Source: Bacteroidales bacterium (GTDB lineage: Bacteria > Bacteroidota > Bacteroidia > Bacteroidales > VadinHA17). Taken from it: 45,547 nucleotides of DNA. Where the stretch lies: the NCBI GenBank assembly GCA_025358455.1, contig JANYJP010000089.1, forward strand, positions 1-45,547, read 5' to 3'. Made by a program: the position numbers and the translations under genes. The notes below the pieces were generated by a model that saw only the letters and a program-made list of their open reading frames with translations, was not told where the DNA came from and ran no database searches. This document shows, piece by piece, positions 1-45,547 of this stretch (position 1 is its first letter; each line of letters opens with the position of its first letter).

Positions 1-72
1 ATAGTCAGGAGAAAAGGTCGCATTTACGTTATTAATAAGAAAAATCCCAAGTTCAAACAGAGACAGGGATAA
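1..72 (+). CDS. rpmJ: 50S ribosomal protein L36 (bL36), 3' fragment
   Basis: The window opens inside this gene. Reading from base 1 gives IVRRKGRIYVINKKNPKFK followed by QRQG and a stop at 70-72, which is the C-terminal part of bL36, a small protein of the large ribosomal subunit. The start codon and the first dozen or so residues lie upstream of the window. It stands 39 bases before rpsM, the usual place of rpmJ at the head of the alpha operon. Only the partial length limits certainty. Confidence 0.9.
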   Translation: MVRRKGRIYVINKKNPKFKQRQG

Positions 73-111
73 TTTTAACTAATTTTGCAACTCATTTAAG
101 AAAAGTTTTAT

Positions 112-489
112 ATGGCACGTATTGTTGGTGTAGATTTACCAAGAAATAAAAGAGGCGAAGTTGGCCTGACTTACATCTACGGTGTAGGCAGGAGCACTGC
201 TCAAAAGGTACTCGATGAGGCTGGTGTTGACAGGAATTCAAAGGTTCAGGAATGGACCGACGATCAGATCAACAACATCCGAAGGATTCTGAATGATAAC
301 TATAAGCTTGAAGGAGAACTTCGATCAGAAACACAAATGAACATAAAAAGGCTTATGGATATCGGGTGTTACCGTGGTGTTCGTCATAGAATTGGTCTTC
401 CTGTAAGAGGACAGAGCACCAAAAATAACGCCAGAACCCGAAAAGGGAGAAAGAAAACTGTTGCAAACAAGAAAAAAGCTACTAAATAA
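112..489 (+). CDS. rpsM: 30S ribosomal protein S13 (uS13)
   Basis: At 125 residues this is a normal-length S13, a protein of the small-subunit head that contacts the P-site tRNA and the intersubunit bridges. It begins [26 protein letters not shown], with the helix-two-turn-helix region in the middle, and has the [18 protein letters not shown] basic tail that reaches toward tRNA. The leader is A-rich (AAGAAAAGTTTTAT before ATG) with no Shine-Dalgarno sequence, as is normal in Bacteroidota. It is followed 7 bases later by rpsK in the alpha operon. Confidence 0.98.
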
Positions 490-496
490 TTAGATT

Positions 497-886
497 ATGG
501 CAAAGAAGACTGGAGCATTAAAAAAGAGGGTCGTTAAGGTTGAACCTTCAGGCCAGGCACATGTTCATTCATCATTTAATAATATTATCGTTACACTGAC
601 AAATAATTCAGGTCAGGTTATTTCATGGGCATCTGCAGGTAAGATGGGATTCAAGGGTTCAAAGAAAAACACACCTTATGCTGCTCAGATGGCATCTGAG
701 GAATGTGGGAAAGTAGCTTATGATCTTGGATTAAGAAAAGTGAAAGTATTCGTTAAGGGCCCTGGTTCAGGTCGTGAATCGGCAATCAGGTCAATTAGCA
801 ATACTGGTATCGAAGTTACTGAAATTGTTGATGTAACACCAATGCCTCACAATGGTTGCCGTGCTCCCGGAAGGAGAAGAGTATAG
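497..886 (+). CDS. rpsK: 30S ribosomal protein S11 (uS11)
   Basis: This is a full-length uS11 of 129 residues, a platform protein of the 30S subunit near the E site and the 3' end of 16S rRNA. Landmarks are [15 protein letters not shown] near the N-terminus, [19 protein letters not shown] in the middle and the conserved [16 protein letters not shown]-terminus. It lies between rpsM and rpsD in the expected order of the alpha operon. A 45-base AT-rich gap follows before rpsD. Confidence 0.98.
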
Positions 887-931
887 TAGATTGTAAAATT
901 GATTATTTGTAAGTAATAAATTTATAGCACG

Positions 932-1540
932 ATGGCAAGATATACTGGCCCAAAAACAAGAATAGCAAGAAAATTCGGAGAAGCAATTTTCGGTCCCGAC
1001 AAGAATCTGGAAAGGAAAAATTTTCCTCCCGGACAGCATGGAATGAATAAAAAGAGAAAGAAGACTTCAGAATATGGTGTTCAGCTCAGAGAAAAACAGA
1101 AGGCAAAATACACTTATGGAATGCTTGAACGTCAGTTCCGCAATACTTTTGAAAAAGCTTCAAGAAGTAAAGGCGTAACAGGTGAAGTACTCCTTCAGTT
1201 ACTCGAAGCCCGTTTAGATAACGTGGTATATCGTCTGGGTGTTGCCCCTACAAGAGCCAGCGCCCGTCAGTTAGTATCACACAGGCACATTACCGTTAAC
1301 GGATCAGTTGTAAATATTCCTTCATACCAACTGAAGCCAGGTGATATTATCGGCGTTCGTGAAAAATCAAAATCTCTTGAAACAATCGTTGACTCACTGA
1401 CAACCAGAAAGTATACAAAATTTTCCTGGCTCGAGTGGGATGATACACAAATGGCGGGTAAATTTATGAACACGCCTGAACGTACTGATATTCCTGAAAA
1501 TATAAAGGAACAGCTTATAGTTGAATTGTATTCCAAGTAA
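932..1540 (+). CDS. rpsD: 30S ribosomal protein S4 (uS4)
   Basis: The 202-residue product is a complete uS4, a primary 16S rRNA-binding protein that starts assembly of the 30S body. The N-terminus [21 protein letters not shown] is typical of Bacteroidota S4. The S4 RNA-binding domain covers roughly residues 92-155 ([11 protein letters not shown] through [12 protein letters not shown]). The zinc-binding cysteines of some S4 proteins are absent, so it is a C-minus form. In many bacteria S4 represses its own operon; nothing in this stretch proves that here. rpoA follows 19 bases downstream. Confidence 0.98.
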
Positions 1541-1559
1541 TAATATTAAGAAAAATTCT

Positions 1560-2552
1560 ATGGCCATTTTATCATTCCAGAAGCCTGATAAAGTAATAAT
1601 GCTGGAAGCGGACGAAAACCGCGGAAAATTTGAATTCCGCCCGCTTGAACCTGGCTATGGTATTACTGTCGGCAATGCACTGAGAAGAATTCTTCTCTCT
1701 TCGCTTGAGGGTTTTGCCATTACAACTGTTAAAATCGAGGGCATAGACCATGAGTTCTCTACTATTACTGGTGTAATGGAGGACGTTACCGAGATAATAC
1801 TGAACCTCAAACAGGTACGATTTAAAAGAACCGTCGAGGATGTTGATCATGAAAAAGTTACCATAAAAGTCAGTGGTCATGAGGTATTTAAAGCCGGTAA
1901 CCTTAATGCTGCTCTTAGTAATTTCGAGGTTTTAAATCCGGATCTTGTTATATTCAGGATGGAACCCGATGTTAAAGTACAGATAGAACTTACAATCAAT
2001 AAAGGAAGAGGATACGTCCCGGCTGAAGAAAATGAACCGGTTGACAGTGAATTCGGCCTTATAGCTATTGATGCTATTTTTACTCCGATACGGAATGTAA
2101 AATATTCGGTTGAAAACTATCGTGTTGAACAGAAAACAGACTATGAAAAACTTCTTTTCGAGATCGAAACTGATGGCTCAATTCATCCGAAAGACGCTCT
2201 TAAAGAAGCTGCAAAAATTCTCATTTATCACTTTATGCTTTTCTCCGATGAGAAAATAACACTCGACTCGGACGATAAACTGGCAAATGAGGAGTTTGAT
2301 GAAGAAGTATTGCATATGAGACAACTGCTGAAGACAAAACTGGTCGATCTCGATCTTTCTGTAAGAGCATTGAATTGTCTTAAAGCTGCAGAAGTTGAAA
2401 CGCTTGGTGACCTTGTCAAATTTAATAAGAATGACCTGCTCAAATTTAGAAATTTTGGCAAAAAATCACTTACCGAGCTCGATGAGTTACTTGACTCCAT
2501 GAGCCTTTCATTTGGCATGGATGTAAGTAAATATAAGTTAGAAAAAGATTAA
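1560..2552 (+). CDS. rpoA: DNA-directed RNA polymerase subunit alpha
   Basis: This 330-residue protein is the alpha subunit, which dimerises to nucleate RNA polymerase assembly and contacts activators and promoter DNA. The N-terminal domain (about 1-230) contains [26 protein letters not shown]. The C-terminal domain (about 250-315) contains the helix-hairpin-helix segment [20 protein letters not shown]. An in-frame ATG exists upstream at 1521, inside the end of rpsD, but the ATG at 1560 gives the conserved [12 protein letters not shown] start and does not overlap rpsD, so it is preferred. The next gene is rplQ, 28 bases on. Confidence 0.97.
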
Positions 2553-2580
2553 TTTGTAAACTGGTTAAGGAAATATAGAA

Positions 2581-3120
2581 ATGCGACATTCAAAAGTTAT
2601 TAACCATTTAGGAAGAACAAGTTCACACCGAAAGGCGATGCTTTCAAACATGGCTACTTCACTTATCCTTCATAAAAGGATTTCCACTACGACTGCTAAA
2701 GCTAAAGCACTCCGTACCTTTGTTGAACCTCTTATTACTAAATCTAAGGACGATTCAACACACTCAAGGAGAGTGGTATTCAGTTATCTTAAAGATAAGA
2801 CTGCAGTAGCTGAACTGTTCAGAGAAGTATCCCCTAAAGTAGGCGAGCGTCCGGGTGGATATACAAGGATTTTAAAAACCGGCCACAGGCTTGGCGATAA
2901 TGCAGATATGTGTATTGTTGAGTTGGTTGATTATAATGAAGCTATGCTTGGTGGTGAGGCTGTAAAAACCAAAACAACAAGAAGAAGGAAAACAGCTAAG
3001 AAAAAAGATGATACTGTAGCTGAAACAAAAGCTCCTAAAGCTGCCAAAGAAAAAGCTAAAAAAACTGAGGAACCTGAAGTAAAGGCAAAAGCCTCTGACG
3101 AAGCAGTTCCGAAAGAATAA
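2581..3120 (+). CDS. rplQ: 50S ribosomal protein L17 (bL17) with long basic tail
   Basis: Residues 1-118 or so form a standard bL17 ([21 protein letters not shown] through [11 protein letters not shown]), a large-subunit protein near the exit tunnel. About 55 extra residues follow, rich in Lys, Ala, Glu and Thr with [10 protein letters not shown] and repeated KAK/KEK blocks. Such low-complexity extensions are common on Bacteroidota L17 and are probably disordered. This is the last gene of the alpha operon; the terminator at 3149-3184 follows directly. Confidence 0.97.
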
Positions 3121-3148
3121 AAAAAATGTTTAAAGTAATAGTTTAAAG

Positions 3149-3184
3149 AAAAGGGATAAATCGTAAAGATTAAGTCCCTTTTTT
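3149..3184 (+). terminator. Intrinsic terminator of the alpha operon
   Basis: AAAAGGGA at 3149-3156 pairs with TCCCTTTT at 3175-3182, and an inner AATC/GATT stem closes a short loop. The right arm runs into a T tract. It lies between rplQ and eno and fits Rho-independent termination of the ribosomal operon. Confidence 0.85.
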
Positions 3185-3215
3185 ATATATTGCATTATTG
3201 TTTAATTTTAAATAA

Positions 3216-4511
<1,296 letters not shown>

Positions 4512-4534
4512 ATAAAGAAAATTTAAATAGGAAG

Positions 4535-4564
4535 AAGGCTGTCCGTCGGGTGGCCTTTTTTTTT
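4535..4564 (+). terminator. Intrinsic terminator after eno
   Basis: AAGGC at 4535-4539 pairs with GCCTT at 4553-4557, with an inner CCG/CGG stem, and the stem runs into nine consecutive T residues (4556-4564). It lies 23 bases after the enolase stop codon. Confidence 0.85.
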
Positions 4565-4566
4565 GT

Positions 4567-4600
4567 TTTGCAGGGAACTGCCACGATCGTTCCCTGCAAA
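4567..4600. repeat. Perfect 12-bp inverted repeat, function unknown
   Basis: TTTGCAGGGAAC at 4567-4578 is perfectly complementary to GTTCCCTGCAAA at 4589-4600 around a 10-base loop. It starts two bases after the T tract of the eno terminator. Neither strand has a T tract after the stem, so it is not an obvious terminator itself. It could be a REP-like element, a processing signal that protects the 3' end, or a protein-binding site. Confidence 0.7.
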
Positions 4601-4679
4601 GCATGTCACTTCCCGACGTTATTAACAATTATTAACAACTCCTGTTAAAATCGGGTTTATAACATCGGTATTATTTTCA

Positions 4680-4709
4680 TTGATTATTAATAATCCCGGT
4701 GTAAATTTG
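4680..4709 (+). promoter_or_regulatory. Bacteroidota-type promoter for the candidate RNA
   Basis: TTG at 4680-4682 and TAAATTTG at 4702-4709 are separated by 19 bases, an exact match to the primary-sigma consensus of Bacteroidota (TTG, 19-21 bases, TAnnTTTG). Transcription would start near 4714-4716. No protein-coding frame follows for almost 600 bases, but a hairpin-rich segment does. Confidence 0.8.
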
Positions 4710-4714
4710 ATTCA

Positions 4715-5207
4715 TCAGGTGAGCGATAAAAGACTGCTCGAAAGATGTGGAAACGGTAAAAGTTACTTAAATGAAGCAAGATCCGTTTCAGTCAGACCCT
4801 CGGGTCTGCGCACCAGGAGAGCCGAAGCCTGAACTAAGAGGACCAGGCGTCCACGATGTTCAGTAAGTCAACGAAAACCGGAAACGTTCTTTCAGCGATT
4901 GAGTCACAAGGCTTCAGACTACGAAAGGCTTCGGCCCCGGGTTATCTGAAACAGTTGCCTTATCCTTCGGGAAATGAGTAACGGTGCCTGAAAGACACTT
5001 CGTCCCGGAATCCCGCTTAGGCGGGAGAAAGGACAGCCAGAGGGTTCTGCTGTAACAGGCAAAACCTGAAAGCCATGGGTTGCAAAAACGGGTCTTGTAT
5101 CCGATGGAGCAGCCGGTCAGAATAACATTAATCTGACATCGTTAATAACCTCGGTTGTAAACGGTGAATGGGAACTAATCCTAGCGAGTAGTTCCCATTA
5201 TTGTTTT
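4715..5207 (+). ncRNA. Candidate large structured non-coding RNA, family unassigned
   Basis: A consensus promoter lies just upstream (4680-4709) and a strong terminator closes the segment (5167-5208), giving a transcript of about 490 bases with no long open frame. Many local helices can be drawn: GAAACGG (4750-4756) with CCGTTTC (4783-4789); CAGACC with GGTCTG around a four-base loop near 4795; CTGAAC with GTTCAG enclosing GGAC/GTCC (about 4829-4863); GTCC enclosing TCCCGC-TTAG-GCGGGA and GGAC (about 5002-5033); CAGC with GCTG near 5035-5053; TCAGA with TCTGA near 5117-5136. It lacks the universal motifs of RNase P RNA and tmRNA and is not SRP RNA-like. The 5' GTGAG at 4719 and the stretch CGATTGAGTCACAAGG (about 4896) recall domain I of group II introns, but no domain V and no reverse transcriptase were found. 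Confidence 0.6.
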
Positions 5208-5208
5208 A
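5167..5208 (+). terminator. Intrinsic terminator of the candidate RNA
   Basis: AATGGGAACTA at 5167-5177 pairs perfectly over 11 bp with TAGTTCCCATT at 5189-5199 around an 11-base loop, followed by ATTGTTTTAT. It has no coding gene upstream within 650 bases, which supports a non-coding transcript ending here. Confidence 0.8.
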
Positions 5209-5233
5209 TAGCCCCCAGAACAATACATTTTTT

Positions 5234-5285
5234 GATATTCAATTAGTAGGAACGTTGCATGCAACGTTCCTACTAATTGAATATC
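5234..5285. repeat. Perfect 52-bp palindrome
   Basis: The left arm starts GATATTCAATTAGTAGGAAC at 5234 and continues GTTGCA to the centre between 5259 and 5260; the right arm is its exact reverse complement and ends GAATATC at 5285. There is no loop and not a single mismatch over 26 bp per arm. The last four bases of the right arm are the first part of a TAnnTTTG element (5282-5289) in front of the ubiD-like gene, so it may be an operator, a cruciform-forming site or the remains of a small mobile element. It has no T tract typical of a terminator. Confidence 0.9.
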
Positions 5286-5289
5286 TTTG
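5282..5289 (+). promoter_or_regulatory. -7 promoter element of the ubiD-like gene
   Basis: TATCTTTG matches TAnnTTTG and lies 19 bases before the ATG at 5309. The only nearby TTG (5255-5257), inside the palindrome, is 24 bases away, longer than the usual 19-21, so the -33 element is uncertain. The element overlaps the right end of the palindrome. Confidence 0.45.
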
Positions 5290-5308
5290 GATATCATAAA
5301 ACCCAGTT

Positions 5309-7210
5309 ATGAGTTACTCCGGCTTAACAGATTTTATTACAGAACTCGAGAAGAAAAAAGAACTCCTCCGGGTAAAAGCATTTGTTGATCCTGTTCTGGA
5401 GATCACAGAAATTACAGATAGGGTAACCAAAGCTGGCGGAGGCAAGGCTCTTCTTTTTGAAAATAACGGAACAGAATTCCCTGTGCTTATAAATGCTTTT
5501 GGATCTGACAGCCGCATGGCTATGGCAATAGGCAGGAATAATCTGGATGAAGCCGGAATAGAAATTGAAAACCTCTTTGATAAGGTAACAGGTATCAGGA
5601 GTAGTTTCTTAAATAAACTTTCAAATCTTCCCGATTTAATAAGACTGGCGGGATTACTTCCTTCACGACTAAACAAGAAAGGATCATGTCAGCAGGTTGT
5701 TCAACCGGTACCTGACCTTGGAATCCTTCCTGTTCTTAAATGCTGGCCATACGACGGAGGACGATTTATAACTCTGCCAATGGTACATACAATGCATCCG
5801 GAAACAGGTAAAACTAATGTCGGAATGTACAGAATGCAAATTCTTGATAAAAATACTACTGCCATGCATTGGCAGCGACATAAAACCGGTGCCAATCACT
5901 ATGAAGCCTGGAAAATAGCAGGGAAAAGAATGCCTGTATCTGTAGCACTTGGAGGAGACCCTGTTTACGCCTATTCTGCTACAGCCCCCCTGCCTGAAAA
6001 TATCGATGAATATATTCTTGCAGGCTTTCTCAGAAAGAAAAAAGTCAGGTTGGTCAGATGCATTACTAATGATCTCTATGTGCCATTCGATGCCGACATA
6101 GTGCTCGAAGGTTATGTCGATACTTCTGAAGAACTTGTATGGGAGGGTCCATTTGGTGACCATACCGGTTTCTATTCACTGGCCGACTGGTACCCCAAAT
6201 TTCATGTAACCTGTATAACTCATTCAAAAAAAGCTGTTTACCCTGCAACAATTGTGGGTATCCCTCCACAGGAGGATGCATGGCTTGCAAAAACTACTGA
6301 AAAAATATTTCTTGCTCCGGTCAGAATGGCAATACAACCCGAAATATTGGATTTCCATATGCCAGATGCCGGAATTGCACATAATCTTGTTATTGTTAAA
6401 ATAATTAAGTCCTTTCCCGGTCAGGGTATGAAGGTAATAAATTCGCTGTTTGGCGCAGGGCAGATGATGTTTACCAAGTACCTGGTTGTGGTCAGCGGTG
6501 ACGTTGATATCAGAAATTACAAAGAATTATTCCGTCATGTAATTGTGAATCTTGATTTTGAAAAGGATATTTTATTTAGTCGTGGACCTCTTGATGTTCT
6601 TGATCACTCATCCGATAATTTCTCGTTCGGTGGGAAGGCAGGAATTGATGCTACTATTAAGGATAAGGAAGAACACTCAGGAACAATTAATATCGGAAGA
6701 GCAGGAAAACAATCGAGTTCCGGTATTATTAATGATTTATCAGAAATTAAAATCATAAAAAGCTTTAATATCAACCTACTTGAAAATGATATTCCTGTTC
6801 TGATAATTTCAGTTGATCTGACTGAAGATTCAGATGTAATAGGAAAGGTAAAGAGTTTTTTCAGAGCTCATAACACTTATGGGAATTTCAGGTTGATTAT
6901 TGCAGTAGATCATACAGTTGATACCTATGACTTATTTATGGTTACCTGGCAGCTGCTTGGAAACTCAGATCCTTACCGCGACCACGAATATCTTTCCTCC
7001 TCTGCACTTTTTATTGATGGCACTATAAAAGCTTACAGGAAAGGAGGATTTCCACGTAAATGGCCAAATATTGTGTGCTCATCCAATGAAACGGTTTCGG
7101 TGATCGATCAGAAATGGGATTCCTTTGGATTAGGTGCGTTCATTAATTCCCCATCAAGCCATAATTGGACCCTGTGCCGGAAAGGCACAGATGAAATCAT
7201 CGTTGGTTAA
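5309..7210 (+). CDS. UbiD-family (prenylated-FMN) decarboxylase, menaquinone-type
   Basis: UbiD enzymes decarboxylate aromatic or unsaturated acids with prenylated FMN made by a UbiX partner. At 633 residues this is the long form common in Bacteroidota, often annotated as menaquinone biosynthesis decarboxylase. Family landmarks are LLFENNGTEFPVLINAFGS near residue 50, a central PVSVALGGDPVYAYSA block, and DIVLEGYVDTSEELVWEGPFGDHTGFYS near residues 255-290, which holds the conserved acidic residues of the active site. No ubiX or mqn gene is adjacent, so the substrate is not shown by context. The ATG at 5309 follows a TAnnTTTG element and the 52-bp palindrome by a short leader. Confidence 0.85.
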   Translation: MSYSGLTDFITELEKKKELLRVKAFVDPVLEITEITDRVTKAGGGKALLFENNGTEFPVLINAFGSDSRMAMAIGRNNLDEAGIEIENLFDKVTGIRSSFLNKLSNLPDLIRLAGLLPSRLNKKGSCQQVVQPVPDLGILPVLKCWPYDGGRFITLPMVHTMHPETGKTNVGMYRMQILDKNTTAMHWQRHKTGANHYEAWKIAGKRMPVSVALGGDPVYAYSATAPLPENIDEYILAGFLRKKKVRLVRCITNDLYVPFDADIVLEGYVDTSEELVWEGPFGDHTGFYSLADWYPKFHVTCITHSKKAVYPATIVGIPPQEDAWLAKTTEKIFLAPVRMAIQPEILDFHMPDAGIAHNLVIVKIIKSFPGQGMKVINSLFGAGQMMFTKYLVVVSGDVDIRNYKELFRHVIVNLDFEKDILFSRGPLDVLDHSSDNFSFGGKAGIDATIKDKEEHSGTINIGRAGKQSSSGIINDLSEIKIIKSFNINLLENDIPVLIISVDLTEDSDVIGKVKSFFRAHNTYGNFRLIIAVDHTVDTYDLFMVTWQLLGNSDPYRDHEYLSSSALFIDGTIKAYRKGGFPRKWPNIVCSSNETVSVIDQKWDSFGLGAFINSPSSHNWTLCRKGTDEIIVG

Positions 7211-7262
7211 TTCTGGTTTTAATTTTAAACCCGGTCAGGATAACGGGTACGGATAATTAGTC

Positions 7263-7270
7263 TATTTTTG
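7263..7270 (+). promoter_or_regulatory. Possible -7 promoter element
   Basis: TATTTTTG matches TAnnTTTG just upstream of the phosphatase gene. No TTG lies at the expected distance, so this is a weak candidate. If real, it excludes the TTG start at 7268. Confidence 0.3.
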
Positions 7271-7279
7271 CAATATCTG

Positions 7280-8317
7280 ATGGGAAGCATTTATTTAATA
7301 TATAATTATTTTCTTATCGCGGATCGTATATTGACCCCGAATGGAGTATCAGATACGGGTATAACAAGCTCAGCTGACTCTCCGTACCGATTCATTCTTT
7401 ATAGTGCCCTGATAATCGCGTTTGTTTATCTGTTTGTTATGTCACAGACAAGAAGACTCATTAAAACCAGGAAACTTTTGAAGGAAAAGGAGCAAGCTCT
7501 TGATTTGATTGCATATCAGAAGATTGAACTTGAAATAAGAGATAAGAATATAACAGATAGTCTTGTTTATGCACAACGCATACAGGAGGCTCTTTTACCA
7601 TCTGAAGCATACTTCAGGAAGCATTTTGAAGATTCATTTATATTTTTCAAGCCTAAGGATATTGTCAGCGGTGACTTTTATTGGATAGGTGAAAAAGCAG
7701 ATAAAGTTTTTATTGTTGCTGCTGACTGCACTGGTCACGGTGTTCCTGGGGCCCTGATGTCAATGATTGGTCTTGAGATCATCGATAAAACCATAAATGT
7801 AGATAATATTGAGATCCCTTCGCAAATACTGGCAATTCTGAACAAAGGGCTGGAAAAGACCTTCAGCAGAGAAAAAAATATAGGAACAATTATCAGGGAT
7901 GGAATGGATATCGGACTATGTGTGATTGACAAAAAAAGAAAAAAAGCAATATTCACCGGAGCTTTTTTTCCTCTTTATCTGATACGTAATAACAGCCTGA
8001 TCGAGATTAAGGGTGATAAGATAATTATTGGGATGAATCCTGAAGGGAGACCTTACACTGACCAGGAACTTGATCTGATGGATGACGATATCCTGTATAT
8101 TTTTTCTGATGGGTATGTTGACCAGTTTGGTGGATCAGAAAACAAGAAATTTATGTATCGGAGGTTCAGATACCTGCTGCTTAATATTCATAATTTTCCT
8201 ATGAATGACCAGAAAGCTATTCTGGACGAAAACATTAAGACCTGGATGGGCAGGAATGTACAGGTAGATGATGTGATGGTAATCGGATTCAGGCCCCTGA
8301 GTTGCGGATCTAAATAA
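7280..8317 (+). CDS. Membrane-anchored SpoIIE/RsbU-type PP2C serine phosphatase
   Basis: The 345-residue product has one likely membrane segment (about residues 33-52, [17 protein letters not shown]), a short coiled-coil-like linker ([23 protein letters not shown]) and a SpoIIE-type PP2C domain. The domain is marked by [21 protein letters not shown] (D132), [14 protein letters not shown] (D149) and [11 protein letters not shown] (D277), the metal-binding Asp residues of the family. Such proteins dephosphorylate anti-sigma-antagonist or other regulatory proteins. No RsbV/RsbW-like partner is in the window. A TTG at 7268 would add four residues, but the ATG at 7280 is preferred. Its 3' end overlaps the convergent hybrid kinase by 8 bases. 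Confidence 0.85.
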
Positions 8318-9659
8318 TCTTCTTGATTTTTTCCAGGAGCGCAGACGGTTGAAAGGGCTTACTGATGTAGTCATCAATGCCGGCTGAAAGACATTTCTCT
8401 TTATCCCCAATCATCGCGTTTGCAGTAATCGCAATTATAGGTACATGGGAATTTGTTGTTGATTCCAGGGCTCTGATTTTTTCTGCTGCCACCAGACCAC
8501 TCATTACAGGCATCTGAATATCCATCAGAATAAGGTCATAGTTTGAAGTACCAAATTTATCCAATGCTTCCTTCCCGTTCGATGCTGTTTCAATTATGCT
8601 TACAAGCGGACTAAGTGTAAGAAGTGTAATCTTCTGGTTTATAAGGTTATCTTCAACCAGAAGTATTTTGAGATCCTTTAGCTCTTTATGTGTTTTTTCC
8701 TTCTGAATTAACTCCTCCATCTTAAGCGAAGAGGTTTTCTGCTTTGGCTCAGGAAGAGGGTTGTTAAATGGAAGATAAACGTTCAGGATTGTATGATTTG
8801 GTCCTACTTCCTGACTGAACGTGCCTTTTTCGGATGAGATTAACCGTGCAGCCAGACTCTGATCCGTACCTTTCTCATCTATCAGAACAATACTCTTATC
8901 GGTTTGTATCCTGAAGCCTATAATATTTTCAGTGTCTGTCTCTTTGGTCTTTTTAAGGTTAATAGTAACCGTGATAGCTTTTTCCGATACCTGGTTTTCA
9001 ATTGTGTTGAAGAGATCGAGAAAGATCTGTTTGAGAATAATAGGGTCTCCAAAGCATTCCATATCGCCGAATTCTTTAATATTTAGGATAAAATCAAGAT
9101 TGGCTTTATCTTTGAGGCCATAAAGTTCAAAAGTGTTCTGAAGCGTTGATATAAGATTGAACCGAATGGCTTTTCGTGGTTCATAACTAAGATTGCCAGC
9201 CGATTGCATTGATAATTCATTAACAGTCGTAACCATATTATTTGTTGAGGCTATGAAGGTCTCGAGCAGCTCCTTCTGCTTTTTCTGCAGGCCAGATTCC
9301 ATAAGCATATCGGTGATAATAACAAGGTTGTTGAGCGGTTCTCTTATCTTATGTGAAAAATCAGTAATGACATCATTTTTTCTTTCATTCAATGATGAAA
9401 ATTCAGATACTGAATCCTTACATTTTTTATGGAACTCAGATGATTTCCTAACAATCATTATTCCCATACTAGCAGCTGCAATGATCATAATTCCGGCAGG
9501 AAGCCTTAAATCAAAGGAGAGAAGAAGTATTGAAGCTATAAGACAGAACAATGCAATAATCGAATATGTCTCAATATTTTTTCTGCTATGTTCAAATGCT
9601 TCCCCAGAAGACTTATTTAAACCATTAAGAATATTTCTTTTTCCGGTTTCACTAACCAT
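8310..9659 (-). CDS. Hybrid histidine kinase-like protein with degenerate ATPase domain
   Basis: Of 449 residues, the N-terminus has two membrane segments (about 32-49 and 53-70), then a HisKA helix with the H-box [11 protein letters not shown] (H103). An N-box-like [16 protein letters not shown] follows (about 203-218). The next part should hold the DxGxG (G1) and second glycine boxes that bind ATP; instead residues 245-297 read [20 protein letters not shown] with no such motif. The C-terminal receiver (330-449) is intact: ED336-337, D380 in LILMD, T412 and K434. The protein may therefore receive phosphate or act as a scaffold rather than autophosphorylate. It converges on the PP2C phosphatase gene, suggesting but not proving a shared circuit. 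Confidence 0.8.
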
Positions 9660-9802
9660 GAATCAATATTATGAGGTTTTGTAAAATTAAACAAAATATG
9701 AAGTAAATATACATTAACTGAAATAAACAACCTTCAAAGGAAAACGTTAAATTTGCCTTGACGGTACGATATTTGAACTGAAAAGGTAAAACTTCGAATA
9801 AT

Positions 9803-10540
9803 ATGGTAAGAGTGATAAGGTTTTTGGTGTTTTTTGGAATATTAATACCAGCTTCTTCTCTTATTCCATTGCAGGGACAGGATAAGGAAGGAATGGTAAA
9901 GTATACTCCTGATTTCAGATTTAATGATGGCATTTACCTGAATTTTGACCAGGTAAAAATGAATAAGCCTATATCGAAGGCTAAGCTACTGACCTCAATA
10001 GATTATAACGACAGGGAATTCTTCAATAAAATTCTCGAGAATGATAAAATCTATTTCTATGACAATATGGGAGTAAGGCAGGAAATTGCAAAAAACACTA
10101 TCTGGGGCTATTCCCGGAATGGTGTACTTTATGTGCAGATACAGGAAGCCTTCAACAGGATTACATTCGTTGGAAACATATGTCATTTTGTAGCTGACAT
10201 AACAACGTATGATTCACGTTCTTATAACTCTCCATATGGGTATTATGATCCCTATTATTCACCATATGGTTACAGCAATTATTATTCACCATATAACACT
10301 TATTATTCGCCATACAGACAGTCTAATATGGGCCGTAATGAGTTGAAACAATATTTAATTGATTTTGAGAGCGGTAAGATTCTTGAATTCAATGTTGAAA
10401 GTACTGAATTGCTTCTTATGAAGGATAGTCAGCTTTATGAGGAGTATGTTCAACTCTCAAGAAAAAAGAAGAAAGATCTGATGTTTGTATATGTCAGAAA
10501 ATTCAATGAAAAAAATCCACTATTTATACCTGTAGAATAA
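9803..10540 (+). CDS. Secreted protein with Tyr/Pro-rich repeat, function unknown
   Basis: This 245-residue protein is not assigned to a named family. The N-terminus MVRVIRFLVFFGILIPASSLIPLQGQ looks like a signal peptide. The middle (about residues 136-173) is a repetitive stretch with SPYGYYDPYYSPYGY and further SPY units. The flanking parts are mixed alpha/beta, and the C-terminus is basic (SRKKKKDLMFVYVRKFN). The gene lies 10 bases before another secreted protein of unknown function, so the two are probably co-transcribed. The ATG at 9803 is chosen because it gives an uninterrupted signal peptide. Confidence 0.75.
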   Translation: MVRVIRFLVFFGILIPASSLIPLQGQDKEGMVKYTPDFRFNDGIYLNFDQVKMNKPISKAKLLTSIDYNDREFFNKILENDKIYFYDNMGVRQEIAKNTIWGYSRNGVLYVQIQEAFNRITFVGNICHFVADITTYDSRSYNSPYGYYDPYYSPYGYSNYYSPYNTYYSPYRQSNMGRNELKQYLIDFESGKILEFNVESTELLLMKDSQLYEEYVQLSRKKKKDLMFVYVRKFNEKNPLFIPVE

Positions 10541-10550
10541 AACTTTAATT

Positions 10551-11396
10551 ATGAAAAATATTTTTATTGCCTTTGTAATGCTTTGTTCACCTGTATTGTT
10601 GACAGGTCAGGCTCCTTTTCCAAATAAAGACGAAATAAAGCAGTTTGGTGTATCGAAAACCTGTGTGGTACTTGAAGATGACCCGTTTTCTGCTTTTAAC
10701 TTATATATTAAGACGGCTGTTAATTCATATTGGAAAATCACTCCCTTTGAATTTATTGAAGTCAGAGAATTCAATGTCAGAAGATTGAATCCGAAGTATT
10801 CATTTATCGTTCTCACCCAGACAAATTATGAAAAAGATAAAGGAAGCGGTTTATACAATTTTATTAATCTTCTTCAGGGAAAGAATGTGAACAAACTGGG
10901 CGAAATGCCTGAGATTTGCGCGATACCTCTTTCTTTTGCCGGAGAGAATGACCTTGATTACAGCTATAAACTGGGCGCTATTCTTTCATTTATGCAGAAA
11001 CATGCAGAGATGATATCTGAGGATCCTTCATTAACAGGCAGGAAGTATCTCAAGTATTATAATAAATTTATTCCTGATGTAAGGAGCAAAACGATTCTTG
11101 TTAAACAGGAGGATCTTGTTCCTGAAATATCAACAATTGATAGGATAAAGAAAATCTATAATGGTAAAATTGAGATCGTTACAGAGGAAGATATAATTAA
11201 GGCAATTGAAAATAAATCTCCTAATACAGTGATACTGCATAAAGTTGGTCCTGTTGGCGAACAAAATTCGGGTTATTGTTTTAAGATGCTTATTGGTACT
11301 GATGATGCAAATATGTACTATTATAATCAACACGCGATCGACAAATCAAATCCCAATGGCCTATTACCTGCCGATCTGAAAAGGCTGACAAAATGA
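10551..11396 (+). CDS. Secreted protein of unknown function
   Basis: The 281-residue product begins with a signal peptide, MKNIFIAFVMLCSPVLLTGQA, and is therefore predicted periplasmic or outer-membrane associated. I recognise no catalytic motif. Two blocks (around KYSFIVLTQTNYEKD and the C-terminal YCFKMLIGTDDANMYYYNQHAID) look like conserved beta-strand cores. It starts 10 bases after the Tyr/Pro-rich secreted protein and is likely in the same transcript. A conserved Bacteroidota hypothetical is the most that can be said. Confidence 0.7.
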   Translation: MKNIFIAFVMLCSPVLLTGQAPFPNKDEIKQFGVSKTCVVLEDDPFSAFNLYIKTAVNSYWKITPFEFIEVREFNVRRLNPKYSFIVLTQTNYEKDKGSGLYNFINLLQGKNVNKLGEMPEICAIPLSFAGENDLDYSYKLGAILSFMQKHAEMISEDPSLTGRKYLKYYNKFIPDVRSKTILVKQEDLVPEISTIDRIKKIYNGKIEIVTEEDIIKAIENKSPNTVILHKVGPVGEQNSGYCFKMLIGTDDANMYYYNQHAIDKSNPNGLLPADLKRLTK

Positions 11397-11451
11397 TTGT
11401 GAATGCAGCATTGAGAAAACAGATCCGTCTTTATACAAACATCAGATTGTC

Positions 11452-11808
11452 ATGGAAGAGAACAGAATATTAACAGAAACAGAAAGAAACTGGGCGATGT
11501 TATGTCACCTCTCGGCATTTGCCGGGTTCTTTTTTCCTTTTGGCGGAATTATAGGTCCACTGATATGCTGGCTGTCCAAAAGAGATGACTCTACCTGGGT
11601 TTACACTAACGGAAGAGCTGCACTGAACTTCCAGTTGTCCATGCTGCTTTATATTGTTCTCGCTATTCCGCTTTGTTTCATAATAATAGGTATTCCAATT
11701 ATTATGGTATTGGGGACTCTGAAAGTAGTTTGCATAATTATTGCCAGCGTTAAGGCCGGGAAAGGGGAGCCTTTTACATACCCTCTGGTTATCCCATTCC
11801 TGCAATGA
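11452..11808 (+). CDS. DUF4870 family small membrane protein
   Basis: This 118-residue protein matches the DUF4870 pattern: an N-terminal ERNWAMLCHLSAFAGFFFPFGGIIGPLICWLSKRD segment, a central NGRAALNFQLSMLLYIVLAIP segment, a third hydrophobic stretch (FIIIGIPIIMVLGTLKVVCIIIASVKAGKGE) and a short YPL-containing end. Three to four membrane helices are predicted. The function of the family is unknown. It stands alone between the secreted-protein pair and ppk2. Confidence 0.8.
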   Translation: MEENRILTETERNWAMLCHLSAFAGFFFPFGGIIGPLICWLSKRDDSTWVYTNGRAALNFQLSMLLYIVLAIPLCFIIIGIPIIMVLGTLKVVCIIIASVKAGKGEPFTYPLVIPFLQ

Positions 11809-11892
11809 TGAGTCATTCCAAACTTTATCCGGAATTATTTCTGAATAAGATAAATTCCTGGTATATTTCTTTCTAATTTAAATATTTCTGTC

Positions 11893-12756
11893 ATGGCACA
11901 TACTAAAGGGAAAAAAACAGTCAAAGCGAAAATTGCAGAAGAAACAGATTTATATCATGATATTGAACCTGAAAAAAGGAAAAAACTCAAAAGGAAAGAG
12001 TATGAAGAGTTGCTTCTGAAACTCGAAACCGAGCTTGTTAAACTTCAGGAATGGGTAAAAGCTAAAAAGCTGAAAGTTGTTGTAGTGTTCGAAGGCAGGG
12101 ATGCTGCAGGAAAGGGAGGAGTTATTAAAACCATAGCAGGATGTCTTAATCCCCGGATATGCCGTATTGTTGCACTTGGCATACCAACTGAAAAGGAGAA
12201 ATCTCAATGGTATTTTCAAAGATATGCTTCACAATTGCCGGCTGGTGGAGAAATTGTTCTTTTCGACAGGAGCTGGTATAACAGGGCGGGTGTTGAGAAA
12301 GTTATGGGCTATTGCTCTAATGATGAATATGAGGAATTTCTTCGTTCATGTCCCGAATTTGAAAGAATGCTGATCAGATCCGGTACCATTCTGATAAAAT
12401 ACTGGTTCTCTGTAAGTGACCATGAGCAGGAGAGACGTTTTCAGGACAGGATCAAGGATCCGACAAAACGATGGAAGATCAGTCCTATGGATGTCGAATC
12501 ACGCGATAAGTGGGTGGAATATTCAATGGCGAAAGACAAAATGTTCTCGTTTACAGATACCAAGCAGGCTTCATGGAATGTTGTCCATGCAGATGATAAA
12601 AAGAGAGCAAGGCTAAATACTATTCTTCACCTGCTTTCAGTAATTCCATATGAAGATCTTACCCAAAAACCTTTTAAGCTTCCTCCACTTAAACATGATG
12701 TGGCTTACGTCAGACCTCCGGTAACAGATCAAACGTACGTCCCCGAAAAATACTAA
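11893..12756 (+). CDS. ppk2: Polyphosphate kinase 2 family protein
   Basis: PPK2 enzymes transfer phosphate between polyphosphate and nucleoside mono- or diphosphates. The 287-residue length fits a single-domain PPK2. Visible motifs are the Walker A GRDAAGKGG (residues 68-76), a Walker B/lid region VLFDRSWYNRAGVE (D125, R126), and DPTKRWKISPMD with DRIKDP. Which PPK2 class it belongs to, and so whether it favours mono- or diphosphates, cannot be settled by eye. A strong terminator follows at 12774-12812, so it appears monocistronic. An N-terminal basic stretch (MAHTKGKKTVKAK) is unremarkable. Confidence 0.93.
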   Translation: MAHTKGKKTVKAKIAEETDLYHDIEPEKRKKLKRKEYEELLLKLETELVKLQEWVKAKKLKVVVVFEGRDAAGKGGVIKTIAGCLNPRICRIVALGIPTEKEKSQWYFQRYASQLPAGGEIVLFDRSWYNRAGVEKVMGYCSNDEYEEFLRSCPEFERMLIRSGTILIKYWFSVSDHEQERRFQDRIKDPTKRWKISPMDVESRDKWVEYSMAKDKMFSFTDTKQASWNVVHADDKKRARLNTILHLLSVIPYEDLTQKPFKLPPLKHDVAYVRPPVTDQTYVPEKY

Positions 12757-12773
12757 AGAAGGCTTTAGAGGAT

Positions 12774-12812
12774 ATATAGGCTGTAGAAGTTTTTACAGCC
12801 TATATTGCTTTT
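12774..12812 (+). terminator. Intrinsic terminator after ppk2
   Basis: ATATAGGCTGTA (12774-12785) pairs perfectly with TACAGCCTATAT (12794-12805) around an 8-base loop and is followed by TGCTTTT. It separates ppk2 from hisS. Confidence 0.85.
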
Positions 12813-12826
12813 GTTGCCTCTATCGC

Positions 12827-12856
12827 TTAATTTATACTTTTATCTTTATATTTTTG
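12827..12856 (+). promoter_or_regulatory. Promoter of hisS-hutH
   Basis: TATTTTTG (12849-12856) matches TAnnTTTG, and TTA at 12827-12829 lies 19 bases upstream, one base off the TTG consensus. The start would be about 12861, leaving a leader near 20 bases. Confidence 0.55.
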
Positions 12857-12879
12857 ACGTTTGTCATTAATACACCACT

Positions 12880-14262
12880 ATGTCTTCCAAACCATCCATA
12901 CCAAAAGGAACAAGGGATTTCTCCACTGAAGAGATGCTGAAGCGTGAATATATTTTTGAAACCATTAAACAGGTTTTCAGGCTATATGGTTATCAGCCCA
13001 TTGAGACACCTGCAATGGAGAACCTTACAACACTGCTTGGGAAATATGGAGAGGAAGGGGATAAGCTACTGTTCAGAATACTTAATTCAGGTGATTATCT
13101 TTCACAGATCACTGATGATGAACTGGTGAAGCATGAATCAGCTAAACTATCCTCAAAAATATGTGAAAAGGGTCTGAGATATGATCTTACTGTCCCATTC
13201 GCACGTTATGTTGTTCAACATCGTGATGAAATTACCTTTCCTTTTAAAAGATACCAGATTCAACCTGTCTGGAGAGCTGACCGGCCACAAAAGGGAAGGT
13301 ACCGCGAATTTTTCCAGTGTGATGTTGATGTTATCGGAAGCGATTCATTATTAAATGAATACGAACTAATAAAGATTGTTGATGATATTTTCGGAAGACT
13401 TAAGGTTCAGGTTATAATAAAAATTAACAACAGGAAGATACTTACCGGGATTTCAGATTTTATTGGTGAGTCGGAACGTATTACTGACTTAACTGTGGCT
13501 ATTGATAAGCTCGATAAGATTGGTGTCGAAGCTGTTAATGCAGAGTTAAATGGTAAGGGATTATCTGCTGCCGCTATTTCAGCGCTTCAGCCCCTGCTGC
13601 AACTCAATGGTGATACTGCCACAAAACTTGATAAGCTAAGCAGGCTTCTGTTTAATTCAGATGCAGGAATGAAGGGAATAACTGAATTACGAACACTTTT
13701 TGCATATATCGAAAGCAGTCCCTTGTCATGTAAAGTAGAGCTTGATCTTACACTGGCAAGAGGATTAAATTATTATACCGGTGCTATAATAGAAGTTAAA
13801 TCGAAAGATGTAAACATCGGGAGCATATGTGGCGGTGGTCGTTACGATAACCTTACCGGAGTATTTGGAATGGACGGGGTATCCGGAGTCGGTATATCAT
13901 TCGGTGCCGACAGGATATACGATGTACTTAACCAGTTAAATCTTTTTGATAAAATAGGAGTAACTTCAACTGAAGTCCTCATTGCAAACTTCGGAGAGAA
14001 TGAGACTGCTTATTCTCTTAAAATCCTTGACCGGTTACGCCATCGCGATATCCGGACTGAATTGTACCCTGACGTTGTAAAACTTAAGAAACAAATGTCA
14101 TATGCCGATGCAAAGAAGATACCTTATATTATTATGGCAGGAGAGGATGAGATAAAAAGTAATACTATAACAATTAAAATAATGTCTTCCGGGGAGCAGA
14201 AGAAGCTTGCTCTGAATGACATTGAATTATTTGTGAATGAGGAGATCAGAAAACCAAAATAA
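12880..14262 (+). CDS. hisS: Histidyl-tRNA synthetase
   Basis: HisRS charges tRNA-His with histidine in the cytosol. The 460-residue product is a class II synthetase with the N-terminal [11 protein letters not shown] signature, motif 2 [26 protein letters not shown] (about residues 128-152), the histidine-binding ARGLNYYTG (about 292-300), GGGRYDNL (about 317-324) and a C-terminal anticodon-binding domain (from about 365). It is full length. It is followed 25 bases later by a histidine ammonia-lyase gene, presumably on the same transcript. Confidence 0.97.
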
Positions 14263-14287
14263 TCCTGATAATTAATATAACTGTCTG

Positions 14288-15778
14288 ATGACTTATAAAA
14301 TATCACCTGATGATCTGAAACTGGAAACACTCTGGGAAATTCTAAAGAAGAATGGTAAACTCTCCCTGTCAACCGAGTCAGTTGAATTAATTAACCGCTG
14401 CAGGAGCTATCTCGACCAGAAATTAGAGAATAATACATCTCCCATATATGGTATAACTACCGGTTTCGGTTCACTGCATAAAAAAACAATAAGTCACGAT
14501 CAGCTGAATAAGCTTCAGGAAAACCTTGTTATGTCGCATGCCTGCGGTACCGGGCCAGTTGTAAAGGAAGAGATCGTGAGGCTTATGCTTATTTTGAAAA
14601 TTCATGCCCTGAGTCTCGGGAAATCAGGGGTCCAGGTGCAAACGGTACAACGACTTATCGATTTTTTTAATGAGGGAATTATCCCGGTTATATACGAACA
14701 GGGATCACTTGGAGCCTCGGGAGATCTTGCTCCTCTTGCTCATCTGGTATTACCACTTCTGGGTATGGGCGAAGTTATCTATAAAGGGAAACATTACGAG
14801 TCAGGGACTATCCTTAAGCAATTTGGTTGGTCGCCTGTTGAGCTGATGTCAAAGGAAGGGCTTGCACTTCTTAACGGGACTCAGTTCATGAGTTCTTATG
14901 GAGTTTATATTATTGCGATGGCCGAGCGGCTCTCTTTATTTGCCGATATTACTTCTGCCATTTCTCTTGAGGCTTATGACGGTCGTCCTGATCCGTTTTT
15001 TGAGTGTATTCACGCCATAAGGCCGCATAAAGGTCAGATTACTACCGCTAAAACTTTCAGAGAAATATTGAAAGGAAGTCAGATTATTTCCCGGGCAAAA
15101 GCACATGTACAGGACCCGTATTCTTTCAGGTGTATACCTCAGGTTCACGGAGCAAGTAAAGACGCAATAAGTTACTCAAAATCAGTTATTCATACTGAGA
15201 TCAACTCAGTTACTGATAACCCGACAATTTTTCCGGATGAAGACCTGATTGTCTCCGGAGGTAATTTCCATGGACAACCTCTCGCCCTCATTTTTGACTA
15301 TCTGGCCATAGCACTTGCTGAGCTGGGAAGTATTTCAGAAAGAAGAGTTTACAGGTTAATCGCCGGACAAAGGGATTTGCCTGAATTCCTCGTTGTAAAT
15401 TCCGGTTTGAATAGCGGATTCATGATTCCACAATATACTGCTGCTTCGATTGTCAGTCAGAATAAACAGCTATGTACTCCATCATCTGTAGATTCTATTC
15501 CTTCGTCAAATGAACAGGAAGATCACGTGAGTATGGGAGCCAATGGAGCTACCAGATTGTTGCGTGTTGCAGATAACCTTGAAAGGATAATAGCGATTGA
15601 ATTATTTACCGCCGTTCAGGCTATCGAATTCAGGAGACCTCTCAGATCGTCAGACTTTATTGAGGATGTAATCAAATCGTACAGGAAAACTATTTCATTT
15701 ATTCAGGATGATAAGGTTATGTTCGGTGAGATAGCCAAATCAATAGATTTTGTGAGAGATTACGAGATTAAGTTATAA
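14288..15778 (+). CDS. hutH: Histidine ammonia-lyase (aromatic amino acid lyase family)
   Basis: Family members remove ammonia from histidine (giving urocanate) or from Phe/Tyr with the MIO cofactor formed from Ala-Ser-Gly. Here the triad is A143-S144-G145 in GSLGASGDLAPLAHL. Other landmarks are YGITTGFGSL (Y54), the substrate-specificity region NLVMSHACGTG (S83-H84, His as in histidine lyases) and SSNEQEDHVSMGANGA near the C-terminus. The 496-residue length is typical. No hutU, hutI or hutG gene is adjacent, so the rest of histidine catabolism must lie elsewhere. A tyrosine-lyase role cannot be fully excluded. The last bases overlap the convergent spy-like gene by 6 bases. Confidence 0.88.
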   Translation: MTYKISPDDLKLETLWEILKKNGKLSLSTESVELINRCRSYLDQKLENNTSPIYGITTGFGSLHKKTISHDQLNKLQENLVMSHACGTGPVVKEEIVRLMLILKIHALSLGKSGVQVQTVQRLIDFFNEGIIPVIYEQGSLGASGDLAPLAHLVLPLLGMGEVIYKGKHYESGTILKQFGWSPVELMSKEGLALLNGTQFMSSYGVYIIAMAERLSLFADITSAISLEAYDGRPDPFFECIHAIRPHKGQITTAKTFREILKGSQIISRAKAHVQDPYSFRCIPQVHGASKDAISYSKSVIHTEINSVTDNPTIFPDEDLIVSGGNFHGQPLALIFDYLAIALAELGSISERRVYRLIAGQRDLPEFLVVNSGLNSGFMIPQYTAASIVSQNKQLCTPSSVDSIPSSNEQEDHVSMGANGATRLLRVADNLERIIAIELFTAVQAIEFRRPLRSSDFIEDVIKSYRKTISFIQDDKVMFGEIAKSIDFVRDYEIKL

Positions 15779-16237
15779 ATCACGCCTTCTTACTCCCTGT
15801 CGTTGCTTAGCGCTCTGTAACTCGTTAAGGAGTTGGATTTTATATTGATTTTCAGCCTGATAAAACCTTATTACTTTAGCGGGAGGCAATACTTCTTTAA
15901 GTTTCTTATGAAAGGTTGAAGCAAGAGTTGATTCCTGAACAATCGTAGCAATAAGTTTATCACCTATTTCCGTCAATTGGGTATCGCTAAGCGTAGCTTC
16001 ATTCTGATTGAAGTCCCTTATTAAATTAACCTTATCCATCTGTATCAGGTTTTTCTGTTTCTGATACTCATTATATACCGGCCAAAATTTTTCTGCTTCT
16101 CCTGAAGTCAGATTCAGTTTTTTTGTAAAGAATCCGATTTTATAGGAATTAAGTTTTTCCAGATTCGGATTCTGGGCGGCCAATCTCGTTAAAGGGAAAA
16201 TCAGAATTGCCATTAATACTATTAATAATCTTTTCAT
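15773..16237 (-). CDS. Periplasmic CpxP/Spy-like protein of an ECF sigma cassette
   Basis: This 154-residue protein has a signal peptide (MKRLLIVLMAILIFPLTRLAAQ) and a helical, charged body with the segment LTSGEAEKFWPVYNEYQKQKNLI, reminiscent of Spy/CpxP/CnrX periplasmic helical proteins that act as chaperones or stress sensors. It lies 9 bases after an anti-sigma-like gene and ends the three-gene sigma operon. The inferred role is to sense envelope stress or to feed back on the anti-sigma factor. The assignment rests on architecture and context, not on a strong motif. Confidence 0.6.
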   Translation of the reverse strand: MKRLLIVLMAILIFPLTRLAAQNPNLEKLNSYKIGFFTKKLNLTSGEAEKFWPVYNEYQKQKNLIQMDKVNLIRDFNQNEATLSDTQLTEIGDKLIATIVQESTLASTFHKKLKEVLPPAKVIRFYQAENQYKIQLLNELQSAKQRQGVRRRDL

Positions 16238-16246
16238 TGTTTTAAT

Positions 16247-16672
16247 TTATAGCTGATTATAAATATCATTTATTTCGATGTTCTCAAGAAGGAGATAATC
16301 AATTATATCTTTCTTGCTTACGTCAAGTCCTTCAACTTCAATACCGAGTGAGGCTGCATTTTCTTCAAGTGCAGGTAGATCTATATCATTAATGTAATTT
16401 GCTGTGTTCTCTTCAGCCATAACTCCGGAAAGCTGATTATTAGCTTTATCATGTATAACCAGTTTAACAGCGCCATAACTTAGAATAATAAATCCTGCAA
16501 CAGCAGCTGCTAAAGCCAGGTATGGTCTCAATCTTTTATAGAATCCGGTTTTTTTTACTTCATGATCATAACCGGAGGTGGCAGAAAGTATTTTTCTGTT
16601 TGCCTCCTCAAAGTAGTTCACTGGTACTTTAAAAGGATTTTTATCTGCTATTTCATTCAGATCTTTCATCAT
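16247..16672 (-). CDS. Probable anti-sigma factor, single-pass membrane protein
   Basis: The 141-residue product has a short N-terminal cytosolic part (MMKDLNEIADKNPFKVPVNYFEEANRKIL), one membrane helix (about residues 49-67, PYLALAAAVAGFIILSYGAVKLV) and an acidic periplasmic tail. That layout and its place 30 bases after an ECF sigma factor fit an anti-sigma factor. The NPFKVPxxYF motif is frequent in Bacteroidota proteins next to ECF sigma genes. No zinc-binding anti-sigma motif (HxxxCxxC) is present. Confidence 0.6.
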   Translation of the reverse strand: MMKDLNEIADKNPFKVPVNYFEEANRKILSATSGYDHEVKKTGFYKRLRPYLALAAAVAGFIILSYGAVKLVIHDKANNQLSGVMAEENTANYINDIDLPALEENAASLGIEVEGLDVSKKDIIDYLLLENIEINDIYNQL

Positions 16673-16702
16673 AATGTTTAGATAGTTAAGACTCCAAAAG
16701 GT

Positions 16703-17248
16703 TTAATCGTCACCCAGCATTTTTTCAATTTTCTTTACAGCATGATGATATGATGCTTTAAGAGCACCCTCTGATGTCTTCAAAACAGTGCTCATTTCCA
16801 CATATGTCATATCGTCGAAATATTTAAGATTAAATACAACGCGTTGTTTTTCAGGTAGTTTTAAAATTGCATTTTGCAGTTTTAGCTGTGCTTCATCTCC
16901 ATCAAACCATGCGCTGCCTTCGAGTGAATTATCAAAATAGCTTCCCATGTCATCAATAGAAACTGCGGCATTCCTCTTCCTTTTGTTTATCAATGTCAGG
17001 GCTTCATTCGTAGCAATTGTATAAAGCCAGGTATAAAGGGAACTATCGCTTCTGAAATCCCCCATGCCCTTCCATGCATTGATGAAAGTATTCTGAAGAG
17101 CATCATCTGCATCCTCATGAAGAATAACCAGGCGACGGATATGCCAATACAGCTTTGAACTATATTTTTCTACTACCAGCCTGAATCCCTTATTCAGATC
17201 AGTTCTCAGTATTTCGGTTATATTGTCTTCCGGCTTAACTTTGCTCAA
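16703..17248 (-). CDS. ECF-type RNA polymerase sigma factor
   Basis: This 181-residue protein has the sigma-70 region 2 (about 25-90: FRLVVEKYSSKLYWHIRRLV, DADDALQNTFINAWKG, LYTWLYTIATNEALTLI) and region 4 (about 125-178: ILKLPEKQRVVFNLKYFDDMTYVEMSTVLKTSEGALKASYHHAVKKI). No region 1 or 3 is present, so it is an ECF (group 4) factor. It heads an operon with the anti-sigma-like and Spy-like genes and is divergent from ychF. I found no convincing housekeeping promoter upstream on this strand; autoregulation is possible. Confidence 0.92.
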   Translation of the reverse strand: MSKVKPEDNITEILRTDLNKGFRLVVEKYSSKLYWHIRRLVILHEDADDALQNTFINAWKGMGDFRSDSSLYTWLYTIATNEALTLINKRKRNAAVSIDDMGSYFDNSLEGSAWFDGDEAQLKLQNAILKLPEKQRVVFNLKYFDDMTYVEMSTVLKTSEGALKASYHHAVKKIEKMLGDD

Positions 17249-17354
17249 GTGTAATTCAGATTTTTATCTTAGATGTAATAGTTAATCAAAGGTTTAAAGA
17301 TAGTAAGAAAAGTAAAATTCTTTTCTCACTTTAGTCACTCTGATTACTCAACTA

Positions 17355-17384
17355 TTGAATTATCCCCGAATTATGATAAATTTG
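17355..17384 (+). promoter_or_regulatory. Promoter of ychF
   Basis: TTG (17355-17357), a 19-base spacer and TAAATTTG (17377-17384) match the Bacteroidota consensus exactly. The start would be near 17390, about 22 bases before the ATG. Confidence 0.8.
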
Positions 17385-17412
17385 CAGCCAAATGATTTAA
17401 TCCGGATAGCTG

Positions 17413-18510
17413 ATGGCACTTCAATGTGGAATTATAGGAATTACCAATGTCGGTAAAACGACTATTTTTAACTGCATCTCTAATACAAAAGGTGAGACCA
17501 ATGCTTTCGCATTTAGTACAACAAAATCAAATATGGGAGTTGTTCAGGTTCCGGACCCCAGACTATATGAGCTCGAAAAACATCAGGTTACTGACAGGAT
17601 TGTTCATACTACAGTTGAAATTGTTGATATTCCGGGATTAGCTAAAGGATCAAACAAAGGAGAAGGCGTGGGGAATAAGTTTCTTGGTGATATAAGAAAT
17701 ACAGATGCCCTGATACATGTTCTCAGATGTTTCGACAATGAAGCATTACCGCATATTGATGGCTCCGTTGATCCGGTGAGAGACCTTGAAACCATCGACC
17801 TGGAACTGCAGGTGAAAGACCTTGAGTCGGTGGAAAAAAAGATTGAACGTCTTGGACGGGCAGCTAAAGCCGGAGATAAAGATGCAAAACATGGGGCAGA
17901 AGTACTAAATCTGTATCGTGAGAATTTTGAAGAATTCAAAAATGCCAGAACACTCGACGTGAAGGATGATGACAAAAAATATGTTGATGATCTTTTTCTT
18001 CTTACCATGAAACCTGTAATTTTTGTCTGCAATGTTGATGAAAAATCAGCAAAAACAGGTAATAAGTATGTTGAGAAAGTTAAGGAATATTTAAAGGGAA
18101 AAGATTCTGAAATTCTGATTATAGCCGGTGCAATTGAAGCTGAAATAGCGGAACTGGAAAATACCGAAGACCGACTGGCATTTCTAAAGGATTCAGGATT
18201 GGATGAACCCGGTGTAGATAAACTGGTAAGAGCTGCATATAAAATGCTGAATTTACAGACATTCTTCACAGTTGGAGAGATGGAGATCAGAGCCTGGACC
18301 ATTAAAACCGGCATGACAGCTCCAAAAGCTGCCGGTGTTATTCACAGCGATCTTGAAAGAGGATTTATCAGGGCTGAGGTTATGAGATATCATGACTTTG
18401 TTTCTCTTGGATCTGAGCATGCCTGTAAGGAAGCCGGGAAATTTTATATTGAAGGCAAGAATTATATTGTAGGAGACGGCGATATCCTGCACATAAGGTT
18501 TAATGTATAA
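17413..18510 (+). CDS. ychF: Redox-regulated ATPase YchF (Obg-family)
   Basis: YchF/Ola1 is a universal P-loop NTPase of the Obg group that prefers ATP and associates with ribosomes. The 365-residue product has the P-loop GITNVGKTT (9-17), a G3-like DIPGLAKGSNKGEGVGNKFL, the altered G4 position NVDE instead of NKxD, which explains loss of GTP specificity, a central helical insertion with two coiled-coil helices and the C-terminal TGS-like domain ending GKNYIVGDGDILHIRFNV. Length and order are normal. The downstream peptidase gene starts 7 bases after its stop. Confidence 0.95.
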   Translation: MALQCGIIGITNVGKTTIFNCISNTKGETNAFAFSTTKSNMGVVQVPDPRLYELEKHQVTDRIVHTTVEIVDIPGLAKGSNKGEGVGNKFLGDIRNTDALIHVLRCFDNEALPHIDGSVDPVRDLETIDLELQVKDLESVEKKIERLGRAAKAGDKDAKHGAEVLNLYRENFEEFKNARTLDVKDDDKKYVDDLFLLTMKPVIFVCNVDEKSAKTGNKYVEKVKEYLKGKDSEILIIAGAIEAEIAELENTEDRLAFLKDSGLDEPGVDKLVRAAYKMLNLQTFFTVGEMEIRAWTIKTGMTAPKAAGVIHSDLERGFIRAEVMRYHDFVSLGSEHACKEAGKFYIEGKNYIVGDGDILHIRFNV

Positions 18511-18517
18511 AGTCGTT

Positions 18518-20218
18518 ATGATAAGGCGCTTACTGATATTAATTACATTAATAATCATTATTGCACCGAGATGCTTTTCACAAAACATAAGTAATGATAT
18601 CCGACTTCGTGAAATTATAAATAAGAATGGACAGGCTGAAGTAACTTTACCTTATTATGGCAAACAAACAACCGATCTTCTTACACGGAACGTTTCAATA
18701 TTATCAGTTAATGACAAGATAATTCATATCAGTTTGTCGCCTCGAACGCTTGAGTGGTTTCTTATACAAAAGTATGATTACCTGATATCAGAAAGACCGG
18801 AAACCAAGGGCATTATCCCGGCAACTGATATTAACCAGGCTATGCTTTGGGATACTTATCCAACTTATTCCCAATACGATTCTATAATGCTGAGTTTTAT
18901 AACTCTGTATCCAGGGTTATGTCACCTTGATACTATTGGAACAAGTGTAAATGGGAAGTTGATTCTTGCACTTAAAATATCAGATAATGCAGCAATTGAG
19001 GAGGACGAACCTGAAGTATTTTACACATCTTCCATTCATGGGGATGAGACAGGGGGTTTCATTCTCATGCTCAGGCTCGCTGATTATTTGCTAAAAAACT
19101 ATCAGACGAACAGCAGAGTAAAGAATCTTGTCGATAATCTGGAAATCTGGATTAACCCACTGTCAAATCCTGATGGAACATACAGAAACGGCAATACGAT
19201 AATTTCACCAACACGTTTCAATGCAAATGGTATTGATCTGAACCGCAATTTCCCGGATCCCATAACCCCAAATACTGTGAAGCAGAAAGAAACCCTTGAT
19301 ATGATAAAATTTATGAGGAAGCACAAATTTGTTCTCTCGGCAAATTTTCATTCAGGATCAGAGGTCGTTAATTACCCATGGGACAGATGGTCGTCGAAAC
19401 TACATGCAGATGATTCATGGTTTAACAGTATTGGCAGAGCTTATGCCGATACGGCGCATGCATATGGCGGTTCAGCTTATATGAATGAACGGGATAATGG
19501 GGTAACACGGGGCGCTCTGTGGTATCTCATTTATGGAGGCAGACAGGATTTTGTTACCTGGGAATTGCAGGGACGTGAAGTGACCATTGAACTTGATGGC
19601 CAGTATGTTACTCCGCCAGCTCAGCTCACTTTGCTCTGGCAGAATAACTGGCGCTCACTGCTTGGATTTCTTGAAAACGCACTATATGGCATACACGGGC
19701 TGGTCATTAATTCAAAAACATCATTACCTGTTGCAGCAAAAATATTTATTACGGGTCACGATATAGATAGCTCTCAGGTTTATTCCGATACACTAATGGG
19801 GAGCTTTGTAAGATTTTTGTCTCCCGGCTCATGGAATCTGACCTTTTCGGCTAATGGTTATGTTGATACAACAGTCACTAATATATCAGTCGTGGCAGGA
19901 CAAAGAACAAATATACAAGTAAACCTCGCGCCGGTTACACCTAAGATAGATACAACCATAACAAGGACACCAGTTCTTTATCCAAATCCGGCAACAAGTG
20001 AACTAAATGTATTACTTCCTGACCTGATTTCCGGTACAGTGAACATTAGAATTTATGACCAGACAGGAAAGCTGGAAATGGATTATAATTCTCTGGTCGG
20101 GCAGGGAGTTCCGCTACTGATCAACATAAGCGGCTTAGGCAGTGGCTCGTACTCAGTTGTATTTACTAACAAACGAACCAGAACATTGTGCTACGGAAGG
20201 TTTATAGTTATTAAATAG
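18518..20218 (+). CDS. Secreted M14 zinc carboxypeptidase with type IX secretion domain
   Basis: The 566-residue product begins with a signal peptide (MIRRLLILITLIIIIAPRCFS). An M14 domain follows: zinc ligands H174 and E177 in SSIHGDETGG and H278 in NFHSGSE, and the catalytic Glu in VTIELDG (E358). After it comes a carboxypeptidase regulatory-like beta domain (about 395-470, GLVINSKTSLPVAAKIFITG). The last about 80 residues form a type IX secretion C-terminal domain (LYPNPATSELNVLLP through GRFIVIK). The protein is thus predicted to be exported by T9SS and attached to the cell surface or released. An in-frame ATG at 18503 overlaps ychF; the ATG at 18518 gives a better signal peptide. Confidence 0.9.
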   Translation: MIRRLLILITLIIIIAPRCFSQNISNDIRLREIINKNGQAEVTLPYYGKQTTDLLTRNVSILSVNDKIIHISLSPRTLEWFLIQKYDYLISERPETKGIIPATDINQAMLWDTYPTYSQYDSIMLSFITLYPGLCHLDTIGTSVNGKLILALKISDNAAIEEDEPEVFYTSSIHGDETGGFILMLRLADYLLKNYQTNSRVKNLVDNLEIWINPLSNPDGTYRNGNTIISPTRFNANGIDLNRNFPDPITPNTVKQKETLDMIKFMRKHKFVLSANFHSGSEVVNYPWDRWSSKLHADDSWFNSIGRAYADTAHAYGGSAYMNERDNGVTRGALWYLIYGGRQDFVTWELQGREVTIELDGQYVTPPAQLTLLWQNNWRSLLGFLENALYGIHGLVINSKTSLPVAAKIFITGHDIDSSQVYSDTLMGSFVRFLSPGSWNLTFSANGYVDTTVTNISVVAGQRTNIQVNLAPVTPKIDTTITRTPVLYPNPATSELNVLLPDLISGTVNIRIYDQTGKLEMDYNSLVGQGVPLLINISGLGSGSYSVVFTNKRTRTLCYGRFIVIK

Positions 20219-20228
20219 CCTTCATCAT

Positions 20229-20258
20229 TTGGTTCTGTAATTAAATCCAGTAATTTTG
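20229..20258 (+). promoter_or_regulatory. Promoter of the PafA-like gene
   Basis: TTG (20229-20231), 19 bases, TAATTTTG (20251-20258): an exact match to the Bacteroidota consensus, with a predicted start near 20264 and a leader of about 60 bases. Confidence 0.8.
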
Positions 20259-20323
20259 CACCTTACTTATATTTTAAGGGAACAGAGTTTAGTATATTCT
20301 TTAGGGAATTAGCAAAGATAGTT

Positions 20324-21994
20324 ATGAAAAATCACGAAAAATACGGGAAAAGATATTCAGCAATAATTTTAATGTTGTCTGTTTTGGCTAAATTATCGGG
20401 TCAGGGGGCATATCTTCCGCCTGAAAAGCCTCGTCTGGTAATAGGTATTGTGGTTGAACAGCTGAAGTTCGACCAGCTTGAAAAATTCAGGGACAGGTTA
20501 GAAGAGAATGGGATAAAAAAGCTAATAAATGAAGGCACCTATTTTAGAAATGCTTCATTTGAATATATGCTTACACAGTCTGCGCCTGGTCATGCAACAA
20601 TCTCAACCGGTGCTGAACCATCATTTCATGGCATCACATCTGACAACTGGTATGTACCACTTAAGAATGAGCTTATAAACTGCACTCAGGATATCAGCGT
20701 AAATCCAGTCGGCGGTAGTTTTGAATCGGGTCTTCATTCCCCTGTTAACCTTCAGGCATCGACCTTTTCTGATGAACTGGTGATGGCAACGAACAAAAAA
20801 GCAAAAGTTTTTGCAGTTGGAATGAAGGAGAGTTCATCTATATTCTCAGCAGGCCATGCTGCCAATGCTGCTTACTGGTTTGATAATATCACAGGCACAT
20901 GGATGACAAGTTCTTATTATATTGATAAAATGCCGTCATGGGTAAACGATTTCAATGCAATGAAGTATTCAGACACCTATCTGAATGGCATATGGAGCCT
21001 TTTTAAACCTATCCAGAATTACTCCGACTGTCTTCCCGATTCAAACATGTTTGAAGCGGGGTTTAACGGTATAAATTTTTTCCCTTACGATCTTAAGAAG
21101 ATAAGGTCGAAGAACAATAGTAATTCTAAAAATGATTACTCCCTTCTAAGGGAGACTCCTTTTGGGAACGAACTAACAACGAATTTTGCGATCAAACTTA
21201 TTGAAAATGAGAAACTTGGCAAGGATGATGTAATAGATTATCTTTCAATATGTTATACTTCAACTGATTATATTGGTCACCGGTTTGGTCCTTCATCTTT
21301 TGAGATGGCAGATGCAATTTTCAGGATGGATAATGATATAAAGAATCTTCTGACTTTTTTGAATGACAGCATTGGAAAAAGGAATGTTCTGATATACTTT
21401 ACTGCAGCTCATGGCATATCTGAGATACCTGCGGTATTGGAAAAAAACCGCATTCCGGCGGGTTATTTTATGCAGAATCAGGCTCTGCAACTGCTCAGAA
21501 GTTATCTGAATGCTGTATATGGAGAGGGCAACTGGGTTAAAGGATATTCCGGGAGGCAGGTATTTCTTAACAGGACACTTATTGAGGATGCACGGCTTTC
21601 ACTTGATGATGTACAAAAGAAGGTTGCACGTTTCCTGGTTCAGTTTACAGGGGTTGCAGCTGCCTATCCTTATTCTGCTTTTGAAGCAAACGATTTTGGA
21701 AATGGAAATCTAAAAAGAATAATAAATAATTTTAATCCTCAGAGATCCGGTGATGTTATTGTAATCCTTAATCCGGGCTGGGTTGAAAAATCAGGCGATT
21801 ACGTTACAAATTATAATTCACCGTATGAATATGATTCACATGTTCCTTTGATCTGGTACGGTTGGACAGTTAACAGGGCTACAGTAACACGTCACGTTAA
21901 TTTAACGGATATAGCTGCAACATTGTCATCACTTTGTAAAGTTCCGTTTCCGAATGCATGTACAGGTGAGCCGATGTTTGAATTATTCAGGTGA
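20324..21994 (+). CDS. PafA-like alkaline phosphatase superfamily protein with altered active site
   Basis: The 556-residue protein has a signal peptide-like N-terminus and the fold landmarks of the PafA group of alkaline phosphatase superfamily enzymes. Compared with known PafA residues from memory, the first zinc site is kept (D315 and H319 in DYIGH, H506 in YDSHVPL). The second site is not: the Asp of the usual VVDQ motif is E45 (VVEQLKFD), and the Asp of TADHG is A362 (TAAHG), although H363 remains. The Thr nucleophile position is Ser (S86 in QSAPGH), and in the Lys-x-Arg phosphate-binding pair the Lys is kept (K168) but the Arg is S170. It may be inactive, or act on another ester. It ends convergent to the GGGP synthase gene with a 12-base overlap. 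Confidence 0.82.
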   Translation: MKNHEKYGKRYSAIILMLSVLAKLSGQGAYLPPEKPRLVIGIVVEQLKFDQLEKFRDRLEENGIKKLINEGTYFRNASFEYMLTQSAPGHATISTGAEPSFHGITSDNWYVPLKNELINCTQDISVNPVGGSFESGLHSPVNLQASTFSDELVMATNKKAKVFAVGMKESSSIFSAGHAANAAYWFDNITGTWMTSSYYIDKMPSWVNDFNAMKYSDTYLNGIWSLFKPIQNYSDCLPDSNMFEAGFNGINFFPYDLKKIRSKNNSNSKNDYSLLRETPFGNELTTNFAIKLIENEKLGKDDVIDYLSICYTSTDYIGHRFGPSSFEMADAIFRMDNDIKNLLTFLNDSIGKRNVLIYFTAAHGISEIPAVLEKNRIPAGYFMQNQALQLLRSYLNAVYGEGNWVKGYSGRQVFLNRTLIEDARLSLDDVQKKVARFLVQFTGVAAAYPYSAFEANDFGNGNLKRIINNFNPQRSGDVIVILNPGWVEKSGDYVTNYNSPYEYDSHVPLIWYGWTVNRATVTRHVNLTDIAATLSSLCKVPFPNACTGEPMFELFR

Positions 21995-22711
21995 TCTGAA
22001 TTTGTCCCTTATCCTGCATGCATCATAGAGTAAATCCGGATTTTTTTCACACGCATTACCAAGGATAACCATATGAGCGCCTGCATCAAAGATCTCTTCA
22101 ACCTCCTTATTGTTTGTAATACCACCGCCAACAGAAACAGGGATTGAAACATTTTCACTGACAGCTCTTACAATACTCACGGGGACTGGATTTGAGGCTC
22201 CGCTGCCAGCTTCAAGATAAATCATTTTCAGACCTAACATTTCACCTGCAATTGCGGTAGCAACTGCTATATCTGATTTATCGGAAGGAATTGCCTCAGT
22301 ATGACTGATGTATTCGACTGAGGTTTTATTACCGCAGCTAATAAGAATATATCCGACGGGGATGAGTTTATCTTTAATATCCTTCAGGTAGGGAGCAGCA
22401 ATGACATGGTTCCCGATAAGCAATTCAGGATTTCGTCCCGAAATAAGCGAAAGCAGTAGTATTGCGTCAGCTTTATGGGTAAGTTGAAGAAGGTTCCCGG
22501 GAAACAAAATCACAGGTATTGAACAAAGTTCTTTTATACCATCGATCAGAATATCAATATTATTAAAGGTCAGACTTCCTCCTGCCAGAATATAGTCTGT
22601 ATTGCTTTTCACTGCAATATCAAGGATGTTTTTGAGTGAATCTCCCTTCGTTTTGTCTGGATCAAGAAGCAAAGCTATACTTTTCTTACCTGGAAAATTG
22701 GTTGTTTTCAT
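21983..22711 (-). CDS. Geranylgeranylglyceryl phosphate synthase family protein (PcrB/GGGPS)
   Basis: This TIM-barrel prenyltransferase family joins a polyprenyl diphosphate to sn-glycerol-1-phosphate, the first ether-lipid step in archaea; bacterial members exist in Bacteroidota and in Bacillus (PcrB). The 242-residue product shows ALLLDPDKTKGDSL at the N-terminus, the GGSLTFNN loop, PVILFPGN, YLEAGSGASNPVP and the phosphate-binding PVSVGGGITNN and GAHMVILGN segments. Length is typical of the Bacteroidota group. The gene sits 86 bases after the PPTase gene on the same strand. The lipid product in this organism is unknown. Confidence 0.9.
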   Translation of the reverse strand: MKTTNFPGKKSIALLLDPDKTKGDSLKNILDIAVKSNTDYILAGGSLTFNNIDILIDGIKELCSIPVILFPGNLLQLTHKADAILLLSLISGRNPELLIGNHVIAAPYLKDIKDKLIPVGYILISCGNKTSVEYISHTEAIPSDKSDIAVATAIAGEMLGLKMIYLEAGSGASNPVPVSIVRAVSENVSIPVSVGGGITNNKEVEEIFDAGAHMVILGNACEKNPDLLYDACRIRDKFRSPE

Positions 22712-22797
22712 CCGTTATTTATCTTTATATCAATGATGTAAATCTGCATGGTGCAGACAGGTACCCACAAATGATTGATAATTAATTAATTTCATTT

Positions 22798-23466
22798 TTA
22801 TTTTTGATCAGGGTTGATCACGTGGGTTTCATAATTCTTTTTCGTCCATACTATTGCATAATTATCGTATTTTGAATAGTATAAATCGAACGATTCATTT
22901 ATTTTGTCTGTATGAACCTGACCCCTGATCTCCCCTGAAACCTTCAACTGGAAAGGTTCAATAGTAAGGTTCTTTTTTATGCTTATACCCTCTTTATCAC
23001 ATATTTTATAAAGAGCCTCTTTTGCGCACCAGTGAATATACAGATGATACCTGCGGTCTTCCTGTTCTTTTGTAACCTTTTCTTTTCTGTTGAGGAATTT
23101 GAATGCTATTGCGGCTATGTTTGTACTCATATACTCAAGGTCTATTCCCACTTTTTCATTTGTGCTTAATAATATAGCAGTGAGTTTATGCGAATGAGAT
23201 ATACTTATAAACCTTGAACCATCTTTCAGAAAAGGTTTGTTATTCTTATTATAAACGATTTTTGCATCTTTCCCTATTAGCTCGGAAAGCAGAGCCCTTA
23301 CACTCAGGAATTCAAGTTTGCGGGAGCTGCTGCTAAAACTTTTATACTTCTTTTTCTCATCAGTATCAAGAATAACGAGTTCCAGCAGAGTATCAATATC
23401 CTCCTCGATTTTCCACACTCCAAGAATGGAGAACTCGTTTAAATAATGTTTAGTTATACAACCCAT
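22798..23466 (-). CDS. 4'-phosphopantetheinyl transferase, Sfp-type
   Basis: The enzyme moves the 4'-phosphopantetheine arm of CoA to acyl or peptidyl carrier proteins. The 222-residue length and two pseudo-duplicated halves fit the Sfp family. Key residues are in VGIDLEYM (residues 106-113; the metal-binding Asp and Glu), SISHSH (about 88-93) and WCAKEALYK (146-154). It lies 16 bases after gldD, a neighbour relation often seen in Bacteroidota. The substrate carrier protein is not visible here. Confidence 0.9.
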   Translation of the reverse strand: MGCITKHYLNEFSILGVWKIEEDIDTLLELVILDTDEKKKYKSFSSSSRKLEFLSVRALLSELIGKDAKIVYNKNNKPFLKDGSRFISISHSHKLTAILLSTNEKVGIDLEYMSTNIAAIAFKFLNRKEKVTKEQEDRRYHLYIHWCAKEALYKICDKEGISIKKNLTIEPFQLKVSGEIRGQVHTDKINESFDLYYSKYDNYAIVWTKKNYETHVINPDQK

Positions 23467-23482
23467 TAATACTTGATAAGTG

Positions 23483-24085
23483 TTATTTTTCCCACTTTAA
23501 AGTCTCAATCAGATGAATTATATCCTCTCTGAAAAATTCAATTACCGGTGCAAGAGAATCTGCATTTGGTTCAGCAGAAAAATAAAGAGAACCTCTCAGA
23601 TAATGTTTTACACTGTCGGTAACGTAAAATTGTACGGCTGAGGCTGTGTTACCTTTCAGGTCATATAAAATTCCATATACTTTATTCTCCTGGTTATTAA
23701 AAGCCTGTTCATTTATCGCATCTGCTTTCGTTATATGGTTTTTAACATTCATTTTATACGTCTGCTCCATCAGGTCTGCAAAATCGTTTTTTATATCCTT
23801 GTATGTGAGGTATATTTTAGCTTTATATGCAGGAAATTCAATGTTAAACCAACCTGTTTTGTTTCCGTTATCCTGCTGGAATGAGAGTCGTGAATATACC
23901 GGATATTCGAAAGAAATTGGCATTTTGATGTCGCTTACGGTCTGATTTTCAAATAGAACATATTGTTTTACAGGAAGATCGATCCTGAAATGTCCCTTTG
24001 GCTTTGGTACAGCAACATTTCTGCAACTGAACAAAATGCATGAGATTAACAGAAATATTAACAGGCTAGCCTTTTTGAATATCAT
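23483..24085 (-). CDS. gldD: Gliding motility lipoprotein GldD
   Basis: GldD is a lipoprotein needed for gliding in flavobacteria and conserved in many Bacteroidota. The 200-residue product has a lipoprotein signal with the lipobox LFSC (C21), followed by PKPKGHFRIDLPVKQY and the SFEYPVYS segment characteristic of the family. Its start overlaps the 3' end of gldE by 20 bases, and a PPTase gene follows, both as in the known gldE-gldD cluster. Gliding itself is not shown by this gene, since non-gliding Bacteroidota also carry it. Confidence 0.92.
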   Translation of the reverse strand: MIFKKASLLIFLLISCILFSCRNVAVPKPKGHFRIDLPVKQYVLFENQTVSDIKMPISFEYPVYSRLSFQQDNGNKTGWFNIEFPAYKAKIYLTYKDIKNDFADLMEQTYKMNVKNHITKADAINEQAFNNQENKVYGILYDLKGNTASAVQFYVTDSVKHYLRGSLYFSAEPNADSLAPVIEFFREDIIHLIETLKWEK

Positions 24086-25409
24086 CTTCCTTCTTGTTTA
24101 TTTCAACGCGGATTTCTTTTATCCTTCTTCTATCTGCAGATTCAATCCTGAAAGTAAATTTTTCATATCTTATAATCTGGTCTTTCTGAGGTATTTCACC
24201 TGTCAGCTCAAGCATCAGTCCGGCAAGTGTTTCAGATTCACCTCTTACTTTTTCAAACAAATCTTCTTCGATCTCAAAGACTTTACAAAAGTCATTCAAT
24301 AAGACTTTCCCTTCAAAAATATATGTTCTGTCATCCAGTTTCCGGAACAATGCCGAAACCTCATCGCTCTCATCAGTTATTTCACCAATAATTTCCTCAA
24401 GAATATCTTCTAGCGTTATAATACCGGATGTTCCGCCATATTCATCTATTACAACCGCCATATGTATCTTCTTTGTTTGAAACTCTTTCAGAAGATCATT
24501 TATCTTTTTTGTTTCAGGAACAAAATATGGCGGACGTAGCAGAGCCTGCCATTTAAAACTTGCAGGGTTGCTGGTATATGGAAGCACATCCTTTGCATAT
24601 AATATTCCCTTGACAATATCAAATGAACCGGAATAAACCGGAATTCTTGAGAAACCTGAACTGATTATAATTGGAACAATTTTATCGAATCCTGCCTTGA
24701 TGTCAATCGCGGTTACGTCCATACGGGGACACATTATTGCACTTACATTTATATTCCCGAAATTTACTATTCCTTTAAGTATTTTTTCATCTTCATCAAA
24801 TTCATCAGAGGTAAGTTCAAGTGCATCGGACAGATCATCCATACTTATGTTCGATCGACGCGACCCTGATCTTTTTTTCATAAACGATGACGCATATATC
24901 AGTAAAGCAGTCACCGGATGAAATATCTTTTGCAGTAATGTAAGCGGTATTGACATAAAGAGTGCAACCGCAATATGATTCCTTGATGCGTAAACTTTTG
25001 GCATTACCTCTCCAAAAAACAGGAGCAGGAAAGTAATTACAACAACATTCACAATGAATCCTATTACGGGTTCAGAAGAAAAATCAAACAGTTTTGAGCT
25101 TATAAATGCGGCCAGTAATACGATAGTAATGTTTATTGTATTATTTGCAACCAGTATTGTGCTTAAAAGTTTCTCGGGTTTGTTATACAGTTTCAAAGCT
25201 ATTTGTGCCTTTTTGCTCTTATTTGTCTTAAATCTTTCAATATCATCTGGCCGGAATGAAAAATAGGCAACTTCAGAACCTGACATAAGCGCCGAACCGA
25301 GAAGAAGGATAATAAGTATAATAAGCCCGACAATTAATTTAAAATCAGGAGCATTGACAGTAATGGCTGAAAAAGTATTAATAAATGAAAGTAAAAATTC
25401 AGGTTCCAA
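24066..25409 (-). CDS. gldE: GldE, CNNM/CorC-type membrane protein with CBS domains
   Basis: The 447-residue protein has a DUF21/CNNM membrane domain (three or more helices in about residues 20-175, including LIVGLIILIILLLGSALMSGSEVAYFS), a tandem CBS pair (about 205-340, with ICPRMDVTAIDI-like MCPRMDVTAIDI and VVIDEYGGTSGIITLEDILEEIIGEI) and a C-terminal CorC/HlyC domain. Its place between ssb and gldD identifies it as GldE rather than a generic hemolysin. GldE is thought to work with GldD in gliding; the paralogous family is linked to ion transport. Confidence 0.92.
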   Translation of the reverse strand: MEPEFLLSFINTFSAITVNAPDFKLIVGLIILIILLLGSALMSGSEVAYFSFRPDDIERFKTNKSKKAQIALKLYNKPEKLLSTILVANNTINITIVLLAAFISSKLFDFSSEPVIGFIVNVVVITFLLLFFGEVMPKVYASRNHIAVALFMSIPLTLLQKIFHPVTALLIYASSFMKKRSGSRRSNISMDDLSDALELTSDEFDEDEKILKGIVNFGNINVSAIMCPRMDVTAIDIKAGFDKIVPIIISSGFSRIPVYSGSFDIVKGILYAKDVLPYTSNPASFKWQALLRPPYFVPETKKINDLLKEFQTKKIHMAVVIDEYGGTSGIITLEDILEEIIGEITDESDEVSALFRKLDDRTYIFEGKVLLNDFCKVFEIEEDLFEKVRGESETLAGLMLELTGEIPQKDQIIRYEKFTFRIESADRRRIKEIRVEINKKEDDIQKG

Positions 25410-25433
25410 TTGTATTTTTATTTATAAAACTGG

Positions 25434-25982
25434 CTAAAAAGGCAGGTCATCTTCAGTCTGAACGCCACCGGGTTGGGTGTCTATACCAAAATCATCTCCT
25501 GACGGTTCTACTTTGTCGGATGAATTTGTATTTTTTGCTTCATTTGACGGTTGATATTTTGCAGTCGGTTCATTTACAACTGAACCCGTGGAACTCTTGC
25601 CATGAGCCTCATCTTTCGCGGTTTCTGAGTGAGCAGCAGCATTGCCAGCGCCCTGTTTCTTCTCGAGAGTTAATAAAGTATCTGCAAGTATTTCAGTAAT
25701 ATACTTGTTAACCCCCTCCTTATCGACATATGAACGAGTTTTTATTTTCCCGACTATATATACCTGGGAACCTTTTTTTATTGTTTTTTCAGCTACTTCA
25801 GCCAGTGCGCGCCATAGTACAATATTATGCCACTCGGTTGAAGTTATTGTTTCTCCCTGTTGATTTGTGTAGGATTCGCTAGTGGCAAGAGGGAAAGTAG
25901 CCTTGGCAACACCCTTGTCAAAATACCGGATAACCGGATCTTTTCCTACGTTGCCGACAAGTATAACTTTATTGATTGACAT
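25434..25982 (-). CDS. ssb: Single-stranded DNA-binding protein
   Basis: SSB coats single-stranded DNA during replication and repair. Residues 1-108 form the OB fold (MSINKVILVGNVGKDPVIRYF, STEWHNIVLWRALAEVAEKTIKKGSQVYIVGKIKTRSY). A disordered linker rich in Ala, Ser, Asn and Gly follows, and the acidic tip DDLPF (178-182) that recruits partner proteins ends the chain. It is upstream of gldE in the same direction with a 24-base gap. Confidence 0.96.
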   Translation of the reverse strand: MSINKVILVGNVGKDPVIRYFDKGVAKATFPLATSESYTNQQGETITSTEWHNIVLWRALAEVAEKTIKKGSQVYIVGKIKTRSYVDKEGVNKYITEILADTLLTLEKKQGAGNAAAHSETAKDEAHGKSSTGSVVNEPTAKYQPSNEAKNTNSSDKVEPSGDDFGIDTQPGGVQTEDDLPF

Positions 25983-26306
25983 ATAGTTATGTATTTATTA
26001 ATAATTCAAATAACGGAATGTAAAGTTAAGAAAAAAACCACTTTCTACAACCCTGATAAACAATTATTGGTTAAAGTACAAGTAATCAAAACGTTATGGA
26101 TTTTTACAATTTTTTGAAATTTTCCCGGATTAATTCAAAATATTTGCTATGAATCATCTATTTCATTGTATTTAAGGCATTAATAATATCCAAAAAAAAA
26201 ATATATTCTTCAAGAGTTCCATTTTAAACAAATAATATTTTTATATTTGCACAGTTAAAAAAAGACATACTCAAAATAATTTGTTGAATTTTAAACTTCA
26301 GGAAAA
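25983..26306. other. AT-rich divergent intergenic region between ssb and hup
   Basis: These 324 bases separate two divergent genes and contain no frame that resembles a protein. The only signal I see is the -7 element of hup near the right end. In related Bacteroidota a mutY gene often lies between hup and ssb; nothing resembling a MutY remnant is visible here. Confidence 0.6.
26242..26249 (+). promoter_or_regulatory. -7 promoter element of hup
   Basis: TATATTTG matches TAnnTTTG. No good TTG lies 19-21 bases upstream, so the -33 element is weak. The ATG at 26307 would follow a leader of about 50 bases. Confidence 0.5.
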
Positions 26307-26594
26307 ATGACTAAAGCAGACATTGTAAATGAAATTGCCAAGAACACTGGTATTGAAAAGGTAACAGTACAGAAAACTGTTGAAGCCTTAATGGAAACTG
26401 TTAAAGATTCTATGGTAAAAGGTAGTAACGTTTATCTCAGGGGTTTTGGAAGCTTCATCGTTAAGAAAAGAGCCAAGAAGACAGCAAGGAATATATCAAA
26501 AAATACAACTATCATTATCCCTGCACACAATATCCCTGCTTTCAAGCCGGCAAAATCTTTCATAACCAAAGTTAAATCACACGTTAAGAAATAA
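26307..26594 (+). CDS. hup: HU-family DNA-binding protein
   Basis: HU bends and compacts DNA in the nucleoid. The 95-residue protein has the helical dimerisation part MTKADIVNEIAKNTGIEKVTVQKTVEALMETVKDSMVKG and the beta arm NVYLRGFGSFIVKKRAKKTARNISKNT with the conserved Pro-bearing turn (IPAHNIPAFKPAKSF). It starts an operon-like run with the 29-residue peptide gene and rng downstream. Confidence 0.95.
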   Translation: MTKADIVNEIAKNTGIEKVTVQKTVEALMETVKDSMVKGSNVYLRGFGSFIVKKRAKKTARNISKNTTIIIPAHNIPAFKPAKSFITKVKSHVKK

Positions 26595-26600
26595 TCCTAT

Positions 26601-26690
26601 ATGCCAAGCGGTAAAAAAAGAAAGAGACATAAGATGGCCACTCACAAACGCAAAAAGCGTTTGCGGAAGAATAGACATAAAAAGAAGTAG
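26601..26690 (+). CDS. 29-residue basic AURKAIP1/COX24 (mS38)-like peptide
   Basis: An ATG six bases after the hup stop opens a 29-codon frame: MPSGKKRKRHKMATHKRKKR followed by LRKNRHKKK. More than half the residues are Lys, Arg or His. The HKMATHKRKKRLRKNRHK core matches the short AURKAIP1/COX24 domain, whose mitochondrial form is small-subunit ribosomal protein mS38. A ribosome-associated role is therefore the best inference. The gene is too short for most gene finders. Its position between hup and rng looks conserved in Bacteroidota from my memory, which supports a real gene. Confidence 0.8.
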   Translation: MPSGKKRKRHKMATHKRKKRLRKNRHKKK

Positions 26691-26722
26691 CAGATCAGTA
26701 AGTGGTCATTCATTGAAAATAT

Positions 26723-26756
26723 TAAACCTAAAGATCTGATGGTCTTTAGGTTTATT
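26723..26756 (+). terminator. Hairpin between the basic peptide gene and rng
   Basis: TAAACCTAAAGA (26723-26734) pairs perfectly with TCTTTAGGTTTA (26743-26754) around an 8-base loop. The following bases are TTGTATC, a poor T tract, so it may be a weak terminator, an attenuator before rng, or an RNase target in the rng leader. Confidence 0.55.
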
Positions 26757-26809
26757 GTATCAATATGTCGGATGTGAGATGATATATTAACTCTGATTAA
26801 TATAGTGAA

Positions 26810-28369
26810 GTGGTAAACAAGGATCTGATCATTGATGTTAGTGATTCCGAGGTTTCTTTAGCGTTGTTGGAAGACAAGCAGTTAATTGAATTAAACAAGG
26901 AAAAACGTAATGTAAAGTTTTCTGTCGGGGATATTTACCTTGGAAAGGTAAAAAAAATCATGCCCGGACTTAATGCTGCGTTTATAAATGTAGGTTATGA
27001 GCGCGATGCCTTCCTCCATTACCTCGATCTGGGTGCCCAGTTCCGGACACAGCATAAATATTATCTGACAGCGCTTCAAAAACAAGGGAAGGTACCACCT
27101 GTATATAAGTTCAAGCCTGAACCTGATATTGACAAGGATGGTAAAATAACTGATGTATTAACCACCGGTCAGACTGTACTTGTTCAGATAACTAAGGAAC
27201 CTATTTCAACAAAAGGGCCCAGGCTTGCATCTGAAATCTCAATTGCAGGAAGAAATCTTGTCCTGATGCCTTATTCCGATAAGGTGTCTATATCCTCTAA
27301 AATTGAAAGTCAGGAGGAGAAAAGCCGACTTAAGTCACTGGTGCAAAGTATCAAACCCCGTAACTATGGGGTTATTGTCAGAACTGTTGCTGAGGGTAAA
27401 AAAGTGGCGGTGCTTGATGCGGAGTTAAAGGAGCTGATCACTAAATGGGAATCTGCATTCATCACGGTTAAGAAGGAGACTAAAACTCCGAAATTGTTAA
27501 TTGGTGAGATGAACAGGACTTCAACAATTCTTCGTGATATGCTGAATGTTACATTTAACAGTATTCATATAAACGACGACTCCTTAGCTGATGATATCAA
27601 ACTGTATATAAGAGAAATTGCACCAGAAAAAGAAAAAATAGTTAAAGTATATAATAGTACACTTCCAATATTTGACCATTTCGGTATTAATAAGCAGATA
27701 AAAGCCCTTTTTGGTAAAACAGTGTCTTTTAAGCATGGAGCATACCTGATAATCGAACATACTGAAGCGCTTCATGTTATAGATGTAAACAGCGGAAACA
27801 GATCGAGGTCAGGCAATGACCAGGAATCGAATGCGCTGGAGGTAAACATGGAGGCGGCAACTGAAATAGCCAGACAGCTGAGACTCAGAGATATGGGTGG
27901 AATTATTGTTGTCGATTTCATTGATATGCAATCGGGGGAGAACAAACTACAACTTTTCGATAAAATGAAGGATGTTATGTCAAATGACAGAACCAAACAC
28001 AACATCCTTCCTCTTACCAAATTTGGACTGATGCAGATCACCAGGCAAAGAGTAAGACCGGAAATGACCATTGTAACCGACGAAAAGTGCCCATCATGCC
28101 AGGGAACCGGCGAAACTAAACCAACAATACTCTTTACCGATGAACTCGAAAGAGGTCTCTCATTTATTGTTGATAAAATTAAAACCAGAAAAATAATCCT
28201 GAATGTTCATCCATTCGTGGCATCGTATCTGAAAAAAGGTCTTATTCCTATTTCAAGAAAATGGGACTTTAAGTATAAAATAAGTCTTAAGGTTCAGCCT
28301 GTCACAGCCTATCATATGCTTGAATATCATTTTTGCGACCGGTTTGGGAATGAAATAGACCTCGCTTAA
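26810..28369 (+). CDS. rng: Ribonuclease G/E family protein
   Basis: RNase G/E are endoribonucleases that process rRNA and decay mRNA. The 519-residue protein has an N-terminal S1 domain (about 35-130, GDIYLGKVKKIMPGLNAAFINVGYERDAFLH), the catalytic Asp pair D325 (VIDVNSGN) and D369 (VVDFIDM) and the zinc-link CPSCQGTG (C427, C430). The length fits RNase G without the long RNase E scaffold tail. The frame starts with GTG at 26810, followed by VNKDLIIDV, which is the family's usual beginning; no ATG gives a better fit. Confidence 0.94.
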   Translation: MVNKDLIIDVSDSEVSLALLEDKQLIELNKEKRNVKFSVGDIYLGKVKKIMPGLNAAFINVGYERDAFLHYLDLGAQFRTQHKYYLTALQKQGKVPPVYKFKPEPDIDKDGKITDVLTTGQTVLVQITKEPISTKGPRLASEISIAGRNLVLMPYSDKVSISSKIESQEEKSRLKSLVQSIKPRNYGVIVRTVAEGKKVAVLDAELKELITKWESAFITVKKETKTPKLLIGEMNRTSTILRDMLNVTFNSIHINDDSLADDIKLYIREIAPEKEKIVKVYNSTLPIFDHFGINKQIKALFGKTVSFKHGAYLIIEHTEALHVIDVNSGNRSRSGNDQESNALEVNMEAATEIARQLRLRDMGGIIVVDFIDMQSGENKLQLFDKMKDVMSNDRTKHNILPLTKFGLMQITRQRVRPEMTIVTDEKCPSCQGTGETKPTILFTDELERGLSFIVDKIKTRKIILNVHPFVASYLKKGLIPISRKWDFKYKISLKVQPVTAYHMLEYHFCDRFGNEIDLA

Positions 28370-28428
28370 CTTTCAATTCTCTAAAACAATGACCTGGGAG
28401 TGTCAATCATTATGATAAGATGATTTAC

Positions 28429-28436
28429 TACTTTTG
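28429..28436 (+). promoter_or_regulatory. -7 promoter element of dsbD
   Basis: TACTTTTG matches TAnnTTTG 24 bases before the ATG at 28461. No TTG is at the right distance. Its position rules against using the in-frame start near 28434. Confidence 0.45.
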
Positions 28437-28460
28437 TATTGTAATTTTTATAATATAACC

Positions 28461-30440
28461 ATGTTAAGAAAACTCGTAGCCATAATATCATTCATAGTTG
28501 TAGCCTCCTCCGTATCAGCACAGATTTATGACCCTGTTACCTGGGATTTCAGCTATGAGAAAAAAGGAGACAAGCAATATGAGCTGATATTTACTGCTTC
28601 AATTGAAGAACATTCTCATATTTATTCGATGGATATTCCTGATGGAGGACCGATTCCTACATCATTCACTTTTGATACTCTGGCAAGTTATAAACTCGAG
28701 GGTAAAACATATGAAGTTACGAAACCCTTAGAAGTCCTCGATGAGGCTTTTGGTTTTAAAATAAAAACGTTCAGCACAAAAGCTGAATTCAGACAGAAAA
28801 TAACTGCACTGGAATCCACCTTTAATGTTAAAGGTACTGTCAGTTTTATGGCCTGCAATAATTCTACATGCTCTCCCCCGAAAGATGTTGATTTTTCAAT
28901 TAGGATTGCTGAAAAGACAGTAGGTAAATCAATTTCTGCTAATAGCGCTAATAGTATTGATATAACACCTGTAAGATCAGACAGGGGGTTATTGAAATTT
29001 TTCCTTATTTCTTTGCTGGCAGGGTTTGCGGGAGTTCTTACTCCCTGCGTTTTTCCAATGATCCCAATGACAGTTGCATTCTTTTCCCAGGGGTCTGAAG
29101 ACAGGAGCAAAGCAGTTTTCAAAGCATTAATTTTTGGCATTTCAATTGTCCTGATTTATTCTTCATTGGGAATAATAGTATCTCTGACAAGCGCCGGCGC
29201 AGGATTTGCAAATGCTTTAAGCACGCATTGGTTGCCCAATACAATATTCTTTGCATTGTTCGTAATTTTTGCTGCTTCTTTTTTCGGTGCCTTTGAGATC
29301 ATGTTGCCTAATAAATGGGTTAGCGGTGCTGATTCAAAAGTTGATAAAGGAGGAGTATTGGCAGCATTTTTTATGGGTTTGACAACTGTAATTGTTTCAT
29401 TTTCATGCACCGGACCGATTGTTGGCGCCCTGCTTGTAGAAGCAGCCGGTGGAGATGTATTAAGACCAACTATTGGCATGGTCGGGTTTGGCGTTGCTTT
29501 TGCACTCCCGTTTACAATATTTGCTTTGTTCCCTTCAATCATGAGCCGTATACCAAAATCAGGAGGATGGCTTAACTCCATTAAAGTAGTTCTTGGGTTT
29601 ATTATGCTTGCATTCAGCATGAAATTCCTTATGACAATAGACAGTGTGTATTCATTGGGAATCTTATCGAGAGATTTATTTATAGCAATTTGGATTGTTC
29701 TTTTTTCACTGCTCGGACTTTATCTTATGGGTAAAATCAAATTTTCTCACGATAGCGATCTTCCTTACATAGGAACCTTCAGATTATTTCTGATAATCAT
29801 AGTTTTCTCTTTTGTTATATATCTTGTTCCCGGACTGTTTGGTTCACCACTGAGAGGATTGTCATCATTCTTGCCGGCCTCATCTGGCACTGAACTAAAT
29901 CTTCCACTAATAATCTCAGAAAATAGTGTCTCTGCAGGAACAGCTGTTCAACCTGAAAGAACCAGTGTGCTGTGTTCTGAGCCCAAACACGGGGAACTAT
30001 TTGAAATGCCATTAGGATTAAAAGGTTATTATGACTATAACCAGGGTCTGGTATGTGCTAAAGAACAAAGGAAACCTGTATTACTTGATTTTAAGGGACA
30101 TGCATGCGCAAACTGCAAGCTGATGGAAGCTAAGGTTTGGTCTGATCCTGAAGTCCTGAGAAGACTAAAGGAGAACTTTGTAATTGTAGCATTGTATGTT
30201 GATGACAGAACTCAATTGCCTGAAAACGAATGGATAGTTTCTGCCCTTGATGGTAAACAGAAAAAGACAATTGGTAAGATATGCGAAGACCTTGAGATAT
30301 CGAAGTTTAAAACGAATGCTTTGCCTCTTTACGTTATAACAGATTCTGAAGGCAATCCTTTGAATAAGCCAATGCCAACCAATCTGAATGTTGCGGAGTA
30401 TAAAAAATGGCTTGACGAAGGTATTGCATTATTTCGCTAA
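28461..30440 (+). CDS. dsbD: Thiol:disulfide interchange protein DsbD
   Basis: DsbD carries reducing power from cytosolic thioredoxin to the periplasm. The 659-residue protein has a signal peptide (MLRKLVAIISFIVVASSVSA), an N-terminal DsbD-alpha-like domain with MACNNSTCSPPKD (a Cys pair), a central membrane domain of about eight helices with the redox Cys residues C196 (TPCVFPM) and C316 (FSCTGP), and a C-terminal thioredoxin-like domain with CANC (C549, C552). Its last four bases overlap the stop of the convergent lnt gene. Confidence 0.93.
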   Translation: MLRKLVAIISFIVVASSVSAQIYDPVTWDFSYEKKGDKQYELIFTASIEEHSHIYSMDIPDGGPIPTSFTFDTLASYKLEGKTYEVTKPLEVLDEAFGFKIKTFSTKAEFRQKITALESTFNVKGTVSFMACNNSTCSPPKDVDFSIRIAEKTVGKSISANSANSIDITPVRSDRGLLKFFLISLLAGFAGVLTPCVFPMIPMTVAFFSQGSEDRSKAVFKALIFGISIVLIYSSLGIIVSLTSAGAGFANALSTHWLPNTIFFALFVIFAASFFGAFEIMLPNKWVSGADSKVDKGGVLAAFFMGLTTVIVSFSCTGPIVGALLVEAAGGDVLRPTIGMVGFGVAFALPFTIFALFPSIMSRIPKSGGWLNSIKVVLGFIMLAFSMKFLMTIDSVYSLGILSRDLFIAIWIVLFSLLGLYLMGKIKFSHDSDLPYIGTFRLFLIIIVFSFVIYLVPGLFGSPLRGLSSFLPASSGTELNLPLIISENSVSAGTAVQPERTSVLCSEPKHGELFEMPLGLKGYYDYNQGLVCAKEQRKPVLLDFKGHACANCKLMEAKVWSDPEVLRRLKENFVIVALYVDDRTQLPENEWIVSALDGKQKKTIGKICEDLEISKFKTNALPLYVITDSEGNPLNKPMPTNLNVAEYKKWLDEGIALFR

Positions 30441-32050
30441 ATGGATTTAATTTTTTTTCTGACCGGAATAGCAACAAAAATTATCAGAAGAATGAGAGCG
30501 CTTATTAATGATGCAATTTTCAACAAAAAATCGCCATGCCTGACATATAAGGTCACCCTGGTTTCCGGATAGATTTCACCTTTAATTACTGTGCGTGACC
30601 ACCAATCAGATTCAATTATTCTTTTGCCTCTGATATCTATTATACATGATACACCCGTGTTGGCTGCCCTTGCAACAGGGCGCCTTGTTTCTATTGCCCT
30701 TATTGAAGCGTATGAAAGATGTTGCCTGTAGCCATTTGTATTTTTCCACCAGCCATCATTTGTTATTATGAATAAGGCATTTGCCCCATTCTTTACATAG
30801 TCAGTTACATATTGCCCAAAAACGGACTCGTAGCACACGATAGGTGCTATTTTCGTAGAGGTTCTCCGGTTTTCAAAACAAACCCTGTCTTTCTGAATTC
30901 CGTAACCCCATATTGTACCACCAAGTTTGGGTAGGATTCTGGCTATAAGTCTTCCAGGGCCGTTTGAGAATTGCATCTCGATACCCGGTACAAGTTTTGA
31001 TTTATGATATACCTCAATAGATTTTCCGCTATCAATTTTAAATGCAGAATTAAAATGATCGGAATATTTTCCGGAGTCATCAACTTTTCTGGCGCTTATG
31101 GTTGGAGCTTCAAGTGTTGCCGGATATTGTCTATAACTCACTAACCCGGTAACAATTGATGCCAGGGGATGTTTATAAGTCAGCTCCCTGATCATTTTAA
31201 TATATTTATCATTGTTCAGGTCATCAAGATTTACCGGGTCATCTACAGTGGTTTCAGGTGTTAATATCCAGTTAGTATTTTCTGTAACATTCGACTCTGC
31301 CATAGCAATTGCTTCCCTGAGCTGTATTTGAAAAGGAATGGTGAATTTTTCAGTGTAGGGATCGACATTGGGCTGGACTATAACAACCTGTTCTGCTCTT
31401 GTATTGTTTTGTTTTATAGTAAGATATCTGGCAATGGAGATTGCGGACGGGATAATAATTATGGAGATCCATATCAGGAGGTACAGTGTATTTATCCTTC
31501 TTTTCTCAAAATATTTTGTTATGAATATCGTAAAGAAAAGGTTAGAGGACAGAATCCAGAGAGTACCTCCGGCTGTTCCTGTTATTTCGTACCATTGAAT
31601 AAAAGCAATGTCTTTTGAAAGACCGTTGCCCAGATTTAACCATGGGGATATAATATTAATATTCAGACTTATAAACTCATAAGCAAGCCAGAAGGTGATC
31701 ATTGAAGCGAACCCTGCAATATTCCCGACTCTCCTCCGTACAACATGAGCCAGCCAGAGAGCAAACGCCATCAGGAATGCCAATCCCATAATCACACAAA
31801 TAGCTCCGGTAACACTGGCAACTCTCATCCATCCGATTGCTGCGATACTGAATATTACAAAGCCGGGAAGTATAAAGATGAAGAACGCATTTGGTGTGAA
31901 CTTTTTGTGATTTGCATACAGATAGTTTTCAATCAGGAAAAAAGGAACAAAAGCTATAAGCAGGATAAGGCCTGAACACCATCCTGTCCAGGCTAATCCT
32001 GAAAGAATACCTCCAAATACTGACAGTCCGACAAGGTTATATTTGTTCAT
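30437..32050 (-). CDS. lnt: Apolipoprotein N-acyltransferase
   Basis: Lnt adds the third acyl chain to lipoproteins in the inner membrane. The 537-residue product has about seven membrane helices in residues 1-210 and a nitrilase-like catalytic domain. The triad is visible: E266 (LTPETTV), K350 (YHKSKLVPG) and C406 (PIVCYESVFG). A last membrane helix (about 510-530, ISALILLIIFVAIPV) closes the protein. The start overlaps the end of the upstream EamA transporter gene by 14 bases, so the two are probably translationally coupled. Confidence 0.93.
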   Translation of the reverse strand: MNKYNLVGLSVFGGILSGLAWTGWCSGLILLIAFVPFFLIENYLYANHKKFTPNAFFIFILPGFVIFSIAAIGWMRVASVTGAICVIMGLAFLMAFALWLAHVVRRRVGNIAGFASMITFWLAYEFISLNINIISPWLNLGNGLSKDIAFIQWYEITGTAGGTLWILSSNLFFTIFITKYFEKRRINTLYLLIWISIIIIPSAISIARYLTIKQNNTRAEQVVIVQPNVDPYTEKFTIPFQIQLREAIAMAESNVTENTNWILTPETTVDDPVNLDDLNNDKYIKMIRELTYKHPLASIVTGLVSYRQYPATLEAPTISARKVDDSGKYSDHFNSAFKIDSGKSIEVYHKSKLVPGIEMQFSNGPGRLIARILPKLGGTIWGYGIQKDRVCFENRRTSTKIAPIVCYESVFGQYVTDYVKNGANALFIITNDGWWKNTNGYRQHLSYASIRAIETRRPVARAANTGVSCIIDIRGKRIIESDWWSRTVIKGEIYPETRVTLYVRHGDFLLKIASLISALILLIIFVAIPVRKKIKSI

Positions 32051-32936
32051 CGGTTATCGCCTTCTTTTTTTTGAAAAAGTCAGGTCTGTTAATAATAAAT
32101 ACTCCTGCAAAAATAAAAGTAACTGAGATGAGCATAGAAGAAGAAAAATGTTCATTATCTGCAAATCCCCAGAGAGTTGCAACAATAGGAATAAAATATG
32201 TAACTGTAGATCCAAAAACCGGAGACGTGTCTCTTATGAGTACGTAGTAAATAGCCAGCGCAATTGCACTGCCAAGTATTGCCAGAATTGCGATAAAACA
32301 AAGATTTCTTATCCAGTTTACTGTATGCAAGGGAGCAGACATATCGGAAAACAGCAGGTATACAATTGCTAAAGGGCTGGTAACAAAGAAAGCAAGCGCT
32401 GTGATCTGGATGCCATTCAACCCTTTAACTTTGCTTACCTCATTTGAACTGAATCCTGATAAAAATGTGGCGAGAACTACAAGGAGTCCCCATAAGTTAA
32501 ATGTGAATGAACCTGTGTACATTAAACCTGCAGCTCCAATTAATCCCAGAAACACCCCGGCAATCTGGGTATGAATAGATTTGCGTTTATAAATTGCTAT
32601 TCCGAGTACCAGTGTGAAAACCGGACTCAGGGAATTAAGCATGCCTGTAAGGGAACTACTTATTTTAGTTTCGGCAAGAGGAAATAAAAAAGCCGGAATC
32701 ACACTGCCCGTTAATCCTATAATTATAAGAGACAGGATGTTACCTTTATTTAATTTTGGTAAGTTTTTTAGCGCCACAGGCAAGAGGCAGACAAAAGTTA
32801 TAGTTACCCTTAGAGCACCTACCTGAAGTGAGGAGAAAGATTCAAGCCCCTTCTTCATTAATATATAACTGGTTCCCCATATTAATGATAAAATTGCCAG
32901 AACAATCCAATGCCAGACTTTTCTTTTTTCAGCCAT
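32037..32936 (-). CDS. DMT-superfamily (EamA) transporter
   Basis: The 299-residue protein has ten hydrophobic segments in two five-helix repeats and the EamA signatures WGTSYILMKKGLESFSSLQVGALRV and SVIPAFLFPLAETKISSSLTGMLNSLSPVF, as in drug/metabolite exporters. The substrate is unknown. An ATG six codons upstream (32954) falls inside the -7 element of the promoter at 32952-32982, so the MAEKRKVWHW start at 32936 is used. lnt is downstream in the same operon. Confidence 0.88.
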   Translation of the reverse strand: MAEKRKVWHWIVLAILSLIWGTSYILMKKGLESFSSLQVGALRVTITFVCLLPVALKNLPKLNKGNILSLIIIGLTGSVIPAFLFPLAETKISSSLTGMLNSLSPVFTLVLGIAIYKRKSIHTQIAGVFLGLIGAAGLMYTGSFTFNLWGLLVVLATFLSGFSSNEVSKVKGLNGIQITALAFFVTSPLAIVYLLFSDMSAPLHTVNWIRNLCFIAILAILGSAIALAIYYVLIRDTSPVFGSTVTYFIPIVATLWGFADNEHFSSSMLISVTFIFAGVFIINRPDFFKKKKAITDEQI

Positions 32937-32951
32937 TTTAAAATTGATCCA

Positions 32952-32982
32952 CAAAAATAGCAGAAGAATGATAGAACCACAA
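32952..32982 (-). promoter_or_regulatory. Promoter of the EamA-lnt operon
   Basis: On the minus strand TTG (32982-32980), a 20-base spacer and TATTTTTG (32959-32952) match the Bacteroidota consensus. Transcription would begin near 32946, about 10 bases before the ATG at 32936. A second TATTTTTG, further upstream on the minus strand, overlaps the -33 element. Confidence 0.75.
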
Positions 32983-33016
32983 AAATAAAATTCAAGTACA
33001 GGGTAAATAAACTTGT

Positions 33017-33024
33017 TATCTTTG
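33017..33024 (+). promoter_or_regulatory. -7 promoter element of the LysE-type gene
   Basis: TATCTTTG matches TAnnTTTG 20 bases before the ATG at 33044. No TTG is seen 19-21 bases upstream. Confidence 0.45.
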
Positions 33025-33043
33025 CAGCTCTTAATCGGGGAAA

Positions 33044-33691
33044 ATGATTCCGGCTATCGAATTACTTTTAAAGGGTATTATTCTTGGCCTCATGGTTTCG
33101 ATGCCTTTGGGGCCAATTGGTATAATATTGATTAACAGAACCATAAAAAGAGGTGTCCTTTCAGGATTCTTTTCAGGCCTTGGTATTTCTTTATCAGATA
33201 CTCTTCTGGCAATTTTAGCCGGATTGGGTTTTACAGTCATTATCAGTTTCATTAAGGAAGAACGATTCATAATCAGTATAATTTCAGGTATTATTATAAT
33301 TGGAGTAGGGGTTAAAGTATTTATAACAAATACCGTAAAAGACTTCAGGAACAAGGAAAAAGGTGATAAATCATTGTGGCGTGATTTCTATTCTGTATTT
33401 GTTCTTTCCATTTCAAATCCTTATACAATTTTTATTTTTGTTGCTTTCTATTCAGGAATTCATTTTAATGGAAATTTAAAGCCCCGGATGGTACCATTTT
33501 TTCTGATACCAGGTGTATTTATAGGGGCCCTGGCATGGTGGCTGTTCTTAAGTTATTTTGTAAGCAGATTTAAAAAGAAGATCGGACTTCGCCTTATTGT
33601 ACGAATAAACAAAATAGCCGGGATTACAATTATAGTCATCGGATTTTTAGTTTTATTAAGTGCATTTGAATGGGGCTTTTTGCATTGTTAA
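33044..33691 (+). CDS. LysE/RhtB family exporter
   Basis: The 215-residue protein has six predicted membrane helices and the family signature near the N-terminus, GIILGLMVSMPLGPIGIILINRTIKRGVLSGFFSGLGISLSD, typical of amino-acid or metabolite exporters. The middle loop (FRNKEKGDKSLWRDF) is charged and cytosolic. The substrate cannot be inferred; the next gene is a secreted dipeptidase, so export of amino acids taken up as peptides is one possibility. Confidence 0.85.
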   Translation: MIPAIELLLKGIILGLMVSMPLGPIGIILINRTIKRGVLSGFFSGLGISLSDTLLAILAGLGFTVIISFIKEERFIISIISGIIIIGVGVKVFITNTVKDFRNKEKGDKSLWRDFYSVFVLSISNPYTIFIFVAFYSGIHFNGNLKPRMVPFFLIPGVFIGALAWWLFLSYFVSRFKKKIGLRLIVRINKIAGITIIVIGFLVLLSAFEWGFLHC

Positions 33692-33769
33692 AATAGGTTA
33701 AATAACCTCAGTTTTTGATTAGCCGGTTTCATTTTGGTTATCTTGCAATACTAAACCATACAGGACAAC

Positions 33770-34975
33770 ATGAAAATATTTCTTTATATTCCACTGGTAG
33801 TGTTATTATTAACCCGGTGCGGGAGCACTGAAGAACAGCTTATTAAAAAAGCAAATAAGATTCATGCATCAATCCTAACCGTTGATACACACTGTGATAC
33901 TCCTATGAGCTTTTCAGATCCTGACTTTGATCTTGGGGTCAGACATAATGAGGGATGCGTTGACTTTCCAAAGATGATTGAAGGTGGTCTTCATGCAGAG
34001 TTTTTTGCAGTTTTCATCGGGCAGGGACCCAGAAATGATTCATCATTCAATGTGGTTCATCATAAGGCACTTGAGACTTTCAATGCTATACATAGGAATG
34101 TGGAAAAGAATGCAAACGTGGCAGAGTTAGCTTATACTGTTGCTGATGCCTACAGGATCAGGAAATCTGGCAAAATAGCTGCTTTTATCGGATTAGAAAA
34201 TGGTTATCCAATTGGCATGAATTTATCAAGAGTAAAACAATATTATGATCTGGGTGCCAGGTATATAACTCTTGCTCATACTAAAAATAATGATATCTGT
34301 GACTCCTCAACCGACCCTGCCGGCATGGAGAACAATGGTCTTTCTTCCCTTGGTGTTCAGGTTGTGAAAGAGATGAATCGTCTCGGGATGATGGTTGATA
34401 TATCACATATTTCAGATAAATCTTTCTTTGATGTTCTTAAGACAACAACAGCTCCTGTTATTGCATCTCATTCATCATGCAGAGCATTATGCGGAAGTCC
34501 AAGGAATCTGACAGATAACATGCTTCTGGCTCTCAAAGATAATGGAGGAGTTATACAGATTTGTATTTTGAGCAATTACCTTAAAACGCCTGAACCAAAT
34601 TCTGAACTGGATACTAAACTCAAGGACCTTCAGGACAAATATGGCGATTATAATGCGCTTCCGGAGGACTCTAAAAAGGTTGTACGCATAAAGTACAGGG
34701 AAATTCAGAAGAAATATGCCGTATCAGCAACTGTTAAAGATGTAGTGGACCATATCGATCATGCAGTTCAGGTTCTAGGCATTGACCACGTTGGCATCGG
34801 AACCGACTTTGACGGAGGGGGAGGAGTAGATGGCTGCAGAAGTGCGGCAGAGATGAAAAATATTACAATTGAGCTTCTTCGTCGAGGATATTCAAAAGGT
34901 GAAATTACCAAGATTTGGGGTGGTAATGTAATGAGAGTATTAAGAAAAGTTGAGGAAGTAGCAGGTCAGGCTTAG
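33770..34975 (+). CDS. M19 membrane dipeptidase, probable lipoprotein
   Basis: M19 enzymes are zinc dipeptidases of the amidohydrolase fold that cleave many dipeptides. The 401-residue product starts with a lipoprotein-type signal (MKIFLYIPLVVLLLTRC, lipid Cys C17). The metal-binding and family motifs include H41 and D43 in VDTHCDTP, the bridging Glu in GLENGYPIG, VDISHIS, ASHSSCRAL and GIGTDFDGGGGVDG. Its last bases overlap the convergent VOC gene by 4 bases. It is 78 bases downstream of the LysE-type gene. Confidence 0.92.
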   Translation: MKIFLYIPLVVLLLTRCGSTEEQLIKKANKIHASILTVDTHCDTPMSFSDPDFDLGVRHNEGCVDFPKMIEGGLHAEFFAVFIGQGPRNDSSFNVVHHKALETFNAIHRNVEKNANVAELAYTVADAYRIRKSGKIAAFIGLENGYPIGMNLSRVKQYYDLGARYITLAHTKNNDICDSSTDPAGMENNGLSSLGVQVVKEMNRLGMMVDISHISDKSFFDVLKTTTAPVIASHSSCRALCGSPRNLTDNMLLALKDNGGVIQICILSNYLKTPEPNSELDTKLKDLQDKYGDYNALPEDSKKVVRIKYREIQKKYAVSATVKDVVDHIDHAVQVLGIDHVGIGTDFDGGGGVDGCRSAAEMKNITIELLRRGYSKGEITKIWGGNVMRVLRKVEEVAGQA

Positions 34976-36048
34976 TTTTTGACCCTCGAATATTTCATTG
35001 TCCATAACATCCATGAAGGAAGTGATTTATATGGATCTCTTTTCCTGAGATCAAGATACCATCCGTACTTTTTTAGTATAGGTACTTTGTGCGTCTCAAC
35101 AAACTCTATAAGGGTTCCGTCGGGGTCCTGAATGTATGAGAAATGTCCGGCCGCTTCTCCCATATCAAAGCTATTCCCTTCATGGCTCTTTTTACTGTCA
35201 ACGGTAAAGGGAAAACCCTTGCTTTCACTGAATACTCTCAATTCGTCCATACCCCTCATATCGTAACAAAGGTGAATAAATCCGGGATCGCCCCAGAACC
35301 TGTTTTCATAGATCTTTTTACCGGGCCCGCCCAAGCCACTGATGAGCTCAATTTCACTGTCACCAAGAACTCTGCTAAATGGTCCGGCAAATGGTTTTGA
35401 TCTTTTCAAAAGTACCCGCCGGCACTCAATATCCCCTCCCGGAAGATTTGAAAGATCCTGGAACATACCTGTTTTATCATACACAACTTCATTATAACCA
35501 AGGATATCAGAATAGACAACCCTCGATTTTTCAATATCGGTAACTCCTATAATTGCCCCGTACGAACCACCTGTATTCTTTTTCTCATTTTTGTACCAGT
35601 CTTTCGCTTCAACAAGCTGGAAAATATTTCCATATGGATCTTTCATGAAGAAAGTCATCTTTCCAGATGGATCTTTACTGACATCAGAGGGAACAGAAAT
35701 CGCATTATTCTGATAAGTTCTCAGTGTTTCAGGAACATTTTTTGCTTTTATTTTGCAGGCAATTATCCCAAGGTCTCCTATCCTGATCTCTTCCTTTATC
35801 TTAATTGGTTCTCTGCCCTTGTACTGCCAGATCTCGAATCCTCCTCCACTCTGCAGGTTAAGAGCCAGGATTGCACGTCTGCTCCTTGGTTGCCCTCCTG
35901 TATATGGTAACATAAGCTTTGCTTCAGCTTCATCATCAAAAACACGGCAATCCATCCCGAATTGCCTTATATACCACTTCCAGGCTTCTTCAACATTCGT
36001 TACTCCTATTCCTATCTGCTGGATTCCACTGATTACATATGCTTTCAT
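34972..36048 (-). CDS. Double-VOC-domain protein, HPPD-like fold with missing metal ligand
   Basis: The 358-residue protein consists of two vicinal-oxygen-chelate modules (about 5-150 and 160-320), like 4-hydroxyphenylpyruvate dioxygenase or glyoxalase relatives. In the second module the usual second His (H258 in FIHLCYD) and C-terminal Glu (E314 or E317 in LIEFVE) are present, but the first His of the strand is absent (G163 in SYGAIIGV). The first module has Q11 in place of His. It is therefore not a classical HPPD. Substrate unknown. It is followed convergently by the M19 gene. Confidence 0.75.
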   Translation of the reverse strand: MKAYVISGIQQIGIGVTNVEEAWKWYIRQFGMDCRVFDDEAEAKLMLPYTGGQPRSRRAILALNLQSGGGFEIWQYKGREPIKIKEEIRIGDLGIIACKIKAKNVPETLRTYQNNAISVPSDVSKDPSGKMTFFMKDPYGNIFQLVEAKDWYKNEKKNTGGSYGAIIGVTDIEKSRVVYSDILGYNEVVYDKTGMFQDLSNLPGGDIECRRVLLKRSKPFAGPFSRVLGDSEIELISGLGGPGKKIYENRFWGDPGFIHLCYDMRGMDELRVFSESKGFPFTVDSKKSHEGNSFDMGEAAGHFSYIQDPDGTLIEFVETHKVPILKKYGWYLDLRKRDPYKSLPSWMLWTMKYSRVKN

Positions 36049-36060
36049 ATTATACTAATC

Positions 36061-36125
36061 TTAATATGTTAAATGAATACATTTTATAACTTAAATAGTA
36101 CTTTAAACTTTAGCTCACTCCAAAC
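36061..36125. repeat. Dispersed intergenic repeat, copy 1
   Basis: This AT-rich stretch begins TTAATATGTTAAAT and ends AAACTTTAGCTCACTCCAAA plus C. A second copy with the same two ends and one mismatch in the core lies at 44041-44102. Both copies are in gaps upstream of a minus-strand gene. Confidence 0.55.
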
Positions 36126-36129
36126 ATTT

Positions 36130-36936
36130 CTATGTTGATTTTATTTTATCAGCTATCCTGAAAAAAAGCCAGGGAAAATACCTTCTGATATGGAGTATTA
36201 ACAATTCTTCTTTCCCCACGAGAATTTCACGCTTGTTCCTTAACATTCCTTTTAATATTATTTCGGCTGCTTTCTCAGGTGTAATACCTTTTTTCTGACC
36301 ATCATCGAGTTTTCCATGCTCCTTACCTTCAGCATTCAAGGCATGAATGGAGATTGAAGTCCTTACTCTCCCGGGGATTATCATTGACGACCTTATGTTA
36401 TTTTTTTTATTTTCGAGGTAAAGTGTCTCAAAGAATCCGTGTAGTGCCTGTTTAGATGCTGAATATGCTGAACGCAACGGGAATCCGAATCTTCCGGATA
36501 TACTGCTTGTTGCCAGTATATGTCCTGATTGTTGTCGGACCATATGCGGAAGAACAGCTTTGGTAAGAGAAATTGTTCCGAAATAATTTATTTCAAATAT
36601 TTTTCTGTCAAGCCAGATAGGTGTCTCATCAATTCTTGCCCTCTGACTGATACCGCCAATATTGAATAAGAAGTCTAATCTCCCTCGTTCTTTGACCTGC
36701 AAATCAACTACATCACTGATTACCGAAGTATCTGAAAGATCAAAAGGCACACAATGAACCATTGATGACTTATCGCCACATGCGGCTTTTACCCTTTCAA
36801 GTCCTGGCATATCATTTGATGATGCAATAACTGTTCCGCCCCTTTTAACGAACTCCTTTACAAGTGCTTCTCCTATACCTGAAGATGCTCCGGTGATCCA
36901 GGCAATTTTACCTATAAACATTTTATTTTTATTCAT
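36130..36936 (-). CDS. Short-chain dehydrogenase/reductase (SDR)
   Basis: The 268-residue product is a classical SDR: TGASSGIG (15-22) for NAD(P) binding, NIGG (about 92-95), catalytic Ser (about 145), Y158 and K162 in YSASKQAL. The long hydrophobic C-terminus (LLILHIRRYFPWLFFRIADKI) suggests membrane association and resembles SDRs of lipid metabolism, which fits the acyltransferase gene just upstream. An in-frame ATG at 36954 overlaps the end of that gene; the ATG at 36936, one base after its stop, is chosen. Confidence 0.85.
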   Translation of the reverse strand: MNKNKMFIGKIAWITGASSGIGEALVKEFVKRGGTVIASSNDMPGLERVKAACGDKSSMVHCVPFDLSDTSVISDVVDLQVKERGRLDFLFNIGGISQRARIDETPIWLDRKIFEINYFGTISLTKAVLPHMVRQQSGHILATSSISGRFGFPLRSAYSASKQALHGFFETLYLENKKNNIRSSMIIPGRVRTSISIHALNAEGKEHGKLDDGQKKGITPEKAAEIILKGMLRNKREILVGKEELLILHIRRYFPWLFFRIADKIKST

Positions 36937-36937
36937 A

Positions 36938-38266
36938 TTATAATCCTGCCACAAGTGTTATCAGTTCGCTGTGATCCTTTCTGAGCTGATCAAAATCATT
37001 GTCCTTTTGCCTGATTAATCTTCTTATCCTGAAACCTCCGGTTATTCTACGGAACTGAAGGTAATAATTCCAGGCAAAAAGACCGGAGAGTGGAAGCGAT
37101 AAGAATATAAGCCATCCCATCCACCACGGAGAAAAAATTAAAAGTGAAAGGACAAAATACAGAGGTAAAAAAACAAATGCCAGTAGCAGTGAAAGCCCAT
37201 AGCGAATAGATGAATGAAACTGAGGATCCTTTATTTTTCGAATCTGAAGATTTGGAAGCTCAAGGAATGTCAAATTGAAAATATTGCCATAAACAAACAA
37301 AGGGAAAGTAACTATTAGTCCAAGTAATCCGGCAATAAGCCATCCGAGGGGATGCTTCTTTTTTTCAAGCAATCTGTAATTAGTATTCAGCTCCTTTGCT
37401 TTCTTTTTAACCTGAAGGCTAAGTGAGCATATTCTCTGGTATACTGTTGGGTCAGTAGACTTAAGGAGATTTAATTTGCTAATGAGTACCCTGTCGCGGA
37501 ATAATTTTGGGAATTTAATATCATCGCTAAACCTGCCATTAATCATACTTCTTAATTCATCGATAGCTTCATAATCATCTTCTGATTCTATGTGTATCAT
37601 GTTATCTTTCATCTCATTGGAAAGCCTGAATCTGAGTTCATTAAGGGCTCTTTCGGGACTTTCTTTATAATGATCGAAATACTCTGATACCTCAATAGGT
37701 TTCCCGTAAACAACAGTCAGTACCTGTCTGAATCTGCTGTAATTTGAAAATTCAATCCCTACAGGGATAATTTTAATTTTGAGATTAAATCCGGTTGCCT
37801 CATCCGATTGAAAAGCGACACGGCAGATTCCTTTCTTTAATTGCCTCAATCTCCGGTATCCTGCATGATCTCCTTCGGGCAGGATAACAACCCCATTTTT
37901 ATTTTTAAGAACATCAATGGTCTTCTGAAAAATCTCATCATTCCCTTTCAGGCTGCTGAATCCATCGCGGATCCTGTATACCGGCAGTATTTTAAGAAAA
38001 TAAAGGATAGATGCTATTGGCTTTCTTTTAAAAATATCGGCTCTTGCGAGAAAAATTTGCTGGCCCTTGTGCGTGAAGAGTACAGCCAATGCGTCCATTA
38101 AAGCATTCTGATGATTAGGTGCAAATATAAGGTGATGGTCAGGATCGATATTCTCTCTGCCTAAAACTATTACTTTTCTGTAAAAAACATTATTGTGCCA
38201 GAAACCTGCAACATTTTTTAAAAGCGCATATCCAGCAGAATATTTCTCAATATTATCTTTCCCCAT
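36938..38266 (-). CDS. 1-acylglycerol-3-phosphate acyltransferase-like (LPLAT) membrane protein
   Basis: This 442-residue protein has an N-terminal PlsC/LPLAT domain with FAPNHQNALMDALAV (H52 and D58, an HX5D form of the acyltransferase box), LPEGDHAGYRRL, and a second half with three or four membrane helices (GLIVTFPLFVYG, LLLAFVFLPLYFVLSLLIF, WLIFLSLPLSGLFAW). That layout is the glycerol-phosphate acyltransferase-like group of Bacteroidota rather than short PlsC. It likely acylates a lysophospholipid or glycerol phosphate at the membrane. SDR follows downstream without a gap. Confidence 0.85.
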   Translation of the reverse strand: MGKDNIEKYSAGYALLKNVAGFWHNNVFYRKVIVLGRENIDPDHHLIFAPNHQNALMDALAVLFTHKGQQIFLARADIFKRKPIASILYFLKILPVYRIRDGFSSLKGNDEIFQKTIDVLKNKNGVVILPEGDHAGYRRLRQLKKGICRVAFQSDEATGFNLKIKIIPVGIEFSNYSRFRQVLTVVYGKPIEVSEYFDHYKESPERALNELRFRLSNEMKDNMIHIESEDDYEAIDELRSMINGRFSDDIKFPKLFRDRVLISKLNLLKSTDPTVYQRICSLSLQVKKKAKELNTNYRLLEKKKHPLGWLIAGLLGLIVTFPLFVYGNIFNLTFLELPNLQIRKIKDPQFHSSIRYGLSLLLAFVFLPLYFVLSLLIFSPWWMGWLIFLSLPLSGLFAWNYYLQFRRITGGFRIRRLIRQKDNDFDQLRKDHSELITLVAGL

Positions 38267-38409
38267 TTAGCAAAATCTCAAGAGCCGAATTATTCAAGAA
38301 CAGATGGCTGATAACTTTGAGTGCAAGTTAAAAAAAATGGAGTGCTGGTGTTAAAATCGGGAATATTTTAACTGTCTATTTTGAAATATTAAGTCTTTAT
38401 ACTACCATT

Positions 38410-38805
38410 TTAATGGTCGTTGAAGTCCTCTTTAAGCTTATCAATTAGTCGTCTCTCTTTTTTAGTCGGTCTTCCGGTACCCTTATCACGAAAACCAACC
38501 GCGACTGACTGCTTGACATCCAGTTTGCTCTTTTCTTCTTCAGATGTCAAATCCTCTATAAATTGGTCAACCAGTTTTGCTGACACCCGGTTTTCGATTG
38601 GCTCGATGATCTTGTAAGTGTAATTGACTGGTGGTTTTTTTACACTGACAATTTCATTCTTAACTACTATTCTTGAGGGTTTTACTTGGACATTATTTAT
38701 CGTTATTCTTCCCTTCCTGCATTCATCGGAAGCTATACTTCTGGTCTTAAAGATCCTGACAGACCAAAGGAATTTGTCAATCCGTATAGGGTTTCTTTCA
38801 GCCAT
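38410..38805 (-). CDS. S4-domain RNA-binding protein, Hsp15 (HslR)-like
   Basis: The 131-residue product starts MAERNPIRIDKFLWSVRIFKTRSIASDECRKGRITINNVQVKPSRIV, a complete S4 RNA-binding domain in the arrangement of heat-shock protein Hsp15, which recycles stalled 50S subunits carrying nascent peptide-tRNA. The C-terminal part (about 85-131) is highly basic/charged with GTGRPTKKERRLIDKLKEDF. It lies 9 bases after pth, whose substrate is peptidyl-tRNA, so a shared function in ribosome rescue is plausible. Confidence 0.87.
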   Translation of the reverse strand: MAERNPIRIDKFLWSVRIFKTRSIASDECRKGRITINNVQVKPSRIVVKNEIVSVKKPPVNYTYKIIEPIENRVSAKLVDQFIEDLTSEEEKSKLDVKQSVAVGFRDKGTGRPTKKERRLIDKLKEDFNDH

Positions 38806-38814
38806 GATGCAGAA

Positions 38815-39435
38815 TTATTTTGGAGGGTGTTTCTCTGATTCTGACCCATTTGCAGGAGGGTTTACTTTTCCGGCTTTATTGAATGAAGTCATAGTAATTT
38901 CGAGACCTGAAAAGGCGAATGATTTTATCATTTCTTCGACGATCGCAATTCTTTCCTGCAGAAACTTCTTTTCTTCTTTATTCCAGGTTCCCAGAACATA
39001 ATCAACCTGTGCCCCTTTACTGAAGCTGTTCCCTATTCCGATTCTGATTCTGGGATATTCATTTGTAGAAAGGATGGAGCTTATATGTGCCAAACCGTTA
39101 TGTCCTCCATCGCTGCCTTTGGGTCTCATTCTGATGCTTCCCAGTGGGAGGGCGAGGTCATCGACAATAACAAGCATATTTTCGGCCGGAATTTTCTCCT
39201 TCTTAAGCCAGTAATCAACAGCATTTCCGCTGAGGTTCATATATGTTGATGGTTTAAGAAGGATAAGGTCGCGACCCTTGTATTTCAAATGGCAAACAGC
39301 TCCATAACGCTTATTTGTAAAAGAAGTATTGGATGCAAGTGACATGGCATCCAATACCGTAAATCCTATATTGTGACGGGTATCTATGTAGCCGTCACCT
39401 ATGTTTCCCAGGCCAACTATCAGATATTTCATCAA
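38815..39435 (-). CDS. pth: Peptidyl-tRNA hydrolase
   Basis: Pth frees tRNA from prematurely released peptidyl-tRNA. The 206-residue protein shows the active-site residues N11 (GLGNIG), H21 (DTRHNIGF) and D92/D93 (VDDLALP), plus KPSTYMNLSG (N67) and SDGGHNGL. The last about 20 residues (NPPANGSESEKHPPK) exceed the compact enzyme and are probably disordered. It lies 29 bases after rplY and 9 before the Hsp15-like gene. Confidence 0.96.
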   Translation of the reverse strand: MMKYLIVGLGNIGDGYIDTRHNIGFTVLDAMSLASNTSFTNKRYGAVCHLKYKGRDLILLKPSTYMNLSGNAVDYWLKKEKIPAENMLVIVDDLALPLGSIRMRPKGSDGGHNGLAHISSILSTNEYPRIRIGIGNSFSKGAQVDYVLGTWNKEEKKFLQERIAIVEEMIKSFAFSGLEITMTSFNKAGKVNPPANGSESEKHPPK

Positions 39436-39464
39436 GCCTGAATGTTGTTAGAACGATTTGGTTA

Positions 39465-40115
39465 TTACTCTGCAACAGGAGTACCTGCAGCAGCAGCCGT
39501 TGCGGCAGCAGTAGCAGCATTTGTAGCTTCTGTAGCAGCCTCAGCAGCAACCTCTTCTTCACTTTTTGCTGCAACCCTGGAGGTAGCTATTGTAAGAACC
39601 ATTAATTTTTTGGCATCAAGCAATTCTACTTTATCAAATGATAAATCACCTACTTTTACCGACTCATGAATTTTTAACTCTGTGATATCGATCGGAAGAA
39701 ACTCAGGAAGATCTTTTGGTAAACCTTTTACTTTCAGATTCCTTTTCTTGATACTTAATTTCCCGCCTGCAAGAATACCAACTGAATCTCCGCTGACTCT
39801 TATAGGAATTCCAATAACAACCGGTTTGTCGTCATAAATCTCAACAAAATCAGCATGTAAGATTTTATCATTTACAGGGTGAAATTGCATATCTTTAAGT
39901 ACAACTTTATACTCTTTGTTATCAAGGCTGAGTTTTACCAGATGAGCATCGGGGGTATATACAAGGTTTTTGAAGCTTAATTCGGGAGCCTGAAAATGAA
40001 TGTTTTTTTCTTTTCCATAAATTACACATGGCACATTTCCTTCTTTGCGTAATTCTTTAGAGCTTTTTTTACCTAATTCTGTTCTGAATGATCCTTTAAT
40101 TTCTATAGTCTTCAT
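39465..40115 (-). CDS. rplY: 50S ribosomal protein L25/Ctc (bL25) with Ala-rich tail
   Basis: bL25 binds 5S rRNA. The 216-residue Ctc form has the N-terminal 5S-binding domain (MKTIEIKGSFRTELGKKSSKELRKEGNVPCVIYG, residues 1-95) and the C-terminal beta domain (about 96-182). The last about 30 residues are almost only Ala, Thr and Glu (VAAEAATEATNAATAAATAA) and look disordered; runs of GCA/GCT codons there may be replication-slippage prone. A promoter lies at 40196-40225 and a small hairpin in the leader. Genes pth and hslR-like follow. Confidence 0.95.
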   Translation of the reverse strand: MKTIEIKGSFRTELGKKSSKELRKEGNVPCVIYGKEKNIHFQAPELSFKNLVYTPDAHLVKLSLDNKEYKVVLKDMQFHPVNDKILHADFVEIYDDKPVVIGIPIRVSGDSVGILAGGKLSIKKRNLKVKGLPKDLPEFLPIDITELKIHESVKVGDLSFDKVELLDAKKLMVLTIATSRVAAKSEEEVAAEAATEATNAATAAATAAAAGTPVAE

Positions 40116-40141
40116 TTGTATAAGTGTTATTGTGCTACTAA

Positions 40142-40162
40142 AAGTTATCTTTCCGGTAACTT
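40142..40162 (-). promoter_or_regulatory. Leader hairpin of rplY
   Basis: Inside the roughly 75-base leader, AAGTTA (40142-40147) and TAACTT (40157-40162) are complementary, closing a 9-base loop. It could be a binding site for L25 or another regulator; six pairs is short and it may be chance. Confidence 0.35.
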
Positions 40163-40195
40163 CCCATTACACGATTGATAAAAAAAATTGGACTG

Positions 40196-40225
40196 CAAAT
40201 ATAGAATAAAGGAATCAGAATACAA
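40196..40225 (-). promoter_or_regulatory. Promoter of rplY
   Basis: On the minus strand TTG (40225-40223), 19 bases, TATATTTG (40203-40196) match the Bacteroidota consensus. The -33 element lies inside the last codons of prs, whose stop is at 40215. A start near 40190 leaves a leader of about 75 bases. Confidence 0.75.
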
Positions 40226-41153
40226 AATTTGTGCTAATCGACTGATTTGTTGTTACTGCCTCGATTGTTTTAGCAAAAATATCAGAGATAGAAAGCACCT
40301 TTATTTTCTTTGAAGTATTAATAAATGGAACGGAATCACTTACAACAAGCTCTTCAATAGCTGATTCGTTGATCCTTTCAATAGCATTGCCCGACAGTAT
40401 TGGATGGGTGGCAAATGCCCTGATACTCGTGGCACCTCTGTCTTTCATCATATTGGCCGCAAGAGCAAGGGTGCCGGCTGTGTCAACCATATCGTCAATT
40501 ATTACCACATTACGTCCTTCAACTTCTCCGATTATTGACATCTCCTCGATAACATTTGGCTTTTTCCGGAGCTTATAACATAAAACCATTTCAGACTTAA
40601 GGTGTCTTGAATAGGCATTTGCTCTTTTTGAGCCTCCCATATCGGGAGCCGACACGCAAAGGTTTTTAAGCTTAAGATTTGCAATGTACGGAGCGAAAAT
40701 AGCAGAACCAAAAAGATGATCGACCGGAACATTAAAAAAACCCTGGATCTGATCAGCATGAAGGTCCATGGTAATAACCCTGTCAACGCCGGCGGCGCTA
40801 AGAATATCGGCCGATAATTTTGAACCAATTGAAACTCTTGGCCTGTCTTTTCTGTCTTGCCTGGCAAATCCATAATAGGGTATAACAGCTATTACTTTAT
40901 ACGCGGATGCCCTTTTGGCTGCATCAATCATAAGAAGCAATTCAAAAAGGTTTTCGGCAGGAGGATTTGTTGACTGAATTATAAAAACCATACAACCTCT
41001 GACTGACTCGTCGAAACTAGGTTGAAATTCACCATCGCTGAATTTTGTTACTGAGCTTTTTCCGAGTTCGATTCCGAGTTTGTCGGCAATCATCTGAGCA
41101 AGATGCTGTGACGATCTGCAGGCAAAAAGTTTCATTGGTGCATGTCCAAACAT
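40215..41153 (-). CDS. prs: Ribose-phosphate pyrophosphokinase (PRPP synthase)
   Basis: This enzyme makes PRPP from ribose 5-phosphate and ATP for nucleotide and His/Trp synthesis. The 312-residue protein has the class I features: KFSDGEFQPSFDESVRGCMVFIIQS, RQDRKDRPRVSIGSKLSADI, ITMDLHADQIQGFF (about 126-139) and the PRPP-binding VIIDDMVDTAGT (about 214-225). Order prs-rplY-pth is common in Bacteroidota. A -7 element lies at 41198-41205. Confidence 0.97.
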   Translation of the reverse strand: MFGHAPMKLFACRSSQHLAQMIADKLGIELGKSSVTKFSDGEFQPSFDESVRGCMVFIIQSTNPPAENLFELLLMIDAAKRASAYKVIAVIPYYGFARQDRKDRPRVSIGSKLSADILSAAGVDRVITMDLHADQIQGFFNVPVDHLFGSAIFAPYIANLKLKNLCVSAPDMGGSKRANAYSRHLKSEMVLCYKLRKKPNVIEEMSIIGEVEGRNVVIIDDMVDTAGTLALAANMMKDRGATSIRAFATHPILSGNAIERINESAIEELVVSDSVPFINTSKKIKVLSISDIFAKTIEAVTTNQSISTNFVF

Positions 41154-41197
41154 AATCCTGGAATTTTAGCTGTTGAGTATATCGATCAAATTGAATA

Positions 41198-41205
41198 CAA
41201 AATTA
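41198..41205 (-). promoter_or_regulatory. -7 promoter element of prs
   Basis: TAATTTTG on the minus strand matches TAnnTTTG, 44 bases before the prs ATG. No TTG is visible at the correct distance, so the promoter is only partly supported. Confidence 0.45.
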
Positions 41206-41221
41206 TAAATTCCAGCCGATA

Positions 41222-41830
41222 TCAGACACCATTTGAAAAATTGTTTATAGATTCTTCAATGTAGTTCAGGATTTCTTCCCTTCCCGTACCGTTTATACTG
41301 GAGGACATAAAAGTAGCAGGCAAAGTTTCCCAGTTGTCCAGCATTTCTTTATCATACTGGATTACTGATTCTTCAAGTGCTTTTTTGGTAAGTTTATCGA
41401 TTTTAGTAAATACTCTTGCAAAGGCTATCTGATTCAACCCCAGAAATTCCATGAATTCCATATCTGAGCGTTGGGGCTTATGTCTTGAGTCGAGAAGTAC
41501 AAACAGACAAACCAGATTTTCTCTCTTCAGGATGTAGTTCTCAGTTGCCTTAACCCATTTTTCCCTGAGCCTCACAGGTACTTTTGCATAACCGTATCCC
41601 GGAAGATCAACCAGAGACCAGCTGTCATTTACTGAGAAATGGTTTATGGTTCTGGTTTTCCCCGGCTGAACTGACGTTTTTGCCAGTTTTGACCAGCCTG
41701 TCAGCATATTTATTAGTGAAGATTTACCAACATTTGACCTCCCGATAAATCCGAATTCAGGTTGAACCGGAGGTGGACAATCTTTTAATGAAGGACTGCT
41801 TTTGATAAATGTTGCTGAATGAATTATCAT
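41222..41830 (-). CDS. engB: Ribosome biogenesis GTP-binding protein EngB/YsxC
   Basis: EngB is an Era-like GTPase needed for 50S assembly. The 202-residue product has G1 GRSNVGKSSLIN (about 30-41), a G3 DLPGYGYAKVP, G4 TKID (about 141-144) and the SSSINGTGREE G5 segment. Length is typical. It is the last gene of the Dabb-manA-MORN-engB operon, 9 bases after the MORN lipoprotein gene. Confidence 0.95.
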   Translation of the reverse strand: MIIHSATFIKSSPSLKDCPPPVQPEFGFIGRSNVGKSSLINMLTGWSKLAKTSVQPGKTRTINHFSVNDSWSLVDLPGYGYAKVPVRLREKWVKATENYILKRENLVCLFVLLDSRHKPQRSDMEFMEFLGLNQIAFARVFTKIDKLTKKALEESVIQYDKEMLDNWETLPATFMSSSINGTGREEILNYIEESINNFSNGV

Positions 41831-41839
41831 AGTTACCCT

Positions 41840-42622
41840 CTATTTAAGATCGTTGTAAGGAAGTTCAATTTTTTTATAAATCAGAAAATTATTTCCGAAC
41901 CCGGTTAATATTCTGGCTATTACTCCAACGCTTCCTGACTCAGCCGATCCGGTCTTTTTCAGATTAAGATATCCGACTCCTTTTACTGTATAAATCTTTT
42001 CATAATGCGCTGTGTCAAAAATACCTTCAGTCAAATCGCCGCGGAAGTACATGACCTGTAGTGACTTATCTGAGAGTTCCAGCGTAACCTGTAAATCTCC
42101 TTTTGCTTTGTAGTTATCCCGCGTTTTGACAATAAGCTGCGGATAACCCCCAACAAGTTTTCCTTCAGGCGTAAATTCTTCGAAATATGTTGTACGCAAA
42201 CCTTTTTTATATCCAATTCTGGCTTTAAGCCTGCCGGTTCTGTAAAATTGTTTCTGTATGCCCTCGATAGTATCATTCTTATAAGGGGTAGTACGGAAAA
42301 GTTGCCCTTCCTCAAAATACCACCTTGAGGAATCCTGCCTTAACCCATTCTCATACCAAAATGTCTGACGAACTTTACCACTTACGTAAAAGGTTTTCAT
42401 TAAACCTTGTCGTACTCCATTTTTATAAGTGATCTCATTCACTAAATACCTTCCGCTCATACCTTTAGTTATTCCGGTAAATCCTGTGTCGGCAACAGTT
42501 ATGGCGTCATTTATTTTTTGGGATTCTTTTTTAGAACCTGTTTTTCCACTGCACCCTGATATAATCAATATGGATAACAGGATGAATGCAGAACCAGATA
42601 ATATTTTCATTTTAGAAAGCAT
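41840..42622 (-). CDS. MORN-repeat lipoprotein
   Basis: The 260-residue product has a lipoprotein signal with lipobox LIISGC (C24). From about residue 60 to 165 it carries MORN-type repeats (EITYKNGVRQGLMKTFYVSGKVRQ, RWYFEEGQLFRTTPYKNDTIEG, KQFYRTGRLKARIGYKKG), each with the YxNGxxxG-like beta hairpin. Such proteins are often labelled toxin-antitoxin YwqK antitoxin, but no toxin is next to it and the name has no support here. Role unknown; a membrane-associated scaffold is possible. It sits 17 bases from manA. Confidence 0.8.
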   Translation of the reverse strand: MLSKMKILSGSAFILLSILIISGCSGKTGSKKESQKINDAITVADTGFTGITKGMSGRYLVNEITYKNGVRQGLMKTFYVSGKVRQTFWYENGLRQDSSRWYFEEGQLFRTTPYKNDTIEGIQKQFYRTGRLKARIGYKKGLRTTYFEEFTPEGKLVGGYPQLIVKTRDNYKAKGDLQVTLELSDKSLQVMYFRGDLTEGIFDTAHYEKIYTVKGVGYLNLKKTGSAESGSVGVIARILTGFGNNFLIYKKIELPYNDLK

Positions 42623-42639
42623 ATAATTTTAGAATTGTC

Positions 42640-43623
42640 CTATGAATTAATGAATATTTCAAGCAGTTGTGCTTCACCAACAGGTTTAAGTAAAACCTCC
42701 TTAATCATTGCGGGAAGAAGTACGGTTTCTCCTTTTTTTACAATCTCTCTTGCATCATCCCAGAGAATCTGAAATTCACCTTCAATACAAATGTACACAA
42801 CAAATGAATCGATAAGGAAATATTCTTTTTTGACCGGAGAATCGAAACGGATGATATTAGTATTAAAAAACTCACAGCTGACAAGATTTTCTGTTTTATT
42901 AAGAACCGGATCTTTCCTGATTTTGTTTTTCCCGGTAGCAGTAAAGTCAATAGCATCAAGCGCCAGATCAATGTGCAGTTCCCTTTTTTCTTTTCCTGAA
43001 GTCTTCCTGTTCCAGTCAAATATTCTGTATGTGATATCCGAAGTCTGCTGAATTTCAACCAGAACTGTTCCAGCTCCTATAGCATGAACCCTTCCTGCAG
43101 GAGTAAAGAATATGTCACCTGCTACAACACTTTCAACATTCAGCAAATCAGCAAGGTTTCCTTTGCTAAGGGTTTCCTGATACATCTCCCTGGTAACACC
43201 ATCATTGAAACCTGTATAGATCTTTGAACCTTTTTCACTTTCAAGAATATACCACATTTCAGTTTTTCCATAGGCATTGTGCCTTTCCCTGGCTAGCTTA
43301 TTGCCAGGATGTACCTGAATGGAAAGATCTTCACGGGCTTCAATGAACTTGATCAGAAGTGGAAATTCGTTTCCGAACTTTTCATATATTGAATCACCAG
43401 TTATGTCACCCATATATACTTCAATAAGCTCCTCTATATTATTTCCAGCCAGGAAACCATTGCTGATAACCGACTGGTTTTCAGCAATTGCTGATATTTC
43501 CCAGCTTTCACCAATACTGGTTGATGTTGAAGGTTTTTTATTATAACGGGTTACAAGTGCGCTGCCTCCCCACACTTTCTCCTTCAGTACATTATCAAAC
43601 TTTAAGGGATACAATTCTGACAT
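42640..43623 (-). CDS. manA: Mannose-6-phosphate isomerase, class I
   Basis: ManA interconverts mannose 6-phosphate and fructose 6-phosphate. The 327-residue length is that of the shorter Firmicutes/Bacteroidota type. The zinc-binding cupin residues are in SIQVHPGN (Gln and His), KTEMWYILE (Glu) and PAGRVHAIGAG (His). The N-terminus MSELYPLKFDNVLKEKVWGGSAL is the usual beginning. It lies 9 bases after the Dabb protein gene. Confidence 0.94.
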   Translation of the reverse strand: MSELYPLKFDNVLKEKVWGGSALVTRYNKKPSTSTSIGESWEISAIAENQSVISNGFLAGNNIEELIEVYMGDITGDSIYEKFGNEFPLLIKFIEAREDLSIQVHPGNKLARERHNAYGKTEMWYILESEKGSKIYTGFNDGVTREMYQETLSKGNLADLLNVESVVAGDIFFTPAGRVHAIGAGTVLVEIQQTSDITYRIFDWNRKTSGKEKRELHIDLALDAIDFTATGKNKIRKDPVLNKTENLVSCEFFNTNIIRFDSPVKKEYFLIDSFVVYICIEGEFQILWDDAREIVKKGETVLLPAMIKEVLLKPVGEAQLLEIFINS

Positions 43624-43632
43624 CTTTTGTTT

Positions 43633-43935
43633 TTAAAATTCGTAATCAATAACTGCTTTTGTCTTGTTGATCTCTGATCCTTTTTTAATTGCCTGCTGAT
43701 GTTCTTTACTTATCTGGTATCTCTCCAGATCTTCTTTATTTCTGAAAACGGAATCAATTGCAAAATCCCATGAATGAGATGTATCATTAAAGTTGATACC
43801 AGTTCTGAATTCAACTATGTAGTTCAATTTATTGCCGAGAGGGGAAAATATTTCCTCCATCTTTTTAAGCTGCGAATATTTATTTTCCGGTAAAATGGTT
43901 GGTGATAACTTAAAGAAAACTATATGTTTGACCAT
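43633..43935 (-). CDS. Dabb (stress-responsive A/B barrel) domain protein
   Basis: The 100-residue protein starts MVKHIVFFKLSPT and contains NYIVEFRTGINFNDTSHSWDFAIDSVFRNKEDLERYQISKEHQ, which is the ferredoxin-like dimeric alpha/beta barrel (Dabb) pattern. Most members are of unknown function; some are polyketide cyclases or stress proteins. It is the first gene of the operon leading into manA. The 9-bp tandem repeat lies 20 bases upstream of its start. Confidence 0.85.
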   Translation of the reverse strand: MVKHIVFFKLSPTILPENKYSQLKKMEEIFSPLGNKLNYIVEFRTGINFNDTSHSWDFAIDSVFRNKEDLERYQISKEHQQAIKKGSEINKTKAVIDYEF

Positions 43936-43954
43936 ACTATCTATCTATAAAAGA

Positions 43955-44035
43955 GTCTAAAGTGTCAAAACTGTCGAAAGCGTCTAAAGCGTCTAAAGTG
44001 TCTAAAGTGTTTAAAGTGTCTAAAGTGTTTAAAGT
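43955..44035. repeat. Nine-copy 9-bp tandem repeat
   Basis: Nine consecutive units of the pattern GTCTAAAGT fill 81 bases without a gap: units 1, 5, 6 and 8 are identical; unit 4 ends in C; units 7 and 9 are GTTTAAAGT; units 2 and 3 are the most diverged. It lies in the gap between the divergent Dabb-manA operon and udk, so it overlaps their regulatory region. It is not CRISPR-like because there are no spacers. Confidence 0.95.
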
Positions 44036-44040
44036 TGTCA

Positions 44041-44102
44041 TTAATATATTAAATTTCATTATTTTTAACATTAGCCTCTCCAAACTTTAGCTCGCTCCAA
44101 AC
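44041..44102. repeat. Dispersed intergenic repeat, copy 2
   Basis: This copy begins TTAATATATTAAAT and ends in the core AAACTTTAGCTCGCTCCAAA plus C, one base different from the core at 36105-36125. It directly follows the 9-bp tandem repeat and abuts the udk promoter region. Confidence 0.55.
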
Positions 44103-44109
44103 TTCTTAC

Positions 44110-44117
44110 TATTTTTG
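44110..44117 (+). promoter_or_regulatory. -7 promoter element of udk
   Basis: TATTTTTG matches TAnnTTTG and lies 28 bases before the ATG at 44145. The TTG at the -33 position is replaced by TTAG within the dispersed repeat. It overlaps the alternative upstream start (44115) and argues against that start. Confidence 0.5.
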
Positions 44118-44144
44118 ATAATTAATTCCACAAAATTAATAAAT

Positions 44145-44765
44145 ATGTTGATAGTAGGAATAGCAGGAGGTACAGGTTCAGGAAAAACTACGGTAGTAAA
44201 AAACGTAATGGAAGTATTTCCTAATGACGAGGTTATCGTAATTCCTCAGGATTCCTATTACAAGGATAATGCAGACATATCACTTGAAGAAAGACAAAAA
44301 ATAAATTTTGACCATCCCGATTCAGTTGAATGGAGATTATTAATTGATCACCTAAAGCATCTTAAAAAAGGGATGCCGGTTGAAATGCCTATATATTCTT
44401 ATCTGACCTGTCTTAGAGCAAAAGAGACAATTAATATCAAACCGGCAAGGGTTGTGTTGGTTGAAGGAATACTTATTCTGACTGACCCCGGATTACGTAA
44501 TATGCTGGATATTAAGGTTTATGTTGATGCGGACGCAGATGACAGACTCGGACGAGTTATAACCAGGGATATTATAGAGCGCGGACGTTCGGTTCTAAAG
44601 GTACTCGAAAGATATCATGACACTGTAAAGCCTTCTCACCTTCAGTTTATTGAACCTTCAAAACGATATGCTGACATAATAATACCAAGAGGAGGAGAGA
44701 ACCAGGTAGGAATTGAGGTTCTGATCTCAATAATTGAAAAGCATCTGTTAATTAGTAAATCATAA
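44145..44765 (+). CDS. udk: Uridine kinase
   Basis: Udk phosphorylates uridine and cytidine with GTP or ATP in pyrimidine salvage. The 206-residue product has the P-loop GGTGSGKTT (about 7-15), a catalytic Asp region QDSYYKD and the family segment NFDHPDSVEWRLLIDHL, then PIYSYLTCLRA and RVVLVEGILILTD. The in-frame ATG at 44115 would add ten residues but lies inside the -7 element, so MLIVGIAGG at 44145 is used. The exonuclease gene follows 4 bases after the stop. Confidence 0.95.
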   Translation: MLIVGIAGGTGSGKTTVVKNVMEVFPNDEVIVIPQDSYYKDNADISLEERQKINFDHPDSVEWRLLIDHLKHLKKGMPVEMPIYSYLTCLRAKETINIKPARVVLVEGILILTDPGLRNMLDIKVYVDADADDRLGRVITRDIIERGRSVLKVLERYHDTVKPSHLQFIEPSKRYADIIIPRGGENQVGIEVLISIIEKHLLISKS

Positions 44766-44769
44766 AAAT

Positions 44770-45495
44770 ATGCTTGAAAACATTAAGGTTGAAGATGTTT
44801 TGTTCCTGGATATTGAAACAGTTCCCGGCAATGAATCATATGAAAAACTGGATCCAAAATTACAGTTGCTCTGGGAAAAAAAGTCAAAACAGTTCAGGAC
44901 TCCTGACCAGACTGGAAGTGAAGTTTATGAGAGGGCTGGAATTTATTCTGAATTCGGCAAAATCATTTGCATATCGGTGGGTCTGATAAAAGGAAAGAAT
45001 CCCTGCAGCATAAGGCTGAAAACATTTTACGGGCATGATGAGACTATACTTCTTTCTGAATTTTCTGATATGCTTAACAAATTCTGTATATCACATCATG
45101 AAGCTCTCTTATGCGCTCATAATGGAAAGGAATTTGACTTCCCCTATATTGCAAGAAGGATGATTATTAACAGGCTGATAATTCCTGAAATTCTTGATAA
45201 TGCCGGCAAAAAACCATGGGAGGTAAAACTGCTCGATACTATGGATCTCTGGAAATTTGGTGATTATAAAAACTATACTTCGTTAGACTTGCTTACCTCG
45301 ATACTTGGTATACCAACGCCGAAAGATGATATTGATGGAAGTATGGTTGCAGGGATCTATTATGGTGAAAAGGACCTTGAAAGAATAGTTCATTATTGTG
45401 AAAAGGATGTACTGGCTATCGGGCAGGTATTATTGAGGTTTATGAACCTGCCCCAGATAAGTGAAGATAAAATAGAATCGGTAACCTTTCAGTAA
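44770..45495 (+). CDS. Predicted 3'-5' exonuclease related to PolB proofreading domain
   Basis: This 241-residue protein is a DEDDy-type exonuclease-like domain: D14 and E16 in FLDIETVPG, D123 in AHNGKEFDFPYIARRM, and Y209 with D213 in HYCEKDVLAIG. No polymerase domain is attached. Such stand-alone proteins are conserved in Bacteroidota; role in DNA or RNA turnover is not known. It starts 4 bases after udk and is probably co-transcribed. Confidence 0.88.
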   Translation: MLENIKVEDVLFLDIETVPGNESYEKLDPKLQLLWEKKSKQFRTPDQTGSEVYERAGIYSEFGKIICISVGLIKGKNPCSIRLKTFYGHDETILLSEFSDMLNKFCISHHEALLCAHNGKEFDFPYIARRMIINRLIIPEILDNAGKKPWEVKLLDTMDLWKFGDYKNYTSLDLLTSILGIPTPKDDIDGSMVAGIYYGEKDLERIVHYCEKDVLAIGQVLLRFMNLPQISEDKIESVTFQ

Positions 45496-45547
45496 TTAAT
45501 CTTTTTCATAGGTATCATCCTTTTTACTTTCAACCTATTTCAGGATA

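Follow-up and report, generated by a model that had tools for sequence, protein, structure and literature searches.

A large structured RNA family of Bacteroidia with a conserved base and an upstream array of DnaA-box-like sites

Between eno and a ubiD-like gene of a Bacteroidales bacterium of the VadinHA17 lineage lies a segment of about 450 bases with many short complementary stretches. In a preliminary description, this segment was proposed to be either a new RNA family or a free RNA that derives from the 5' part of a group II intron. Which of the two it represents, and what such an RNA might do, is the question addressed here. Coordinates refer to the window, the whole stretch of 45,547 nucleotides that was analyzed; all features of the RNA gene and the array upstream of it lie on the plus strand.

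A free-standing RNA gene between eno and a ubiD-like gene

The RNA gene (4702-5206) is free-standing, with its own promoter of the Bacteroidota type and its own terminator. Its upstream neighbor is eno (3222-4511), followed by a terminator-like hairpin that was found by a simple terminator scan (4529-4563), and its downstream neighbor is the ubiD-like gene (5309-7210); both gene names come from the preliminary description and from a reading of the proteins. From the promoter and the terminator, an RNA of about 490 nt is predicted (4714-5205). According to PMC7366714, TAnnTTTG is the -7 consensus of the Bacteroides sigma factor sigma-ABfr and is accompanied by a TTTG -33 element. The promoter (4679-4709), which is kept in relatives, had been called an exact-consensus promoter; this is correct for the -7 element TAAATTTG at 4702-4709, which fits TAnnTTTG, but not for the -33 element, which reads ATTG. 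Stand-alone RNA genes with TAnnTTTG promoters are also described for Bacteroides 6S RNA and other sRNAs of this phylum (PMC7366714), whereas the RNA described here is much larger and no 6S model was among the Rfam matches found.

The terminator hairpin with its T-rich tail (5167-5208) was apparent from the sequence and from covariation counts. Its stem consists of 10 bp (5167-5176/5190-5199) and two further inner pairs and is followed by TATTGTTTTAT, and 99.8% of its alignment cells are paired across 47 aligned relatives, which bears out the earlier assignment. A simple scan of the window missed the terminator, probably because its loop is longer than the 8-base limit of the scan, and also the promoter, which is not of the sigma-70 type. 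The longest open reading frame overlapping 4702-5206 on either strand encodes 50 amino acids, in agreement with the absence of a long reading frame noted before. Positions 4710-5210 fold with a minimum free energy of -167.3 kcal/mol, which is lower than that of 100 dinucleotide-shuffled sequences (z = -4.0).

Between the terminator of the RNA and the ubiD-like gene, about 52 bases (5236-5287) form a perfect inverted repeat. As its 44-base core occurs only once in the genome, the repeat is not dispersed; it may serve as a bidirectional terminator or in regulation.

To place the RNA among known families, the whole window was compared with Rfam 15, and no match was obtained at gathering scores. 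With the threshold relaxed to E <= 10, positions 4500-5400 yielded 17 sub-threshold matches, none at cut-off and none to a group II model; the best one over the RNA was mir-2001 on the terminator hairpin, with 21.3 bits against a cut-off of 74. The loci of twelve relatives gave two matches at E <= 0.1, both at L099:82-170 and away from the RNA. RNase P RNA was rejected as a candidate, since the only RF00010 match of the genome lies elsewhere (G000:C75:25779-26165, 227 bits), which confirms the earlier statement on this point.

The idea of a group II intron remnant goes back to a single 16-nt string, CGATTGAGTCACAAGG at 4895-4910, which in the preliminary description was said to resemble a domain I piece of the lactococcal intron. 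Rfam presumably includes the group-II-D1D4 models, none of which matched the RNA at E <= 10; the conserved unit extends from its own promoter to its own terminator, and domain V and a reverse transcriptase had already been stated to be absent here. A group II origin of the RNA is thus left without support by the Rfam comparison and is highly improbable. The RNA is unlike any catalogued RNA tested, and no paper on it was found among the open-licence papers in PMC.

Conservation of the RNA and of its joined ends

Within its own genome, the RNA was found as a single copy by blastn. Among 98 relatives searched, 55 gave blastn matches. Of these, 53 belong to the genus, which was represented by 58 genomes, and two to other families; in the latter two only the first ~30 bases align, and both loci also carry the same 3' end. 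The RNA is absent from five of the 58 genus genomes, both by blastn and by the covariance model R2 (see below), and for two of these five, G020 and G041, the completeness rating is 98-100%.

Covariation was analyzed in an alignment of 47 of 51 aligned relatives. Left out were L038 (upstream run of N), L051 (inner N gap) and L053 and L054 (central deletion), while L017, L018, L058 and L059 had been dropped earlier as broken or duplicate copies. The consensus structure obtained with RNAalifold comprises 108 pairs. In the alignment, 97.5% of the cells were paired, compared with 91.6% after shuffling and 28-46% when the partners were slid, a percentage that leans towards the structure as this was derived from the same alignment. 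Changes on both sides were found in 52 of the 108 pairs, against a mean of 24.1 in shuffled alignments, and none of 500 shuffles reached this number; these controls ignore the relatedness of the rows. The segment is thus both conserved within the genus and covarying, and together with the lack of an Rfam match at curated cut-offs this supports the proposed reading as a new RNA family that has a promoter and a terminator of its own.

The variable interior (4736-5114) folds, according to the RNAalifold consensus and the pair counts in the 47 genus members, into about 18 helices. In L053 (G037) and L054 (G018), a central domain (approximately 4829-4991) is missing while both ends are kept, which indicates that the RNA is modular; these natural deletion variants would be helpful for dissecting its function.

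Two covariance models of the 3' end were used for genome surveys. With the first (R1), built from the 3' end alone with 23 rows, 87 of the 393 order genomes gave a match at E <= 0.01. The second (R2), with 68 rows from diverse members, likewise matched 87 of 393 at E <= 0.001, distributed over 47 of 206 genera, so that roughly one in five of the order genomes sampled carries a member of this uncatalogued large RNA family. R2 further matched 26 of 291 class genomes, which besides the own genome belong to seven families outside the order, and 8 of 395 phylum genomes, four of which (L294-L297) were rejected as false since the 5' motif of the family was found on neither strand. As the surveys applied strict filters to draft genomes, these counts are lower bounds.

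Upstream of the 3' matches, a 5' motif was found that consists of TAnnTTTG, a short spacer and WYCARGYGAGNGATAAAAG and lies 194-564 nt before the 3' motif. Fourteen of the 15 phylum and class matches outside the training of the models carry the 5' motif and five of five P1 pairs. Of the three P2 pairs, eight of these 14 have all, four have two, one has a single pair and one has none; the check keeps the best-scoring motif combination and so favors pairing. In the fifteenth, L293, the 5' motif is present and the 3' motif has diverged. The member list holds 249 raw and 176 distinct entries, among which at least one double, L169 (245 nt), is spurious. Entry required at least five of six P1 pairs, which biases P1 pairing upwards, while P2 pairing played no part in the selection. 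From L060 on, 23 loci are without a complete motif pair, including the Cognataquiflexum locus L135 and L129 (wrong contig part).

A pattern scan of the genome contigs returned at least 118 stretches, the bearers being mostly uncultured Bacteroidales. Among the matches listed, both motifs occur in Draconibacterium, Maribellus, Tangfeifania, Sunxiuqinia, Aquiflexum, Mariniradius and Pleomorphovibrio, and the 5' motif only in Cognataquiflexum. Two R2 matches per genome were obtained in 11 genomes of the order, with the copies within ~1.5 kb of each other in G095, G129, G212 and G324, and Aquiflexum gelatinilyticum has two copies within ~2 kb. Closely spaced duplicate genes were seen at L057, L093, L113, L122 and L193, some of them clearly differing in interior length (at L122, 564 and 470 nt between the motifs). 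A 5'-motif match in a contig titled uncultured Alphaproteobacteria (L162), beside which no 3' motif was found, may have arisen by chance or represent a fragment or a mis-binned contig. The majority of the order genomes are without the RNA, and since it is also absent from the near-complete genomes G020 and G041, it is not essential in general.

The ends of the RNA were compared in 86 dereplicated members. They are joined by two short helices, P1 of 5 bp (4715-4719 with 5132-5136) and P2 of 3 bp (4732-4734 with 5116-5118), which enclose an internal loop that is nearly invariant across the family (GAGNGAUAAAA/AAUAACNGUA). P1 covaries, with one of its pairs being G-C in 42 and A-U in 42 of the 86 members; a sixth P1 pair is present in the genus and was without family-wide support in this set. 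P2 is paired in 94-97% of the members, compared with 85-89% after shuffling. Most positions of the loop strands GAGNGAUAAAA and ANAAUAACNGUA are invariant. On the 5' side (GAGCGAUAAAA, 4721-4731) one position is variable and the rest nearly invariant; the 3' side (AGAAUAACAUUA, 5119-5130) corresponds to AAUAACNGUA, found in nearly all relatives; at the position that differs, 82 of 86 members have G and the window RNA has U. At the 3' end, P1 is followed by a hairpin (helix 21, 5137-5166) with changes on both sides in six of 11 pairs, and then by the terminator, whereas the interior varies between lineages in size and sequence. On sequence comparison, the constant part of the family is the base made by the two RNA ends and not the string CGATTGAGTCACAAGG. 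Taken together, these data leave little doubt that the locus belongs to an uncatalogued family of conserved and structured RNAs of Bacteroidia.

For the internal loop, a sarcin-ricin or loop-E-like fold remains a guess, as the one pair of variable positions (10/6) shows no covariation. Paired ends with a conserved internal loop are also a feature of Y RNAs, and in outline the two are alike. A protein of the Ro60/TROVE type, the partner of Y RNAs, is encoded in five of the 393 genomes and in none of the 87 that are positive for the RNA. This refutes a Y RNA as a general explanation and makes its probability negligible.

DnaA-box-like sites upstream of the promoter

Upstream of the promoter, an AT-rich array of 9-mers (4619-4662) was found, which, going by the box consensus, are putative DnaA boxes. 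Neither the array nor the class-wide extent of the family had been noticed in the preliminary description. In the window, boxes 1 and 2 both read TTATTAACA (4619-4627 and 4629-4637), box 3 is weak (TGTTAAAAT, 4643-4651) and box 4 has one mismatch (GGTTTATAA, 4654-4662). The paired-box pattern matched once in the window on both strands (4619-4638), with 0.04 matches expected by chance. In the majority of members, the array consists of GTTATTAACA-AT-TGTTAATAAC and, behind it, of TGTKNATA at +24 and +35, counted from the first box.

Across the family, a palindrome (with up to 7 substitutions) is present in 90 of 104 dereplicated upstream regions, in 80 of these 90 at 95-97 nt before P1. Such a cluster of boxes at a fixed place before the promoter would be expected of a member of the DnaA regulon. 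At least one exact 9-mer of the TTAT(C/T)(C/A)ACA type per 70-nt window was found in 86% of the 104 regions, compared with 0.8% of random windows from the same loci. Known clusters of DnaA boxes are oriC, datA, DARS and DnaA-controlled promoters. The array resembles these in its clustered TTATN(A/C)ACA-like boxes of nearly fixed spacing and differs from them in preceding a structured RNA gene and in showing no GC-skew sign of an origin.

The textbook DnaA box is TTATNCACA, or TGTGGATAAC on the other strand. The commonest boxes here are TTATNAACA and not TTATNCACA, which occurs exactly in 11% of the 104 regions. This departure would fit a factor other than DnaA, the RNA then being a stress- or growth-phase RNA without a link to replication. 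Against this, the members L131, L149 and L193 carry TGTGGATAAC at the array position, and boxes 3 and 4 carry TGTG in 23% and 38% of 90 regions. We regard another factor as rather unlikely, and control of transcription of the RNA by DnaA through the upstream array as probable on the strength of these motifs. No paper on DnaA control of a structured RNA in Bacteroidota was found among the open-licence papers in PMC.

Clustered boxes could also mark an origin of replication or a DNA element of a similar kind, with the RNA as a by-product or primer-like transcript. However, the GC skew showed no sign change at the RNA locus in the window, in contig 1 of Draconibacterium sediminis or in a scaffold of 496 kb. 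The RNA is present twice in some genomes, and the covariation points to selection on the RNA itself. An origin at this locus is accordingly very improbable.

In ten genomes, the palindrome was searched genome-wide. The best match lay at the RNA in six (G000, G448, G449, G450, G452 and G453) and elsewhere in G451, and none was found at the RNA in G454, G455 and G456; matches at 3 mismatches are meaningless, as a reversed control pattern matches about as often. When the dnaA loci of ten genomes were inspected by eye, single boxes lay scattered and no comparable cluster was seen. In G451, a perfect copy of the palindrome is located at a site without RNA motifs (L253 ~1490-1545; G451:C1:2146799), together with dense boxes of the TTATTAACA type. 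The site lies ~64 kb from dnaA in this 2.9-Mb single-contig genome and is, judging from these sequence features, a candidate for its oriC.

Probable action in trans and putative role of the RNA

In the genus, eno or ubiD adjoins the RNA in all 50 members analyzed, and both adjoin it in 36. Among members outside the genus, both are found next to it in only 6 of 126. A fixed partner gene next door was therefore rejected: no neighbor is constant outside the genus, and other gene clusters recur only in part of the family. Because no constant neighbor exists beyond the genus, the RNA very probably acts in trans.

Two observations were made on the flanks. Some members of the family (L083, L085, L094, L100, L106, L107, L109, L117, L120 and others) have, downstream and on the opposite strand, a gene for a protein read as DnaG primase (13 proteins). 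Right behind the terminator of the RNA, L057 (~1822-1930) and L068 (after 1588) carry a stretch beginning with GTGTGCCGGGCATGG, which seems to resemble group IIC introns at their 5' end. Such introns insert behind terminators; L065, a locus that spans the place of the L057 stretch, gave no Rfam match.

As a large structured RNA, it belongs to a broad type that has precedents in OLE, ROOL and GOLLD. In PMC12286853, these are described as large structured bacterial RNAs that form homo-oligomers, GOLLD and ROOL being carried by phages or prophages. They share with the present RNA the large size, the extensive structure, a function that is little known or unknown and the discovery by conservation and covariation (PMC12286853). 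It could be argued that the RNA is mainly an RNA-only assembly or scaffold, as its size, many helices and conserved ends resemble this type, with the array reflecting ordinary regulation by DnaA or another factor. In contrast to GOLLD and ROOL, a phage or plasmid element was rejected here, since the exact 5' motif had no match in IMG/VR and the window RNA had no blastn match in phages or plasmids; nor does the RNA have an Rfam match at cut-off. To our knowledge, neither the base of P1, loop and P2 nor the box array occurs in GOLLD, ROOL or OLE. An assembly of this kind is considered unlikely.

With reasonable though limited confidence, we therefore favor, from sequence comparison, an uncatalogued family of trans-acting large RNAs that would probably be controlled by DnaA and would present one conserved partner-binding loop. 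DnaA would bind the array at its fixed distance and either activate or repress the promoter of the RNA, and the output set in this way may be coupled to replication or growth. A single conserved partner, most likely a protein, would bind the invariant loop at the joined ends, and the variable interior may serve as a scaffold or carry lineage-specific contacts. For the internal loop as the binding site of a partner we see an even chance; being nearly invariant, it offers a handle for finding this partner. That a link to replication is the biological purpose of the RNA is put forward tentatively.

The upstream array raises the question of whether DnaA controls a structured RNA in Bacteroidota, and the boldest proposal that it permits is a link to replication timing or growth. 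In its fullest version, which we consider possible and somewhat doubtful, DnaA would directly switch the RNA across Bacteroidia, and a protein-bound GAGNGAUAAAA/AAUAACNGUA loop would feed the state of replication to cell functions or to initiation. The cultured bearers Draconibacterium, Maribellus, Tangfeifania and Aquiflexum make the family accessible to experiments. If this version were true, the family would provide these bacteria with a replication-coupled RNA by which the state of replication may be passed on to other functions of the cell or back onto initiation.
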